Shown here: positions 1 through 64,000 of the stretch, piece after piece
Position numbering within the stretch: the first letter of the stretch is position 1
How the letters are laid out: the number at the start of each line of letters is the position of its first letter
Assembly (NCBI GenBank): GCA_000296795.1
Contig: BAFH01000002.1
Coordinates: 124,001 to 188,000 of the forward strand
Direction: 5' to 3'
Origin: Candidatus Jettenia caeni
GTDB lineage: Bacteria; Planctomycetota; Brocadiia; Brocadiales; Brocadiaceae
DNA length: 64,000 nucleotides
Translations under genes and position numbers: made by a program
Notes under the pieces: generated by a model
Databases searched by the model: none
What the model was told of the DNA's origin: nothing
What the model saw: only the letters and a program-made list of their open reading frames with translations

Positions 1-636
1 GGACGGTCATGGCTATTCCGGGATTTTGATGATAATGAATTGGGGAAACAGATTGCATCGCCACTCTTAACTGCATATTCTGACCCATCTATACATGGAT
101 ATGGACATTATAAATACGATATGGAAGGAACACCCGGTAAACGGGTAAATCTCATTGAGAACGGGATATTCAAAGGGTTTATGAACGGACGTGAACAGGC
201 TGCAATTCTTAACCAGCCTCCAAATGGCTCAATGAGAGCAACAGAATCGTATTACGTCCCTGTTGTACGAATGACCAATACCGTTTTTGCAAACGGAGAT
301 ACCCCTCCCTCAGAGATAATTGCTGAAGTCAGGGATGGATATTATATCGTCAATCATCGGATTCCATCTATTAGCGAATCCCGGGAAAATTTCCGTATAT
401 CATCTCAGAGGGTATACAAAATAAAAAATGGACAGATTACAACCTTGTACCGGCAAGGTGGTATCACGGCAGATTCAAAAGACTTTTTAATGAATATCGA
501 TGCTGTTGGAAATGATTTTGAAGTCTTTCCCATCCCTCATTGTGGAAAGGGTCAGCCTATGCAAATAATGCGTGTTGGAAACGGCAGTCCAACATTGCGT
601 TCCAAAGCAAGATTAACAGGACATCAGGAATTATGA
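1..636 (+). CDS. tldD: TldD-type metalloprotease, C-terminal part (5' end outside window)
   Basis: The reading frame is open from base 1, so the gene begins before the window; the first in-frame start-like codon (TTG at 40) is not its true start. About 211 residues remain. The tail has features of the TldD/PmbA (peptidase family M103) C-terminal beta domain, including the PHCGKGQP segment and a closing VGNG stretch. In this family TldD carries the zinc site and works with a non-catalytic TldE/PmbA partner to degrade unfolded or modified peptides. Its stop codon overlaps the start of the next family member by four bases (ATGA), so the two are almost certainly co-translated. The metal-binding HExxxH region lies outside the window, so activity cannot be judged here. 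Confidence 0.85.
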   Translation, partial: GRSWLFRDFDDNELGKQIASPLLTAYSDPSIHGYGHYKYDMEGTPGKRVNLIENGIFKGFMNGREQAAILNQPPNGSMRATESYYVPVVRMTNTVFANGDTPPSEIIAEVRDGYYIVNHRIPSISESRENFRISSQRVYKIKNGQITTLYRQGGITADSKDFLMNIDAVGNDFEVFPIPHCGKGQPMQIMRVGNGSPTLRSKARLTGHQEL

Positions 637-2099
637 TAACAATAGAAGAACTGAGGACATGCATACGTAACGGGATGGATTTCGTAAAAAAACAAAAGGA
701 TGTTATTGATGCAGAGATATTCGCATCATGGAACGAACATATCACCGTACGATTAAACTATACATCTGATATCCCCTGCAATGGAGTTCATGAGCCAAAA
801 TCAACTCAAATGAATGGTATTAGCTTATGGGTTGTTTTTCGTGCAGGGAAGGGGATAAAGGTAGGATTTGGCAGTGTTTCCAACACGATAAGTCAAAAAG
901 GCATTAGAGAAGCATTCCGAAAGGCAAGGAAAAATAGAATATATGACCCCGATTTCAAATCTCTTCCCATACCGGCAGGGAAACCAACCTTAGAAAACTA
1001 TCACGACCCGGCAGCAATGGAGATGAGTGATGAAACAATTGTAGATTTAGGCTGGAAAGGACTAAAAGGGGCGCTTACAGAATTCAACAAAGGGCATTTT
1101 AATAAATCCATCATAGTCGGCGGCGATATCACCATCATAAAAGAGCGTGTAGCTATCGCAAATACACACGGTATTGATGACTTTGATGAGTCTACCATCC
1201 TTACGACAAACATTACCTCTATGATTGAGAAGGAAAGAGTCAAAGGCACAGGATGGACAACAAGCGCCCATATGCCCTCTTTTAACCCCGAAGAGGCAGG
1301 AAAAGAATCGGCTGAAAGCGCAATAAAGACTATTGGCGGAGAAAGGATATCATCAGGAACTTACAACGTTATTTTTGGAAGACAACCTTTGACAGATCTC
1401 TTTACAAACATTATAATTCCTGCTTTAAGTCTTTCAACAGTTAATGTATCGGATACACCTTTCCTCAAAAAATTAGGACAAAGGGTTACATCAGACTTAT
1501 TAAATGTCTATGATGATGGTACGATAAAGGGCGCTGCCGGTAGTAAAAGAATCTCGTGTGAAGGAATTCCTACGGGAAGAACCAATCTTATTTATAACGG
1601 ATTTTTGGTAGGTTTTCTTGCAAATAATTATCTCTCTCAAAAGCTGGGAAATGTCTTTACTTCATTTATACCGAGGAATGGATTCCGGTATTATAAAGGC
1701 GGGAGAAGTCATGCGATACAACCGAGGATATGTCCAACTAATATTGTTATAGAAGGTAAGGATGAAATAGACAGGCAATCTCTCTTCTCAAAAATACATA
1801 ATGGTGTTTATATCGGTAGAATTTGGTATACTTATCCTATTAATGGTCTTGCCGCAGGAGACTTTACGAGTACAATCATTGCGGATTCCTACCTGGTAGA
1901 GAAAGGGAAAATTGTTAAACCTTTACAACCTAACACGGTAAGGATCAATAGTAATATAAAAGATATACTCAATAATATCATTGCTCTATCAAAAGATAAA
2001 AAACAAACGATTGTCTGGGGAGGAGAGGAAATTGTACTGGCGCCAGAAATGGCTGTTCAAGGTGTTAAACTGGATAATATCTCAGGTTTTACCCCTTAA
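633..2099 (+). CDS. pmbA: TldD/PmbA family protein (TldE-like partner)
   Basis: A 488-residue protein starting at ATG 633, which overlaps the TldD stop codon; an in-frame start at 540 would lie inside tldD and is rejected. The length and the overall pattern (an ATAN-like segment near residue 190 reading VAIANTHG, then the C-terminal beta domain) fit the TldE/PmbA subfamily. In characterised systems TldD and TldE form a heterodimeric protease with TldD providing the zinc site. No HExxxH motif is visible here, consistent with the non-catalytic subunit. The translational coupling supports complex formation. Confidence 0.85.
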   Translation: MITIEELRTCIRNGMDFVKKQKDVIDAEIFASWNEHITVRLNYTSDIPCNGVHEPKSTQMNGISLWVVFRAGKGIKVGFGSVSNTISQKGIREAFRKARKNRIYDPDFKSLPIPAGKPTLENYHDPAAMEMSDETIVDLGWKGLKGALTEFNKGHFNKSIIVGGDITIIKERVAIANTHGIDDFDESTILTTNITSMIEKERVKGTGWTTSAHMPSFNPEEAGKESAESAIKTIGGERISSGTYNVIFGRQPLTDLFTNIIIPALSLSTVNVSDTPFLKKLGQRVTSDLLNVYDDGTIKGAAGSKRISCEGIPTGRTNLIYNGFLVGFLANNYLSQKLGNVFTSFIPRNGFRYYKGGRSHAIQPRICPTNIVIEGKDEIDRQSLFSKIHNGVYIGRIWYTYPINGLAAGDFTSTIIADSYLVEKGKIVKPLQPNTVRINSNIKDILNNIIALSKDKKQTIVWGGEEIVLAPEMAVQGVKLDNISGFTP

Positions 2100-2223
2100 G
2101 AAGTTTTATTGAATTTTAAAAATATATAGATAACAATCAGATCGAGAAGGGAGGTATGGAAGACGTAAGCAGTTTTTTCATTTACGATAATTCTTTACTA
2201 CTTATTTTAAAAAGGAGGTAGTC

Positions 2224-2412
2224 ATGCGTGCTAAAGTAGATCCGGATATCTGTACAGGTTGTGAACTTTGTACACAAACATGTCCTGAAGTTTTTTATAT
2301 GAATGGTGATATAGCTGAAACGAAAGACACTGACGTACCGTCAGATATTCAAGATTCCTGTAGACAAGCAGCGGAAGAGTGTCCGGTAGAGGCAATTATC
2401 ATCAGCGATTAG
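2224..2412 (+). CDS. Single-cluster [4Fe-4S] ferredoxin
   Basis: A 62-residue acidic protein preceded by a strong AGGAGG ribosome site. Cysteines C10, C13, C16 and C53 (followed by proline) match the ligands of one [4Fe-4S] cluster. C20 and C46 take the positions that form a disulfide in Thermotoga- and Desulfovibrio-type single-cluster ferredoxins. It is a small soluble electron carrier. Candidate partners in this window are the 2-oxoacid oxidoreductase at 16762-19333 and the Nqr-like complex, but no direct linkage is visible. It is followed by a clear hairpin terminator. Confidence 0.9.
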   Translation: MRAKVDPDICTGCELCTQTCPEVFYMNGDIAETKDTDVPSDIQDSCRQAAEECPVEAIIISD

Positions 2413-2428
2413 CTGTTTGGCAACAATC

Positions 2429-2473
2429 AAAAAGACCTTAAATATCTCATCGGATAATTAAGGTCTTTTTTTT
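2429..2473. terminator. Bidirectional intrinsic terminator between ferredoxin and rpmH
   Basis: An 11-13 bp perfect inverted repeat (AAAGACCTTAA paired with TTAAGGTCTTT) has an A tract on the left and an eight-base T tract on the right. It sits between the convergent ferredoxin gene and the minus-strand rpmH, so it can terminate transcripts from both sides. Confidence 0.85.
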
Positions 2474-2479
2474 ATACAA

Positions 2480-2617
2480 CTAGACATCAAGGAGCGGCCT
2501 TCTCCCAATCCTTCTTCTTCTTTTCAAGATCGCGCGTCCACCCTTAGTTCGCATCCGCTTCCTGAAACCACACATCCTTTTATGTTTTATAGAACTCTTC
2601 CTGATATTAACCTTCAT
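2480..2617 (-). CDS. rpmH: 50S ribosomal protein L34
   Basis: A 45-residue, extremely basic protein encoded on the minus strand. The segment KRMCGFRKRMRTKGGRAIL followed by an arginine-rich helix and GRRPL matches the bL34 signature (KRxRxHGFRxRMxTxxGRxVLxxRRxKGR). A good ribosome site (AAGGAGAT) lies 9 bases before the ATG. L34 is a small late-assembly component of the large ribosomal subunit. In many bacteria rpmH is followed by rnpA near the chromosomal origin. Here it stands alone, with the convergent ferredoxin gene directly downstream, so rnpA is not linked. It was found by reading the minus strand because it is very short. Confidence 0.93.
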   Translation of the reverse strand: MKVNIRKSSIKHKRMCGFRKRMRTKGGRAILKRRRRIGRRPLLDV

Positions 2618-2957
2618 AGTTGTTTATCTCCTTAAAATTTATTACATACTCCTGCAATACAATGAATACTAAAGTTTATGGGCATCTTTATGACTTACAA
2701 TCTTCAGCCAAAAAGAAAAAAACAGCGTTTTTACGATAGCACATTTATCACTGTTCTGTCAAGATATTTTAAAGAACAATTGAATTATGAATCTATAACA
2801 TATATCTTAAATTTAGAGTTCTAAAAGTGTTAAAATCGTATTGACATTATTCTTTTGAATTGATAATATGTCCAAAATTAATCATAACTATCATTCCTAG
2901 AGATTAGTTAAGACTATAAGGAAAGTTTTTTCTAATTTTCTGTTATTATCGAAGGAG
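2618..2957. other. AT-rich gap between rpmH and the HU-like gene
   Basis: About 340 bases without a supported gene. It must hold the divergent promoters for rpmH (minus) and the HU-like gene (plus). Only the latter promoter is convincing (see 2841-2869). Being next to rpmH it was inspected for an origin-like cluster of DnaA boxes, and none was seen. Confidence 0.5.
2841..2869 (+). promoter_or_regulatory. Sigma-70 type promoter for the HU-like gene
   Basis: A perfect TTGACA -35 box is followed by a 17-base spacer and TAATAT (or, with a 15-base spacer, GATAAT). Transcription would begin near 2876, giving a leader of about 170 bases before the likely HU start at 3048. Confidence 0.6.
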
Positions 2958-3047
2958 GTGATGTTAAGCTTTCTTACGGATCCATCCACGTGGATTCTTC
3001 CAGGAATTGTCACTTACTCATCTATTGTTATAAAAGGAGAAATTGTA

Positions 3048-3368
3048 ATGCAAACGACGACAAAAAGGGACCTATGTGAAAAGATTGCCAGAAGGACAAA
3101 TAACACACATATGATTGTGAAAAAGACAATACAAATGTTTTTGGATGAGATTATAAGTGAACTTGCACAAGGCAATCGTATTGAACTGCGTGATTTTGGT
3201 GTTTTCGAGATACGTCAGCGCGCCGCAAGAAAAGCCAGAAATCCGAGAACCGGGGAAGTAGCATTCGTGCCTTCTAAAAATGTCGTGGTATTCAAAGTTG
3301 GTAAACTAATGAGGGAAAAGGTTGGAAATGCAACAAAAACCCCAACACAACCCTCTCAGGGAACTTAA
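3048..3368 (+). CDS. HU/IHF family DNA-binding protein
   Basis: A 106-residue basic protein. The order of helix-turn-helix, beta arm (RNPRTGEVAFVPS) and final helix (FKVGKLMREKV) is that of HU/IHF histone-like proteins, which bend DNA as dimers. The proline-containing RNP arm that inserts in the minor groove is intact, and a 15-residue TPTQPSQ tail follows the fold. ATG 3048 is chosen because AAGGAG precedes it at good distance and the family motif starts directly after it. The frame remains open upstream to 2958, so a longer form with 30 extra residues is possible but would be unusual for the family. Confidence 0.9.
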   Translation: MQTTTKRDLCEKIARRTNNTHMIVKKTIQMFLDEIISELAQGNRIELRDFGVFEIRQRAARKARNPRTGEVAFVPSKNVVVFKVGKLMREKVGNATKTPTQPSQGT

Positions 3369-3383
3369 TTTTTTGTTACGAAT

Positions 3384-3839
3384 ATGTTTAGCCAGGAACA
3401 AATCGTTGAAAAAGGCATCATAAAATATATACATGGAAATCGAGCAACGGTAGAAATAATAAAGCCCGATTCAAATAAGTGCAAAAGTTGCGGTGTTTGT
3501 ATGGGTATAGAGAATACAGGAAACCTTTTAGAAGTAGATACAATTCCTCAGGTAAGTGTAGGGCAGCAGGTAACCCTGCAGATAACCGGATATTCTCCAT
3601 ACAAAAGCATACTATTACTTTTTATTCTACCTATCGTTAGCTTGCTCATGGGCAGTTTCGCAGGTCAGAAAATTGATTTTATTTATCCAAATTCACAGGA
3701 TATGAGAATGATAGGTTGTGGATTTATTTTTTTTCTCCTCTATATTGTATCTCTGGGTATCTACGATAAAAAGCTCCGGGTTAAAAAATATGCGTACCGA
3801 AAAATCATATCAATAGATACTATACATAATTCAACCTAA
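3384..3839 (+). CDS. RseC/MucC-like membrane protein
   Basis: A 151-residue protein. The N-terminal soluble domain carries a C33-x2-C36-x2-C39 cysteine cluster, followed by two transmembrane segments at about residues 72-92 and 108-127 and a short basic tail. This arrangement is that of the RseC/MucC family, known in proteobacteria as a positive regulator of SigE and often found near Rnf or SoxR reducing systems. It starts 15 bases after the HU-like gene and is probably co-transcribed. The redox role of the cysteines is an inference from the family. Confidence 0.75.
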   Translation: MFSQEQIVEKGIIKYIHGNRATVEIIKPDSNKCKSCGVCMGIENTGNLLEVDTIPQVSVGQQVTLQITGYSPYKSILLLFILPIVSLLMGSFAGQKIDFIYPNSQDMRMIGCGFIFFLLYIVSLGIYDKKLRVKKYAYRKIISIDTIHNST

Positions 3840-3867
3840 CATGATCAGCTCTCTATCAATCATTCCT

Positions 3868-5358
3868 TTATTTTTTATCCCATCGCAGGATTGGTTCACG
3901 TGCAGCCTTAACCTCATCAGGACGGCTTATGGGTGTGGTTTTCGGTGAATTATGCACTACATCGGATTGTTGTTCGATATCTGAGGCTATCTGAATCATA
4001 GCAGCAGCAAAAGCATCTAATGTCTCACGTGATTCCGTTTCTGCAGGTTCTATCATAATAGCCTCTTCCACAATTAATGGGAAGTAAATTGTAGGGGCAT
4101 GGAAGCCGTAGTCAAGCAGCTTCTTGGCAATATCCAAAGCTGAAATGCCCTTCTTCTTTTGCCTTGTGGCAGAGATAACAAATTCATGCATACACGTTTT
4201 ACCGTAAGGAATATCATACTGTTTTTCAAGCTTGTACCGTAAATAATTAGCATTTAAAACAGCGTATTTACCAACCTTACAAACACCCTCTTTTCCTAAC
4301 GATAACAAATAGGTATATGCCCTGACCATCATACCAATATGGCCATAAAATGCTCTAATCTTTCCTATTGAATCAGGATAGTCATAATGTAAAATATATT
4401 TTTTCTGCACATCATTCCCGATGCTTTTTGTAATTAACTTATCCACTGCTTTAATCCCTGGAACAGGTAAAAAAGAAGCTAATTCATCAGTAACACCAAT
4501 AGGACCAGCGCCAGGCCCTCCTCCGCCGTGTGGTGTAGAAAAGGTCTTGTGAAGGTTCAGGTGTAAGATGTCTACCCCCATATCTCCTGGCCTGGCAATG
4601 CCCAGCAGTGCATTCATATTTGCCCCATCGCAATAAACAAGCCCCCCCATATTATGGGCAATTTTACAGATTTCCAAAATATCTTTCTCAAATAAACCCA
4701 GGGTGTTAGGGTTGGTAATCATAATTGCCGCTGTATCCTGGGTAAAGATTTCTTTTAATTTTTTTATATCGACAAGGCCATTTGCATGGGACCGGATTGA
4801 TTCTGTTTCGTACCCACAAAGAGCAGCAGATGCAGGGTTTGTGCCATGCGCTGAATCAGGAATGATAATCTTGCGCCTTTTCTCACCCTTTTTTTCCAGA
4901 TAGGCGCGAATGATCAACATGCCGGTTAGCTCGCCGTGAGCCCCGGCTGCCGGTTGCAATGTGAAGGCCGACATCCCGGAAATATCTTTGAGCATTTGCT
5001 CAAGGTCATATAATAGTTTTAAAATACCCTGACATTGCTCAACAGACTGATAGGGGTGCAGTTGTGTAAAACCATCCAACCGCGCTGCCTCTTCATTCGT
5101 CTTGGGATTGTATTTCATGGTGCAGGACCCCAACGGATAAAAATTAGTATCTACACAGTAGTTCATTTGTGAGAGTCTCGTAAAATGCCGCACAACATCA
5201 ATCTCTGAGACCTCAGGCAGTTTTGTTTCTTTCTTCCTTAACATATCCCGGGCAAGAAGCTCTGTTATAGGTTTGACGGGAACATCACAAGCGGGAAAAA
5301 CAAAACATCGTCTGCCAGGCGATGTTTTATCAAATATAAGAGGTTCAATTTGGTTCAT
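3868..5358 (-). CDS. gcvPB: Glycine dehydrogenase (decarboxylating) subunit 2
   Basis: A 496-residue PLP enzyme, the C-terminal half of the glycine cleavage P-protein in organisms where it is split. The PLP lysine is K271 in LNLHKTFSTPHGGGGPG. With subunit 1 (gene directly upstream, 11 bases apart) it decarboxylates glycine and passes the aminomethyl group to the H protein. GcvT, GcvH and Lpd genes are not in this window. The ribosome site AAGGA precedes the ATG. The length is typical. Confidence 0.95.
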   Translation of the reverse strand: MNQIEPLIFDKTSPGRRCFVFPACDVPVKPITELLARDMLRKKETKLPEVSEIDVVRHFTRLSQMNYCVDTNFYPLGSCTMKYNPKTNEEAARLDGFTQLHPYQSVEQCQGILKLLYDLEQMLKDISGMSAFTLQPAAGAHGELTGMLIIRAYLEKKGEKRRKIIIPDSAHGTNPASAALCGYETESIRSHANGLVDIKKLKEIFTQDTAAIMITNPNTLGLFEKDILEICKIAHNMGGLVYCDGANMNALLGIARPGDMGVDILHLNLHKTFSTPHGGGGPGAGPIGVTDELASFLPVPGIKAVDKLITKSIGNDVQKKYILHYDYPDSIGKIRAFYGHIGMMVRAYTYLLSLGKEGVCKVGKYAVLNANYLRYKLEKQYDIPYGKTCMHEFVISATRQKKKGISALDIAKKLLDYGFHAPTIYFPLIVEEAIMIEPAETESRETLDAFAAAMIQIASDIEQQSDVVHNSPKTTPISRPDEVKAAREPILRWDKK

Positions 5359-5369
5359 TATTCCATTCC

Positions 5370-6710
5370 TTATATCTGAGACAATTCAAGAATCAGACGA
5401 TCAATCGATTCTTTGGTTTTTGTCTCTGTCACACACAAAAGCATGCAATTATCCAGTTCAGGATAAAATCCGGAAAGTTCTAATCCGCCAATAATTCCCT
5501 TTTTTAACAGGTATTCATTCATTTTGTTTACCGGGATATTGCCCTGAGCTTTTAAGACGAACTCATGGAAAAAGGGGGTTTTGAATACGGGTTTTACCGT
5601 ATTCAGGGCACAGAGCCTTTCATAGGCATAATGACTTTTTTGTATATTAAGATTTGCCAGCTCTGCCATGCCCGTTTTCCCTAATGCACATACATAAATA
5701 CATGCCCTGAGTGCCAGTAATCCCTGGTTGGTACAAATGTTGGAAGTAGCCTTCTGACGACGGATATGCTGCTCCCTTGCCTGCAGGGTGAGGACAAAAC
5801 ATCTTCTCCCTTCACTATCTACCGTCTCCCCTACAATCCGGCCAGGCATCCGGCGCAAAAATTCTTTTTTTACCGTAAAGAAACCCAAATACGGCCCGCC
5901 GTAGTTTATATAATTTCCTAATACCTGGGCCTCTCCAACGGCAATATCAGCATCATATTCTCCGGGAGATTTCAACACTCCAAGTGAAATAGGATTTACA
6001 CATGCAATAAACAAGGCGCCCTGCTTATGAGCAATAGTTGAGATGGTCTCCATATCTTCAATACAACCAAAAAAGTTTGGACTTTGAATAAGCACGGCAG
6101 ATGTTTTATCATCTGCCATCTTTTTCAATTGATCTGTATCGGTTATCCCTTCCGGCGTATCTATTTCAATAATTTCCGTATGCAATCCCTTGAGATATGT
6201 TTTAAGTACCTGCCGGTATTCCGGATGAATCGCCCGGGAACAAATAATCTTGTTCTTCTCATGTAAGCGCAAAGATAATAGCGCCGCCTCAGCCAGGGCC
6301 GTAGAGCCATCGTACAGAGAGGCATTCGACACATCCATACCTGTTAGTTCGCACATCACCGTTTGGAATTCATAAATGACCTGAAGTGTGCCCTGGCTTA
6401 CTTCAGGCTGATAAGGGGTATAACAGGTATAAAATTCACTCCTCGATGCCAAATGGTCCACGATGGATGGAATATAATGTTCGTAAGCGCCAGCGCCTAA
6501 AAAAGAAATGTATGCATCGGTACTGATATTTCCTCCACTTAAATCCCGTAATACCCTTAATACTTCTGGTTCTGAAAGACCCTGATGAAGTGATAAGGAA
6601 AAATTCCGTAGGGGAGCAGGAATATCTTTAAGGAGCGATTCAAAGGAAGGTACCTTCATCTCTCCAAGCATCATTTCCCCGTCATGTTCAGTGTTTGGAA
6701 TGTAATCCAT
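5370..6710 (-). CDS. gcvPA: Glycine dehydrogenase (decarboxylating) subunit 1
   Basis: A 446-residue protein equivalent to the N-terminal half of P-protein. The segments YTPYQPEVSQGTLQ, MCELTGMDVSNASLYDG and TLQAREQHIRRQKATSNICTNQ (middle part IRRQKATSNICTNQ) are characteristic. It forms an alpha2beta2 enzyme with GcvPB, encoded next downstream in the same operon. The start ATG is preceded by GGAGATGCA. Confidence 0.95.
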   Translation of the reverse strand: MDYIPNTEHDGEMMLGEMKVPSFESLLKDIPAPLRNFSLSLHQGLSEPEVLRVLRDLSGGNISTDAYISFLGAGAYEHYIPSIVDHLASRSEFYTCYTPYQPEVSQGTLQVIYEFQTVMCELTGMDVSNASLYDGSTALAEAALLSLRLHEKNKIICSRAIHPEYRQVLKTYLKGLHTEIIEIDTPEGITDTDQLKKMADDKTSAVLIQSPNFFGCIEDMETISTIAHKQGALFIACVNPISLGVLKSPGEYDADIAVGEAQVLGNYINYGGPYLGFFTVKKEFLRRMPGRIVGETVDSEGRRCFVLTLQAREQHIRRQKATSNICTNQGLLALRACIYVCALGKTGMAELANLNIQKSHYAYERLCALNTVKPVFKTPFFHEFVLKAQGNIPVNKMNEYLLKKGIIGGLELSGFYPELDNCMLLCVTETKTKESIDRLILELSQI

Positions 6711-6803
6711 TGCATCTCCGGTTCAATGTAAAATTTTTAAAACAATAACAATTACTCTGCATCGCCCAGGATAATATACACCCTACGGCAGCATACAATC
6801 AGA

Positions 6804-9800
6804 TTATTTATCGGAGGTGTACAGGCTCTCTGTGTGATAATACTCTTGGATAGGTTTTACGTCAAGAATTCCGCTTTTCAGCGCCTCAATAGCCTTTGTA
6901 GCAGCAATAGCGCCAGCAACGGTTGTAAAATAAGGGATACGATGAATAAGAGCTGTTCGCCGTATAGAATAAGAGGCTTCCTGGGCAGCTTTACCTTCTA
7001 TCGTATTAATGACAAGCTGGATTTCATTATTCTTGATATGATCAACAATGTTAGGTCTTCCTTCGATTACCTTCAAAGCACGGGTAACAGAAACATTATC
7101 CCCGGAAAGCACCATGGCAGTGCCTCGTGTAGCAACAATCTTAAATCCCATGTGTAAGAGTTTTTTTGCAATGGGTACCATGGACTTTTTATCCCGGTCC
7201 CTCACGCTCATAAATACCGTCCCGGTTAATGGGAGACTACAATCAGCGGCCATTTGTGATTTTGCATAGGCGCGGCCAAAATCCATGTCTAGTCCCATGA
7301 CTTCACCGGTAGATTTCATCTCGGGTCCCAGTATCGTATCAACACCTTTAAATTTCAAAAAAGGAAATACTGCTTCTTTTACTGCAACATGCTTCAACTT
7401 CATATTCATGGAGATGCTTAATTCGCTGAGTCTCTTTCCAGCGATCACCTTAGCCGCAATCTTGGCCATCGGAATACCTATCGCCTTGCTGACAAAAGGC
7501 ACGGTTCTTGACGCACGGGGATTAACCTCCAGCACATAGACCATCTTATTTTTAATTGCATATTGTATGTTAATAAGTCCTATGACATTCAATGCCAGCG
7601 CAATAACCTGCGTTTGTTTTTTTAACTCATGAATAATATCTTTTTCGATAGAATATGGGGGCAGGGAGCAGGCGCTGTCTCCGGAGTGGATACCAGCCTC
7701 CTCAATATGTTCCATAATGCCACCGATAAATACCTCTTTACCATCACAAATTGCATCTACATCAATTTCTATGGCATCTTCTAAAAATTGATCTATCAAA
7801 ACAGGATGTTCAGGCGAAACCTGCACAGCATGAGTAACATAATTCTCCAGACCCATTTCATCATAAACAACCCGCATGGCCCTTCCTCCCAGAACATAAG
7901 AGGGGCGAAGCATTACGGGATAACCTATTTTACTGGCAATAACTTTCGCTTCCGCATCAGAACGGGCACAACCATTATTCGGTTGCCTTAATTTTAGTTG
8001 ATTCATTAAGGCTGCAAATCGTTCTCGGTCCTCGGCAATATCAATACTATCAGGAGAAGTTCCTAATATTTTTACTCCCTCTTTTTCTAAGGGCACTGCC
8101 AATTTTAGCGGAGTTTGTCCTCCAAATTGAACAATAATACCCTCTGGTTTCTCTTTATCAACAATCTCAAGAACGTCTTCCAGGGTAAGGGGTTCAAAAT
8201 AAAGACGGTCTGAAGTATCATAGTCTGTGCTCACTGTTTCCGGATTACAGTTAATCATAATGGTCTCATAACCCAATTCTCTCAATGCGGAAACTCCATG
8301 AACACAACAATAATCAAATTCAATTCCCTGTCCAATCCGGTTAGGTCCACTCCCTAAGATAATAATCTTTTTTTCCCGTGTTGGCTCAGCCTCACAAGAG
8401 GTCTCATAGGTAGAATACAAGTAGGGTGTAAATGCTTTAAATTCTGCAGCGCAAGTATCTACATGCTTAAATACCGGTCTAATGGCTTCTTTTTGCCGGT
8501 ACTGCCGTATAGTTTTTTCATCAACATTGCATAAATAAGCCAGATATTTATCTGAATATCCACATTGCTTTGCCTCAATGAGCATCTCTTTTTCTATGTT
8601 AAATCCATTATCACCCTGATAAAGAGAGGCCTGTGAGAGGTTATCCCTGTGCTTTGGCCATTTCTGTTTTATCTCAACTTCCAGATCTAGTACTTGTTTA
8701 ATATTATAGAGGAACCAACGATCAATATGTGTCCATGTAAATATCTCGTCCAGATTAACACCAAGCCGTATTGCATCAGCAATATACCACAGCCTATCAG
8801 GATTTGGGACCATCAATTTTCCTCTCAAAAACTCTAACCGCTGTTTTGTAGACCATTTGTCGCTTCCCAAAGGCCATAAAGTCTCAAATCCATACCGTCC
8901 GATTTCTAACGAGCGAATGGCTTTCCCTATAGCTTCCTTAAAAGTCCTTCCGATAGCCATAACTTCTCCTACAGATTTCATATGAATGGTAAGCGTAGGA
9001 TCAGTATCCGGAAACTTCTCAAAATTAAATCGTGGTACTTTTACGACACAGTAGTCAATAGTTGGTTCAAAGCATGCAGGTGTATAACGAGTAATATCGT
9101 TAGGAATTTCATCAAGGGTGTACCCCACAGCAAGTTTCGCTGCAATTTTAGCAATCGGAAACCCGGTTGCCTTCGATGCCAGGGCAGAACTTCGCGAGAC
9201 CCTTGGATTCATCTCAATTGCCAATACTTCTCCATCTTCCGGATTAACGGCAAACTGAATATTGGACCCCCCGGTTTCTACCCCAATCTCCCGGATAATC
9301 TTAATTGCCGCATTACGCATAAACTGATATTCAACATCGGTAAGCGTTTGGGCAGGAGCCACCGTAATGCTATCACCGGTATGCACACCCATTGGATCAA
9401 AATTCTCAATAGAGCATACGATTACAACATTGTCTTTTAAATCGCGCATCACCTCAAGCTCATATTCCTTCCATCCAAGAACTGAGCGCTCTATCAGTAC
9501 TTCATGCACCGGACTTGCATCTAAAGCTATCTTAATATATTCTTTATATTCTTCGATATTATAAGCAGCATTTCCACCAGAACCTCCCAGGGTGAATGAA
9601 GGCCGGATAATAGCGGGAAAACCGATCTTATCAATAATCTCCATTGCCTCATCGTACGAATGAGCATAACCACTTTCAGGCACTGAAATACCAATCCGTT
9701 TCATCGCTAATTTAAACAGTAGCCGGTCTTCAGCCTTTTTAATGGCTTCCAGTTTAGCGCCTATCAGTTCTACGCCATACTCATCCAATACCCCTTTTTC

Positions 9801-10109
9801 TGCAAGCTGAACGGCCGTATTCAGACCGGTTTGACCACCGAGTGTTGGAAGTAATGCCTGAGGACGTTCCTTTGCAATAATCTTTGCTACTATTTCATGG
9901 GTAATTGGCTCAATGTAAGTCTTATCGGCAATCTCAGGATCTGTCATAATGGTGGCGGGATTACTGTTTACAAGAACAACGTTGTATCCCTCTTCTCTGA
10001 GCGCTTTGCAGGCCTGAGTACCCGAATAATCAAACTCGCAGGCTTGACCAATAACAATCGGGCCAGAGCCAATGATAAGGATTTTCTCTATGTCTGTTCT
10101 CTTAGGCAT
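6804..10109 (-). CDS. carB: Carbamoyl-phosphate synthase large subunit
   Basis: A 1101-residue protein with the two homologous ATP-grasp halves of CarB, an oligomerisation domain between them, and the C-terminal MGS-like allosteric domain that binds UMP or ornithine in known enzymes. The paired openings [21 protein letters not shown] and [19 protein letters not shown] (each cut here to key parts) mark the two halves. It makes carbamoyl phosphate for pyrimidine and arginine synthesis using ammonia delivered by CarA, whose gene lies 104 bases upstream on the same strand. The length is normal and the frame intact. Confidence 0.97.
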
Positions 10110-10213
10110 ATATTTTTAAAAGGCCAAAATGATGTCGTTTTTTTACTACATGGGTTTAGGGGTTTCAGGAGACCTTGTATTGAATTCTCACCTATACGAT
10201 GAGGTTCTTGATA

Positions 10214-11341
10214 CTATCTTTCATGTTTCATCATCTCAATAAATTGTTCAAATAAATAGGTTGCATCGTGTGGACCTGGCGACGCCTCCGGATGATATTG
10301 CACGGAAAAGGCAGGTATAGAATGACATCTTAACCCCTCCACCGATTTATCATTAAGATTCAGATGGGTAATCTCTACATCACCGTAAGGGCTTTTTTGT
10401 CTGGTGCCTTGAGACGGACTTGTTACAGCAAAGTTGTGATTTTGCGCGGTAATCTCAACCTTTTTGGTTGCCAGGTCTATTACCGGTTGGTTCCCGCCAT
10501 GATGTCCAAACTTAAGTTTATACGTCTTTAGTCCTAAGGTAAGCGCAAGAAGTTGATGCCCAAGACAAATCCCAAATACTGGTTTCTTACCCAGCAAACC
10601 CTTAATATTTTCAATCATATAAGGAACGGCTTCCGGATCACCAGGGCCATTGGAAAGTACAACTCCATCAGGATTCATATCAAAAACAGTTTGAACTGGT
10701 GTGTGAGCAGGAACTACAAGAACCGAACAACCGGCATCCCTTAGTTTTCTTAAGATATTATATTTTACACCACAGTCATAAACGACAACCTTATATCTTT
10801 TAGACTCTTTCAAGTCCTTATCAACATCCTGCCACTCATATACGTCACTACATGTCACTGTTTTTACAAGATCCGATCCGGCTAATCCGGGTGATGCCTG
10901 TATCTTTTGTATAAGACTTGCAATATCAAAATCGGTGGTAGAAATAATACCTTGCTGTACACCACAATCACGTATATGTGTTGTTAATCTCCTGGTATCT
11001 ATTCCCTGGATACCTATAACTCCATTTTTCTTAAGAAAATCATCTAAACTAATCTGTGAACGCCAATTACTCGGAAAAGGACTGCACTCCTTGGTAATAA
11101 AACCCTCCAGGAATAGTTTTCTCGACTCGTAATCTTTTTGATTGATTCCATAATTACCAATCAAAGGATAGGTCATAACAACCATCTGTCCTTTATAGGA
11201 AGGATCGGTAAGAATCTCCTGATAGCCCATCGTACTTGTATTAAAAACAACCTCACCTATGGCCTCGCCAGAGGCGCCAAGAGAGAAACCTTTAAAAACT
11301 ATCCCATCTGCCAGGACAAGTATTGCCTTTTTTTTATCCAT
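10214..11341 (-). CDS. carA: Carbamoyl-phosphate synthase small subunit (glutaminase)
   Basis: A 375-residue protein. The N-terminal CarA domain is followed by a class I glutamine amidotransferase domain with nucleophile cysteine in FGICLGHQLLAL and the His/Glu of the triad in QYHPEASPGPHD. It hydrolyses glutamine and channels ammonia to CarB. It is the first gene of a carA-carB pair and has a convincing promoter at 11423-11451. Confidence 0.97.
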   Translation of the reverse strand: MDKKKAILVLADGIVFKGFSLGASGEAIGEVVFNTSTMGYQEILTDPSYKGQMVVMTYPLIGNYGINQKDYESRKLFLEGFITKECSPFPSNWRSQISLDDFLKKNGVIGIQGIDTRRLTTHIRDCGVQQGIISTTDFDIASLIQKIQASPGLAGSDLVKTVTCSDVYEWQDVDKDLKESKRYKVVVYDCGVKYNILRKLRDAGCSVLVVPAHTPVQTVFDMNPDGVVLSNGPGDPEAVPYMIENIKGLLGKKPVFGICLGHQLLALTLGLKTYKLKFGHHGGNQPVIDLATKKVEITAQNHNFAVTSPSQGTRQKSPYGDVEITHLNLNDKSVEGLRCHSIPAFSVQYHPEASPGPHDATYLFEQFIEMMKHER

Positions 11342-11985
11342 ACTATTTCTATATTATTCTATACAATACAATAAAAGCCTTTCGACCCCTAAAGTTCATA
11401 CCAATTGCTCACTGGACGCTAAATCGTACTAATAAAACAAGATGATGTCAAGCCAAAGTTTTTTGCTTGACTAACATGACGCCTTTGCTATATTAAACCG
11501 TATTATCACAGCAATTAATTATGCTGCGAGGTTTTAACCTGTCCAAATAATAGTCTGTGTGGTTTTCACATAAGCAGGCTGACCATAAGGGTCGAATGCT
11601 ACATTTGCTTCTTTCACTGCGCCCCTTTAGAGAATGCAAGAGAGAATAATGCTCTCATTTTCCTTAAGATCTTCAAGGTATGCCAATTTACCATGTTTAT
11701 AAGTTACCGTTTATGTAAATTTTACTTGATAAAACTATGTCTTATGTAAATTTTAAGACTTCCGGGAGATCTCTCATCGCGATACATTATTTAATAGCAG
11801 CACCCCCTACGAGCAGTATGAGTTTTATCAATTCACACCGAAAAGGTAAACAATATGCCTTTAGCACATCATTATCAGCTTACAGGGCTAACAAAGGAGA
11901 ATCTTACCCTCTATTCAAAATGAAATTGAGCTTGTGTCATAACTCCTATGGAAAACAGCGCAAATTCTTTAATTGAGGTTTCTCC
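11342..11985. other. Intergenic gap carA-pgsA
   Basis: About 640 bases with no supported gene apart from the carA promoter. It holds a 14-base direct repeat TTATGTAAATTTTA at 11711-11724 and 11742-11755 (period 31). A possible 79-codon frame at 11737-11976 has neither a ribosome site nor a recognisable protein character and is not called. Confidence 0.5.
11423..11451 (-). promoter_or_regulatory. Sigma-70 type promoter for carA-carB
   Basis: On the minus strand a perfect TTGACA (11446-11451) is followed by a 17-base spacer and TACGAT (11423-11428). Transcription would start near 11416, about 75 bases before the carA start codon. No pyrimidine attenuator hairpin was recognised in the leader. 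Confidence 0.6.
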
Positions 11986-12534
11986 ATGTTAACCCTCTCT
12001 AACAAAATCAGTCTTAGCAGAATATTTTTTATTCCCCCGCTTGTGTTTTGCATCACACAAGTACAGCATAATAGCCACTACCGATATGCCTGCCTCTTCA
12101 TCATGCTTGTGATTGGGTTAAGCGATATGCTCGATGGCTATGTAGCACGGAAGAGAAATGAGATAACAAAACTGGGAGGATATCTTGATCCTGTTGCTGA
12201 TAAACTTGTTCTGATGATCTCTTGCATCATACTCTCTTCTGATCGCATATGGCCGGAACCCAGATTTCCCAATTGGATTCCAACGGTTATTGTCTGTAGG
12301 GATCTTTTACTCATGCTTGGCACTATGGCGCTACTTCTTGTTACCGGGAGAATGAATTGCAAACCAACAATACTGGGTAAGGTATCGACATGCTTTCAAA
12401 TTATTGCTATTATATCCGTACTTATCGGAAATCATGTTCCTCTCCCGGCTCTCATTACTATCTGGTGGACAACCGTAGTTTTCACCTTTATCTCCGGTCT
12501 TTTCTATATGTATAGAGGTGTAAAACAACTATAA
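11986..12534 (+). CDS. pgsA: CDP-alcohol phosphatidyltransferase (phosphatidylglycerophosphate synthase type)
   Basis: A 182-residue integral membrane enzyme with four or more hydrophobic segments. The full CDP-alcohol phosphotransferase motif is present: D47xxD50-G51-x2-A54-R55-x8-G64-x3-D68-x3-D72. The family transfers a phosphatidyl group from CDP-diacylglycerol to an alcohol. The length and overall sequence favour glycerol-3-phosphate as acceptor (PgsA) over cardiolipin or phosphatidylinositol-type enzymes, though substrate cannot be fixed from sequence alone. GAGG precedes the start codon. Confidence 0.85.
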   Translation: MLTLSNKISLSRIFFIPPLVFCITQVQHNSHYRYACLFIMLVIGLSDMLDGYVARKRNEITKLGGYLDPVADKLVLMISCIILSSDRIWPEPRFPNWIPTVIVCRDLLLMLGTMALLLVTGRMNCKPTILGKVSTCFQIIAIISVLIGNHVPLPALITIWWTTVVFTFISGLFYMYRGVKQL

Positions 12535-12570
12535 TTGACTATTTCATAGGAAAGAAAGTACAAGATATAG

Positions 12571-12589
12571 GTCGGGCTTTAGCCTTGCC
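12571..12589. repeat. Partial copy of the GGCTTTAGCC palindromic repeat
   Basis: A half-element reading GTCGGGCTTTAGCCTTGCC in the pgsA-ribBA gap. It matches the arm of the fuller copies at 22115, 31704 and 35941. Confidence 0.55.
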
Positions 12590-12715
12590 AGGCAAACCTG
12601 CTCCGTAATTGAAATTCCTATACACTAAATGAAAAGACTTTACAATATCTATCTTTTTTACTATTATTTATAAATAAAATTTACATTACTTTCCTGAAGT
12701 ATAAGAGGTATTTTA

Positions 12716-13945
12716 ATGCGATTTAACACAATACAAGAAGCCGTAGAAGACCTTAAACAGGGTAAGATGGTTATCTTAATAGATGATGAAAATCGTGAGA
12801 ATGAAGGGGACCTCATCATTGCTGCTGAAAAAATTACCCCTGAAGTCGTTAATTTCATGCTCATGCATGCACGTGGCATCGTTTGCATAGCAATTGATGC
12901 CGAACGGGCAGAAAAGCTTAATCTTTATCCCATGGTGAGTAACAATACATCAAACTTCCAAACACCTTTTACCGTCTCTGTCGATGCCAGAAAGAATATT
13001 ACAACGGGTGTTTCTTCGAAAGACCGGGCTACAACAGTATTGACTATTCTTGATGATAAAACAACGCCAGAAGATCTTGTCAGACCTGGTCATATGTTTC
13101 CACTAAAAGCACAAAAGGGCGGGGTACTGGTAAGGACAGGACACACAGAAGGTGCAGTCGACCTAACCCGCATTGCAGGGCTTAAACAAGCTGCGGTTAT
13201 CTGTGAGATTATGACAGAAGATGGGAATATGGCTAAACTTCCGGAACTAAGAAAATTCGCTGAAAAATACCATCTGAAAATCTGTACCATCGCTGATATT
13301 ATTAAATACCGCCATGAACAGGAGCGATTAATCGAAAAGCGTGTTACCGTAAAGTTACCTACTATCTATGGAAATTTTACTCTCCACCTTTACCGCTCAT
13401 TTGTTGACGAATATCTCCATTTAGCCCTTTGCCTTGGTGTTGGCAATGAGAGTGGAACCAGCCCTTCTCCTTTGCATACGGAACCTGTACTGGTTAGAGT
13501 TCACGATGAATGTTTAACGGGAGATATCTTTGGCTCTCTGCGTTGTGACTGCGGGGAACAGCTTCACAATACCTTGAGAATGATACAAGAAAATGGAAAA
13601 GGGGTATTGCTCTACATGCGACAGGAGGGCCGTGGAATCGGTCTGGAAAATAAATTGCATTCTTATTTATTACAAGAGAATGGCTTAGATACCGTTGAGG
13701 CAAATGAAAAACTAGGATTTCCCGCTGACAAGAGAGATTATGGTATTGGTGCGCAAATCTTAAGAGACCTGGGCATAACGAAGATGAAATTGCTTACCAA
13801 CAATCCAAAAAAATTTGCAGCGCTTGCCGGATACGGACTGGAAATCGTAGAAAGAATATCTATCGCTACAGAGCCAAAAGAGGAAAATAAGCATTACCTC
13901 CGGACAAAAAAAGAAAAACTGGGGCATATGATAGAAATTGTATAA
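12716..13945 (+). CDS. ribBA: Bifunctional 3,4-dihydroxy-2-butanone-4-phosphate synthase / GTP cyclohydrolase II
   Basis: A 409-residue fusion. Residues 1 to about 205 are the RibB domain (IDDENRENEGDL acidic metal-binding loop; HTEGAVDL). The remainder is GTP cyclohydrolase II, with zinc cysteines in CLTGDIFGSLRCDCGEQ and the GRGIGL loop. It supplies both starting branches of riboflavin synthesis. The start is preceded by AGAGG. No FMN riboswitch was recognised in the 180-base upstream gap, and no other rib gene is nearby. Confidence 0.96.
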   Translation: MRFNTIQEAVEDLKQGKMVILIDDENRENEGDLIIAAEKITPEVVNFMLMHARGIVCIAIDAERAEKLNLYPMVSNNTSNFQTPFTVSVDARKNITTGVSSKDRATTVLTILDDKTTPEDLVRPGHMFPLKAQKGGVLVRTGHTEGAVDLTRIAGLKQAAVICEIMTEDGNMAKLPELRKFAEKYHLKICTIADIIKYRHEQERLIEKRVTVKLPTIYGNFTLHLYRSFVDEYLHLALCLGVGNESGTSPSPLHTEPVLVRVHDECLTGDIFGSLRCDCGEQLHNTLRMIQENGKGVLLYMRQEGRGIGLENKLHSYLLQENGLDTVEANEKLGFPADKRDYGIGAQILRDLGITKMKLLTNNPKKFAALAGYGLEIVERISIATEPKEENKHYLRTKKEKLGHMIEIV

Positions 13946-14052
13946 TCAGCCATTTTCGTGAGGTATTTTACACCCTGGTGAACGTGCTCCCCTCATTCCA
14001 CACATAAGTAGGATATCCTTATCCTTCTAAATTCTTGTCCTTATACAAAAAT

Positions 14053-15735
14053 TTATCCTGGTATCGTTATTCCTTTTTTCTTCGTTACTTCGGCAGCTTC
14101 CTCATAACCTGCATCTGCATACCTTGCAATCCCCATCCCAAAGTCTGCTGCTAAAACCTTTTCAAGTCTCTCATCCCTCTCTTTTGTACCATCAGCTACA
14201 ATAGCCATACCGGCATGGAGTGAGTTGCCAATTCCTACATTGCCCCCGTGATGAAAACTTACCCAACTAGCGCCATTCGAAGAGTTGAGAGAAAAGTTTA
14301 TGAGCGGCCAATCAGCAATAGCATCGCTGCCATCTTTCATATTCTCAGTTTCCTGGTATGGGGATGCTCCGGATCCGCAATCGAAGCAATCTCTGCTCAT
14401 AACAACAGGAGCTTTGAGAATACCCTTTCTCACCATATCATTAATTATCAAACCTAGCCTGATACGCTCACGGTATCCTAACCAGCAGACCCTGCCTGGA
14501 AGCCCTAGCTGGGGGGCTTTCTCTCTGGCTAGCGTTATCCATTTCACCAGCGATGTATCTTCAGAAAAATTTTTGATAACTGCTTCATCGATCTTTTCAA
14601 TATCCGCTATGTCACCTGACAATGCTACCCACTGCAATGTTCCTTTCCCCTGGCAGAATAGAGGACGTATAAACGCAGATATAAAACCGGGATACCAATA
14701 CCTTCCTTCAGAATCTCTCATTGATACACCAGCCATCTCCGCCTGAGACCTCAGATTATTCCCATAATCAAAACATACAGCTCCGTTTCTCTGCATCGTG
14801 AGAATTGCTTTTGCATGATCGATAATGGCATCTAATACCTTTTCCCTATAAACTCGTTTATTTTTTTCTCTTAGCTTATCGAGTTCCTTTCTATCGCCGA
14901 TTGGCAAATAAGACATCAAATCATGAGCGGGGGTTTGATCTGTAACAACATCAGGGATAATATTTCGATTGATCAGTTCAGGATAAATAACAGCCGCATT
15001 TCCAACCAGCCCTACTGATAAGGGATGTTGTTTGGATTTTGCATCTAAGATCCAACCAAGCGCTTCATCAAGATTATCCGTTATCTTATGGCAATACCCC
15101 TCCTTGATCTTTTTCTCTATACGTTCCCTTCGCATTTCTACGCAGAGGATCACACCTTCATTCATTGTTACGGCCAATGGTTGAGCTCCGCTCATACCTC
15201 CCATACCCGATGTAAGCACAAATTTACCTTTCAGGGTTTCTGCCTGAAAGATCTTCCTTGCAAGAGCCGCAAAGGTTTCGTATGTACCCTGCAAGCTCCC
15301 CTGTGTACCGGTGTAAATCCAACTTCCCGCCATCTGACTGTACATGGCAAGGCCCTGCTCATCACAGGTATCGAATACCTCCTGCTTAGCCCATGCAGGA
15401 GTCAAATTCGAATTTGCAATGATAATGCGTGGCGACCAATCATGAGTCTTTGCAATATATACCGGCCTGCCTGATTGAATACACAGCGTCTCATCTTTTT
15501 TCAATGTTTTCAAAATACTGATAATTCTTTGGTATTCCTTCCAGTTCCTTGCAGCGCGGCCGCTGCCCCCATAAACAATAAGCTCTTCTGGCTGGGTAGC
15601 CACATCAGGGTCGAGAGTATTCGTAAACATCCGCAAGGCTGCCTCACTATCCCAGTTCTCACAGGTAAGATTTGCACCTCTGGGTGCCTTAACAGGCATC
15701 TGCGGTCTACATTCATAAAACATTGGTCGCACCAT
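14053..15735 (-). CDS. hutU: Urocanate hydratase
   Basis: A 560-residue protein with urocanase hallmarks: YGGSGRAARNW near the N-terminus, the NAD-binding GMGGMSGAQPLA segment, and the active-site cysteine region CFDCGSGASPYQETENM. It hydrates urocanate to imidazolonepropionate in histidine breakdown. No hutH, hutI or hutG is nearby, so it is an isolated hut gene here. It follows a small unknown gene by 20 bases on the same strand, and AAGGA precedes its start. Confidence 0.95.
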   Translation of the reverse strand: MVRPMFYECRPQMPVKAPRGANLTCENWDSEAALRMFTNTLDPDVATQPEELIVYGGSGRAARNWKEYQRIISILKTLKKDETLCIQSGRPVYIAKTHDWSPRIIIANSNLTPAWAKQEVFDTCDEQGLAMYSQMAGSWIYTGTQGSLQGTYETFAALARKIFQAETLKGKFVLTSGMGGMSGAQPLAVTMNEGVILCVEMRRERIEKKIKEGYCHKITDNLDEALGWILDAKSKQHPLSVGLVGNAAVIYPELINRNIIPDVVTDQTPAHDLMSYLPIGDRKELDKLREKNKRVYREKVLDAIIDHAKAILTMQRNGAVCFDYGNNLRSQAEMAGVSMRDSEGRYWYPGFISAFIRPLFCQGKGTLQWVALSGDIADIEKIDEAVIKNFSEDTSLVKWITLAREKAPQLGLPGRVCWLGYRERIRLGLIINDMVRKGILKAPVVMSRDCFDCGSGASPYQETENMKDGSDAIADWPLINFSLNSSNGASWVSFHHGGNVGIGNSLHAGMAIVADGTKERDERLEKVLAADFGMGIARYADAGYEEAAEVTKKKGITIPG

Positions 15736-15755
15736 AAAAGTCTATTCCTTTTCAA

Positions 15756-15923
15756 TTATTCCCCAGGTAAAAATTTAGCCAATTCCTGCATCCACTTCCA
15801 TGTTTCGTTCTTTACATCCTCAGCTTCAACACCGTCTTTAAATGAATCTTCGTTGTCTTCAATAAAGCAATAAACCTTCCCTAAAAATTCTTTCAGGTCT
15901 GACACCTGTTTTAAGATATCCAT
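15756..15923 (-). CDS. Small acidic protein of unknown function upstream of hutU
   Basis: A 55-codon frame starting at ATG 15923 with a good GGAGGG ribosome site, ending 20 bases before hutU on the same strand. The product begins MDILKQVSDLKEF, is rich in Asp/Glu and ends WMQELAKFLPGE. It looks like a short, mostly helical soluble protein. I do not recognise a family. The ribosome site and tight spacing argue that it is real and co-transcribed with hutU. Confidence 0.6.
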   Translation of the reverse strand: MDILKQVSDLKEFLGKVYCFIEDNEDSFKDGVEAEDVKNETWKWMQELAKFLPGE

Positions 15924-16761
15924 ATATGGTTTCCCTCCATAAAAAGGCCCCTTGCAATCTGGTAAATAACAAACTCCGGAATTATAAGATACAGAAGCGT
16001 AATCCTGTTTTAAACTCTTCAGAAGAAAATGTTATTCCTTATGAGAAACGAACAAAGGGATAGTTTTGTTATAATCTGTTCTACCTTCTCTTGTGTATAA
16101 TCAAAAAATTTCTCAATGAAATATACCATACATTCCTTATGCAATGCAAACAGTTCTTGATACACAGGTAATATAATCGCTTATATGCGCGGATTGTCAG
16201 GACTAAAACTAAACCCCCTGCCTTGCTCTATTTTTTCTCTTATTGGCATATCGTTTAAAAATGAGGGAATGTCATCCTTTTTCTTTTATTTTTTCAATCC
16301 TAAACATTTCCTCCCTTATTGTGCCATGTCTCACTTTTGCGATATCACGCCGTTGTGCCATGTCTCACTTTTCATCATTTTATTCTTGTAATCCAGTGGT
16401 TATATGCATGTATCAATACTCAATGTAAAATACAATAAAACAATTCTTTATAACATTTTCTTTACCTGTGTTTTTCTGATCCAAATGATCTTCTATGGCT
16501 CAATTTATGATAATTATAGTATGTACTGGCTTACAATCCACTATGATGTAAACAGTAAAAGAATAACTACGGAGCATTTTTCCTTAGGTTATCTATAGCT
16601 TTTCTGCCAAAATAATATTAAACTATTTTTATATTCCTTATAGGTATGGCATAAATTTTTCTGAATAGTCTTTTATACCTTAAAAATTCCTGCAACCAAC
16701 TCATCAAACAGGGGAAGAGAAACATCATACTTATATAAGTATAAGCTCAAGAGATAATACT
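15924..16761. other. Long intergenic gap with a tandem 20-base repeat
   Basis: About 840 AT-rich bases between the divergent hutU and korA operons. Short open frames around 16185-16598 lack ribosome sites and look like chance. The notable element is a 20-base direct repeat at 16319 and 16353 (listed separately). No RNA gene was recognised. Confidence 0.5.
16319..16372. repeat. Direct repeat of TTGTGCCATGTCTCACTTTT
   Basis: Two exact 20-base copies at 16319-16338 and 16353-16372, period 34. The 14-base spacer reads GCGATATCACGCCG. It could be a paired binding site or the relic of a mobile element end. Confidence 0.85.
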
Positions 16762-18471
16762 ATGAATAATGAACTTACTTTAAAGATAACAGGTGAAGCA
16801 GGTCAGGGAATGCTAACGATAGGATCAGCATTATGTAAAATATTTGAGAATGCCGGGTTTTATCTTTTTGCTAATAATGATTATATGTCGAGAATACGCG
16901 GGGGTAACAACTTTCTTCAATTAAGAATTTCAGACAGACCATTATATACACTACGGCAGAACATTGATATCACCGTAGCATTAGATAGCAAGAGCGTTAG
17001 CATGCATAAAGAAGATGTATCTCGCGACGGTGTAATTATCTTAGATAAGAAAAGATTTCATATCTCTGAAGAAAACAGTATATTTCTCGACATACCGATG
17101 TATGACATGGCAAAAGAGATAGGAAATGAACTATTTGTTAATTCAATTGCTTGCGGGCTTTTGACAGAAATGACAGGAATAGAATTTCACTATATAGATA
17201 AAGTATTAAGGGCTGCATTTTCTGATAAAAAAGAGGATATAATAAACAAGAATATAGACGCTGCTCAGGCTGGATACGATTTTGCTAAAAATAATTTTAA
17301 ACGAAATACCTTTAAAATAAAAAGAGGCAATGCCAAAGATACACTCTTAATGACTGCCAACGATGCAATAGTATTGGGCGCAATCTCTGCAGGATGTAAA
17401 TTTTATTCTGCATACCCGATGACACCTTCCACAGGCATTATGGATCTTATGGCTCATTATGCAAAAAAATTTCACATGGTTGTTGAACAAGCAGAAGATG
17501 AGATTGCAGCTATAAACATGGCAATTGGCGCATCGTATGCGGGAGTTCGCTCCATGACGGGCACTTCTGGCGGAGGATTTTCACTCATGGTAGAAGGCTT
17601 AAGCCTTGCCGGTATGACCGAAACGCCCATTGTCATTTATGAAGGACAGAGGCCTGGCCCCGCTACTGGTTTTCCCACAAGGACAGAACAGGGAGACCTT
17701 GCATTCCTGCTTTCGGCAGGCCACGGTGAGTTTGCAAGGGTAATATTCTCGCCAGGCACGATAGAGGAGGCGTTTTATCTAACGATCAAGGCATTTAATA
17801 TTGCAGAAAAATTCCAGATCCCGGTATTAATCATGTCAGATCAGCATCTGGCAGATTCTTACAGGAATATTGAGATGTTTGATTTGAGTAAAGTAAAAGT
17901 ACAAAGGTATATCATATCAAAGGAAGATTCCAGAGGAATCAAGGATTATAAAAGATATCAATTTACGGAATCGGGCATATCTCCCCGGGCGATACCTTCA
18001 TGGATAAACGATCCCATATATGCCGATAGTGATGAACACACTGAAGAGGGACACATAACCGAGGATGCCGGAATACGCACCATGATGGTTGAAAAAAGAT
18101 TCTCCAGGAAAATGGCTGGTCTTTCAAAAGAGATAGAAAAGCCCAAAGCGTTCGATGTAAAAGGGGCCGATTGTATTTTGATTGGTTTCGGTTCTACGTA
18201 TGGCGTATTAAAAGAAGCAAAGGAATCGATAACGAACAAAAAAATAGGTTTTATTCATCTGCCTCAGGTTTGGCCTTTTCCCGCAGCCGAGATGATTGAA
18301 TTACTACAAGGAGCAAAAAAAATCATTGTTGTAGAAAATAATGCCGGAGCTCAACTTGCCCGGCTGTTAAAACAGGAAACAGGAATTAAAGCCGATAAAT
18401 CTCTATTAAAATTTGATGGCAGGCCCTTTAATTTAGATTTTCTTATCCAGCATATCGAGCAGGAGAAATAA
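16762..18471 (+). CDS. korA: 2-oxoacid:ferredoxin oxidoreductase, fused gamma-alpha subunit
   Basis: A 569-residue protein. Residues 1 to about 180 form the gamma domain (GEAGQGMLTIG), and the rest is the alpha subunit with SAYPMTPSTGIMDL and the GTSGGGFSLM pyrophosphate-facing segment. With the beta subunit encoded next, the enzyme oxidatively decarboxylates a 2-oxoacid such as 2-oxoglutarate, or runs in reverse as a CO2-fixing carboxylase, with ferredoxin. Fused gamma-alpha subunits are common in the KorAB type. The start is preceded by only a weak AGAG site. Confidence 0.88.
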   Translation: MNNELTLKITGEAGQGMLTIGSALCKIFENAGFYLFANNDYMSRIRGGNNFLQLRISDRPLYTLRQNIDITVALDSKSVSMHKEDVSRDGVIILDKKRFHISEENSIFLDIPMYDMAKEIGNELFVNSIACGLLTEMTGIEFHYIDKVLRAAFSDKKEDIINKNIDAAQAGYDFAKNNFKRNTFKIKRGNAKDTLLMTANDAIVLGAISAGCKFYSAYPMTPSTGIMDLMAHYAKKFHMVVEQAEDEIAAINMAIGASYAGVRSMTGTSGGGFSLMVEGLSLAGMTETPIVIYEGQRPGPATGFPTRTEQGDLAFLLSAGHGEFARVIFSPGTIEEAFYLTIKAFNIAEKFQIPVLIMSDQHLADSYRNIEMFDLSKVKVQRYIISKEDSRGIKDYKRYQFTESGISPRAIPSWINDPIYADSDEHTEEGHITEDAGIRTMMVEKRFSRKMAGLSKEIEKPKAFDVKGADCILIGFGSTYGVLKEAKESITNKKIGFIHLPQVWPFPAAEMIELLQGAKKIIVVENNAGAQLARLLKQETGIKADKSLLKFDGRPFNLDFLIQHIEQEK

Positions 18472-18472
18472 T

Positions 18473-19333
18473 ATGCCAGAGGCCAAAGATCTGAAGACAA
18501 ACGATGAGATAGCATGGTGTCCGGGGTGTGGAAATTTCGGCATTTTAAATGCAATGAAAAAGACTATCGCCAGGCTTGATAGAAATCCGAAAGATATCGT
18601 GTTTGTCTCTGGAATAGGTCAGGCTGCAAAACTGCCTCACTATATCAAATGCAACTGTTTTAATGGTCTTCACGGCAGAGCGCTTCCTGTTGCAGCAGCG
18701 ATAAAAATGGCAAATCATACCTTAACGGTATTGGTTAGCACAGGAGACGGAGACTGTTACGGAGAAGGCGGAAACCATTTTATCCACAACATAAGAAGGA
18801 ATATTGATATTACGGTAGTTGTCCATAATAATCAGATATACGGCCTCACAAAAGGACAAGCTTCACCTACCACAGATCCGGGGTATGAGACAAAATTTCA
18901 GCCGGAAGGAGTAATTTTAGAGCCCCTGTATCCCTTAGAGATGGCAATTGCCATGGGAGCAGGATTTGTTGCAAGGGGATATGCCCTTGATTTAGAGCAT
19001 CTTTCCTGGTTAATACTTGAAGGAATACATTATAAAGGCTTTGCCTTAATAGATGTATTGCAACCTTGTGTAACATTTAACAAAAAGAACACCTTTGACT
19101 GGTACTCGAAGAGGGTTTATAAGATCAATGATGATAGTTCGTATAATCCTCAGGATAAAATATCGGCATTCCGGAAGGCATCTGAGTGGGGGGATAGGAT
19201 TCCCATTGGAATAGTTTATAAAACCGAAAAAGAAACCTATGAGGAAAGGAGTGGAATCAAGAAAAGACCTCCCCTCGTAGAAGAACAGATAGAAAATATT
19301 GATATAAGAGAAGCACTAAAAGAATTTATATAA
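18473..19333 (+). CDS. korB: 2-oxoacid:ferredoxin oxidoreductase, beta subunit
   Basis: A 286-residue TPP-binding subunit starting one base after the korA stop, with AGGAG inside the end of korA. WCPGCGNFG and the TPP motif GDGDCYGEGGNHFIHN with HNNQIYGLTKGQ are intact. The short beta subunit lacks a ferredoxin domain, so a separate ferredoxin must accept electrons. It is followed by a strong hairpin terminator. Confidence 0.92.
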   Translation: MPEAKDLKTNDEIAWCPGCGNFGILNAMKKTIARLDRNPKDIVFVSGIGQAAKLPHYIKCNCFNGLHGRALPVAAAIKMANHTLTVLVSTGDGDCYGEGGNHFIHNIRRNIDITVVVHNNQIYGLTKGQASPTTDPGYETKFQPEGVILEPLYPLEMAIAMGAGFVARGYALDLEHLSWLILEGIHYKGFALIDVLQPCVTFNKKNTFDWYSKRVYKINDDSSYNPQDKISAFRKASEWGDRIPIGIVYKTEKETYEERSGIKKRPPLVEEQIENIDIREALKEFI

Positions 19334-19338
19334 ATTAG

Positions 19339-19373
19339 GTTGGGTTTTAAAAGACAAAACCCAACGACTTTTT
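19339..19373 (+). terminator. Intrinsic terminator of korAB
   Basis: A perfect 10-bp stem (GTTGGGTTTT with AAAACCCAAC) with a seven-base loop is followed by GACTTTTT, six bases after the korB stop codon. Confidence 0.85.
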
Positions 19374-19445
19374 ACCCACCCCCCCTCAATCCCCCTCCCA
19401 GGAGGGGAATTTTTGATTCCCCTCTTGAGAGGGGTTAGGGGGTGT
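19374..19445. repeat. GC-rich palindromic repeat element
   Basis: An imperfect palindrome of about 70 bases in which a CACCCCCCTCAATCCCC arm pairs with GGGGTTAGGGGGTG. The centre contains AGGGGAAT and ATTCCCCT around TTTTG. It can form a long hairpin and belongs to the class of dispersed non-coding palindromes. Confidence 0.75.
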
Positions 19446-19509
19446 GTTAATGGCATAATGATAAACTTTCAATTTCCTATACATTAAGTTAGGCCTTTCG
19501 GCGACTTTT

Positions 19510-19602
19510 TCCCCTCCCTTGACGGGAGGGGTTAGGGGAGGGTGGTTGTCCTTTTCCTTCACCCCCACCTAACCTCCCCCATCAAGGGGGAGGAACTCTT
19601 TG
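19510..19602. repeat. Second GC-rich palindromic repeat, paired hairpins
   Basis: CCCCTCCCTTGACGGGAGGGG forms one hairpin, shown here by its arms CCCCTCCC and GGGAGGGG. The GTTAGGGGAGGGTGG arm that follows is complemented by CACCCCCACCTAAC and a second hairpin CCTCCCCCATCAAGGGGGAGG, so the whole unit is a larger palindrome. A related piece lies inside the coding sequence at 24792-24844. Confidence 0.7.
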
Positions 19603-19746
19603 TTTGAATTTCCTAAGCATTAAAATATGCCTTCGGCAACCTTTTATACCCCGAAGACACAAAGGCATAAAGAAAAACCCTGGTATTTTAGTGACTTTGT
19701 GGCACTTTACATTTCCTAAACGTTACATTAAGCAGAAGGGATATCT

Positions 19747-20595
19747 ATGCAAATAAAAGCAACCTTTAAGGGAAAACCGGTAACCTTAGTAGGAAGGAAG
19801 CTGCAAGAGCAAGTAAAAGCGCCTAATTTTAAAGTCACATCCGGAGAATTACAAGAAATAACACTTGATGATTTTAAGAAGAAGATAAAAATTATCACGT
19901 CTTTCCTCTCCCTCGATACCCCTGTTTGCGATTTACAGGTAAAAGAGTTTAACAAAAGAGCCACTCAAGTATCTGAAGAAACGGTAATCTTGGGAATAAG
20001 TAAGGACTTACCCTTCGCTCAAAAGAGGTTTTGTGAAACAAACAACATTAAAAACGCCTTCATTCTATCCGACTATAAGTATTCTTCCTTTGGTATAAAC
20101 TACGGAGTCCTTATAAAAGATCTCAATCTTTTAGCAAGGTCCGTCATTATTCTGGATAAAAGTAATGAAGTCCGATACGTTCAGATAGTTGAAGAGTTAA
20201 CACATCCACCTGATTATGATGACGTTGTAAAAAATTTACATGAAATAGTAAAAAATCCGGAATTGCCTATCAAGGAAACAGTTCCTGCCCATTGTAAGCC
20301 CTGCGAAGGGGGTACTCCTCCTTTACCGGAAGAAACTATTGAGAGATTAATTCCTCTGTATCAGGATTGGGAATTAGTTGAAGGACAAAAACTTAAGAAA
20401 GAATTCAAATTCAAGGATTTTATAGAGGCAAAGTATTTTCTTGATCTCATCTCTGTCATCGCTGAAGAGCAGGGACACCACCCTACCCTGACTTTAGTAT
20501 ATAACAAATTAAGGATTACCCTAACTACGCATGCAGCCGGGGGGTTAACAGAAAATGATTTTATCATGGCAAGGATTGTTGATGAATTACAGTAG
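19747..20595 (+). CDS. Thiol peroxidase fused to pterin-4a-carbinolamine dehydratase
   Basis: A 282-residue two-domain protein. Residues 1 to about 168 are an atypical 2-Cys peroxiredoxin of the Tpx type, with peroxidatic C61 in SLDTPVC and resolving C96, the same positions as in E. coli Tpx. Residues about 182-282 are a complete pterin carbinolamine dehydratase domain: CKPCEGGTPPL, W208, EEQGHHP (H244, H245) and LTTHAAGGLTENDF. The first reduces peroxides with thioredoxin; the second dehydrates 4a-hydroxytetrahydropterin in known cases. There is no frameshift or internal ribosome site at the join, so the fusion appears genuine. AAGGG precedes the start. Confidence 0.9.
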   Translation: MQIKATFKGKPVTLVGRKLQEQVKAPNFKVTSGELQEITLDDFKKKIKIITSFLSLDTPVCDLQVKEFNKRATQVSEETVILGISKDLPFAQKRFCETNNIKNAFILSDYKYSSFGINYGVLIKDLNLLARSVIILDKSNEVRYVQIVEELTHPPDYDDVVKNLHEIVKNPELPIKETVPAHCKPCEGGTPPLPEETIERLIPLYQDWELVEGQKLKKEFKFKDFIEAKYFLDLISVIAEEQGHHPTLTLVYNKLRITLTTHAAGGLTENDFIMARIVDELQ

Positions 20596-20674
20596 ATAAA
20601 TCAAAATAATTTAGCGGGTCTATTCATTTCGTTTCGTCGTTTACGGGAAATAGTAATAAAGGAAGGAACAAGCA

Positions 20675-21187
20675 ATGAAAATAGCTGTACTTATCGAAGA
20701 TCATTATCAGATTCTGGAAGTCTGGTATCCTTACCTGCGTTTACGTGAAGAGGGTATTGAGACAGTGTTTGTAGGTACCGGTACAAAAAAGTCATATGAG
20801 AGCAAAGAAGGATACCCTGCACAAGAGGAACTCTCAATAAAAAATATAAATACCCATGATTTTGAAGGAGTTATTATCCCTGGCGGTTATGCGCCTGATG
20901 TCCTAAGGCGTTATGAGGAAATAAATACCTTTGTGAAAACTATGCATCAAAAGGGAAAACTCGTTGCTGCAATTTGCCATGCTGGTTGGGTTTTAGTTTC
21001 AGCCGGGATACTAAAGGGTAAAAAGGCAACATGTTTTTATGCGATAAAAGATGATGTTGTAAACGCAGGCGCTGAATTTCTTGATAAGGAAGTTGTAGTA
21101 GACGGTAACTTAATCACCTCACGCAATCCTTTTGATTTACCTGCATTTTGCACTCAAATTGTAAAATTCCTAAAACAGCATAGATAA
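20675..21187 (+). CDS. DJ-1/PfpI family protein
   Basis: A 170-residue protein of the DJ-1/ThiJ/PfpI superfamily. The nucleophile elbow is AAICHAGW with C101 and H102, and E15 sits in the position of the conserved acidic residue near the cysteine. PfpI-type members have been reported as proteases, chaperones or glyoxalase/deglycase-like stress proteins; which applies is not visible. It follows the peroxiredoxin fusion on the same strand, with a GGAAGGA ribosome site, in a probable stress-related group. Confidence 0.9.
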   Translation: MKIAVLIEDHYQILEVWYPYLRLREEGIETVFVGTGTKKSYESKEGYPAQEELSIKNINTHDFEGVIIPGGYAPDVLRRYEEINTFVKTMHQKGKLVAAICHAGWVLVSAGILKGKKATCFYAIKDDVVNAGAEFLDKEVVVDGNLITSRNPFDLPAFCTQIVKFLKQHR

Positions 21188-21199
21188 AGGAGATATTAT

Positions 21200-21433
21200 A
21201 TGTATATGGTAGGTTGGTTAATCGATATACTTATCATTGGTTTTGTGGTCTATTTTTTTCTGGAATACAAAACAAACAAACGCTACCAACACTACAAAAA
21301 AGTTAATCCCGAAGAGTCAACTTTGGATATTTTAAAAAGACGCTATGCCAGAGGAGAAATTACCGATATGGAATTTGAAAAAATTAAGAATAAATTAAAA
21401 GATGATTTATGGAAGAAAGACATAGTTTCTTAA
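21200..21433 (+). CDS. SHOCT-domain membrane peptide, copy 1
   Basis: A 77-residue protein. An N-terminal transmembrane helix (about residues 5-24) is followed by a short basic linker and a SHOCT domain, LDILKRRYARGEITDMEF. It starts 12 bases after the PfpI gene with AAGGAG upstream. SHOCT modules are short helical hairpins found at protein ends and thought to mediate oligomerisation. This is the most divergent of three tandem paralogues. Confidence 0.8.
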   Translation: MYMVGWLIDILIIGFVVYFFLEYKTNKRYQHYKKVNPEESTLDILKRRYARGEITDMEFEKIKNKLKDDLWKKDIVS

Positions 21434-21484
21434 ATTTTAAGATGCTCTTTCATATATGTTTCATACTATGGAAGGAGAAATTAC

Positions 21485-21709
21485 ATGTTTTGGTTTCACG
21501 GGCCTTTTAGTTGGTTACTTTTTTTTCTCGTAATTGGCATGGTGGCTTATTTGGTTATCAGATACACACCTATTCTAACGAAAAGAGGTGCAAAAAAAAG
21601 CCTTGCCGGTAGTGTTGGAGAATCGCCTTTAGAGATTTTGGAGAAACGTTTTGCCAGGGGGGAAATTACTGAAGAGGAATTTGACAAGATTAAGAAAAAA
21701 CTGGAATAA
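21485..21709 (+). CDS. SHOCT-domain membrane peptide, copy 2
   Basis: A 74-residue paralogue: opening MFWFHGPFSWLLFFL, one transmembrane helix, then SHOCT LEILEKRFARGEITEEEF at the end. GAAGGAG precedes the start. It shares the architecture and much of the sequence of the gene that follows, pointing to tandem duplication. Confidence 0.82.
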   Translation: MFWFHGPFSWLLFFLVIGMVAYLVIRYTPILTKRGAKKSLAGSVGESPLEILEKRFARGEITEEEFDKIKKKLE

Positions 21710-21806
21710 GCATAAGGGTGAAAGATTTGCAGGAACAGAGAAATGCGCACTCCTTTGTAAATAACATATAATTCACTTCTAATTTATACAGGGAAGGAGA
21801 TATGAG

Positions 21807-22037
21807 ATGTTTTGGTGGTTTAATCCGTTTACCTGGTTAATCTTTTTTTGCGTAATTGGTGTAGCAGTTTATTTAATTATAAAATACGAACTTGTGGTAA
21901 CGAGCAAAGGTGTGAGAAAAAGATTTGAAACCGAAACCAAAGAATCAGCTTTAGAAATCTTAGAAAAGCGATTGGCCAGAGGAGAGATTACCGGAGAAGA
22001 GTTTGAAATGATTAAAAAAAAATTGGAAGAAACATAA
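21807..22037 (+). CDS. SHOCT-domain membrane peptide, copy 3
   Basis: A 76-residue paralogue beginning MFWWFNPFTWLIFF, with a single transmembrane helix and SHOCT domain LEILEKRLARGEITGEEF. GAAGGAGAT lies upstream. Each of the three copies has its own ribosome site, with gaps of 51 and 97 bases, so they may be made in stoichiometric amounts from one transcript. Confidence 0.82.
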   Translation: MFWWFNPFTWLIFFCVIGVAVYLIIKYELVVTSKGVRKRFETETKESALEILEKRLARGEITGEEFEMIKKKLEET

Positions 22038-22114
22038 GGATGGGATAGTTATAAGAATAGAGAAGGATGTATTCCTGCATAAGAGCAAATCTTCGTGGCT
22101 GCTTTTAATGTAGA

Positions 22115-22142
22115 GTAGGGCAAGGCTAAAGCCTCGCCCTAC
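22115..22142. repeat. Palindromic repeat, GTAGGGC...GCCCTAC family
   Basis: A 28-base near-perfect palindrome with outer arms GTAGGGC and GCCCTAC around AAGGCTAAAGCCT, in the gap before the aldolase gene. Other members lie at 12571 (partial), 31704 and 35941. Confidence 0.8.
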
Positions 22143-22203
22143 ATCTTCGTTTTTTCACGAGTCGCTGTCAAGGGTGGCTTATTTTAAAAAATGCGGATAA
22201 AAT

Positions 22204-23265
22204 ATGGCCAATATGATAGATAAGATTATTACTATCTTAGGAAATAACGCTAAATACCTTTTAGAGCATACATGTACTACCATTACGAAAGACAACTTGC
22301 ATCTGCCAGGACCTGATTTTGTTGATAAAATTTTTGCTCTATCAGACAGGCCGAACAGGGTTTTAAGAACCTTACAGGAGATTTTTGATCAGGGGAGACT
22401 TGCGGGCACAGGATACCTTTCAATACTGCCGGTGGATCAAGGTGTAGAGCACTCAGCAGGTTCTGCCTTTGCGCCAAATCCGCTCTATTTCGATCCGGAA
22501 AATATTGTGAAACTTGCTATTGAAGGAGGTTGTAACTCAGTTGCTTCAACGCTGGGAGTTTTAGGAGCTGTCTCACGAAAATATGCTCATAAGATTCCCT
22601 TTATCCTGAAAATTAACCACAATGAGCTTCTAAGCTATCCGAACTCTTATGATCAAACCCTGTTTGCATCCGTTGAACAGGCGTTTGATATGGGAGCCGT
22701 AGGGGTAGGAGCTACGGTATACTTTGGTTCAGAAGAATCACGCAGACAAATAGAAGAGATTCGTGATGCATTCGAATGCGCACATAACTTAGGCATGTTT
22801 ACCGTACTCTGGTGCTACCTGCGGAATGAGAATTTTAAAAAGGATGGCATTAACTACGAGGAATCCGCAGATTTAACAGGACAGGCAAATCATCTGGGAG
22901 TTACCATAGAAGCAGACATTATAAAGCAGAAACAACCCATGAATAACGGTGGGTATACTGCACTCAGGTTCGGTAAAACACATCCCCTTGTTTATAAGCA
23001 ACTAACTTCTGATCATCCAATAGATTTGGCACGATATCAAGTGGCAAACTGTTATATGGGAAGGATTGGTCTTATTAACTCCGGTGGACCTTCTGGCGAA
23101 AACGATCTACAACAAGCGGTAAAGACGGCTGTGATAAACAAAAAAGCAGGTGGCATGGGACTGATTACGGGTAGAAAGGCATTTCAGAAACCGATGAAAG
23201 AAGGGGTTGAACTCTTGCATGCTGTGCAAGATGTCTATCTCGCGAAAGAAATAGACATAGCATAG
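22204..23265 (+). CDS. fbaB: Class I fructose-bisphosphate aldolase (FbaB/DhnA type)
   Basis: A 353-residue protein of the DeoC/FbaB aldolase family. Family segments include [40 protein letters not shown] and, near the end, [13 protein letters not shown]. Such enzymes cleave fructose 1,6-bisphosphate through a Schiff base without metal. I did not assign the Schiff-base lysine with certainty. It stands alone downstream of the SHOCT genes and is convergent with the gas vesicle operon. Confidence 0.88.
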
Positions 23266-23360
23266 CAGATGAAAAAATGGATTCTCAATATACCTCTTTC
23301 GTTGCCCTGTATCTTTCCTATTTATTGAGGTGCAAGTATTGCGGTAAAACTCTTATGTCT

Positions 23361-23696
23361 TTATAGCAACTTACCGAGGGGACCAAGATCTACATTCAGG
23401 TCTTCCGTTTTTAAACCAAATTGAGATTTAAGTTCTTCCATTTTTTCTGCTAATTTCATAAAAGTAATACCCAGATTATTTACCTCTTCCCTGCTCAATG
23501 TGCCGCTATCAATACGCCTGATAGCCTGGCGTTCCAGAAGTTCGCGAAGTAATTCAATAACCGTAAGCACTAATTTTGCAAGCCCCTTACTCACATCCTT
23601 CTGGTCAATATTGATATGATTTGGTAAAATGTTTTTTTTCCCATCTGACATGATACAGCTAAATATATCCGGTGCATTCGTTTCAATAGTAGGCAT
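23361..23696 (-). CDS. gvpK: Gas vesicle protein GvpK
   Basis: A 111-residue protein from ATG 23696, preceded by GGAGG; a TTG four codons earlier is a weaker option. GLAKLVLTVIELLRELLERQ and the closing LNVDLGPLGKLL are diagnostic of GvpK, an accessory protein needed for proper vesicle shape or assembly in several species. It is the last gene of the minus-strand gas vesicle run. Confidence 0.94.
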   Translation of the reverse strand: MPTIETNAPDIFSCIMSDGKKNILPNHINIDQKDVSKGLAKLVLTVIELLRELLERQAIRRIDSGTLSREEVNNLGITFMKLAEKMEELKSQFGLKTEDLNVDLGPLGKLL

Positions 23697-23755
23697 AAAT
23701 ACCTCCAAGGGTGGTATGAGACTTCCTCAAAAAAATGCTTTTTTCGTATAGAGAA

Positions 23756-23995
23756 TCAGCTACTTTCAATCTTCAATGTTGCGTCAAAATACTGTGTTTG
23801 CATCTTTTTCGATTGAAAAATCCCTTTATACAAACACCTTGTTTTGTCAATTTTATCAATTTCTTCGGCATATTCCTTTAAGAGCTTATCCAGGGTTCCT
23901 TTGTAAAAGGTTCGAGCCATTTCAAGTTCTTTTTCGGTTGCATACACGCTATACCATAAAATGAAATTTTGTTTTTCAAGCTCTTTGCTGTCCAT
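23756..23995 (-). CDS. Small helical protein in the gas vesicle operon
   Basis: A 79-residue charged protein starting MDSKELEKQNFILWY and predicted by its heptad-like pattern to be mainly helical. I do not recognise a named Gvp family. It lies between gvpK and a GvpA/J-family gene with gaps of 59 and 17 bases, so it is very likely part of the same transcript and may be an accessory gas vesicle protein. Confidence 0.6.
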   Translation of the reverse strand: MDSKELEKQNFILWYSVYATEKELEMARTFYKGTLDKLLKEYAEEIDKIDKTRCLYKGIFQSKKMQTQYFDATLKIESS

Positions 23996-24012
23996 TTTTT
24001 ATTCCTCGTATC

Positions 24013-24315
24013 TTATTTCTTAGATTCGAGTATTTCTATACGCTTTTTGAGTGCCTCTAACTCATCTGCATTCTGTACCGTAGTGGATTGAGAGTTGAAA
24101 TCCTTATTGGTAATCCACCAATCCATACCCATCTCTTTTGCCTTCTCCACAGAGGCAATCATAAGGCGTATCTGAATGGTCAAGAGTTCAATATCAACAA
24201 GCTTAATCTTAATATCGCCCGCAATAACAAGTCCTTTATCTAAAATTCGCTCTAACACATCGGCAATCGTTGCAGAATTTGTTGATTGATTTATAACTCC
24301 ACGCTGTTTGTCCAT
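24013..24315 (-). CDS. gvpJ: GvpA/GvpJ-family gas vesicle protein
   Basis: A 100-residue protein from ATG 24315 (AGGAAAGG upstream; a TTG at 24363 is the longer alternative). The core ATIADVLERILDKGLVIAG followed by DIKIKLVDIELLTIQIRLMI is the GvpA fold. The C-terminal extension has a helical, possibly coiled-coil tail (ELEALKKRIEIL), as in GvpJ/GvpM/GvpS minor components. These are thought to nucleate or cap the vesicle. Which minor type it is cannot be fixed by reading alone. Confidence 0.85.
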   Translation of the reverse strand: MDKQRGVINQSTNSATIADVLERILDKGLVIAGDIKIKLVDIELLTIQIRLMIASVEKAKEMGMDWWITNKDFNSQSTTVQNADELEALKKRIEILESKK

Positions 24316-24476
24316 ATTCGGCCTTTCCTGTTTTAGATTATCTGTGGACTCTGTTTCTCCCAACCTAATCTCTTTACTGAATGGGATAGCACAGATAGTC
24401 TATTTGTCCGTTCAACATTATTTACAGATCTCCATTAGAGACAGCGCCGGTTGACGATGGTTACTGTAAAGAGATT

Positions 24477-24932
24477 TCATTTGTATGTTTCCCGGTTAAA
24501 TCGCTGGGCGGATGATTCTGATTGTGCCTGTCTTGCAGTTTCCACGGAGGTTAACAAAGCCTTCAATCCTATGTATATCAGATCAATATTAGCCACGGAG
24601 ATAGTAATATCACCGTGTATTACAACACCGGTGTTAAGAACACGATCCAGCGTCTCACAGAGGGAAATATGCTGATTTTCCAAGAATGAAGGGGTTGCTA
24701 AACCTTCAGTTCTTTTTTCTATCAGTTCCTTTTCCTCTGCAGACAAATGGACCCATGGCTGATTTTGTATCTGATCATTTCCCTGTCGTAATTCACCCTC
24801 ACCCATACCCTCCCCCTGAAAGGGAGAAGGATGGGGAGGAGGTAATTCCGGATCTGTAATAAGAAAAAAGCGTTCCCTCAGCATTGAAAACACTTTATGA
24901 AATAGCTTAAACAGGTTCTTCAAAATATCCAT
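24477..24932 (-). CDS. GvpA-family minor gas vesicle protein with an inserted repeat
   Basis: A 151-residue protein from ATG 24932 (TTG 24950 is an alternative start). The C-terminal half carries the GvpA fold: LCETLDRVLNTGVVIHGD and ITISVANIDLIYIGLKALL. The N-terminal part starts with a short amphipathic segment (LKNLFKLFHKVFSML) and then a Pro/Gly-rich stretch, PPPHPSPFQGEGMGEGEL, encoded by a dispersed palindromic DNA repeat at 24792-24844. The frame is kept open through the repeat, so the gene may still be functional with an added low-complexity linker. It is likely a GvpJ/M/S-type minor component. Confidence 0.78.
   Translation of the reverse strand: MDILKNLFKLFHKVFSMLRERFFLITDPELPPPHPSPFQGEGMGEGELRQGNDQIQNQPWVHLSAEEKELIEKRTEGLATPSFLENQHISLCETLDRVLNTGVVIHGDITISVANIDLIYIGLKALLTSVETARQAQSESSAQRFNRETYK
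24792..24844. repeat. Dispersed palindromic repeat inside a gvp coding sequence
   Basis: TTCACCCTCACCCATACCC on one side mirrors GGATGGGGAGGAGGTAA on the other around CTCCCCCTGAAAGGGAGAAG. It is of the same C-rich/G-rich palindrome class as the elements at 19374-19602. It lies wholly within the GvpA-family gene at 24477-24932 without breaking the frame. Confidence 0.75.
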
Positions 24933-24984
24933 ACCATTGTTACCATCCAATAAAATATTCTTTGATTGTACTTTCTTTCATACC

Positions 24985-27261
24985 TTAATTGAGGGCATCT
25001 CCGTATAACTTCTTTCCTAGTGATTGTAATGCTTTTATTCCTACAATCTCTCCCTCCTGTTTATGAATGATGCATAAGGAATCAACGGGAAACAATTTTT
25101 TGAAAACATAAAGCATCTTTTCCTCATATACAATCCTGTTTACACAAACAGGACATTCAGCACCGATGATGTCCTTTCCCGGATATGGATGTACCATATT
25201 TAAAATCCCCTGCTCAATGGGAATTTTTAGTCTCTTTACAGCCTCTAAAAGATCTTTTGTTTCTTCGTAGGCCATTTCGGTTGGAATAGCAATGGGAATA
25301 AAGAGAGATTTTTCCTTATCATGGAGTAAGGTTAAAAGTTTTTTTATCTTTTTTGATAGATCTACCAAAAAAGCCGAAATCTTCGGCATACGGACATTGT
25401 TTTTATATTTTAAAAAGAGATTAAAAAAAAATTTTAACCAATCAAGCGTTAGCTCCGGCATTTCTAAAAATCGTATGAAATGTCCTGTTGGAGCTGTATC
25501 AAGAATAAAGATGTCGAAACTCCCTTTATCCATGTAATCAATAATTGAGGTGATAGCCATAACTTCGTCAATGCCAGGTGGTGTTATCTCTATAAGAGAT
25601 TCCATAATCTCCTTCTCGAACACTACGTGAACAGAAGCATCTCTTTTTGTGAAAGCTGTCATAAAATCCCGGATCTCTTCTGAGTAAAGAAGCTTTAGTT
25701 TTTGATACTCTTCTTCTGCATTCATTTCCTGAATGGATAGATTATGAAGAGATAAACCATCACCTCCAATCACTACATCCAGACAATCTGAGAGTGAATG
25801 AGCCGGATCTGTTGAAAAAAGTAATATACGCTTTTCCGGATAAGAATTTGACAATGACAGCGCCGTCGCGCATGCTAGAGTTGTCTTACCAACACCTCCT
25901 TTACCACTAAACAGTAAAAATTCCAGGCTGGATTTTAGCGCAGGCAATCGCTTCATCTCATTCGAGAATACCTTCATTCCTCCTGGCTCATTTTTATGAA
26001 GAGGAAATTCAGGGAAATCCCCTGTCTGTTTTGGAAGCAAGGAACTCAAGCGGGTATCGCCCGGAAATTCTCCTAAACTGCCATTTTGAACACCTTGATT
26101 ATTATCTTGAGTCAGGCAAAAAGCTTCATCAGCATGCATAATATTTTGTTTTCTGAGGGCAAAGCATTCATCTCCATAACAATTATTTTGCACAGGATAT
26201 GTATCCTTGATCTTATATTTTGCTGTAAAAATTTCTTTTTGCAGCGAATCATTTACCTCTCCTCTGGTTATTTCTTTTAAGGGAGGTACGGGAGAATGGA
26301 TCATGAGGTTGCTTCTTTCCCTGGTATCATCTTGATGGAAAGAATTCACCATCGCTTGTGCAAACTTTAGTAATGACTCTTTTCCCTGAATTTCAGCATT
26401 GTATAAAGGCATACGTAAGAGATTATATCCATGTAGGGAAGATTTTATCTCATCAACATGCTTTGCTTGCCGTGAATACTGTGTGCTGCAGAAATAACAA
26501 TCACTTACGGGATAAACGCGGTTAATAATAACCGTCTTTACCGGAACTTTATATTTCTTTAAAACAGACAAAAAACGCTGTGTTTCTTTCATACTCAAAA
26601 TTTCTGGCAACATTACTGGCACAAACTCACATGACTTATCCTGCAGCATACGCTCAATCTTTTTTGCACCCTTTATAAATGCTTCAATAAATGCATCGGC
26701 GTCATCGGGTTGATAGCGCTTTACATACAGCTTTGATAAATATCGATGCTTCTCCATCATCAAGTTGAGAACGTAGGTCCACTTCTTTACGAGATAAGGC
26801 ATTTGCATGAATTTCATAGTATGCCCGGTTGGTGCAGTATCAAGTATAATACTATCATAAGCATTACTTTCTGTTAAATTCGCCAATTCTATCATTCCCA
26901 TCAATTCGTCTATTCCGGGTAACGAAATGGAAAGAAGATTAGAAATGTCAGCCTCATCAAGAAAACTACCTCTATTGATTATTTTCTTAAGTGCGCTACT
27001 ATACTTTTCGATAAATTTCTGGAAAGATATCCGTGCATCTATCTCCCATACCTTAAGATTATCGAAATCGTTTGTATTCTTCAGGCTATCCATAAGGGAG
27101 TGTGCAGGATCAAGAGAGGCTAGCAGGATGCGTTTTTGTGGATTTTTATCTGCAAGATAGAGTGCAGTTGCTACCGCTGATGTTGTTTTACCAACACCGC
27201 CTTTACCCCCAAAACAAATTAAGGATACTGTGGTATTTGTTAGAAATAAGGGAATCTGCAC
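24985..27261 (-). CDS. Tandem ArsA/Get3-family ATPase in the gas vesicle operon
   Basis: A 758-residue protein made of two ArsA/Get3 units. The first deviant Walker A is GGKGGVGKTT at residues 18-27, the second SGKGGVGKTT near residue 453. Both halves keep the switch II motif DTAPTGH, and both carry a CxxC zinc-type pair (CYFC and CPVC). A variable linker of about 110 residues joins them. ArsA couples ATP use to metalloid export, but no ArsB partner is nearby. Get3 uses the same fold with CxxC zinc to shield hydrophobic tail-anchored proteins. In a gas vesicle operon a chaperone role for hydrophobic GvpA seems more likely; this is inference. Confidence 0.85.
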   Translation of the reverse strand: MQIPLFLTNTTVSLICFGGKGGVGKTTSAVATALYLADKNPQKRILLASLDPAHSLMDSLKNTNDFDNLKVWEIDARISFQKFIEKYSSALKKIINRGSFLDEADISNLLSISLPGIDELMGMIELANLTESNAYDSIILDTAPTGHTMKFMQMPYLVKKWTYVLNLMMEKHRYLSKLYVKRYQPDDADAFIEAFIKGAKKIERMLQDKSCEFVPVMLPEILSMKETQRFLSVLKKYKVPVKTVIINRVYPVSDCYFCSTQYSRQAKHVDEIKSSLHGYNLLRMPLYNAEIQGKESLLKFAQAMVNSFHQDDTRERSNLMIHSPVPPLKEITRGEVNDSLQKEIFTAKYKIKDTYPVQNNCYGDECFALRKQNIMHADEAFCLTQDNNQGVQNGSLGEFPGDTRLSSLLPKQTGDFPEFPLHKNEPGGMKVFSNEMKRLPALKSSLEFLLFSGKGGVGKTTLACATALSLSNSYPEKRILLFSTDPAHSLSDCLDVVIGGDGLSLHNLSIQEMNAEEEYQKLKLLYSEEIRDFMTAFTKRDASVHVVFEKEIMESLIEITPPGIDEVMAITSIIDYMDKGSFDIFILDTAPTGHFIRFLEMPELTLDWLKFFFNLFLKYKNNVRMPKISAFLVDLSKKIKKLLTLLHDKEKSLFIPIAIPTEMAYEETKDLLEAVKRLKIPIEQGILNMVHPYPGKDIIGAECPVCVNRIVYEEKMLYVFKKLFPVDSLCIIHKQEGEIVGIKALQSLGKKLYGDALN

Positions 27262-27483
27262 ATATCCTCTTGAGTGTTAATAGTAAGAAAAATAAGAGTT
27301 GAATTCTCCCGTTATAGCTAAAAAAATCTATGTTTCGAAAAGTTTTTGGAGAATCCCTTGATTTTAAGCCCGATTCTGGCGTTTACATTTCTAAAATCAT
27401 AGGTATTTGACTATAATTCAATCGCCTTCAATTGAGCCAGGACATTTCGCATGCTCTTGCCTTGCAGCATGAGGCCAAATTCT

Positions 27484-27786
27484 TCAATCTTCTTCATCCT
27501 CTTCAATCTCACGGCTTTCATTACATTCTTCCTGTTCTTCCGTTACTCCATACTGTTTCTTTTTATATTCTTCTATCTGTTCCAGCCGATTTAAGAGTTC
27601 CGATTCTTTCTTATCAAACTCCTCTTCAGTAATCTTGCCCGTTTCAAGCATCATGTAAAGTTCGGATAGTTGTACGGTAATATCCTCTTCGTTTAAGAAC
27701 TCATCCTCGGCAGCTTTATGAATCTGCTTGAATATATACGACAGGCCTTTTACTGGTGAAAACAAAATATCATCAACTAACAACAT
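27484..27786 (-). CDS. gvpG: Gas vesicle protein GvpG
   Basis: A 100-residue acidic protein with the GvpG opening LLVDDILFSPVKGLSYIFKQIHKAAEDE, here recognised by SPVKGLSYIFKQI, followed by a coiled-coil region with a SHOCT-like KITEEEFDKKE and a Glu-rich tail. GvpG is an accessory protein that interacts with GvpF/L. AGGAGGAG precedes the start. It lies 222 bases upstream of the ATPase gene. Confidence 0.92.
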   Translation of the reverse strand: MLLVDDILFSPVKGLSYIFKQIHKAAEDEFLNEEDITVQLSELYMMLETGKITEEEFDKKESELLNRLEQIEEYKKKQYGVTEEQEECNESREIEEDEED

Positions 27787-27994
27787 AGTATAATCTCCTC
27801 CTGATAAACCAAAAAACCGGTAATTATTCAGTTGCCTGAAGTTTGGTTGTACAGAAATGAGAAAGGATATTTTTTTCTCCCTTTGTCACTCTCCGTGGAA
27901 TAAAAGATCTCACTTTTTTATAAGCGAAAGATTCTTTTCCCGTTCTGAATACCCATCAAACTTCATCTGGCTAAACAATTACACAAACTGATAT

Positions 27995-28741
27995 TCATGC
28001 CATTTTCAGTTTTATCTCTACAAAATTATGGGGCGCCCATGGCCCGTGAAAATCAAAGGCATAATTGTCATCAAACACCTTTGCTGCTTCAAAAATTCCC
28101 TTTTCAAATTGTTCCAGACTTGCCTTCTCCACAAGGCATGCTAACTTCATCACTGTTTTTTCATCTTTGGGTTTATTTACTTTTATTTCGCAACAGTACC
28201 CTTTCAAAATGCTTTGTACCGTTGCCGTATGTTTTTCACGCTCCTGATTCATAATAGCCTCAAACATTCTCCCCAGTTCCATTTTTTCCTCTTGCGTTGC
28301 ACCGGTAGGTTTTAGAAAAATATTATCCCGGAAAAGCTCAAGCGACCGATGTGTTCTCACCATAAATTCAAAGATATTCTCCACATCCCAAATAACTTTC
28401 AGGCCCATTTCAACCTTATCACCTAACCTCTTTAGTTGATTTACAAAGCTAGTATGATTTAATGTTAAGATCTTTTTAATGCCTGTTTCATTATCAGCCA
28501 CAACACCAAAAGAAACAGGTAGAATCGAGGATGTCTTCATGACCTCTTTGATAACGCTATTGTGGGCACTCAGATTCTTTCGTTCCGGTCGGAGTCTGCC
28601 CCCCGGACCATCACTTACCACAGCAGCAATGCCATTATCTGAAATGGTATACACCTGCTTACCATCAATGCCTGCAAGGCTGAAACCGAACCTTACATCG
28701 TTCCTCGTAAAGCCATAAATGTATTTTCCGTTATTAGTCAT
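27995..28741 (-). CDS. Gas vesicle protein GvpF/GvpL family, copy 1
   Basis: A 248-residue protein with the GvpF/L pattern: YIYGFTRND opening, AAVVSDGPGG, the central SILPVSFGVVADN and the closing DFHGPWAPHNFVEIKL. GvpF/L proteins bind GvpA and other minor Gvps and act early in vesicle assembly. AGGGGA precedes the start codon. Two more distant paralogues lie at 33941 and 34938. Confidence 0.93.
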   Translation of the reverse strand: MTNNGKYIYGFTRNDVRFGFSLAGIDGKQVYTISDNGIAAVVSDGPGGRLRPERKNLSAHNSVIKEVMKTSSILPVSFGVVADNETGIKKILTLNHTSFVNQLKRLGDKVEMGLKVIWDVENIFEFMVRTHRSLELFRDNIFLKPTGATQEEKMELGRMFEAIMNQEREKHTATVQSILKGYCCEIKVNKPKDEKTVMKLACLVEKASLEQFEKGIFEAAKVFDDNYAFDFHGPWAPHNFVEIKLKMA

Positions 28742-28806
28742 AGTTAATCCCCTGTATATCTCGCGATACGTTTCCTGTGTACTTCAACAGGTATCCCATG
28801 TATAAC

Positions 28807-29124
28807 CTAATATCTGAGGAGTTGTCCTCTGTTATCTCTGGCGATGTCATCCGTTTTTATGCTCGCTTTCGTATTCACAGGAAAACTTTCGGTAGTTGCT
28901 TTAATACGATCTAATAGGATATTTTTTTCAATATCTATCTCTTTAATCCGGTCAGCAACAGTTTTTATGCGCTGACGCGCACTTTCCATTTCCCTGATAC
29001 GATGTACCCGCTCCATTTCAAGGGTAGTAATTCTCATGTATGCCTCATGGGGCAAAAATCTTTTATTTACTATACCGGCATGTGTCTTTATATCCTTTAC
29101 ACTCTTCCTTTTTTGAATAGCCAT
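28807..29124 (-). CDS. Coiled-coil protein of unknown function in the gas vesicle operon
   Basis: A 105-residue basic protein with a long heptad-rich middle (MERVHRIREMESARQRIKTV). No family is recognised. It lies 13 bases downstream of gvpN and 65 bases before gvpF/L on the same strand, which argues for a role in the vesicle system. The ribosome site is weak. Confidence 0.6.
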   Translation of the reverse strand: MAIQKRKSVKDIKTHAGIVNKRFLPHEAYMRITTLEMERVHRIREMESARQRIKTVADRIKEIDIEKNILLDRIKATTESFPVNTKASIKTDDIARDNRGQLLRY

Positions 29125-29137
29125 TTTTATTGTACCT

Positions 29138-30142
29138 TTACTTTTTAGCGGTTAAACCACAGTATGCCATAGAAGAAAATAATGATTCTTCTTTCTGTAA
29201 ATTTTTCATATTACAAACCTTTTGTACAACCTCAGCAATCTTTTCCTGCATTATCAGTTTCCCGTCACGGGTAACCTTAATGGTGTTAGCGTTGAGCACA
29301 TCCTGGCAGATCCGGCGAAATATTGGATCCTCCCACGCTGCATGACCGCCCCGGTGAGCAAGTATACGGGCAATCATGATACCGGTTCTGATACTGGGGC
29401 GATGATTATTAACCCCCATACTTCTCAATTTTCTAATAATATTAACGATCGTTTCTGCATCTTCCCGTGAAATACCCGATCTGGCTATTAAGATTTTAAT
29501 TTCTGTTTCACAATCAAAATGATGGATCTGTATCGTTACGAGCCTGTCCATAAGCGCATCCTGTGTCTTATGAGTACCTGCATACTCCTCCGGATTCGAG
29601 GTAAAAATAGCGCGGAACTCCGGGTGTACCTCTATATACCCACTTCTCTGCCCGCCACGTTTAGGAACACCAAGAATCCCTTCCTGAAGGACACTCAGTA
29701 ATACATTGTTTGCTTCCGGTTTTGTGCGATTAAACTCATCGTAGATAAGAATATTACCGTTCTTGCATGCATTGGTAAGAGGGTTATCTTTCCATATAGT
29801 TTGCATCACCTCTTCAGATCTCACTACCGAATGAATGAAATTATCATAGAGTTTTTTCTTGCTGTAACCGCTATCCTTGCCAATAAGATCAGAAGTTCCG
29901 AACTCATCATCACCATGAATCAGTGTCACATTCCTGCCAAGTTTTGCTGCCACATGGAAGGCCAGTGTTGTTTTTCCTGTTCCGGCAGGACCTGATAAGT
30001 GAACGGGGTAGCCGGCTTGAAGATATGCGAGAGCCGATTCAACCACTTCCTCTATACATGGAGTAACTACAAACCCATTGCTTGGCTCTAAGCAAAGTCC
30101 CGGTTCTTCAAGTTGGGTATTTTCATTTACGATTGTATCCAT
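29138..30142 (-). CDS. gvpN: Gas vesicle AAA+ ATPase GvpN
   Basis: A 334-residue MoxR-like AAA+ protein from ATG 30142, where GGGAG lies well placed; ATG 30175 is an in-frame alternative with a weaker site. Walker A is GPAGTGKTT, and Walker B with its GvpN signature is ILIYDEFNRTKPEANNVLL. The VVTPCIEEVVESALAYLQAG segment before Walker A is typical. GvpN is needed for vesicle growth in many hosts. Confidence 0.95.
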   Translation of the reverse strand: MDTIVNENTQLEEPGLCLEPSNGFVVTPCIEEVVESALAYLQAGYPVHLSGPAGTGKTTLAFHVAAKLGRNVTLIHGDDEFGTSDLIGKDSGYSKKKLYDNFIHSVVRSEEVMQTIWKDNPLTNACKNGNILIYDEFNRTKPEANNVLLSVLQEGILGVPKRGGQRSGYIEVHPEFRAIFTSNPEEYAGTHKTQDALMDRLVTIQIHHFDCETEIKILIARSGISREDAETIVNIIRKLRSMGVNNHRPSIRTGIMIARILAHRGGHAAWEDPIFRRICQDVLNANTIKVTRDGKLIMQEKIAEVVQKVCNMKNLQKEESLFSSMAYCGLTAKK

Positions 30143-30205
30143 ATCTCTACTCCCATTATTGTCGTTTTCATTCAAATTTGATCATCATTCTTAATTTTTA
30201 ACAAT

Positions 30206-30556
30206 TCATTCCACATTCATTATCTTTACAGAAACAACACCACTACCATGGCACCGCAAACAATACATCGCTGAAGCTGACAGATCATCCCCGGAACCAC
30301 GACAGACAGAGCATACCTGTGAAGAAATAGCAGCGCTTGGCTGAACACCTTTTCCCATACAAGCAGTACAGGTTAATCTCTTAATAGCCCCTGTACCGCT
30401 GCAATGAGCACATCGGATATAAGGTGACTGAACCGTTACGATACCTCTTCCACCACATACACAACAGGTAGAAATATAAGACATAATACCAAAAGGATCC
30501 TTTCCTCTCCCTCCACAGAATCTGCAAACAATACTTACGGTTTTTGTTGTAAGCAT
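30206..30556 (-). CDS. DnaJ-type zinc-finger protein with six CxxCxGxG repeats
   Basis: A 116-residue protein that consists almost entirely of six CxxCxGxG-type motifs: CRFCGGRG, CCVCGGRG, CAHCSGTG, CTACMGKG, CSVCRGSG and CLRCHGSG. DnaJ itself has four such motifs, binding two zinc ions, plus a J-domain that is absent here. It sits between gvpA and gvpN on the same strand. The fold suggests a zinc-dependent substrate-binding or thiol-exchange helper for vesicle proteins; this is inferred from location and domain type. Confidence 0.85.
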   Translation of the reverse strand: MLTTKTVSIVCRFCGGRGKDPFGIMSYISTCCVCGGRGIVTVQSPYIRCAHCSGTGAIKRLTCTACMGKGVQPSAAISSQVCSVCRGSGDDLSASAMYCLRCHGSGVVSVKIMNVE

Positions 30557-30643
30557 TTCAGAAGCTGATCCTTTCCCGACAAAAACAAAATTTTTCCATT
30601 CCTTTGAAAATACAAAATAATAGGAGATTTCTTATATCGGATA

Positions 30644-30676
30644 TGGATGACCGTCATTATGGTTGACGGTCATCCA
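30644..30676 (-). promoter_or_regulatory. Strong hairpin just after gvpA copy 1
   Basis: A perfect 13-bp inverted repeat (TGGATGACCGTCA and TGACGGTCATCCA) with a seven-base loop starts 12 bases past the stop codon of the proximal gvpA. There is no T tract after it on the minus strand, so it is more likely an mRNA-stabilising or partial read-through hairpin than a full terminator. It would favour gvpA mRNA over the downstream accessory genes. Confidence 0.75.
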
Positions 30677-30688
30677 CCCGTTCTATTC

Positions 30689-30907
30689 CTAGGCTGGTGC
30701 AGCGGCGGTTGCTGTCAAGCCAATTGATTCAGCATACTTTAAATATGTTTCAACAGATGCAATAACGACTCTGGCCTCTATTGAAAGTAACTCAATACCT
30801 ACCAAAGATACCTTAACCCAGGCATCAACCACGATACCCTTATCAAGTATCCTATCGACAACTTCTGCCAAACTTGATGAATCAGTAGATTTCTGTACCT
30901 TTGCCAT
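30689..30907 (-). CDS. gvpA: Gas vesicle structural protein GvpA, copy 1
   Basis: A 72-residue major shell protein. [21 protein letters not shown] and [25 protein letters not shown] cover the conserved core (key parts [10 protein letters not shown] and [13 protein letters not shown]). ATG 30907 follows AAAGGAGT. The protein is identical to that of the second copy 85 bases upstream, and the two genes differ only at a few silent positions. GvpA forms the ribs of the gas-filled shell. Confidence 0.98.
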
Positions 30908-30992
30908 GTGTGTTACTCCTTTCAAAATTTTCAGTTAAATAGATAACAAACACGTTATGAATTGCCCGGTAAGATACGGTTGTTACTTATTC

Positions 30993-31211
30993 CTAGGCTG
31001 GCGCAGCGGCGGTTGCTGTCAAGCCAATTGATTCAGCATACTTTAAATATGTTTCAACAGATGCAATAACGACTCTGGCCTCTATTGAAAGTAACTCAAT
31101 ACCTACCAAAGATACCTTAACCCAGGCATCAACCACGATACCCTTATCAAGGATCCTGTCGACAACTTCTGCCAAACTTGATGAATCAGTAGACTTTTGT
31201 ACTTTAGCCAT
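30993..31211 (-). CDS. gvpA: Gas vesicle structural protein GvpA, copy 2
   Basis: A 72-residue GvpA, identical in protein sequence to copy 1 and promoter-proximal in the operon. ATG 31211 follows a GGGGGTGAT ribosome site, different from that of copy 1. The near-identical region extends a few bases past the stop codon and ends just upstream of the start, so the duplication covers little more than the coding sequence. Confidence 0.98.
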
Positions 31212-31279
31212 GTGTATCACCCCCTCTCATTCATTAAAAAGATTAAAGGATAAATGTAAACCAGGTGTAAGGGTAGGAA

Positions 31280-31295
31280 AGCGAAACCTATGCCT
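31280..31295 (-). promoter_or_regulatory. Candidate sigma-54 promoter upstream of gvpA
   Basis: On the minus strand the sequence AGGCATAGGTTTCGCT has GG and GC exactly ten bases apart, with CA after GG and TTT before GC as in the consensus TGGCACGNNNNTTGCA. Transcription would start near 31270, about 60 bases before gvpA. The match is partial: -24 reads AGGCAT and -12 reads TTCGCT. Confidence 0.35.
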
Positions 31296-31349
31296 CGCAT
31301 ACCTGTCAAAAAAAGCTATTCTTAAATAAGTCATATCCTGTTGAAAGTT

Positions 31350-31372
31350 AAAGGTGTAAAAAACTTACCTTT
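31350..31372. promoter_or_regulatory. Possible activator palindrome upstream of gvpA
   Basis: An interrupted palindrome AAAGGT-N11-ACCTTT lies about 80-100 bases upstream of the putative gvpA transcription start, where enhancer sites of sigma-54 activators are commonly placed. It is a single short site. Confidence 0.3.
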
Positions 31373-31560
31373 GAATAGATAAAAATTTTCCGCATGTAGG
31401 ATATGCCGTGAAGGAAAGGAATTCTATGGAACAATTGCAATAGATATGTTACAAAGTCCATAGTATGGTGTCTTAAAATTGAAGCTATAGATAAATTCAT
31501 GAGAATTATGGTATAGCCTGGTTTACAATCTCATGTAATGTAAATGTGTCAGAGTACAAC

Positions 31561-31588
31561 GTAGAGACGCAAAATCTTGCGTCTCTAC
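31561..31588. repeat. Palindromic repeat, GTAGAGACGC family
   Basis: A 28-base palindrome with 12-base arms GTAGAGACGCAA and TTGCGTCTCTAC around AATC. A degenerate relative lies at 33852-33880. Confidence 0.85.
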
Positions 31589-31703
31589 CATTGTGTACAT
31601 GGTAAAGATTGATCACGATACCGGAGAACGGAGAGCATGTGATTTATAAAACAATTCCCGGATAGCCTATTCAGGGTTGCCATTCCCATGCATGTATTCA
31701 GGT

Positions 31704-31732
31704 GGGGAAGCAAGGCTAAAGCCTTACCCTAC
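31704..31732. repeat. Palindromic repeat, GGCTAAAGCC family, imperfect copy
   Basis: An imperfect palindrome with centre CAAGGCTAAAGCCTTACCC between the gas vesicle genes and the receiver gene. It matches the elements at 22115 and 35941. Confidence 0.7.
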
Positions 31733-31748
31733 ATACGGAAATTTTGTG

Positions 31749-32132
31749 TTATGAGAGGAAAGAGTTTTCTATAGTCAGGCGTATTTCTGAAATACTAAAC
31801 GGTTTACCGATAAAATAATCAAAGAGACCTTTGGCAAGTCCCTGTTGTACGGATAGGGTATCCCGGTAATAATACCCGGTAATAATAGCAATTTTTATTT
31901 CCGGATAATACTGCTTAATGAGATTTGCCAGCTTTAAACCATCAATATCGGGTAGTTTGACGTCAAGGAAGATTAATCGAACACTTGGATATAGCTGTTT
32001 GAGCAATTCAAGCCCTTCTTTCCCGCTGGTTACCGAGCATGATTTATAACCTTTCGGTATCAGGATACTTTCCAGCGCCCAGCACATATCCACTTCATCA
32101 TCTACAATAAGTATTTGTGGTTTTTCTGACAT
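31749..32132 (-). CDS. Single-domain response regulator
   Basis: A 127-residue receiver with the acidic pair in IVDDEVD, phospho-accepting Asp in LIFLDVKLPD, the switch Thr in IAIITGYY and the Lys in IGKPFS. There is no output domain. It lies 88 bases downstream of a PAS histidine kinase on the same strand and upstream of gvpA. It may relay phosphate from that kinase to another regulator or bind a partner protein directly. Confidence 0.92.
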   Translation of the reverse strand: MSEKPQILIVDDEVDMCWALESILIPKGYKSCSVTSGKEGLELLKQLYPSVRLIFLDVKLPDIDGLKLANLIKQYYPEIKIAIITGYYYRDTLSVQQGLAKGLFDYFIGKPFSISEIRLTIENSFLS

Positions 32133-32220
32133 CTTCTTTTCCTTTTCATCATAAGCTATAAGGTCATGGGATTATTATCGGAGACTCGGTGAATCTCTGT
32201 CTGGAACCTTTTGGCTTGCA

Positions 32221-33702
32221 TTATTTCTTCACCGGTAGTTGAATAGTAAAAGCAGAACCCTTTCCTACCGTGCTTTCTACCTGTATAGTTCCTTCGTGTT
32301 GTCTGATAATACTGTAGGTAATTGATAACCCAAGACCAGTGCCCTTGCCTACCGGCATAGTGGTAAAGAATGGATCAAATATCTTATCAACATTCTCAAT
32401 TGGTATACCACAACCTGTATCCTCAAAGACAATGACGATTCTATCATTCCGATTAATTGAAGTTGTTATCGTTAAGGTTCCTCCGTCAGGCATAGCATTG
32501 GCGGCGTTGAGGATTATATTCAGAAAAGCTTGTTGTAATAAATTCTTCTCTGCCTTCATAATGGGAATATACGGGTATAGATTTTTTTTAATCTCGATTC
32601 GCATTAATAGCAACTGTTTTTCAATGAGCGTAAAAGTTTCCATAATGGCATCATTGACATTCGTCGGTTCAGAACGCCCGTCGGAAGGCCGCGCAAATTT
32701 GAGCAATTCTTCGATTATCCGGGAGGCGCGTTTAATACCCAAATAGATCTTTTCCGCACACTCTTTACGCAAACTTTCATTTTCCTGACATTCCAATAAA
32801 ATCTGAGCAGCAGCAGAACTGATACCCAATGGATTTCGAATCTCATGCGCTATGCCACCAGCCATTACCCCCAGAGAAGCAAGCTTTGCAGAATGAAATA
32901 ATTGTGCTTCTAATTCACGTCTCTCAGTAAGGTCTTGCCCTACACCTACAATACCTACCACGGTTTGTAAATCATCTTTCATCAGAGCAAAACTCCAGGA
33001 AATAGGAATTATCTTCCCGGTCTTTGTCTTAAGACCTAATTCTATATGTTTTACGGTTTCTCCCCGGGAAAGATTCTCTATGATAGAGGCCAGTGTTGGC
33101 TTTTGTGCATCCGCGCATATTGTTATCAACGGTTTACCCACTAATTCTCTGTCTATATAACCGGAAATTTTCTCTGCCGCATTATTCCATGTGGTAATCA
33201 TCCCTATAGAATCCAGCGAAGTAACAATATCATTGGCGCTCTCGACCACTCCAGCGAGATGGCGCTCTGTTTGCCTGACTTTCTCGCGCAAACTTACCTG
33301 CTGCGTAATATCATCCATGATGAGCAGGACGTTTTCAACAATCCCTTGATCATCTTTGAGAGGAGTTAAACTATAAAAATACACCCTGCTTTGCAAGCCA
33401 GGAGATCGATAATACATCTCACGACCCCGATCTCCCACTCCTGTCTCAAATACCCTCCTTAGCCTTTCAGCAAGTCGTGTGTATTGCAGGATAACGCTCG
33501 GAAATATATCATCCACATGCTTCCCGATAGTTTCTCTTTCTGTTCTCCGTGATTTCTCGAGAAAATTCTTGTTGGCAATCAACACCCTGAGTTTACGATC
33601 AAACATTAAGAGGGAGGATGGGATACACGAAAAGATCATCATACAAAGGCGCTCGTATTTCCCCTCTGACAAATGTGTCTTATCAAGACCTGTACTATTC
33701 AA
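32221..33702 (-). CDS. Soluble PAS-domain sensor histidine kinase
   Basis: A 493-residue protein without transmembrane segments. Two PAS domains (about residues 15-130 and 145-260) precede a HisKA domain ([12 protein letters not shown], phospho-accepting His) and an HATPase_c domain ([12 protein letters not shown]-box, EDTGCGIP and [10 protein letters not shown]-boxes). Its resemblance is to NtrB-like kinases that pair with sigma-54 activators. It lies within the gas vesicle run next to a lone receiver, so it may read a cytoplasmic redox or energy cue for buoyancy control; that is inference. Confidence 0.93.
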
Positions 33703-33851
33703 AATTTTCTCCGAAATCTAATGTTTCTATAAATATCTCACCCCCATGGGGTTATTTTTCAAAAAAAACCAAAGTATTACAAATCTCTCCAATGTGCTGT
33801 AGTTTTCCATAATGATTTGACATTATCGGCGATTGAAGCCAGACAGCATAT

Positions 33852-33880
33852 GGCGGAGACGCAAGATGTTGCGCCTCTCC
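33852..33880. repeat. Degenerate GAGACGCAA palindrome
   Basis: GGAGACGCAA and TTGCGCCTCTCC flank GATG. It is a decayed relative of the repeat at 31561-31588, in the gap between a gvpF/L gene and the PAS kinase. Confidence 0.6.
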
Positions 33881-33940
33881 TTTACCTAATCCCGCAGGGA
33901 TGTCATGATTATAGAAAAAAATCCTGTTGATATTTGTACA

Positions 33941-34705
33941 CTATCCTCCGTCCCCCGAAACAAAATGATAAGGAGGCCAGGGACCGGAATACAAAAACCG
34001 GAACTCTTTCAAGCTCGCCACGAGATCATAGAATCTGATCCTGAATTCAGATAAAAAATCCCTGTGTATCAAATAATTGAGAGATATTCCCGGCAAAAAA
34101 GAAAAACCCTTATCCCACTGAGATTTGGTATAGATACCCTCAAATTGCGCATGACAGGTACTCACTATTTCCTGAACAGAAGTCTTGTTCTCATCCAGAA
34201 CTGTATAATAGGCGCGTTGCCGTTCTAAATATGCCGTACCTGAGCTTAAACTATTTTTTCCAAATCTATAGGATTGTGGCGCATTTGCCTGATTTCTTTT
34301 CGATACATTCCCACTGATATCAGATTGAACAGACTGCGCATTCCTTACATCACTACTCCTCATAATAATGCGTAGTCCCATTTCAAATGTATTGTGCAAT
34401 TGCTCCAGGTCTGCAATAAACATTGCATATCTATTATTCAGAAATTCAAATACTTCTTTCCCACTCTTAAATACAGATGAAAATCGCATAGGAAGAACCG
34501 TTTGTTCTTTTTGCAAGATCTCAATTACCGATGCATGGCGTAATACATTTTCATTCGATATCGGTATCTTGGCCATCGTAACCTCTGATATGAGAGCCGT
34601 TATTTCCCGATATGGTAAAGCACGAACACGGATATTTTCAATACCAAGTATATCTTGAATCGGTCTGCGAAACGCCTTTGTGATACCGTATAAATATTGA
34701 TACAT
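33941..34705 (-). CDS. Gas vesicle protein GvpF/GvpL family, copy 2
   Basis: A 254-residue protein with GvpF/L features: YQYLYGITKAF opening, EQTVLPMRFSSVFKS in the middle, and closing YSGPWPPYHFVSG. It is divergent from copies 1 and 3 and has an insertion around residues 120-160 (SVQSDISGNVSKRNQ region). GGAG lies 7 bases before the start codon. Together with copy 3 it is separated from the core gvp genes by the kinase and receiver. Confidence 0.9.
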   Translation of the reverse strand: MYQYLYGITKAFRRPIQDILGIENIRVRALPYREITALISEVTMAKIPISNENVLRHASVIEILQKEQTVLPMRFSSVFKSGKEVFEFLNNRYAMFIADLEQLHNTFEMGLRIIMRSSDVRNAQSVQSDISGNVSKRNQANAPQSYRFGKNSLSSGTAYLERQRAYYTVLDENKTSVQEIVSTCHAQFEGIYTKSQWDKGFSFLPGISLNYLIHRDFLSEFRIRFYDLVASLKEFRFLYSGPWPPYHFVSGDGG

Positions 34706-34740
34706 TTGTAAGCTCCATTCTCTTAAAGTTCAGTTTAAAA

Positions 34741-34860
34741 TACAATGATTCTTTCTTTTCTATTTTCTTCTTTTATGTCTCCCTCTTTTCTATTTCATTC
34801 TTTTGTGTTTCCCCCATCTCTAAAACATTCACACATTTTTCCCCCTTTTCTAAAGGGGAT
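34741..34860. repeat. Pyrimidine-rich degenerate direct repeat
   Basis: Two similar tracts of about 33 bases (TTCTTTTCTATTTTCTTC and related) are followed by a partial C-rich palindrome, CCCCCTTTTCTAAAGGGG, in the gap between two gvpF/L genes. Confidence 0.5.
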
Positions 34861-34937
34861 CAAGAGGGATTAACAACTCCGGTGTTTCTCTTTAGTAAAG
34901 ATGCAATTCCTTAAATCCTCTTTGCTTTTGAAGTTTC

Positions 34938-35906
34938 TCATAATTCCGGACAAAAACTATAGGGAGGCCATGGGCCGGTAAGCTCAAACACAAGTCCCTC
35001 GTTCTTATATTTTTCTCCTTGTATATTCATACTATCTCTAAATGATACAAGCATCTGCTGTTTTATGAGAAAGGCCGCATTCATAACCATATCAGATGAT
35101 CTACCATGGATTTTCTTATCAAAACACCGCAAAAATCGGCAACCGTCAGTATACGGTAATACTGTGGAATAAATGTCTTGTAAAATCCGTTGGATTTCTA
35201 CTCTTAATGCCTCTTCGCATATCTTGTGCTTTTTCTTTGCTAATAAATAACCCTCCCCGGGTAATAATGATGTCTGATCTATTTTTATAGGTTGTCCTTT
35301 TCTTTGATCATATCTATCCATAAAAACCTTTTTATCACAAAATATCTTCACTGACCATTCAGTCTTATCAGTAGTATAATTTAGGAATTTGATAATCTTT
35401 TCTTTGTGCGGCAGTATCGTTTGAAAGAGGGTCTCCTGATTCTTATAAATTGTACAAAACCGTAAGGGCACTACGGGAATAGAATAGCATCCTGTTAAAA
35501 CTCCTGTGCGTTGAGGATTTTCTCTCTCCTCTCCCTCATCTTCTTTCTTGAGAATTCCCTCTGGTTCTCCTTTATTGAAGGTTGACTGAGAAAAACGATA
35601 GAGAGGTTCGTGACAACCTTTTGAGGTATAAGTCATAACGAACTCGATTACCTCCTCATGTTTCTTTGCTTTTGACGCAATCCACACCATATCTGTCATT
35701 TTTTTATCAAGGGCATCTTCGCTAAATTCCTTTAAAGATAGAGCGCTCACTATTGCAAAAAGACCATTTCGTTCAATAGCATACACTTCATGTTCATCGT
35801 CAATACCCATAAGAGTATGGGGAAACGATACTGGCGTTTGAGTAAAACAGTAGGCATAAATCCCAAAGGGGATATCCAGGGTATTCCTCTGTATCTGACC
35901 CGGCAT
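34938..35906 (-). CDS. Gas vesicle protein GvpF/GvpL family, copy 3
   Basis: A 322-residue GvpF/L-like protein, longer than usual. The opening FGIYAYCFTQ, the middle IPVVPLRFCTIYKNQ and the end ELTGPWPPYSF identify the family. An inserted, charged region (KKEDEGEERENPQR) lies at about residues 120-135. GAGGAAG precedes the start codon. It may have a specialised role among the three paralogues. Confidence 0.88.
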   Translation of the reverse strand: MPGQIQRNTLDIPFGIYAYCFTQTPVSFPHTLMGIDDEHEVYAIERNGLFAIVSALSLKEFSEDALDKKMTDMVWIASKAKKHEEVIEFVMTYTSKGCHEPLYRFSQSTFNKGEPEGILKKEDEGEERENPQRTGVLTGCYSIPVVPLRFCTIYKNQETLFQTILPHKEKIIKFLNYTTDKTEWSVKIFCDKKVFMDRYDQRKGQPIKIDQTSLLPGEGYLLAKKKHKICEEALRVEIQRILQDIYSTVLPYTDGCRFLRCFDKKIHGRSSDMVMNAAFLIKQQMLVSFRDSMNIQGEKYKNEGLVFELTGPWPPYSFCPEL

Positions 35907-35940
35907 AATTCTTCCTCATCACTAACCGATTTACAAAAAA

Positions 35941-35996
35941 GCAGGGCAGGCTTTAGCCTTGCCCTACGTAAGGGCGAACACAAGGTTCGCCCCTAC
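35941..35996. repeat. Two adjacent palindromic repeats
   Basis: The first (35941-35967) is a GGCTTTAGCC-centred palindrome ending GCCCTAC. The second (35968-35996) pairs GTAAGGGCGAAC with GTTCGCCCCTAC around ACAAG and belongs to a different family. They sit back to back between the hybrid kinase and gvpF/L. Confidence 0.8.
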
Positions 35997-36018
35997 AGAT
36001 TCAATTCATTTCAAAGGT

Positions 36019-39000
36019 TTATACTTCCAATACCTCTCGTACTCTTCTTAAAAGCTCGTTTGGTAAAACAGGCTTTGGAATAAAATGTAACCCTTCCTTA
36101 AGAATGTCTTTTTTATTTATAACTTCCTCACTATATCCGCTGATGAAAAGGGCTTTAATATCTGGCGCTATTTGCCTTATCACATCATAGGCAGCTTTAC
36201 CATCCTTAATTGGCATTATTACATCTACTATAAGGCAATGAATCTTATTTTTATTGTCAATAAATTTTCTTATCATATCATCGCCATCTACTGCTTCTAT
36301 GATTTTATAACCAGCCTTTTGAAGTACTATCTTGATAAGGATCCTAACCTCTTTCTCATCCTCTGCTAATAATATCGTCTCCTTACCACCTTTGGTGACA
36401 AGCATTTCTGATTCTATCTCATCAACTACCGATTCAATTACCGGTATGTACATCTTGAATATCGAACCTTTGCCCGGTTCACTATCAACATTTATGTAGC
36501 CCTGATGCTGCTTAACGATTCCATACACTATCGCCAGCCCAAGACCTGTGCCTTTTCCAACTTCTTTCGTTGTAAAGAACGGTTCAAAAATCCTTTTTTT
36601 CGTTTCATTATCCATGCCTATACCCGTATCTGAGATAGAGACAAGAACATACTTCCCAACCATACCGTAACCATGAATCTTTATAAATTCACTATCTAAT
36701 TCCACAACTTCCGTAATTATTGTTAAAGAGCCTCCATCAGGCATGGCATCTCTTGCATTGGTTACAAGGTTCATTAAGACTTGTTCTATCTGGTTACTAT
36801 CGGCCATAACGATACAGTTTTTATCTATAAATATAGTCTTGAGCTGAATATCTTCGCCAATGAGTCTTACCAGTAAGCTTTCGACCCTTTTTATAACCTC
36901 ATTCAAATTTACCGGTTTTGGGTTGTTTTTCTGTTTTCTGCTAAAGGTAAGAAGACCTTTCGTTAAATTAGCAGCCCTTTCTGTTGATGTAAGTATCTTT
37001 TGGATATAGATCATCAATGAATTATCTTTCTCCAGCTCATTCTGTAGCAGGTTTCCATATCCCATTATTATTGCGAGGATATTATTAAAATCATGAGCAA
37101 TGCCTCCTGCAAGGGTACCAATAGATTCTAATTTCTGAACATGATACAACTGTTCTTTCAGTTTTGATTCTGATTCCTCCGCTTTTTTAATATTGGTAAT
37201 ATCCTCTGCAATCTCAATGAAATGAGTAATAATACCCTCTTTATTTTTTACTGGTGAAATATTTGCAATTTCCCAATAAAGATCGCCATTCTTTTTCTTA
37301 TTCAGAAACTCCCCGCGCCATTTACCTCCGGAAGAGATGGTATTCCATAATCGCTTATATTCTTCCCTTGATGTTTTTCCAGATTTTAAGATGCATGGAT
37401 TTTTCCCGATAACTTCTTCTGTACTATAACCTGTTAGTTCTGTAAATTTTGGATTAACATATTGAATATTGCCGCAGGTATCAGTAATAATGATTACATT
37501 CGAGCTTTGTTCGATAGCACACGATAATTTTTGAAGCTGCTCTTCCATCTGCTTATGCTCGGTAATATCTGAAAATAAACCATTAGCATACCTGTTACCA
37601 TCCTTGGTATAGGTTATCACTGCCCTATCATGTATCCAAATCCAGGATTCATCCTTTCTTCTAATCCTGTATTTAACATCAAATATCTTATTTAATTTAA
37701 ATAATAATGAATATTCCTCTCTCACTCTCTCAACATCTTCTGGATGAATTCTTTCAAACCAGAGAGAGTTACCTGCCTTATAGATTTCTTCCGGCGTATA
37801 TCCATAAACCTTTTCTATATTTGGGGTAATAAAAAGAGTTGTACCTGTTTGATCGGCGGTCCACATGACATCCGGTATATTCTCGACAAGTAAACGATAT
37901 TTTTCCTCTTTCTCATGTAACAATTTTTCCATCCGTTTGCGTCCGGTAATATCGGTTGAAATACCACAGATTGAGTGCATAATTCCATGAGAGTCATAGA
38001 GGGGAAACTTGACTGAAATGTACGTATGTAATCCATCATCATGCGGCACTACTTCCTCAAATTCCAGGGAAACACTAGCTTCGATTACCTTACGATCATT
38101 TATCCTCAAAGCATCGGCAATCTCCTTTGACCACATATCGTAGTCAGCCTTGTCTTTCAGCTCTTCTTGTTTAATCTGTAACACCTTTTCACATAATTTA
38201 TTAATAAAAGTATATCTACCCTGCATGTCTTTGACATAAATGAGTGCTGTTGCATTATTAAGAATGGCTTGTAGCCTTTCTTCACTATTATATAACGCTT
38301 CCTCAATTTGCTTGCGCTGAATAATAACACCTAACTGAGTAGCAACTGATGAAATAAGTCCGATCAATCGCTCATCCTTATCATGTTGTTCCCGCACAAA
38401 AAAATTCAGTACAGCAATAACCTTATCATTTGCTATGACAGGAATACCTATCGCCGCTTTTAGACCGCACTCTTTTGCAATTGATGCACGAGGAAAATCT
38501 CCATCCACGGTAGCATCTTTCCGCCATTCAGGTGCTCCCAAAGACCATACACGACCAGGCAGACCAACTCCCGGTAAAAAAGTAAACTTTTGGCTTTTCT
38601 TTCTAAATTCTTCTAAGCCTTCAGAATTGTTATGCCATACCTGAATACATTTGAGATACCCGTCATCAGAGGATGGAAGCCAGGCTTCACCGTAATCCCA
38701 GTCCGTATATTTACACACTTTACACAATACAATATCCAGTACGGAATGCAAGTCATCTGCTTCAGATGTTGATATAATGATGGTTTGCAGGAGTTTAATC
38801 TCTTCCTCCATGCGCTCACATTCTGTAATATCCTGGATCGTTCCAATTATTCGGGTAACTTTTGCTGTCCCATCACCGGCTTGAATTTGAGCTGGAACGG
38901 TAATATCAGGGGCACCGACGGCAATATACTTTGCAATATTGGAGATTGTACGGAAAGGCTTCACTGCTTTTTTCATGAAGCGAATACAGAGACAGATAAC

Positions 39001-39486
39001 CAGAACGATAACAATTACAGCAGGTATGAGTACACCGATGAGCACTTTTTTTATGGGAACAAGTACCTCATCTTTATGGATCCCAACCAGTAAGACCCAT
39101 TTCATGGAAGGGATGTACCTTGATGCACCTATAACTTCTCTACCCCGGTAATTCTTATAGAATCTACGGATTTCTTTATTTACTGTTAAGCATACGTTAA
39201 CCGGGAATGTATCGACCACGTGTTTCAATACGATATCCTTCATGCATTGAGTTTTTATAAAACCATCACTGGTAACATTTTGGATAGGGAGTTTGGCCGC
39301 TTCCAGAAATTGAGACATATGACATTCGTAAAATCCTGCAAGAATAGTTATGTCATCAAGGATATGTTCTTTAAGGTATGCTTTATTTTGTTTATAGATC
39401 AAAAGGAACGTGATAAAAACAGGAAGAAGGATAATGAGAATCCCGAACAATACTTTTACAGAGAGCGGTCTTGCACATTTCTTCAT
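36019..39486 (-). CDS. Large membrane-anchored PAS/GAF hybrid histidine kinase
   Basis: A 1155-residue protein. Transmembrane helices at about residues 10-30 and 145-168 bracket a short sensor loop. Then come a PAS-like linker, a GAF domain (around 230-400), three PAS domains with PAC motifs, a HisKA domain ([14 protein letters not shown]), an HATPase_c domain ([19 protein letters not shown]) and a C-terminal receiver with Asp in [12 protein letters not shown]. Its start codon directly abuts the stop of the CDC48-type ATPase gene, so the two are co-translated. It lies in the gas vesicle run and probably senses several small-molecule or redox cues. Confidence 0.93.
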
Positions 39487-41607
39487 CTATAGACTCACTC
39501 TTTGCTTCACCTCTTCCACTGCATTACCAAAATCACCTGCTGTTACTATAAATCCTTCACTGCTTACCTTCTGTTGAGCGATAGCACTGCGAATGGCCAT
39601 TAATACCGCCCTCTTGCAAATCAATTCTATATCTGCACCTGTCATCCCTTCAGTCTCCCATGCATATTTTTTCAGATCTATTCCTTTTTCCAGCGGTTTA
39701 TCATGGGTATGTACCTGAAATATTTTTAAACGGGTATCTGCGTCGGGGATGGGAATTTCAATAAGATAATCGAATCGTCCTGCACGAAGCAGAGCCGGGT
39801 CTATTTGCTCCATGCGATTTGTAGCTGCAAGCACCAGAACCCCCTTCAACTCTTCAATACCATCCATTTCTGTAAGAAATTGACCGATGACACGTTCGGT
39901 CACATGAGAATCGCCTCCTTCTCCACGTTTCGGAACAATGACATCTAACTCATCGAAGAAGATAATACAAGGAGCCGCCTGTTTTGCCTTCTTGAATATA
40001 TCCCTGATACCTCGTTCCGATTCGCCAACATATTTTGAAATAAGAGCAGGCCCTTTGATTGAGATAAAATTAACCTTTGTCTCATTGGCTACGGCCTTAG
40101 CCATAAGTGTCTTTCCCGTTCCCGGAGGGCCGTAGAGCAATATTCCCCTGGGTGAACTAATCTTTGCATAGGTAAATAAATCGGTATATTTCAACGGCCA
40201 TTCTACAGCCTCCCGAATCTGTTGTTTTATTGTCTCAAGCCCTCCGACATCTTCCCATCCTACATCCGGAATCTCTACAAACACTTCGCGCAAGGCAGAA
40301 GGCTCTACTTCTTTCAGCGCATCGATAAAATGTTCCATACATACTTTCATATTCATCAGGGTCTCATAAGGTATATTGGATGCATCAAAATTAATTTCCG
40401 GAATAACCTTTCTTAAGCAGAGCATCGCAGCTTCCCGGCAGAGCGCCTGAAGATCTGCTCCTACAAAACCGTGAGTAATTTCAGCAAGCTTATCGAGACT
40501 TACATCTTCAGACAGTGGCATGCCCCGGCTGTGTATCTCGAGGATTGAAAATCGTGCTTTCTTATCAGGAATAGGAATGGAAATTTCCCGGTCAAAACGT
40601 CCTGGCCGTCTCAACGCCGGATCCAAAGCGCCTGGAATATTGGTAGCGGCAATGACAATAACATGACCACGGCTATCAAGTCCGTCCATAAGGGCCAGGA
40701 GTTGAGCTACCACCCTTTTTTCAACATCTCCTACCACATGTTCCCGTTTCGGCGCTATAGCATCGATCTCATCGAGAAAAATAATGCTCGGTGCGTGCTT
40801 TTTTGCATCCTCGAAGATCTCCCGAAGCCGTGCCTCGCTTTCCCCATAAAATTTATGAATAATTTCCGGGCCGTTAATGGTAATGAAATATGCTTCGGTC
40901 TCATTGGCTACCGCACGGGCAATAAGCGTTTTTCCACATCCTGGAGGGCCGTAGAGCAATACACCCTTGGGGGCATCAATCCCTAAACGCTCGAACACCT
41001 CGGGATGTTTTAATGGAAGTTCAATCATCTCCCGTATTCTTTGTATTTCATGACTAAGGCCGCCGATATCCTCATACGAAAATTTGATGCGATCACCCGA
41101 TCCCGGTTTCTTCTCATCGATTTTTAATACTGTCGTGGGATTGATAATTACAATCCCTTTCGGAGTTGTGCTTTCAACGATAAAATCGGAAAACCGGCTG
41201 CCAAAGAGTGTGGCGCGGATCCGGTCACCCGCAATAACAGGAAGCCCATCGAGTAAACTTCCTATATACTTACTATCCCGGTCGAGATTCGTTGCATTCA
41301 TAGGAACGAGAACGACATTGTTTGCAGGATTCCATGATCTCTTCCTTACCAGAATCTTCTCATCTAAACTTATCTGGGCATTGCCCCGGGTCAAACCGTC
41401 GATTTGGATCTTGCTCATTCCTCTCTCTTCTTTAAAGGCAGGCATTATCTTTGCGACGGTACTTCTCTTACCTACGATTTCTACAATATCTCCAACCGTA
41501 GCATGCAACTTTTCAATATCAGCAGGATCGATTCGCGCTAACCCTCTTCCCACATCTTTTCTTACTGCTTCCGCAACCTTTAATGATATTTCACTGTTGT
41601 CTTTCAT
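39487..41607 (-). CDS. CDC48/VAT-type double AAA ATPase
   Basis: A 706-residue protein from ATG 41607 (GGGGAG upstream; ATG 41643 is a longer option without a ribosome site). A CDC48 N-terminal double-psi barrel (LKVAEAVRKDVGRGLARID core) is followed by D1 (GPPGCGKT, IIFLDEIDAI) and D2 (GPPGTGKT, IIFFDELDVI) AAA domains, each with its arginine finger region. The C-terminal hydrophobic proteasome-docking motif typical of archaeal VAT is not seen. CDC48 proteins unfold or extract proteins with ATP. Its position between gvpH and the hybrid kinase suggests work on vesicle proteins. Confidence 0.92.
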   Translation of the reverse strand: MKDNSEISLKVAEAVRKDVGRGLARIDPADIEKLHATVGDIVEIVGKRSTVAKIMPAFKEERGMSKIQIDGLTRGNAQISLDEKILVRKRSWNPANNVVLVPMNATNLDRDSKYIGSLLDGLPVIAGDRIRATLFGSRFSDFIVESTTPKGIVIINPTTVLKIDEKKPGSGDRIKFSYEDIGGLSHEIQRIREMIELPLKHPEVFERLGIDAPKGVLLYGPPGCGKTLIARAVANETEAYFITINGPEIIHKFYGESEARLREIFEDAKKHAPSIIFLDEIDAIAPKREHVVGDVEKRVVAQLLALMDGLDSRGHVIVIAATNIPGALDPALRRPGRFDREISIPIPDKKARFSILEIHSRGMPLSEDVSLDKLAEITHGFVGADLQALCREAAMLCLRKVIPEINFDASNIPYETLMNMKVCMEHFIDALKEVEPSALREVFVEIPDVGWEDVGGLETIKQQIREAVEWPLKYTDLFTYAKISSPRGILLYGPPGTGKTLMAKAVANETKVNFISIKGPALISKYVGESERGIRDIFKKAKQAAPCIIFFDELDVIVPKRGEGGDSHVTERVIGQFLTEMDGIEELKGVLVLAATNRMEQIDPALLRAGRFDYLIEIPIPDADTRLKIFQVHTHDKPLEKGIDLKKYAWETEGMTGADIELICKRAVLMAIRSAIAQQKVSSEGFIVTAGDFGNAVEEVKQRVSL

Positions 41608-41688
41608 CCTAAAAATGCTCCCCGCCTTCCCTATAAAAGACATAAAATTTTAAAAGAAACGCCTATTTCTCTTAATTAGCCTGAATAC

Positions 41689-42210
41689 TTATCTTGCTAG
41701 TTTTATTTCCAGTACCCCATTCTTATAGGTATGTATCATGGTATCTTTGGTAAAGCTTTCTTTCAGAAGGATCTCCTTATAATATTTCTTCTGCTGAGTC
41801 TCGGCTGAAATTTCTAATATATCATCTTTTATGGTTACCTGAATATCCTTCTCATCTACTCCGGGCATTTCGGCGATGATTTGAATATAATGTGCCTCCT
41901 CAAAGATATCTACTAAAGGCTCTCGCACCTCATCTACACCAACATCGCCTTTTTTGTCCTTGCGTATATTACCAAAGGGTTCGACCTTTACCTTATCAGT
42001 ACCAAAACCACCTACCTTTATAGAAAAGCCATATACGCCACTCAAATTTTTGTTCAGACCTTTGATCTCGCCCGTTTTCTGAAACTCCTTCCCCTTTTCC
42101 GTGAGATCTGATAGCTTGTCCACAAGATCACCCAAACCCTTAAAGATACCGCCTAATCCTATGTCAAAACTGCCCTCTGATTCTCTTTTTTCACCTTTTT
42201 TGGATGCCAT
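41689..42210 (-). CDS. gvpH: Hsp20-type gas vesicle protein GvpH
   Basis: A 173-residue protein. The N-terminal Gly/Lys-rich half contains a GvpH-like segment (GLGGIFKGLGDLVDKLSDL) and the C-terminal half is an alpha-crystallin domain (IQIIAEMPGVDEKDIQVTI; KNGVLEIKL). GvpH in haloarchaea is an Hsp20-like chaperone of vesicle assembly. AAGGAAG precedes the start. It lies 82 bases upstream of the CDC48-type gene. Confidence 0.88.
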   Translation of the reverse strand: MASKKGEKRESEGSFDIGLGGIFKGLGDLVDKLSDLTEKGKEFQKTGEIKGLNKNLSGVYGFSIKVGGFGTDKVKVEPFGNIRKDKKGDVGVDEVREPLVDIFEEAHYIQIIAEMPGVDEKDIQVTIKDDILEISAETQQKKYYKEILLKESFTKDTMIHTYKNGVLEIKLAR

Positions 42211-42263
42211 AACATTCTTCCTTTCTTAAAAAGATAAATGGTTTTTGTAAGAAAAGCTGTACG

Positions 42264-43763
42264 TCAAGCTAAATTTTGCGCATTGCGGTTAACCTCAGGT
42301 GTAGTTTGTATTGTAATTCCGTACTTCTTGACTTTATAATGCATAGTTTTGTAATCAACTTTGAGAATCTTGGCTGCCTGGCTTTTATTTCCTTTGGTTC
42401 TTTTTAGCACCTCCTCAATTAACCTTTTTTCTGCGTCTTCAATACATTTAGCTACGGTATCATGGAGGGAAAGTTCTTTACCACTATTAATATCTAAATG
42501 TGAAGAAGCGGCACAATCGGCCGCCTGAATTTGGTGTCTTATACCAGATGTCTGATCTTCCCCATGATACTGTTGTTGTTTTGTTTCCAGTATATTTACA
42601 ACAAGATGTTTAGGCTCAATAATTTCTCCTGATAATAATACTGCCCGGCGGATAACATTTTTTAATTCTCTTACATTACCCGGCCAATGATATTCGAGTA
42701 ATATCCCGAGCGCCTCTTTTGTAATTCCCCGAATATTCTTGTTTAATTCCTTATTGGTAATATCCAGAAATCTCTTACAAAGAAAGACAATATCATCCTT
42801 CCGCCGTCTTAACGGCGGTATCTCAATGCAGAATTCGTTCAATCGCTGATACAGGTCCATTCTAAAAGATCCTGATTCTACGAGGGACTCCAGCCGCTCA
42901 TTTCCTGCTGCAACAACACGCACATCAATCTCGACTTCTTTATTGCTCCCCAAACGCCGAATCCTTCGTTCCTGAAGGACTCGCAATAGCTTACCTTGCA
43001 TAGATTTCGGTAAATTTCCAATCTCATCAAGAAATATTGTGCCCCCGGATGCTATTTCAAATTGTCCTATTTTCTTCTGTTCTGCGCCGGTAAAAGCGCC
43101 TTTCTCAAACCCAAAGAGTTCACTCTCAATCAAAGTTTCCGGAATTGAACCGCAATCCACTACGATAAATGCTTTATCCTTTCTGGAACTTCGGCTGTGA
43201 ATACTCCGTGCTACTAATTCTTTACCAGAACCAGTTTCCCCATAAATAAGAACCGTAAAATTGGTCGGAGCAACACACCCTAACAGCTCATTTATCTTCA
43301 TAATCTCGGCACTGGACCCCATTTGTTCGAAGAGCGGCATAGCAAGACCAAATTGCGTTTTCAGTTTATAAATTTCCTGCCGCATAGATCTTTCTTCGAT
43401 AGCTCTTTTTACGGTTAGTTCTAACTCTTCATTATCAAAGGGCTTTGTAATATAATCATATGCGCCAATTTTAATAGCCTCGACTGCCGATCGTATTTCC
43501 CCATAAGCAGTAATTATGATTACAGGAATTTCATTGTTAATACTTCTGATTTGCCGTAATATCTCTATCCCATGCATGCCTGGCATACGAAGATCGAGAA
43601 TAACAACGCTGGGAAATTCCTTGTTAAAAATCTCCATCCCTGTATTGCCATCGCTTGCCATGTAAGTTATATATCCTGATTTGCTTAAAATACGTGAGAT
43701 CATATCACACAAGTCCACTTCATCATCTATAATGAGAACTCTAGCATTGTTGTCTGTTATCAT
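42264..43763 (-). CDS. NtrC-family sigma-54-dependent response regulator
   Basis: A 499-residue protein from ATG 43763, where the receiver motif begins nearby; an in-frame start at 43838 is longer but less likely. Receiver (DDEVDLCD, Asp in VVILDLRMPGMHG), AAA+ central domain with Walker A GETGSGKE and the intact sigma-54 contact loop FEKGAFTGAEQ, then a Fis-type helix-turn-helix (NKSQAAKILKVDYKTMHYK). A 40-residue variable linker separates the last two. It lies 54 bases upstream of gvpH and is a good candidate regulator of the gas vesicle genes. Confidence 0.95.
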   Translation of the reverse strand: MITDNNARVLIIDDEVDLCDMISRILSKSGYITYMASDGNTGMEIFNKEFPSVVILDLRMPGMHGIEILRQIRSINNEIPVIIITAYGEIRSAVEAIKIGAYDYITKPFDNEELELTVKRAIEERSMRQEIYKLKTQFGLAMPLFEQMGSSAEIMKINELLGCVAPTNFTVLIYGETGSGKELVARSIHSRSSRKDKAFIVVDCGSIPETLIESELFGFEKGAFTGAEQKKIGQFEIASGGTIFLDEIGNLPKSMQGKLLRVLQERRIRRLGSNKEVEIDVRVVAAGNERLESLVESGSFRMDLYQRLNEFCIEIPPLRRRKDDIVFLCKRFLDITNKELNKNIRGITKEALGILLEYHWPGNVRELKNVIRRAVLLSGEIIEPKHLVVNILETKQQQYHGEDQTSGIRHQIQAADCAASSHLDINSGKELSLHDTVAKCIEDAEKRLIEEVLKRTKGNKSQAAKILKVDYKTMHYKVKKYGITIQTTPEVNRNAQNLA

Positions 43764-43962
43764 AGGCTCTTTTAGTATCAAAAAAATTTCAATGTATACG
43801 TGTGTATAGTAAGAAACGCCGAGATGAATTGAGAACAACTCTGAACATAAAAATATTACTTTATTAAGAAATGAATGAACATACTATCATCTTATAGGTT
43901 GAGATGATGTTCGTGATACCAAATCCTGCGCTAAGCGTATTTTGGCATGAAGATTTTTCCTG

Positions 43963-44550
43963 TTAATTGAACTTTTGAATGGCAGATGGTATAGTTAAAT
44001 ATTCAACAACGATATCGGATGGTAGTATTTCAACTATCTTATGGAGCATGCCCAGAAAAAGGATGCCTGTTTCACGATCTTTCAGGGTCTCATGGATTCT
44101 GCTGGCAATAAATATATCTCGTTCGGCCATATAATTCTGCCTGATGGTACCCTTTTCAACGGATTTCCCCATGGTTGTATTTTTGATCAGATGATATTCC
44201 TTCATTAACAATGCTGCATCTTCAGTCCCTATCAAGGTAGCCCCTTTACTTATAAGTTTTAGCAGTAATTGATGATTTCTCCCGCCTCTCTGCGCAATGT
44301 CTTGTACAATTTGTAATTCATTACCGCATACCGGTAAACCATCCTGATAGATTTTAACCTGACGATAGCAAAGGTGTTTTTGATTCAAACACTCCTCAAT
44401 ACTTATCCATAGGTCATTTATTCTCTTGAGATGCTGATGCCATTTGTATATACCGTATTTTTGCATATATTCTTTTTTTAATGACCCTGCCATTGAGCCC
44501 ATATCGACTTCAGTATGAATAATCGGTATATAAATAAGTTGTCTTCCCAT
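43963..44550 (-). CDS. Unrecognised protein upstream of the NtrC-type regulator
   Basis: A 195-residue soluble protein starting MGRQLIYIPIIHTEVDMGSM. I do not assign it to a family with confidence. The C-terminal segment RDIFIASRIHETLKDRETGILFLGMLHKIVEILP is reminiscent of TraB/ChaN-like folds (key parts RIHETLKD and GILFLGMLHKI). It opens the minus-strand run that contains the gas vesicle genes and lies 200 bases upstream of the regulator. It may be part of the same system or an unrelated neighbour. Confidence 0.65.
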   Translation of the reverse strand: MGRQLIYIPIIHTEVDMGSMAGSLKKEYMQKYGIYKWHQHLKRINDLWISIEECLNQKHLCYRQVKIYQDGLPVCGNELQIVQDIAQRGGRNHQLLLKLISKGATLIGTEDAALLMKEYHLIKNTTMGKSVEKGTIRQNYMAERDIFIASRIHETLKDRETGILFLGMLHKIVEILPSDIVVEYLTIPSAIQKFN

Positions 44551-44785
44551 CGTTTATGCACTACAAATTTTTAATACTAGAAAAAGGCAAGTTTTATTCC
44601 TACTCCAAGTTTACAAGATCTAAAAATCTTAGAAATATACGTATCCATATATCAATCAAATATCTAGAGCGAATGAAAATTGTCTTTTTTGAATGAAAAT
44701 GACGGAGAAGGACACATTATTATGGTTTTAATTCCATAAATAATATGATACATTTTCTATACAATTATGGCATGCACACCATACT

Positions 44786-46060
44786 TTAATCATGAATACG
44801 TTTTATAACTGCCCCAAGATCAGTTAACCGTTTTTCAAGCCGTTCATAACCCCGATCTAAATGATAGATACGATGGACATGCGTAGTTCCTTGCGCTACT
44901 AAACCTGCAAGTACAAGCCCTGCGCCGGCACGCAGATCCGAAACCATCACATTGGTACCAGATAAAAAAGGTGTTCCACTTACAATTGCGCATGATCCTT
45001 CTACACGAATATCAGCTCCCATTCTCTGTAATTCCGGAGAGTGAATAAATCTATCAGGAAACACCTTCTCGGTAATAACACTTTTCCCTTCTACGGTACA
45101 CAGCAGGGCCATAAACTGCGCCTGCATATCGGTAGGCATGCCCGGATAGGGTAATGTTGTTAAATCAACAGGATGATAGGAACTATTGCCCTTTACCCGG
45201 ACGCTGTTTCCCACAGGAGTTACTTCTACACCAATTTCTCTTAATTTATCAATTACTGCAGAGAGATGCTCTACTTTAACATTTTCCAATGCAATATCAC
45301 CCCTTGTAATAGCGCCAGCAATCATAAATGTTCCTGCCTCAATTCGATCGGGAATGATCTCATAATCAACTCCATGTAATTCCTGAACTCCTTCTATCGT
45401 TAAACGACTTTCACCAATCCCGGTGATTTTTGCGCCCGCCTTATTTAAGAAATTGGCAAGATCCTGCACTTCCGGTTCACAAGCTGCATGTTCAATTATC
45501 GTTGTACCTTCAGCCAATACTGCCGCAGTCATTACATTACAAGTTCCGAGTACGGTTATACCGTATTGCCCCATCAAAGAAATCTCTGCACCTTTTAATC
45601 TTTCCACCGAAGCAGTTATATAACCTTCCGTTGTCTCAATCTGAGCGCCTAATGCCTTAAGACCTTTTATATGCAGATCGATAGGACGTTGGCCAATAAT
45701 ACATCCTCCGGGATAGGAAACCTTTGCCTTGCGTCTTTTACTCAGTAATGGGCCCAAGACACATATAGAAGCCCGCATTTTACTGACAAGTTCATATGGT
45801 GCAGTAAATTTACCCTCATTTTCTCCATCCCGGAATCCTATCTCAAGGGTGCCATCTTCGTGTCTCTTTATTTCTCCACCAAGATTTTTTAATATTTCCG
45901 ATTGCGTCTCAATATCAACAATATTTGGTACGCCTCTTATTCGGGATGGCCCATGTAATAACAGACAGGCAGCCATAATAGGCAAAGCAGCATTCTTTGC
46001 CCCATTTATCCTCGTACTTCCCTCTAAACGACGTCCTCCCTCAATAACAATTTTGTCCAC
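44786..46060 (-). CDS. murA: UDP-N-acetylglucosamine 1-carboxyvinyltransferase
   Basis: A 424-residue EPSP synthase-fold enzyme. It starts at GTG 46060 with GGAGG upstream. NGAKNAALP near the N-terminus and the active-site loop PGGCIIGQRPIDLH with C120 (fosfomycin-sensitive type) are intact. It commits UDP-GlcNAc to peptidoglycan synthesis. A functional murA, with murB at 63069, supports a peptidoglycan-containing wall in this organism. Confidence 0.96.
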   Translation of the reverse strand: MDKIVIEGGRRLEGSTRINGAKNAALPIMAACLLLHGPSRIRGVPNIVDIETQSEILKNLGGEIKRHEDGTLEIGFRDGENEGKFTAPYELVSKMRASICVLGPLLSKRRKAKVSYPGGCIIGQRPIDLHIKGLKALGAQIETTEGYITASVERLKGAEISLMGQYGITVLGTCNVMTAAVLAEGTTIIEHAACEPEVQDLANFLNKAGAKITGIGESRLTIEGVQELHGVDYEIIPDRIEAGTFMIAGAITRGDIALENVKVEHLSAVIDKLREIGVEVTPVGNSVRVKGNSSYHPVDLTTLPYPGMPTDMQAQFMALLCTVEGKSVITEKVFPDRFIHSPELQRMGADIRVEGSCAIVSGTPFLSGTNVMVSDLRAGAGLVLAGLVAQGTTHVHRIYHLDRGYERLEKRLTDLGAVIKRIHD

Positions 46061-46163
46061 AACTTCCTCCAGTATTGCTTAAATGTAATCACAGGGCAAA
46101 GAAGTGCCTTCAGCTTTCTCTTTTTCCTGCGATTCCTCTTTTCCCCGATTTTTCAGATAGTTT

Positions 46164-47099
46164 TTACCATCGCCTTTGTGCGGCAACGATGCGATATATA
46201 TATTGATAATCTCTTATTAATTCTGGTTCCTTAAAATATCCTGTATCCTCTAACAACCGTGCTACTTCCTGCGCTTGTTTCTCCCCGATCTCAAAGATAA
46301 TAAAACCCTTGGGCTTGAGCCACATAATTGCATCTGCGATCACACGTTTGAACATGTGTAAACCATCCTGACCACTGACTAATGCCTGATACGGCTCAAA
46401 ACTTACCTCTTTTTGTAATACAGGGAACTCATCATCTGCCACGTAGGGTGGGTTCGATACGATAAAATCTACGTTTAATTTTAGCCCGTATCGTTCAAGA
46501 GGTTTGTATATATCACCCTGTAAGAATATTATCCTATCGGAAACCTGATGCCTTTGTGCATTCATTTTAGCAACCGCTAAAGCATCAGGCGATATGTCTG
46601 TTGCAAATATCTTTGCATTATCTGTCTTTGCTGCTAAGGCTATCGCAATGTTACCACTGCCGACTCCGATATCTACAATCACCAACTCATGTTTTTTTAC
46701 CAGGATTTGTGACTTCTTTATGACAGCCTCTACGAGTAATTCTGTTTCAGGACGTGGTATCAATACCCGTTCGTCTACATAAAAATCCATAGACATAAAC
46801 TCCGCATGATTTGTGATATATTGTACGGGGATACGCTGTGCACGTCTTTTGATATCTTTTTTGTAGCTTATTGCTATGGTAGTATTTACAGGTTTATCGG
46901 GATGTACATAGAGATCAACACGTTTGCAACCCAGAAGATGCGATAAAATAACCTCTGCATCCAGGCGTGGAGAGTCGATACTATACTTTTGCAATACACT
47001 GCTCGCCCAATAAACAAGATTGGATATAGTATGACATTCTGGAAATGTATTTATATACTTTTCAATATTATTATTAGCTGAAAAATCGGAATCCGACAT
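46164..47099 (-). CDS. prmC: Peptide chain release factor N5-glutamine methyltransferase
   Basis: A 311-residue SAM-dependent methyltransferase with the SAM motif VDIGVGSGNIAIALA and the catalytic SNPPYV. RIPVQYITNHAEFMSMDFYV is the PrmC-specific entry to the core (key part PVQYITN). It methylates the GGQ glutamine of release factors. Its substrate gene prfA lies upstream on the same strand, a common pairing. The N-terminus is about 20 residues longer than usual. Confidence 0.93.
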   Translation of the reverse strand: MSDSDFSANNNIEKYINTFPECHTISNLVYWASSVLQKYSIDSPRLDAEVILSHLLGCKRVDLYVHPDKPVNTTIAISYKKDIKRRAQRIPVQYITNHAEFMSMDFYVDERVLIPRPETELLVEAVIKKSQILVKKHELVIVDIGVGSGNIAIALAAKTDNAKIFATDISPDALAVAKMNAQRHQVSDRIIFLQGDIYKPLERYGLKLNVDFIVSNPPYVADDEFPVLQKEVSFEPYQALVSGQDGLHMFKRVIADAIMWLKPKGFIIFEIGEKQAQEVARLLEDTGYFKEPELIRDYQYIYRIVAAQRRW

Positions 47100-47427
47100 A
47101 AGAACAATTTAATAAATAATATAGATGGCTGCTTATTCATCCATGCTCTGGCGCCTTTATCTGGGATAAAGGGTAACTTTACAACATACTTTTCATTACA
47201 CACCAGATATATACACAAATAAACACAGATAAACAAGCTTATTCGTGTTATTCTTTACGCCACTATATCTAAATATTGCAAATCATTTTATTCTTATGGG
47301 GCAATGGGAGATGTTGTGATATTTCTCTTGTATTTGATCCCGTTGAGATGTGTTTGCTTTATTTGCTTTGGATGACTTCTGGTCCACCTATCATATAATA
47401 AAAGAGCCAGAATCTCATGTAAGCCAC
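47100..47427. other. Intergenic gap prfA-prmC
   Basis: About 330 AT-rich bases between two same-strand genes that are usually adjacent. No gene, RNA or strong hairpin was recognised. Confidence 0.45.
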
Positions 47428-48519
47428 TTATATGCTTGCTGCCAGTTCTTTTAATCGTTCTTCTTTATAATACGCTGTTAAGGCATCTATAAGCTCTTCC
47501 AGATGTCCCAGCATGACTTGATCCAGATTGTATACTGAAAAATTTATCCGATGATCAGTAACTCGATTTTGTGAATAGTTATACGTACGAATTTTTTCAC
47601 TACGGTCACCCGTTCCTATTTGATCACGGCGGATTTGATCCCGCTCATTCCGTTTCTGCCCTTCATACAATTCGTATAACCGGCTTCTTAAGATACGCAT
47701 AGCCTTTGCACGATTTTTATGCTGGGATTTTTCATCAAGACATTTCACAACTAATCCGGAAGGAACGTGGGTAACCCTGACGGCGGAGCTTGTTTTATTA
47801 ACCTTTTGCCCTCCCGGGCCAGAGGCACGAAAGGTATCTACTACTATATCGTTCGGATTTATATCAATCTCAACCTCTTCGATTTCCGGCAGGATAGCTA
47901 CTGTGGCTGTCGAGGTATGAACCCTGCCACTCGTTTCTGTTTGGGGCACCCTCTGAACACGGTGTGTGCCACTTTCAAAGCGTAATTTCTCGTATACATT
48001 CTTTCCTTCAATAGAAAAGGTTACTTCCCGAAACCCCCCAAGATCTGTTCCACTGCAATCAAAAAGCTCTACCCTCCATCCCTGATTTTCTGCATACTTT
48101 GTGTACATACGGAACAAATCAGCAGCAAAAATAGCCGCTTCATCACCTCCCGTTCCTGCTCGTATTTCGGCTATTACATTTTTGCCGGAAGTTCTGTCAT
48201 CTGATATAAACAAACTTTTGATCTCGTCGAACAGAAACTCTTCTTGCTTCTCTAATTCTCCTAACTCATCCTTAGCCATCTCGGCAAATTCCTTATCTAT
48301 ACCTTCTTGATTCAGGAGACTTTCGGCATCCCTTTTCTTCTTCCGAGTTTCCAGCAATTGGGTATATTTATTCACCATTTTGGAGTAGCTTCCATGCTCC
48401 TTTAAATATGTTGTATAACGATTGGAATCTGAAATTACCTCCGGATCTGATAAGAGCCTCTCTAATTCACTATATCTTTCGTATATTTTTTCTAATTTTT
48501 TTAATAAATTATCATTCAT
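47428..48519 (-). CDS. prfA: Peptide chain release factor 1
   Basis: A 363-residue class I release factor. The stop-codon reading PxT motif appears as PQT in [15 protein letters not shown], and the peptidyl-hydrolysis motif as [18 protein letters not shown]. The PxT motif identifies RF1 (UAA/UAG) rather than RF2. The start overlaps the rpmE stop codon by the ATGA pattern, so rpmE-prfA are coupled. Confidence 0.97.
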
Positions 48520-48746
48520 TTTTTCTTTACGGTTTCTTCTGGAGTATGAGCCTTTTGAAGCCTTTTCTGAAACCTTTCTATTTGACCCGCACTATCGAGA
48601 AATTTTTGTTTACCGGTATAAAATGGATGGCACTTTGAACATACTTCCACAAATATTTTCGGTTTCGCCGATCTTGTCTTAAAACTTTCACCACATCCAC
48701 ATGTTACAATAGTTTCCATATATTCCGGATGAATTCCTTGTTTCAT
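48516..48746 (-). CDS. rpmE: 50S ribosomal protein L31
   Basis: A 76-residue protein from ATG 48746, where MKQGIHPEY begins the bL31 family sequence. The zinc cysteines are CGCG and [14 protein letters not shown], the zinc-containing type. A frame extension to 48806 is not supported. Its stop overlaps the prfA start, forming a translation-related pair seen in many bacteria. Confidence 0.95.
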
Positions 48747-48884
48747 TACTTCACTTCCCCCTAAAATAAACAATGCGTTCTGTGAACGCATAATAAAATA
48801 AGACAATTATTTATCGCTAAATACCTTTAAAATTCTAACAAACCAAAAAGTGTTCTGCAATAGAAATTTTATTATAAAATTCGT

Positions 48885-48912
48885 TTGAATATTTATGTGA
48901 ATTGTATATAAT
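48885..48912 (+). promoter_or_regulatory. Sigma-70 type promoter for ffh operon
   Basis: TTGAAT (48885-48890), a 16-base spacer and a perfect TATAAT (48907-48912) lie about 120 bases upstream of the ffh start codon. Confidence 0.55.
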
Positions 48913-49034
48913 GATTAATTTAGTTTCTCATATTTATATTTTTACATAATTTACAGTTTTTGTTAAAATAACTTCTAACGAAAATGGTATATTTGTAGTA
49001 TCTTATAACTCTTATTTGTTTGGTTTTATACATT

Positions 49035-50387
49035 ATGTTTGAAGCAATTACAAGTAGTTTAGAAGGTGTTTTTAGCAAACTCAGGGGAAAGGGACGTCTC
49101 ACAGAGGCCAATATTAAAGATGGGCTGCACGAGGTACGCTTAGCGCTTCTTGAAGCGGACGTTAATTACAAAGTCGTTAAGGACTTCATCCAACATGTCA
49201 CTGAACGTGCTGTTGGAGAAGAGGTAATAAAGAGCGTTGCGCCTGGACAGCAGATTATAAAGATTGTTCACGATGAATTAGTCAGATTAATGGGGGAATC
49301 GGACACAACAATTCCCTTTAGAGAAAACGAACAAACATTGATTATGTTGGTTGGATTACAAGGTAGTGGAAAGACTACCACAGCAGGAAAACTCGCTAAG
49401 ACCATAGCTTCTAAAGGAAAAAAACCGCTCCTGGTAGCTGCAGATGTACAACGGCCCGCTGCTATTGAACAATTAAAGGTGCTAGGTCAACAACTTGATA
49501 TGCCGGTGTACTTTGAGCATAACTCGCAACCGGTGAAAATATGTAAAAATTCTCTTCAGCATGCCAAAGAGAGGATGAACGATGTTATTATTTTCGATAC
49601 CGCCGGAAGACTACATATTGATGATGAACTGATGTCGGAATTACAGGAAATCAAAGAAAAATTAAAACCACACCAAATTTACTTTGTTTGCGATTCCATG
49701 ACAGGTCAGGATGCCGTTAATAGCGCAAAGGAGTTTGATACCCAACTAGGATTTGATGGTGTAATTTTAACAAAACTGGATGGCGATACCAGAGGCGGAG
49801 CTGCCTTATCAATACGGGCAGTTACCGGAAAGCCCATTAAATTTGTGGGTATTGGTGAGAAGTTAGATCGTTTGGAAGAGTTTCATCCGGACCGTATGGC
49901 TTCGAGAATACTCGGGATGGGAGATGTTGTATCCCTTGTAGAACGTGCTCAGCAAGCTATTGACATGGAAGAAGCTCAAAAACTTAGCAGAAAAATACAA
50001 GACGATACCCTCAGCCTGGATGATTTCCTTATGCAGCTCCAACAGATCAGGAAGATGGGGCCGCTGAAAGAAGTTTTGGGAATGATTCCTGGTATGGGAA
50101 ATAAGGTCGATGGTTTAAATATAGATGAAAAACAGCTCCAAAAGGTCGAAGCAATTATTAAATCCATGACACGCAGTGAGCGGTCAAATCCGGATATAGT
50201 CAACGGAAGCCGGAGACAGCGGGTAGCTACAGGAAGCGGAACAACAATCCAGGATGTAAATCAGTTATTAAAGCAATTCAAATCGATGAAAAAACTAATG
50301 AAACACTTCAAAGGAAATGAAAAAAATTTAAAGAAGATGGGATTATTATCAAACAAATTGCCTTTTGGTAAAGGCATGATACGATAA
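49035..50387 (+). CDS. ffh: Signal recognition particle protein Ffh
   Basis: A 450-residue SRP54 GTPase from ATG 49035, where MFEAITSSLEGVF starts the family sequence; a TTG at 49020 is rejected. The G domain has GLQGSGKTTTAGKLA, DTAGRLH and TKLDGDTRGGAAL. The M domain is methionine-rich (LKEVLGMIPGMGNKVDG, then SMKKLMKHFKG). It pairs with 4.5S RNA to target membrane proteins. It is first in an ffh-rpsP-trmD-rplS run. Confidence 0.97.
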   Translation: MFEAITSSLEGVFSKLRGKGRLTEANIKDGLHEVRLALLEADVNYKVVKDFIQHVTERAVGEEVIKSVAPGQQIIKIVHDELVRLMGESDTTIPFRENEQTLIMLVGLQGSGKTTTAGKLAKTIASKGKKPLLVAADVQRPAAIEQLKVLGQQLDMPVYFEHNSQPVKICKNSLQHAKERMNDVIIFDTAGRLHIDDELMSELQEIKEKLKPHQIYFVCDSMTGQDAVNSAKEFDTQLGFDGVILTKLDGDTRGGAALSIRAVTGKPIKFVGIGEKLDRLEEFHPDRMASRILGMGDVVSLVERAQQAIDMEEAQKLSRKIQDDTLSLDDFLMQLQQIRKMGPLKEVLGMIPGMGNKVDGLNIDEKQLQKVEAIIKSMTRSERSNPDIVNGSRRQRVATGSGTTIQDVNQLLKQFKSMKKLMKHFKGNEKNLKKMGLLSNKLPFGKGMIR

Positions 50388-50442
50388 TTCAGGTAATAAT
50401 ATAACTATTTAGTTACACAATTTATACTGGTAAGGAGAAAAA

Positions 50443-50697
50443 ATGGTAAGACTGAGAATGATGAGAATGGGTCGCAAAAATAGACCTTATTATAGGATTG
50501 GCGCCTTTGATGCCCATGAGGAGAGGGATGGAAAAATCATTGAAAATCTGGGGACATATGATCCTATGGAATCGAATAATGAAAAACAAGTCACTTTAAA
50601 AAAAGAGCGGGTAGAATATTGGTTAGGAGTAGGTGCAAAGCCAACAGAGTCAGTCGCTAGTGTACTGAAAAAATTCGGTATAGCATTAAAAAAATAA
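50443..50697 (+). CDS. rpsP: 30S ribosomal protein S16
   Basis: An 84-residue bS16 protein: MVRLRMMRMGRKNRPYYRI opening and the NLGTYDP segment are typical. A strong AAGGAG precedes the start. It is separated by only three bases from trmD. The usual intermediate gene rimM is missing here. Confidence 0.97.
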   Translation: MVRLRMMRMGRKNRPYYRIGAFDAHEERDGKIIENLGTYDPMESNNEKQVTLKKERVEYWLGVGAKPTESVASVLKKFGIALKK

Positions 50698-50700
50698 ATC

Positions 50701-51381
50701 ATGCGGATCGATATTTTAACATTATTCCCGGAAATGTTTGAGAATGTACTGGGAAATAGCATTTTAAAGATTGCCCGGGAAAAGGAACTTGTTCACTATA
50801 ATCTTTTCAATATCCGGGAGTATGCTGAAAATAAGCGATGTGTTGATGATCGGCCATACGGCGGAGGCCCCGGCATGGTGATGAAACCAGAACCTATCTT
50901 TAATTCGGTTGAATTTGTTGAACAACAGGCACATGCTTGTTCAAAAAAGATATTGTTAACACCACAGGGGCGCCAATTTTCCCAATCAGTTGCCATGGAA
51001 TTATCGAAAGAACCTTATGTAATGCTCATATGCGGTCATTATGAGGGTTTCGATGAGAGGGTCAGGATAGGATTGGATGTGCTTGAGTTATCTATCGGCG
51101 ACTATATCCTTTCTGGTGGAGAAATACCTGCAATGGTAATTATCGATGCTGTGGTTCGTTTGATACCAGGGGTGTTAGGCGACATGGACTCGACAGTGAA
51201 TGAATCCTTTCATAATGGTTTATTAGAACATCCTCAATATACCCGGCCGGCAGAATATAGAGGTATGCGAGTGCCAGAGGTACTAATGTCTGGCCATCAT
51301 CAGAAAATAAAAGAATGGCAAAAAAACCATGCGGTAAAAAAAACTCTGGAAAAAAGACCGGATCTTTTACAGAAAATATAA
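50701..51381 (+). CDS. trmD: tRNA (guanine-N1-)-methyltransferase
   Basis: A 226-residue SPOUT methyltransferase. DDRPYGGGPGMVMKPEP, the knot segment SIGDYILSGGE and the closing LEHPQYTRP are intact. It makes m1G37 in tRNAs to keep the reading frame. It starts three bases after rpsP, indicating translational coupling. Confidence 0.97.
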   Translation: MRIDILTLFPEMFENVLGNSILKIAREKELVHYNLFNIREYAENKRCVDDRPYGGGPGMVMKPEPIFNSVEFVEQQAHACSKKILLTPQGRQFSQSVAMELSKEPYVMLICGHYEGFDERVRIGLDVLELSIGDYILSGGEIPAMVIIDAVVRLIPGVLGDMDSTVNESFHNGLLEHPQYTRPAEYRGMRVPEVLMSGHHQKIKEWQKNHAVKKTLEKRPDLLQKI

Positions 51382-51419
51382 TCTTATTAGTATATGTTGT
51401 AATAATCTAAAATGAGGAG

Positions 51420-51773
51420 ATGATGACTGTGAATATTATTGATATCCTTGAAAAAGAACAGATGAAAAAGACAATCCCCCAATTTTCAATAGGAGATCAG
51501 GTAGACGTATCAGTAAAAATTATTGAGGGTGATAAAGAACGTATTCAGGTCTTTAGTGGCATTGTAATTGCTAAAAATGGCGGAAGCCTCCAGGAAACGT
51601 TTACGGTAAGACGCATTGTCCAGGGTGAGGGTGTAGAGCGTGTATTCCCGGTCCATTCACCAAAAATTGCTGATATTAAAGTTATAAAATCGGGTAAGGT
51701 CAGGCGCGCAAAGCTCTATTACATGCGTACCAGAACAGGCAAAGGCACAAGGTTGCAGGAGAAATTTGAATAA
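51420..51773 (+). CDS. rplS: 50S ribosomal protein L19
   Basis: A 117-residue bL19 protein with the segments IQVFSGIVIAKNGG, FTVRRIVQGEGVERVFPVHSP (key part GEGVERVFPVHSP) and RRAKLYYMR. GAGGAG precedes two consecutive ATG codons; the first is used here. It lies 38 bases after trmD. Confidence 0.97.
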   Translation: MMTVNIIDILEKEQMKKTIPQFSIGDQVDVSVKIIEGDKERIQVFSGIVIAKNGGSLQETFTVRRIVQGEGVERVFPVHSPKIADIKVIKSGKVRRAKLYYMRTRTGKGTRLQEKFE

Positions 51774-51900
51774 AAGCAATGTAAGGCAGGAAGAATATAG
51801 CGTCTCAGGTAAAAAAGGAAACTTAAGATTATTGCATCAGGAAGGAATAGAGTATTAACAGGAGTTTGATCTAAAGGTAGCATATAGCACAGCATAACTT

Positions 51901-52410
51901 ATGGGTAATCCTTATAAGTATTTAAATCCCTGGATTAAAATTTTTATAAGAACCTTGCAATTGCTCTCTGTTAAATATATCACCTCAAACATATATTTGT
52001 TCAAAGATAAGATTCAGAAGTTACCACATGCACAAGCTGTAGGTACACAGGGAGAACACAAAGCGGTAAAATTTCTGAAGAAGAACGGATATAAAATACT
52101 GCAACGAAATTACCGATGGAAAGGCGGAGAAATAGATATCATCTGTTACGATCGTGGTACGATTGTATTTGTGGAAGTCAAAACACGGCACTCAGATACT
52201 TACGGGCCACCGGAACTCTCTGTTACCGAAGCAAAAAAGAGGCAAATCTTAAAGGTTGCCCGGCATTATATTACAGAAAAACGGATAGAAGGCATAGACT
52301 TGCGCTTTGATGTAGTTTCCATTTCCCACACGCCTATTCAAAAATATCCAGCAATAACACTTTTTAAAAATGCCTTCACTAAAAATGATTTGACTGCCGC
52401 AAGGATATAA
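51901..52410 (+). CDS. UPF0102 (YraN) family nuclease-like protein
   Basis: A 169-residue protein. After an atypical N-terminal extension of about 45 residues, the YraN core runs from GTQGEHKAVKFLKKNGY through GGEIDIICYDRGTIVFVEVKTR, the Holliday junction resolvase-like fold with the E-x-D and ExK residues. The role in cells is unclear. Its place after rplS is common. Confidence 0.88.
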   Translation: MGNPYKYLNPWIKIFIRTLQLLSVKYITSNIYLFKDKIQKLPHAQAVGTQGEHKAVKFLKKNGYKILQRNYRWKGGEIDIICYDRGTIVFVEVKTRHSDTYGPPELSVTEAKKRQILKVARHYITEKRIEGIDLRFDVVSISHTPIQKYPAITLFKNAFTKNDLTAARI

Positions 52411-52423
52411 GTTCAAAAAAAAT

Positions 52424-53794
52424 ATGATTATTGATACCCACGCACATCTTGATTTTCCCGAGTATAAATCAGACCTGGAATCCATTTTGTCCCGCGCAAA
52501 AGAGGCTGGCGTTGGATGTATTATCAATGTAGGTACGAGCCTTGCTTCAAGCGAGAAAAGCGTTGTTTTAGCGAGCCGATTTAACACTATATATGCCAGC
52601 ATTGGAATCCACCCGCATGATGCTTCAAAGGTTTCTGAGCACAACTGGCAAACATTAGAATCTCTTGTGGGAAAACCGAAGGTCATAGCCATTGGAGAAA
52701 CAGGGCTTGACTACTACCGTAATCGTAGTCCTCACGAGGACCAGCAGCATATATTCCATAAACATCTGGCTCTGGCAAAAGCCCATAGTCTGCCGGTAAT
52801 TATTCATTGCCGCGATGCGAGCGATGATTGCTTAAAAATATTAGATGAGCATAAAAACGGCATGCTGAATGGAGTTGTGCATTGTTTCAGCGGGACAAAA
52901 GAAGCCGCAAAGAAGTTTATAGAATTAGGATTGTACATCTCTTTTGCAGGGTCGATTACCTTTTCGAATGCAAACACCTTGCGAGAGGTTGCTAAATCGG
53001 TTCCTGTTGAAAGACTTCTTTTAGAAACAGATTCCCCCTTTTTGGCTCCTCAACCGAAGAGGGGTGAACGCAATGAACCATCATATTTGTCCTTCATTAT
53101 CCCCGTATTGGCGAATATCTACGGCCTATCCGTACATGATATTGAGCGGATTACCAGCTTTAATACATATAAACTATTCGGAATAGACGAGCCGGAGCAA
53201 GAAGGAAAGATTGCTTATGCTATACGAAATTCATTCTACATAAACCTCACAAATCGATGTTCAAATATATGCACTTTTTGCATGAGGGAAACTTACCCTA
53301 TCGTCAAAGGCCATCATCTAAGATTACAGCAGGAACCAACTGTGGAGGAAGTATTACATGCAATTGGCGACCCAGACAAATACGATGAGGTAGTGTTTTG
53401 CGGCTATGGTGAACCAACCGAGCGATTAGATGTATTGATACCTGTTGCAAAGTTTCTAAAATCAAAGAACAAACGTATCCGGTTGGACACCAATGGACAT
53501 GGAGATTTAATCAACGGAAGGCCTATTATTCAGGAATTAAAAGGGTTGATCGATACTATTTGCATTAGTTTAAATGCCGATACTGCAGAAAAGTATGAGG
53601 AAATCTGTAAGCCTGTTTTTGGGAAAAAGGCCTATCCTGCACTTATCCAATTTATTAAAGATGCGAAAAAGGCAATACCGAACGTACAGATTTCTATTGT
53701 AGATATACCGGGTGTTAATGGAGAAAAGTGTAAACAGATAGCGAAAGATTTGGGCGTCGATTTCAGAGTAAGAGAATACAATGTACTAGGTTAG
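52424..53794 (+). CDS. TatD-family hydrolase fused to a radical SAM domain
   Basis: A 456-residue fusion. Residues 1 to about 258 are a TatD metal-dependent hydrolase: IDTHAHLD, GIHPHDA, AIGETGLDYY, PVIIHCRDA, HCFSG and LLLETDSPFLAP are all present. Residues about 265-456 are a radical SAM domain with cluster cysteines C279, C283 and C286 in CSNICTFC and the GEPT segment that follows. TatD enzymes are 3'-5' DNases in known cases. TatD-associated radical SAM proteins are a known family, here joined in one polypeptide. The radical SAM substrate is unknown. Confidence 0.93.
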   Translation: MIIDTHAHLDFPEYKSDLESILSRAKEAGVGCIINVGTSLASSEKSVVLASRFNTIYASIGIHPHDASKVSEHNWQTLESLVGKPKVIAIGETGLDYYRNRSPHEDQQHIFHKHLALAKAHSLPVIIHCRDASDDCLKILDEHKNGMLNGVVHCFSGTKEAAKKFIELGLYISFAGSITFSNANTLREVAKSVPVERLLLETDSPFLAPQPKRGERNEPSYLSFIIPVLANIYGLSVHDIERITSFNTYKLFGIDEPEQEGKIAYAIRNSFYINLTNRCSNICTFCMRETYPIVKGHHLRLQQEPTVEEVLHAIGDPDKYDEVVFCGYGEPTERLDVLIPVAKFLKSKNKRIRLDTNGHGDLINGRPIIQELKGLIDTICISLNADTAEKYEEICKPVFGKKAYPALIQFIKDAKKAIPNVQISIVDIPGVNGEKCKQIAKDLGVDFRVREYNVLG

Positions 53795-53923
53795 TATTAT
53801 AGTTCACCGCTGAGTACATAAAGAGCGCAAAGAAATAATTTTCCGATTTTGATATCTGATTTAAATTATCCACGTATTTTCTCAAAGTCTCTGCGGTAAG
53901 AAATTTTTATAGAATTTTCATCC

Positions 53924-54385
53924 ATGTTACGAAAAGCAACCATAGAAGATATTGAAAAGATTTATAAACTCATAAACGAATTTGCATCAAAGAACGTCAT
54001 GCTGCCACGGTCTCTCAGCGAACTTTATGAAAATATCAGGGATTTTTTCGTGTTTATTCAGCATGATAAAGTGGTTGGCTGTGCAGCCTTGCACATTTTT
54101 TGGAAAGATCTTGCGGAAATAAAATCGGTTGCCGTATTGGAATCTCATCAACGCGAAGGAATTGGGAAAAAACTGGTAATGGCCTGTAAGCGTGAGGCGA
54201 GTAAATTACATATTGCAAAGATATTTGCCCTTACCTACGTACCAGAATTCTTTGAAAAATGCGGATTTATCAGGGTAGAAAAGGAAAGTCTCCCTCACAA
54301 GATATGGTCTGAATGCGTCAAATGCCATAAATTCCCAGATTGTGGAGAAATTCCAGTGATTTATGAATTACAGAAAACTATCTAA
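53924..54385 (+). CDS. GNAT N-acetyltransferase (short ArgA-like)
   Basis: A 153-residue GNAT domain with acetyl-CoA binding motif ESHQREGIGKKLV and the C-terminal PHKIWSECVKCHKFPDCGE cysteine segment typical of short ArgA-type N-acetylglutamate synthases (key part CVKCHKFPDC). It may thus start arginine synthesis, though the substrate is inferred only. It stands between the TatD fusion and the Nqr-like operon. Confidence 0.85.
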   Translation: MLRKATIEDIEKIYKLINEFASKNVMLPRSLSELYENIRDFFVFIQHDKVVGCAALHIFWKDLAEIKSVAVLESHQREGIGKKLVMACKREASKLHIAKIFALTYVPEFFEKCGFIRVEKESLPHKIWSECVKCHKFPDCGEIPVIYELQKTI

Positions 54386-54488
54386 TCTGAGATATTATTA
54401 CTTTCAGACTTGATGTTTCCCTGATATTTTGGCAAAATGGCTTCTTAAAATAGTTATCTGAATTTTTACCGCTTTACGATCAGAAAAT

Positions 54489-55538
54489 ATGTGGAAAGAA
54501 AAAGAAATAACAGGATTTCACGGGGGTTTTAACTTCCTTGATACCTATCTGTTAAAATTTTGCAATATTATAGAGGAAGTTTCTTCTGGCAGCACGCCGG
54601 AGACATTTAAATACAATATTCCTGACCAGGAAGTAAAATATGGTATTGTGAACCTCTGTCCTACAGAGCCGTGGGAATTACCGAACTGGGCAATCCTGGA
54701 AAACAAGACCCTGGCATTCCTTGATAAGCTGGAAGAAATAAAAGTACGTTACTTTCCAAAAGCACACTTTTTCATTGCTATCAATAAAAAAGAGGACAGA
54801 ACCATTGCGGAGGCAGTGAACTATGCAAGCAACGCCGATAACGCCGAGTGGATGAAGATTTTTGCCTTAGACCCAAAATATCCGCAGAACGATCCTGTTT
54901 TGTTAGCAAAAGTTATTTTAGGTATAGATATTAATTTTGGTCAGGATACCATGGATCTGGGTATTTTAATCCTTGATGCCCAAACGGTATCGGCTGTCTA
55001 CGAAAGCTGCATTCTGGAGAATAAGGTTAATTCACGACTCATAGCTATTTCTGGCACAGGTCTGAAAGAAAACGAGATTATCAATGTACAACTGGGAACA
55101 TCTGTAGACAAGGTACTCCATTACAGGACTGTTGAAGCGGGCGACTATCGGGTTTTTATAAACGGTCCTTTGCGTGGCAAAGAAATATCAGACTTATCAC
55201 AGAAGATAGATTGGTCTACCAATAACATTGTAGTCTTAAAAGAACAGGATAGTAAGGTTATGTTTCCCATGCTCAAGTCTGGTGAATTAACATTTACTAC
55301 TAATACACACGGGGAATTACGGCAGTGTATTTATTGTAATTTTTGTGATAGTATTTGCCCTGCAGATTTAGAACCTGCCCTCTACTACCATAGTTATATC
55401 CGGGGAGAAAAGCACAAGGCACGCCTCTATAATTTAGAAAAATGTATTGAATGTGGGTTGTGCAGCTTCATATGCCCCTCAAAGCTGGAACTCTTACGGA
55501 TTATCAGGGAATGCAAGGCGCTGGGTAAAAAATTATGA
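54489..55538 (+). CDS. RnfC/NqrA-like subunit with two [4Fe-4S] clusters
   Basis: A 349-residue soluble protein. The central part (PKYPQNDPVLLAKVILG, SGTGLKENEIINVQLGTS) matches the RnfC/NqrA core. The C-terminus has two ferredoxin motifs, C280/C283/C286/C290 and C319/C322/C325/C329, as in RnfC and unlike typical NqrA. It is shorter than both families and seems to lack their N-terminal barrel-sandwich region. It stands in the nqrA position of an otherwise Nqr-type operon and overlaps the next gene by four bases. It may accept electrons from a ferredoxin-like donor. Confidence 0.8.
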   Translation: MWKEKEITGFHGGFNFLDTYLLKFCNIIEEVSSGSTPETFKYNIPDQEVKYGIVNLCPTEPWELPNWAILENKTLAFLDKLEEIKVRYFPKAHFFIAINKKEDRTIAEAVNYASNADNAEWMKIFALDPKYPQNDPVLLAKVILGIDINFGQDTMDLGILILDAQTVSAVYESCILENKVNSRLIAISGTGLKENEIINVQLGTSVDKVLHYRTVEAGDYRVFINGPLRGKEISDLSQKIDWSTNNIVVLKEQDSKVMFPMLKSGELTFTTNTHGELRQCIYCNFCDSICPADLEPALYYHSYIRGEKHKARLYNLEKCIECGLCSFICPSKLELLRIIRECKALGKKL

Positions 55539-56638
55539 AAAAATCGCTTAAACCAATAGAAGATATTCTGAGTAAGAATCTTGACCGTACAGAATCATTT
55601 ATCCATACCCATCCAAAAATCAACTTCCTGTTTGGGAGTCTTTTTGAAGCCTTTGACAGTCTTATTCGTAGCAGAAGAGAAACGGCACAAACACAACCCT
55701 TTATCCGAAATAATTATGATGTAAAACGGTTTATGGGGGCTGTACTCGTGGCATTAACTCTCGGATGGGTTTTCCCGTCCATTTATTTTTATGGCTGGCA
55801 GTGTGTAATACCCAAGCTTATGGTTTCGTTTATTGTAGGTGTATTCATCGTTGATGTAAGTTGGGCCATTATTGCACAGGAAGGTCATATCAGCGAAGGC
55901 GGATTCGTATCATGCATGTTCATTCCTGCCATATTGCCTCCACAATCGCCGCTTTGGCTAACCGGTTTAGGCGCAGCGTTGGCTATTCTCTTCAGGAACA
56001 TACTGGGTGGAGTCGGTAATAATCTTGTAAACCCCGCCCTTTTCAGCCGTTTGTTTTTGACAATATGCTTTCCGGCCCTTCTGGTCACCGGTTATCAAAT
56101 ACCCTTTGTAGGTATCCCGGATATCCATGTTCTCCGCTATGGATTAGATACTATTACCCATGCTACACCATTAACGGCATTCAAGGCTAACGGGGAAATA
56201 CCCTCTTACCTTTCTCTATTTCTGGGAACTGCAAGTGGTTCTTTGGGTGAAACGTGTCGACTGGCGCTGATACTATCGGCTTTATGGTTAATCAAAATAA
56301 AAGTTGCGAATTGGAGAATACCCGTATCCTATCTTGGCAGTGTGTTTATCTTCTCCCTGTTTTTTTCATTGATTTTAGGTAAAGCTGTAGCTCCACCCTT
56401 GTTTCAACTTTTTAGTGGTGGTTTAATTCTGGGGGCATTTTTTATGGCTACAGATCCGATAACAGCAACATACAACCAAACAGCAAAATGGGTCTTTGGC
56501 GCAGGATGTGGATTTACCACGGTACTGATAAGAGATTTTACCACATTACCTGAAGGGGTTATGTATGCAATCCTGCTTATGAATCTCCTGGCGATACCAA
56601 TCCAGTCTTTAGCAGTAAAGATGAGGTATCGTATATGA
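55535..56638 (+). CDS. nqrB: NqrB/RnfD membrane subunit
   Basis: A 367-residue membrane protein with about nine to ten helices. The covalent FMN threonine motif is in THATPLTAFK. FMATDPITATYNQTAKW near the end is characteristic. In Nqr this subunit holds FMN and, in known enzymes, riboflavin and forms the Na+ path. The presence of an NqrF gene downstream favours the Nqr name over RnfD. Confidence 0.88.
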   Translation: MKKSLKPIEDILSKNLDRTESFIHTHPKINFLFGSLFEAFDSLIRSRRETAQTQPFIRNNYDVKRFMGAVLVALTLGWVFPSIYFYGWQCVIPKLMVSFIVGVFIVDVSWAIIAQEGHISEGGFVSCMFIPAILPPQSPLWLTGLGAALAILFRNILGGVGNNLVNPALFSRLFLTICFPALLVTGYQIPFVGIPDIHVLRYGLDTITHATPLTAFKANGEIPSYLSLFLGTASGSLGETCRLALILSALWLIKIKVANWRIPVSYLGSVFIFSLFFSLILGKAVAPPLFQLFSGGLILGAFFMATDPITATYNQTAKWVFGAGCGFTTVLIRDFTTLPEGVMYAILLMNLLAIPIQSLAVKMRYRI

Positions 56639-56687
56639 GGAAAAACTTTCTTTCATTCGTAAAACTTACAGTTCTCCGAACAATATA

Positions 56688-57410
56688 ATGGACGAATTTA
56701 AAAAAATAATATCTCGTATTATTTCAATTCTCCTGATTACTTTTTTACCCTGTGCAGGACTTCTTGTAGTGTACTTCTTTACAGCTCCAAGAATCGCTGA
56801 ATACTACGATATAAAGGAAAAGCGCGCTGTTTTGGATATTTTTCGTATTCCCTATCGTACGGTAGAAAAGAAATTTATGGGATTTCATTTTACGGTATAT
56901 GATAAAAAAGATATTCAAGAAGTTTTTCGTAAAAATATAACCATGGAAACACCTCCCTTATCCTGGGAAATTCAACCCACAGGCCGAGATTCCTCTGAAG
57001 AAAGACAAAAGGATACGAGTGGAAAAAGGATATTCAAATACGTGAAAGAAGGAAGCCTTCAAGGTGTTGGATTTGTGGAATCAAAAATGGGATACGGTTA
57101 CAATAAATCAAGCACTATGTCTCTCTTTATTTGTCTGGAACCTGACGGGGAAACATTAAAGGGTATAGAAGTATTAGACCATAGCGAAACACCGGGTTTA
57201 GGCGGTAGAATTACTGAAGATCAATTTAAAAAACAATTTATCGGGAAAAAGTTAAAACCGAAGATAATAATGGTCAAGGAAAGAAAAGCTGAAGGCGCAA
57301 ATGAATTTGATGCAATTACCGGTGCTACCAACACCAGTAAAGGAATAGCAGCCTTTATCAACGATGCTGTAAAAGAATTTTGGGAAGGGCAAAGGGAGAT
57401 AACATGGTAG
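56688..57410 (+). CDS. nqrC: NqrC/RnfG FMN-binding subunit
   Basis: A 240-residue protein with one N-terminal transmembrane helix (about residues 8-28) and a periplasmic FMN-binding domain. The flavinylation motif is in DAITGATNTSKG. HSETPGLGGRITEDQF is a second family marker. Flavin is attached to the threonine by an ApbE-type transferase in known systems; no apbE is in this window. The stop overlaps the next gene by seven bases. Confidence 0.9.
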   Translation: MDEFKKIISRIISILLITFLPCAGLLVVYFFTAPRIAEYYDIKEKRAVLDIFRIPYRTVEKKFMGFHFTVYDKKDIQEVFRKNITMETPPLSWEIQPTGRDSSEERQKDTSGKRIFKYVKEGSLQGVGFVESKMGYGYNKSSTMSLFICLEPDGETLKGIEVLDHSETPGLGGRITEDQFKKQFIGKKLKPKIIMVKERKAEGANEFDAITGATNTSKGIAAFINDAVKEFWEGQREITW

Positions 57411-58819
57411 GATTAAAGCGAAATATACGAAAAACCTCTAAATTCCTCATGAGGGATAATCTGATCCTGACTGCTGGCGCCGGACTTGGATTTTGCTCTT
57501 CACTGGCTGTAACAAACAAACTTGAAAATTCTCTAACCATGGGACTCGGAGTAACATTTGTAACCGCCGGGAGTTTTTGTCTGGTCTATCCCTTTAAAAG
57601 ACTTATATCAACCGCAGGTACACACCATAAGATTTCTCTCCTGATGATTATCGTATCTGTCTTTGTAGCTATATTCGGATTCTTTGCACAATCATTTGTC
57701 CCTGAGATAGCAGCAAATATAAAAGCATATATTGACCTAATTACCACAAATTGTATAGTGCTGGCTGTAATCTCTGAGGGGTTAACCGTAAACTTTTGGG
57801 AAGCGCAAAGGAAGATATTTAAAGCATGCTTAGGATATTCCCTTGCCTTAGTTCTGCTTGCATTTTTAAGAGAACCTCTGGGTTTTGGGACCGTTATGGG
57901 TTTCTCCGTGCTTCCTGCTACCTTTCCACGGGTCGTCCTTATGATTACCCCTGTGGGTGGATTCTTTGCACTGGCAGGATTTAGGCTTTTATTGCGTCCG
58001 ATTCTTATTAAGGCAGGAATTGTATATCCGGAAGCTCCTAGCTCCGGCCTGGTAACAGCAACAGACGGAGGGGAACCTGTACCGGTTACTCAACCAAAGC
58101 GAAGAGTATCTAAAACATCTTTCATTGCTATAGGATTAGGGGTTTGTCTGTTTCTTAGCATTATAATACATATAAAAACAATACCTAGTCTTCATCAGCA
58201 ATTCAGTATTCTCATCCCTGTCCTTCTGAGCGCCCTTTTCTTTGATGGAATTGTATTAAGCAAACTTTTAGGAATATGTCCCTTACTAAATAAATCACGC
58301 CAAATTGACGCAGCGTGGAAGATGGGTGTGGCGGTAATTATTGTAACAACATTATCCACTGCATTAAACTGGTTGGTATATCACCATATCTTAGTTAAGT
58401 GTAGTGACTTCTTATCCCGATATTCGCCTTTGCCATTACGATTAGAAAACATCTTCTATCTAACGGTTTTTATTGTTACTATCGCTGTATTTGTACAAGT
58501 CTTAAGTGTATTATTAAGAAAATTTGCAAAGAATGTATATGAGCAAATGGGTCAGTTTCTGGAGCTTATTACCGTTAACTGTATTGTCCTTGCCAGCGCC
58601 ACATTTACCATTCCTACAGGAGCAAAATTTTTTGTTACAACGGTGACAGCGCTTGGATATGGTCTTCACTGGATGATGGTAGTTATATGGCTTGCCCTGT
58701 TAAGGCGTCAACGTCTGGTTGTTCCCACTACGGTATGGGATGAAGATACTATTGCTATCCTGCTCTTAGGTATCATGGCGGCTATATTTACCGGTATTGG
58801 AATGATACAAATTTTTTAA
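57404..58819 (+). CDS. Fused NqrD-NqrE membrane subunit
   Basis: A 471-residue membrane protein from ATG 57404, which has AGGGAG upstream and overlaps nqrC; a TTG at 57380 is rejected. The N-terminal half (RDNLILTAGAGLGFCSSLAVTN, LREPLGFGTVMG) is NqrD/RnfE-like. The C-terminal half (SALFFDGIVLSKLLGICPLL, LELITVNCIVL) is NqrE/RnfA-like. They are joined by a short cytosolic or periplasmic linker at about residues 210-245. The two proteins form a pseudo-symmetric pair around a shared Fe centre in known Nqr, so the fusion is structurally sensible. Confidence 0.88.
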   Translation: MVGLKRNIRKTSKFLMRDNLILTAGAGLGFCSSLAVTNKLENSLTMGLGVTFVTAGSFCLVYPFKRLISTAGTHHKISLLMIIVSVFVAIFGFFAQSFVPEIAANIKAYIDLITTNCIVLAVISEGLTVNFWEAQRKIFKACLGYSLALVLLAFLREPLGFGTVMGFSVLPATFPRVVLMITPVGGFFALAGFRLLLRPILIKAGIVYPEAPSSGLVTATDGGEPVPVTQPKRRVSKTSFIAIGLGVCLFLSIIIHIKTIPSLHQQFSILIPVLLSALFFDGIVLSKLLGICPLLNKSRQIDAAWKMGVAVIIVTTLSTALNWLVYHHILVKCSDFLSRYSPLPLRLENIFYLTVFIVTIAVFVQVLSVLLRKFAKNVYEQMGQFLELITVNCIVLASATFTIPTGAKFFVTTVTALGYGLHWMMVVIWLALLRRQRLVVPTTVWDEDTIAILLLGIMAAIFTGIGMIQIF

Positions 58820-58918
58820 ATTGTAGCGCATAAACGGTAAAACTTTGGCTGATAAAAATATGCGGTATCTTACCTGGTTTTTATCAAAAGAGAATTTAGA
58901 AGAATTGAGGAGTAAATA

Positions 58919-60547
58919 ATGGTTACCCCCTTAGTAATAGGAGCTGGTATCCTTGCCTTACTGGTATTGTTACTGAGCTTATTCAGCGAAATCATCTATC
59001 AATTCTTCGGTCGGGGTGAGAAACGAAAACTCACTATTTTAAGTGATGATGATTACCGGAAGGAACTAACTATTGAGGGAGGGGAAAAACTCCTGCCTTT
59101 GCTTCAGAGCAGAGGGTTTAACGTTCCTGCCGCTTGCGGGGGTATGGCTACCTGTGGCCAATGTAAGGTAAAGCTCTACACAAATGTAGGCCCATATACG
59201 GCTGCTGAAACTCCTCATTTTGATATGAAAACAAGGGAAACATCCCGGAAATTTTTAGAACAAGGCACCGGAGATGGTTATGTACGATTGGCATGCCAGG
59301 TCCGGGTAGAGAAGGATGTGGATCTGTATCTGCCCAAAGATACGCTATCGGTAAAACAATATACGGCACGATTGGTTAAGAAAAAAGCGCTTACCAGTGA
59401 TAAGACAGAAATCTGGTTACAACCATCAAAGCCCATTCAATATAGACCTGGTCAATATATCCAATTGGCTATTCCTGAAGACTTCGTAGAAGAACATTAT
59501 AAAAAATACGACACATTTATCAAAGAAGCTTGTAAGAATTTAGGGAAAGAGTTTATCCCTTATACACCCGGTGCAACTCTATACAGAGGCTATTCCCTTG
59601 CCTCTACAGAACCAGACCTTTTGAAACTTATCATTCGTATGGCCCCTGTTGACCCAAGTAGGGTTATAGAGAAGGGAGGGGCTCCTTGCATAGGACCGAG
59701 TTGGGCGCACCACTATATCCTTGAGAAAAATCTGTGGAATTTCTTCCGGGGCGAAAAAATACATTTCACCGGACCATATGGACATTTTACTTTAAGGGAA
59801 CAACCACACACCGCAGTATTTGTAGCAGGCGGTGCAGGTTTAGCGCCTATCATTGCCCTCCTTGAGCAATGGTTCAAGGAAGGCCGCAAGGATAAGGCTA
59901 TCTTCTTCCTCGGAGAACGAAGATTTCAGGATATTCCAACGTCTTATTTACCCAGGTGGTTAACCTGGCAACAAAAAAATCACAATTTTAAATTGGTGCC
60001 GGTACTTTCCGGAGCATTTCGCGGTGATAATCCTGCAGAATTAAACGATGTAGATAAAAGGTGTTACCATTGTCTTTCCGTTGATGGTAAACAGATTATC
60101 AAAGAACAAGGTCTGATAGATGATCAGGAAACTCACTGGAAGGGAGAAGTAGGATTCATTGGGCCTCTTCTCAGGACGTATCTTTCACCTGATCAGAATA
60201 TTGTGTTTTACCTTTGCGGACCAGCTCCTATGACAGTTACCGTAATCGATGCGGCAGCAAACGTATTGAATCTGAAAAAAGAAAACGCCTTATTTGATGA
60301 CTTTACGGGTACTTTAACTCCATCGGTAGATCTGCTGTATCAGAAACTTGAAATCAAAGAAAAGATCTACGCTTTAAATATACCAAACGCAGATAAGCTT
60401 ATCGAAAAGATCAGTCACATCCTCATTATCCAGTTGATATTAAAAGACAAAATTGATGAAAGTTACCGTTTTCTTGAACAAGTAAAAGAGGCGATTGGCA
60501 AATCCGGGCAAGAATTGGAACTCATGCTTCTTTCATATAAGAGTTAA
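58919..60547 (+). CDS. nqrF: NqrF-like NADH dehydrogenase subunit with C-terminal extension
   Basis: A 542-residue protein. An N-terminal membrane helix (residues 4-26) precedes a [2Fe-2S] domain with C73, C79, C82 and C126, and an FNR-type domain with FAD motif RGYSLAST and NAD motif CGPAPM. Known NqrF is about 410 residues. This one has extra residues in the Fe-S loop, in the FAD domain and a tail of about 80 residues after FDDFTG. It feeds NADH electrons to the Nqr chain and is the strongest evidence that the operon is Nqr rather than Rnf. Confidence 0.9.
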   Translation: MVTPLVIGAGILALLVLLLSLFSEIIYQFFGRGEKRKLTILSDDDYRKELTIEGGEKLLPLLQSRGFNVPAACGGMATCGQCKVKLYTNVGPYTAAETPHFDMKTRETSRKFLEQGTGDGYVRLACQVRVEKDVDLYLPKDTLSVKQYTARLVKKKALTSDKTEIWLQPSKPIQYRPGQYIQLAIPEDFVEEHYKKYDTFIKEACKNLGKEFIPYTPGATLYRGYSLASTEPDLLKLIIRMAPVDPSRVIEKGGAPCIGPSWAHHYILEKNLWNFFRGEKIHFTGPYGHFTLREQPHTAVFVAGGAGLAPIIALLEQWFKEGRKDKAIFFLGERRFQDIPTSYLPRWLTWQQKNHNFKLVPVLSGAFRGDNPAELNDVDKRCYHCLSVDGKQIIKEQGLIDDQETHWKGEVGFIGPLLRTYLSPDQNIVFYLCGPAPMTVTVIDAAANVLNLKKENALFDDFTGTLTPSVDLLYQKLEIKEKIYALNIPNADKLIEKISHILIIQLILKDKIDESYRFLEQVKEAIGKSGQELELMLLSYKS

Positions 60548-60734
60548 AACATACCTCAAGTTCGCTTGGAATCTGCTCGTGAAGCAAGAGAAAGATAAGC
60601 CTACGGTTTAGACTAACGAGCCTTTGTATAATAATGGTCTTGTTAGTTTCAATGTTTTAGGTACAGACAGAAAGACTTACTCCATTCTTTCCTTAAGGCA
60701 ATAGGAAATAGTATTATTTTACAGATGAATTGGA

Positions 60735-60980
60735 CTAGGATTTACTCTGTTTAAGTATCAGAAAAAGTTCATCCTTTAGGGCAAGCCGCCTTTTCTTAAG
60801 AATTTCCATTGCCATGTCTGATCTGGGTTCAATATTGTTCTCTACCCGATACACCTCTCGGTCGAGTTTGTGGTATTCATCAAATAGATTTTTAAAGTGC
60901 TCATTCGTCATTTTCAAATTATGAATTTCCTGACTATATTCAGGAAATTCGTGAATAAGACTATGATGTTCATTGTGCAT
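60735..60980 (-). CDS. DUF465 (YdcH) family protein
   Basis: An 81-residue helical protein of the YdcH/DUF465 type: HHSLIHEFPEYSQEIHNLK opening with LDREVYRVE and a LKKRRLALKDEL end. The function is unknown. AAAGGA precedes the start. It is convergent with nqrF. Confidence 0.88.
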   Translation of the reverse strand: MHNEHHSLIHEFPEYSQEIHNLKMTNEHFKNLFDEYHKLDREVYRVENNIEPRSDMAMEILKKRRLALKDELFLILKQSKS

Positions 60981-61433
60981 ACTATTTTTCCTTTCTCAAT
61001 ACATGTGATTTTCGGATATCCAGTCGGCTATCAGAAGAAAAAAAAAGAATTTGGGAATATATCTTACGCTAAGAATTAGATATTACAAGATCTCTATGTT
61101 AAACACATAACTATACAAGATCAAAGAAATATGTTGCTCTATAAGTTAGTTTTCCTTACCTTGCAAATATATAACAAAGCAGGTAATTTTGTCAACGAGG
61201 ATATAATAATATAATACGAAGGTAAGGGTATTACAGGAAATTGCCGATCAATTCTGTAACGTAATTTGGAGAAGCACCTTGCTTACCGGAACATCTCTGA
61301 TTTTGCAAGCATTCTCCATGAGAAGGATTTCTTGCGAAATATACCTAATCAATGTATAGTGTGTAAAAAATATACCTTTTATTTTTTCATAGTTCAGAAG
61401 ATTGTATAATCAGATTCCAAATCTGGAGCAATT
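60981..61433. other. Divergent gap DUF465 - acyl-AMP ligase
   Basis: About 450 AT-rich bases that should hold the promoters of both divergent genes. A TATAATAATATAATA tract near 61202-61216 can serve as -10 region, but no clear -35 pairs with it. No gene is supported. Confidence 0.4.
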
Positions 61434-62969
61434 ATGATTTTAGAAACTTTTATCAGTACGGCAAAAAATAATTTCAAGAAAACAGTAATCAGGGACTCCT
61501 TAGGTACTACATTGAATTTTGGACAAACACTTACTGCTGGTATCCTTTTATCAAAACATATCCGTGCTTTCGAGGGAGAAAACATCGCTATTGTATTTCC
61601 TGCTTCAGTGGGAGGAGCTTTAGCATATATTGCAACAATTTTTGCCGGCAAAATTCCTGTTGGTTTGAATTTTCTGGCAAGTAAAGAAGATCAGGATCAT
61701 GCCCTCAGTATTTGTAACGTTAAAACAATTTTCACTTCTAAAATCTTTATAAAGAAAGCGGGAATACCAGAAGACCCGAGAATGGTTTTTATTGAGGACG
61801 TAAAAGAGAGGACATCAAAGCTCCAAAAGATCGTAACCTATGTATCCTGCAAATGGGGATCAAAACGTTCGCTTATTCAGAAATTTAAAAAGTACGACGC
61901 CCCTGATAAGACAGCCATCATACTCTTTACCTCTGGTTCAGAATCAACTCCCAAAGGGGTTTCTTTAACACATCACAATATATATGCAAGTATTCAAAAC
62001 TTTGGCACGGCATTTAACCCTATCGGGGAAGATGTCATTTTAGGCACATTGCCATTCTTTCACGTTTTCGGTTTTACTGTTTGTTTATGGCTTCCTTTAA
62101 CGATGGGGATAGGGGTTGTTTTTCATCCAAACCCGACAGAATACGAGCGAATTGGCAGGGTTATTGAGGATTATCGTGTAACCATGCTTTTAGGAACCAG
62201 CACCCTTTATCGTGGTTTTATGAAAAGGTGGAGTCAAGAACAGATTAAGAGTGTACGTCTGGCATTTGCTGGAGCTGAAAAATTACATGAGCATATAAGG
62301 AAAAAATTTCATGAGAAATTTGGGATACCTATATTTGAGGGATACGGCCTTACAGAAAGTAGTTCCTGTGTAAGCGTTAATCATCCAGGCGATTTCAGAC
62401 ATGGAAGTGTAGGTAAGGTTTTCCCAAATATTACCTGCCGGATTGTAAATCCAGAAACATACGAAGAGGTCACACCAGGAAAAGAAGGATTGATACTTAT
62501 ACAGGGTCCAAATATCATGAAAGAGTATTATAGGTCGCCAGACCTAACCAAACAGGCATTTTATAATGACTTCTATGTAACCGGTGATATAGGGAAAATA
62601 GAAAATGGATTTCTCTTTATTACCGATCGCTTAAAAAGATTTGCAAAAATTGGTGGAGAAATGGTTCCTCTTACCTTAGTTGAGAACAAATTATCGAGCA
62701 TATTAGATAAACATACAGATCAGGAAAAAAGGAATTGTGCTGTTATAAACATCCCCCATACGCACAAGGGAGAGCAAATCATTGCATTCGTTGTTCACAA
62801 CAATCCTGATAAATTCCTGTTGAATACTGAGCTTGATGAGCTCTGCGTTACAAGACTCTCACAACCAGATCATTATATTCCTATAGACACTATTCCCATA
62901 CTTCCATCAGGAAAAGTAGACTATAAAAGGTTAAAACATATTGCGTTAGAACAACTTGCCGAGGTCTAA
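61434..62969 (+). CDS. AMP-dependent acyl-CoA/acyl-ACP synthetase family protein
   Basis: A 511-residue adenylate-forming enzyme. Core motifs: P-loop-like LFTSGSESTPKGVSLTH, EGYGLTESSS, and YVTGDIGKIENG with FITDRLKRFAKIGGEMV and a C-terminal PSGKVDYKRLK lysine. It resembles the ligase domain of Aas (2-acylglycerophosphoethanolamine acyltransferase/acyl-ACP synthetase) but lacks an acyltransferase domain. The substrate is most likely a fatty acid. GGAG precedes the start. Confidence 0.85.
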   Translation: MILETFISTAKNNFKKTVIRDSLGTTLNFGQTLTAGILLSKHIRAFEGENIAIVFPASVGGALAYIATIFAGKIPVGLNFLASKEDQDHALSICNVKTIFTSKIFIKKAGIPEDPRMVFIEDVKERTSKLQKIVTYVSCKWGSKRSLIQKFKKYDAPDKTAIILFTSGSESTPKGVSLTHHNIYASIQNFGTAFNPIGEDVILGTLPFFHVFGFTVCLWLPLTMGIGVVFHPNPTEYERIGRVIEDYRVTMLLGTSTLYRGFMKRWSQEQIKSVRLAFAGAEKLHEHIRKKFHEKFGIPIFEGYGLTESSSCVSVNHPGDFRHGSVGKVFPNITCRIVNPETYEEVTPGKEGLILIQGPNIMKEYYRSPDLTKQAFYNDFYVTGDIGKIENGFLFITDRLKRFAKIGGEMVPLTLVENKLSSILDKHTDQEKRNCAVINIPHTHKGEQIIAFVVHNNPDKFLLNTELDELCVTRLSQPDHYIPIDTIPILPSGKVDYKRLKHIALEQLAEV

Positions 62970-63068
62970 CAACACCTGTATTTCCTTCGTAAAGTTGGCA
63001 TGGTTGGCCATGAGATAATAAACAATAAGTTTAACCTTTACTATTTTTGATTGCACCTCCATTGTATT

Positions 63069-63983
63069 ATGTCAATTATATCATTAAATATTCCAAACCT
63101 GGAAAGAAATAAACCGCTTGCGCCTTTTACAACATATCAAATCGGTGGACCGGCGGATTTATTTGTGGAGGTATATACCATTGATGAGCTGACACATGCT
63201 TTGTTGGAGGCGCAACGAAAGGGTGTCCCTTTTTTCTTACTTGGTTGTGGAGCTAATATTCTCGTTACTGATAAAGGATTTCGAGGACTAATTATCCGGA
63301 ATTTAGCAAATAAAGTTACTTTCTTAGATAATAGCAGAGTATTAGCAGAAAGTGGCGCAACCGTCGCCCATCTTATAGAACATTGCAGGAATCGAGAGTT
63401 ATCCGGCTTTGAGCACTTTATTGGTATTCCCAGTACTGTGGGTGGGGCCCTATGGCAAAATTTACATTTTCTATCGGCAGATAGACAACGTACGCTATTT
63501 ATAGAAGAGATCGTTTTGTCTAGCCATATCTTAACAGAAGAGGGACAACACCGTACAGTTCAAGTTGATTACTTTCAATTTGGTTATGATCAGAGTATTT
63601 TACAGAAACGTCAGGATGTTGTGCTCGATGTTACCTTTCAACTTATTGCGAAAAGAAAAGACGAAATTCAGATAGTGATGGATGAAAATACGGCCTGGCG
63701 TAACGCTAAACAGCCGCAATTATCAGAATACCCAAGTTGCGGCTCTGTATTTAAAAAAATTAAAGGTATTGGAGCTGGAAGGTTGATAGAGCAGGCCGGA
63801 CTCAAGGGCGCACGTATCGGCAATGCAGAAGTATCGAAGAAACATGCAAACTTTATTGTCAACACGGGTAATGCCCGGGCTGCTGATATTTTACAATTAA
63901 TTAGGTATGTACAAGAGGAGGTAAAACGGAAATTAGGATACACCCTGGAAACAGAGATTACAATAATCGGGGAACAGGAATGA
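63069..63983 (+). CDS. murB: UDP-N-acetylenolpyruvoylglucosamine reductase
   Basis: A 304-residue FAD enzyme from ATG 63069; a TTG at 63051 is an alternative. Family marks: PLAPFTTYQIGGPADLFVE, FLLGCGANILVTDKGFRG, IPSTVGGALWQN and the catalytic Ser region YPSCGSVFKK, with a final Glu region in LETEITIIGE. The usual GGAxxMNAGAYG stretch is replaced by GGALWQNLHFLSADRQR, a deviation from textbook MurB. It reduces the enolpyruvyl group in peptidoglycan synthesis. The stop overlaps the next start by four bases. Confidence 0.88.
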   Translation: MSIISLNIPNLERNKPLAPFTTYQIGGPADLFVEVYTIDELTHALLEAQRKGVPFFLLGCGANILVTDKGFRGLIIRNLANKVTFLDNSRVLAESGATVAHLIEHCRNRELSGFEHFIGIPSTVGGALWQNLHFLSADRQRTLFIEEIVLSSHILTEEGQHRTVQVDYFQFGYDQSILQKRQDVVLDVTFQLIAKRKDEIQIVMDENTAWRNAKQPQLSEYPSCGSVFKKIKGIGAGRLIEQAGLKGARIGNAEVSKKHANFIVNTGNARAADILQLIRYVQEEVKRKLGYTLETEITIIGEQE

Positions 63984-64000
63984 GTATTCCAGAACAAACT
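63980..64000 (+). CDS. Start of next gene (cut by window end)
   Basis: An ATG overlapping the murB stop codon (ATGA) opens a frame MSIPEQT that runs to the window end. Coupling to murB suggests a cell-wall or division gene such as ddl or ftsQ, but seven codons do not show which. Confidence 0.4.

What the first reader, a model, noticed from the sequence alone, without database searches (positions are those of the whole stretch)
24985..27261. Two-headed Get3/ArsA ATPase without an arsenic pump, inside a gvp operon
Both halves have intact P-loops, switch II and a CxxC pair. Canonical ArsA is also a tandem but relies on As(III)-binding cysteines and ArsB. Get3 is a homodimer using CxxC zinc to bind transmembrane tails. 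This protein keeps a CxxC in each half, so it could be a covalent Get3-like dimer acting on GvpA. No arsenic gene is nearby.
Basis: partly seen in the sequence, partly recalled or inferred. Interest (0 to 1): 0.7.

Follow-up and report, generated by a model that had tools for sequence, protein, structure and literature searches.

The report
Fused Get3-like ATPase for gas vesicles
In an ammonium-oxidising (anammox) bacterium, the genes for gas-filled flotation vesicles include a two-in-one ATPase built like a chaperone for sticky proteins rather than like the arsenic-pump enzyme it is usually named after; its link to gas vesicles was published in 2010, but its job has never been tested.

Summary
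The ORF is real but lies on the minus strand (window 24985-27261, 758 aa, GTG start). It has two ArsA/Get3 ATPase halves, each with an intact P-loop, catalytic Asp, switch II and CxxC. It sits in a full gvp cluster of a hydrazine-synthase-encoding (anammox) planctomycete, between gvpG and a gvpJ/M-like gene. The three ArsA metalloid cysteines are absent from 18/18 gvp tandems (present in 6/6 ArsA). In a half-domain tree the gvp halves group with Get3, and a shared fusion with ArsA is rejected (AU p=0.009). CxxC is in 32/32 halves of 16 non-cyanobacterial gvp tandems and 0/33 ArsA halves. The ATPase occurs in 12/19 gvp+ and 0/40 gvp- relatives. However, the gvp association, the two-domain build and the loss of metalloid cysteines were reported by Castillo & Saier (2010), so this is a new member of a known kind. 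Most likely it is a covalent, asymmetric Get3-like pseudodimer that shields and loads hydrophobic GvpA-family subunits by ATP cycling; client and activity are inferred. It is not universally required: two related genomes have the cluster without it, and cyanobacterial members lack CxxC.

The parts
24985..27261 (-). Tandem Get3/ArsA-class ATPase, 758 aa (N half about residues 1-305, disordered linker 309-432, C half about 440-756)
   Evidence: ORF and translation; Pfam/NCBIfam; AF2 model
26488..26499 (-). CxxC of the N half (C255-C258, CYFC)
25144..25155 (-). CxxC of the C half (C703-C706, CPVC)
27484..27786 (-). GvpG, immediately upstream; this adjacency is conserved
   Evidence: PF05120; neighbours
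24477..24950 (-). GvpJ/M-like GvpA-family protein, immediately downstream (gap 34 nt)
   Evidence: PF00741; spacing
24013..24363 (-). second GvpJ-like protein
   Evidence: PF00741
23361..23708 (-). GvpK
   Evidence: PF05121
27995..28741 (-). GvpF/L
   Evidence: PF06386
29138..30175 (-). GvpN AAA+ ATPase
   Evidence: TIGR02640 336 bits
30689..30925 (-). GvpA, copy 2
   Evidence: NF006874 133.9 bits
30993..31220 (-). GvpA, copy 1
   Evidence: translation; genome PF00741 hits
33941..34705 (-). GvpL/F
   Evidence: PF06386
34938..35906 (-). GvpL/F
   Evidence: PF06386
30206..30556 (-). DnaJ-type Cys-rich zinc-finger protein without a J domain, between gvpA and gvpN
   Evidence: PF00684; conserved in relatives
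39487..41643 (-). Cdc48/p97-like AAA ATPase, recurrent in related gvp clusters
   Evidence: PF02359, PF00004
41689..42210 (-). Hsp20-family protein
   Evidence: PF00011

Best explanation
The protein is a covalently fused, asymmetric Get3-type pseudodimer dedicated to gas-vesicle assembly. Shown: two intact deviant-Walker-A sites; a Get3-position CxxC in each half; no ArsA metalloid site; a tree position with Get3 and apart from ArsA; a conserved genomic place next to gvpG and, in most, gvpJ; presence only with gvp genes in the genomes sampled; and a predicted fold in which the halves pack face to face. Inferred: the two CxxC pairs share one zinc as the hinge of the pseudodimer. ATP binding closes the two helical subdomains into one groove that shields the aggregation-prone GvpA-family subunits (GvpJ/M-like first, GvpA possibly). 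Hydrolysis then opens it to release the client to the GvpF/L/G/K assembly platform. Because the two halves are fused, the groove can be lopsided: the C-half helices are clearly more hydrophobic than the N-half ones.
For: Family: TIGR00345 363.7 bits (cut-off 135); ArsA equivalog TIGR04291 only 160.8 (cut-off 650), while a real ArsA scores 914.7. CxxC in 32/32 halves of 16 non-cyanobacterial gvp tandems, 0/33 ArsA halves, 2/2 archaeal Get3 (grouped because they have the motif), 1/63 other singles. ArsA C113/C172/C422 replaced in 18/18. Tree: gvp halves and Get3 apart from ArsA halves; common fusion clade rejected, p-AU 0.009. Gene order gvpF-gvpG-ATPase-gvpJ-gvpK-gvpJ in Planctomycetota and Thiohalocapsa, similar in Myxococcota. 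ATPase in 12/19 gvp+ and 0/40 gvp- relatives (p 4.5e-8), and in 10/17 and 0/277 of a phylum sample. AF2 mean pLDDT 75, both halves mostly 70-94; best whole-length match closed ArsA 9nbw, Z 33.7, 2.8 A over 531; halves match Get3 at about 30% identity, Z up to 27. Helical region 64/57 residues against 50/38 in ArsA; C half more hydrophobic than N half in 14/14 proteins. GvpA/J/M aggregate when made without chaperones (PMC9501494).
Against: No client, zinc or ATPase data exist. Gas vesicles are not membranes, and the GvpA-family proteins are not tail-anchored. Two related genomes (G033, G040) have the gvp cluster with gvpG directly next to gvpJ and no ATPase. Cyanobacterial tandems lack CxxC and Chlorobiaceae have a single domain, so neither CxxC nor fusion is universal. 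The best whole-chain structural match is closed ArsA, because ArsA shares the two-domain layout. The hydrophobicity of the helical region is not clearly higher than in other single-domain homologues.
Confidence: 0.55

Rival explanations
1. It energises an assembly or remodelling step without shielding a hydrophobic client, for example as a timer or conformational switch on the GvpF/L/G/K complex, as in Castillo & Saier's general proposal that it energises a biogenic step.
For: Next to gvpG, whose known partners in haloarchaea are GvpL and GvpF (PMC9501494); proposal in PMC2963123; intact ATP sites in both halves.
Against: The Get3-like helical subdomain is kept at near full length with a conserved hydrophobic C-half helix, which a plain switch would not need.
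Confidence: 0.25
2. It positions or partitions gas vesicles in the cell, like ParA/MinD-type cargo-positioning ATPases.
For: Same SIMIBI/deviant Walker A superfamily; weak CbiA (64.1 bits), ParA (44 bits) and ParA_partition (53 bits) matches.
Against: ParA_partition 53 bits against a cut-off of 180; ArsA/Get3 models score far higher; helical subdomain and CxxC are Get3 features.
Confidence: 0.1
3. It is a redox- or zinc-controlled holdase: the CxxC pairs sense oxidation and switch the protein to ATP-independent chaperoning, as has been proposed for Get3.
For: Strict CxxC conservation outside cyanobacteria; CxxC tied to an oxidation-regulated chaperone role in Get3 (PMC10248533); the host is an anaerobe.
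Against: No direct evidence; the ATP sites are at least as strictly conserved.
Confidence: 0.07
4. It is an arsenite-pump ATPase carried along in the gvp cluster.
For: Two-domain layout; best whole-length fold match is ArsA 9nbw.
Against: No metalloid cysteines, far below the ArsA cut-off, separate clade, no Acr3 or true ArsB found in the genome.
Confidence: 0.03

Closest known systems
Castillo & Saier Cluster 4/6 two-domain ArsA homologues of gvp operons (PMC2963123)
   Same: Two ArsA-type domains, about 640 aa, in gvp operons, no arsenic genes in the operon, no conserved C113/C172/C422
   Different: That paper does not mention CxxC or Get3-type dimerisation; this one is in an anammox planctomycete, is 758 aa with a long linker, and keeps CxxC in both halves, unlike the cyanobacterial members sampled here
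Get3/TRC40 (3zq6, 3ug6, yeast Get3)
   Same: P-loop, catalytic Asp, switch II and CxxC at the same places; about 30% identity; similar-length helical subdomain
   Different: Get3 is a homodimer of one domain serving tail-anchored membrane proteins; this is a fused, lopsided pair in a gas-vesicle cluster
Chlamydomonas ArsA1 (5zme), a tandem Get3-like chaperone of chloroplast tail-anchored proteins
   Same: Single-chain pseudodimer with Get3-like halves; best PDB sequence hit
   Different: Lacks CxxC and uses swapped helices instead (PMC11170914); eukaryotic, different clients
ArsA arsenical pump-driving ATPase (1ihu, 9nbw)
   Same: Tandem of two ATPase halves, closed layout
   Different: No metalloid cysteines here, longer helical subdomains, separate fusion, no pump gene

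Membership tests
TRC40/GET3/ArsA superfamily (TIGR00345) | score above curated cut-off | tested here: met
   363.7 bits, cut-off 135
ArsA arsenical pump-driving ATPase (TIGR04291) | score above equivalog cut-off 650 | tested here: not met
   160.8 bits; a control ArsA scores 914.7
ArsA arsenical pump-driving ATPase (TIGR04291) | metalloid cysteines C113, C172, C422 | tested here: not met
   L, Y, G in the window protein; absent in 18/18 gvp tandems, present in 6/6 ArsA
ArsA arsenical pump-driving ATPase (TIGR04291) | ArsB or Acr3 partner | tested here: not met
   no Acr3; ArsB-like hits far below the NCBIfam ArsB cut-offs and on another contig
ArsA arsenical pump-driving ATPase (TIGR04291) | shares the ArsA fusion/clade | tested here: not met
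   p-AU 0.009 against one tandem clade and 0.008 against N+N; C+C alone not rejected, p 0.106
Get3/TRC40 | CxxC zinc motif at the Get3 position | tested here: met
   both halves, aligned to 3ug6/3zq6; zinc itself not tested
Get3/TRC40 | two P-loop lysines, catalytic Asp and switch II Asp | tested here: met
   K20, K25, D51, D141 and K454, K459, D485, D588 invariant in 18 tandems
Get3/TRC40 | single-domain homodimer | tested here: not met
   one chain with two domains
Get3/TRC40 | groups with Get3 in a tree | tested here: inconclusive
   grouped with the two CxxC-type archaeal Get3, support 91/86, not starred
Get3/TRC40 | binds transmembrane or hydrophobic clients | not testable with these tools
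   needs pulldown or crosslinking
Two-domain ArsA homologues of gvp operons (Castillo & Saier clusters 4/6) | two domains, gvp context, no metalloid cysteines | tested here: met
   the Nostoc tandem falls in the same clades
ParA/MinD positioning ATPases | score above ParA-family cut-off (NF041546, 180) | tested here: not met
   53 bits

The most novel reading that the evidence does not exclude
A Get3-class targeting chaperone has been re-used, by its own gene fusion separate from that of ArsA, to shield and load the hydrophobic subunits of a lipid-free all-protein organelle. The fused dimer can have two different faces in its groove, which a homodimer cannot.
Probability: 0.4. Interest if true: 0.7.

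Novelty: new member of a known kind. Interest (0 to 1): 0.42.

Why it matters
How cells keep GvpA-family proteins soluble and feed them into a growing gas vesicle is poorly understood, and gas vesicles are used in ultrasound imaging. If a Get3-type chaperone does this in some lineages, it gives a defined factor to add when expressing difficult gvp clusters. It would also extend Get3 chemistry from membrane insertion to assembly of a protein shell. The natural presence/absence pair (G037 with the ATPase and G040 without, in one genus) and the CxxC-less cyanobacterial form make the question testable.

Tried and rejected
Arsenite-pump identity: rejected by cysteines, cut-offs and tree. ParA-type positioning: family cut-off not met; a paper search for gas vesicle plus ParA/MinD gave nothing relevant. 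A mobile or viral origin: the viral-contig scan gave a single hit, which groups with ArsA, and GC (0.376) matches the neighbours. A common origin of the ArsA and gvp fusions: rejected for N+N and all-tandem clades, though C+C alone is not rejected. Direct measurement of the distance between the two CxxC pairs was not possible because no model coordinates appeared in the script box. No paper in the library mentions gas vesicle together with Get3.

Full report
The observation. The ORF at 24985-27261 is real but is read on the minus strand: 758 codons without a stop, GTG start preceded by AGAGGA. Pfam finds two ArsA_ATPase domains (398.9 bits), and NCBIfam places it in TRC40/GET3/ArsA (363.7 bits) but far below the ArsA equivalog (160.8, cut-off 650; a Proteus ArsA control scores 914.7). 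Both P-loops, both DPAHSL Asp motifs, both DTAPTGH motifs and both CxxC pairs are present. In the N and C halves the Cys pair aligns with the Cys pair of the two archaeal Get3 structures 3ug6 and 3zq6.

Surroundings. Reading along the minus strand the order is gvpL/F, gvpL/F, a histidine kinase and a response regulator (named from sequence, not profiled), gvpA, gvpA, a DnaJ-type zinc-finger protein, gvpN, an orphan 105-aa ORF, gvpF, gvpG, the ATPase, a gvpJ/M-like gene, a gvpJ-like gene, an orphan 79-aa ORF and gvpK. A Cdc48-like AAA ATPase and an Hsp20 lie further upstream. The genome encodes hydrazine synthase alpha, so the host is an anammox planctomycete (inference from that marker and from the Scalindua relative). 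Gas vesicle genes have been reported in Ca. Jettenia (PMC8851195); whether this is that genus was not tested.

Co-occurrence. In 59 related genomes the tandem ATPase occurs in 12 of 19 that have a PF00741 gene and in 0 of 40 that do not (Fisher p 4.5e-8). In a 294-genome sample of the phylum the counts are 10 of 17 and 0 of 277, counting matches above about 190 bits. Related genomes are not independent, so these p values are too small. Some of the gvp+ genomes without the ATPase are assembly gaps: in G002 the contig ends inside gvpG, and in G004 it ends soon after gvpA. Two are genuine absences: G033 and G040 have gvpF-gvpG-gvpJ-gvpK-gvpJ with nothing between gvpG and gvpJ. G040 shares its genus with G037, which has the ATPase. 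The ATPase is therefore tied to gas vesicles but not universally required.

Family and tree. Homologues were taken from named genomes and from the window's phylum and split into halves. CxxC at the Get3 position is in 32 of 32 halves of 16 non-cyanobacterial gvp tandems (Planctomycetota, Myxococcota, Thiohalocapsa), in 2 of 2 CxxC-type archaeal Get3 (grouped because they have it), in 0 of 33 ArsA halves, in 0 of 4 cyanobacterial halves, in 0 of 2 Chlorobiaceae single-domain gvp homologues (these read SxxC), and in 1 of 63 other single-domain homologues. The ArsA cysteines C113, C172 and C422 are present in all 6 ArsA aligned and in none of 18 gvp tandems. In the careful tree the N halves of gvp tandems group together (100/99) and the C halves group together (96/87, with one partial G034 sequence). 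Both lie with archaeal Get3, and ArsA halves form their own clade (100/100). Holding all tandems as one clade is rejected (p-AU 0.009), as is N with ArsA N (0.008); C with ArsA C is not rejected (0.106), probably because the ArsA C branch is long. So the gvp fusion most likely arose separately from the ArsA fusion, and CxxC was most likely lost in cyanobacteria, whose N halves nest inside the gvp N clade.

Structure. AlphaFold2 on an 18-row alignment gives mean pLDDT 75, with both halves well predicted and residues 309-432 a disordered linker. The best whole-chain matches are the closed ArsA structures (9nbw, Z 33.7, 2.8 A over 531 residues), which indicates that the two halves face each other as in a closed dimer. 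Single halves match Get3 from yeast, Giardia and archaea at Z up to 27. The segment after switch II that forms the client-binding helices in Get3 is 64 (N) and 57 (C) residues long, against 50 and 38 in ArsA. Within each of 14 gvp tandems the C-half segment is more hydrophobic than the N-half one, an asymmetry a homodimer cannot have; shared ancestry limits its statistical weight.

How it most likely works. Shown: intact ATP sites, CxxC pairs, predicted fold, genomic linkage. Inferred: the two CxxC pairs share one zinc and form the hinge; ATP closes the groove; the client is a hydrophobic GvpA-family protein, most likely the GvpJ/M-like one encoded next door; release goes to the GvpF/L/G/K platform. 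Precedents from the literature: Cr-ArsA1 is a tandem pseudodimer that carries tail-anchored proteins without CxxC, and archaeal and algal Get3 without CxxC still bind clients (PMC11170914); GvpA, GvpJ and GvpM aggregate when made without chaperones (PMC9501494).

What was known. Castillo & Saier 2010 (PMC2963123) described two-domain ArsA homologues in gvp operons of Bacteroidetes/Chlorobi, delta-proteobacteria, cyanobacteria and acidobacteria, noted the missing cysteines and proposed that they energise a biogenic step. What is added here: the strict CxxC pair in both halves outside cyanobacteria, the tree test for a separate fusion, natural absences, the asymmetric helical subdomains, and the anammox host. 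Hence new member of a known kind, with a sharper mechanistic hypothesis.

Noticed in passing
window 30206-30556 (-): A DnaJ central-domain-like cysteine-rich protein without a J domain sits between gvpA and gvpN and is conserved in related planctomycete gvp clusters (near gvpJ/gvpK in G033, G037, G040, G049).
   Followed up: partly
window 39487-42210 (-): A Cdc48/p97-like AAA ATPase and an Hsp20 lie upstream; Cdc48-like homologues recur in gvp clusters of Thiohalocapsa, Chlorobiaceae, Nostoc and planctomycetes.
   Followed up: partly
window 28807-29124 (-): Orphan 105-aa ORF between gvpN and gvpF with no Pfam match, conserved in G039, G054 and weakly in Thiohalocapsa (L039).
   Followed up: no
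window 23756-23995 (-): Orphan 79-aa ORF between gvpJ and gvpK, found only in the same genus in this search.
   Followed up: no
window 31749-33702 (-): What look like a response regulator and a PAS-type histidine kinase lie inside the gvp cluster, between gvpA and gvpL.
   Followed up: no
L015/L152 (G020): The G020 copy is split by a frame change inside the C half in a nearly closed genome; pseudogene or sequencing error.
   Followed up: no
L157 (G228): N and C halves are in different frames in a high-GC genome; a natural split into two genes or an assembly error.
   Followed up: partly
L040, L041: Chlorobiaceae gvp clusters carry a single-domain homologue with SxxC in place of CxxC, next to Hsp20 and the Cdc48-like gene; possibly a homodimeric version of this system.
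   Followed up: partly
L046: A deltaproteobacterial single-domain homologue with CxxC groups near archaeal Get3; bacterial single-domain CxxC proteins were rare in this sample (1 of 63).
   Followed up: no
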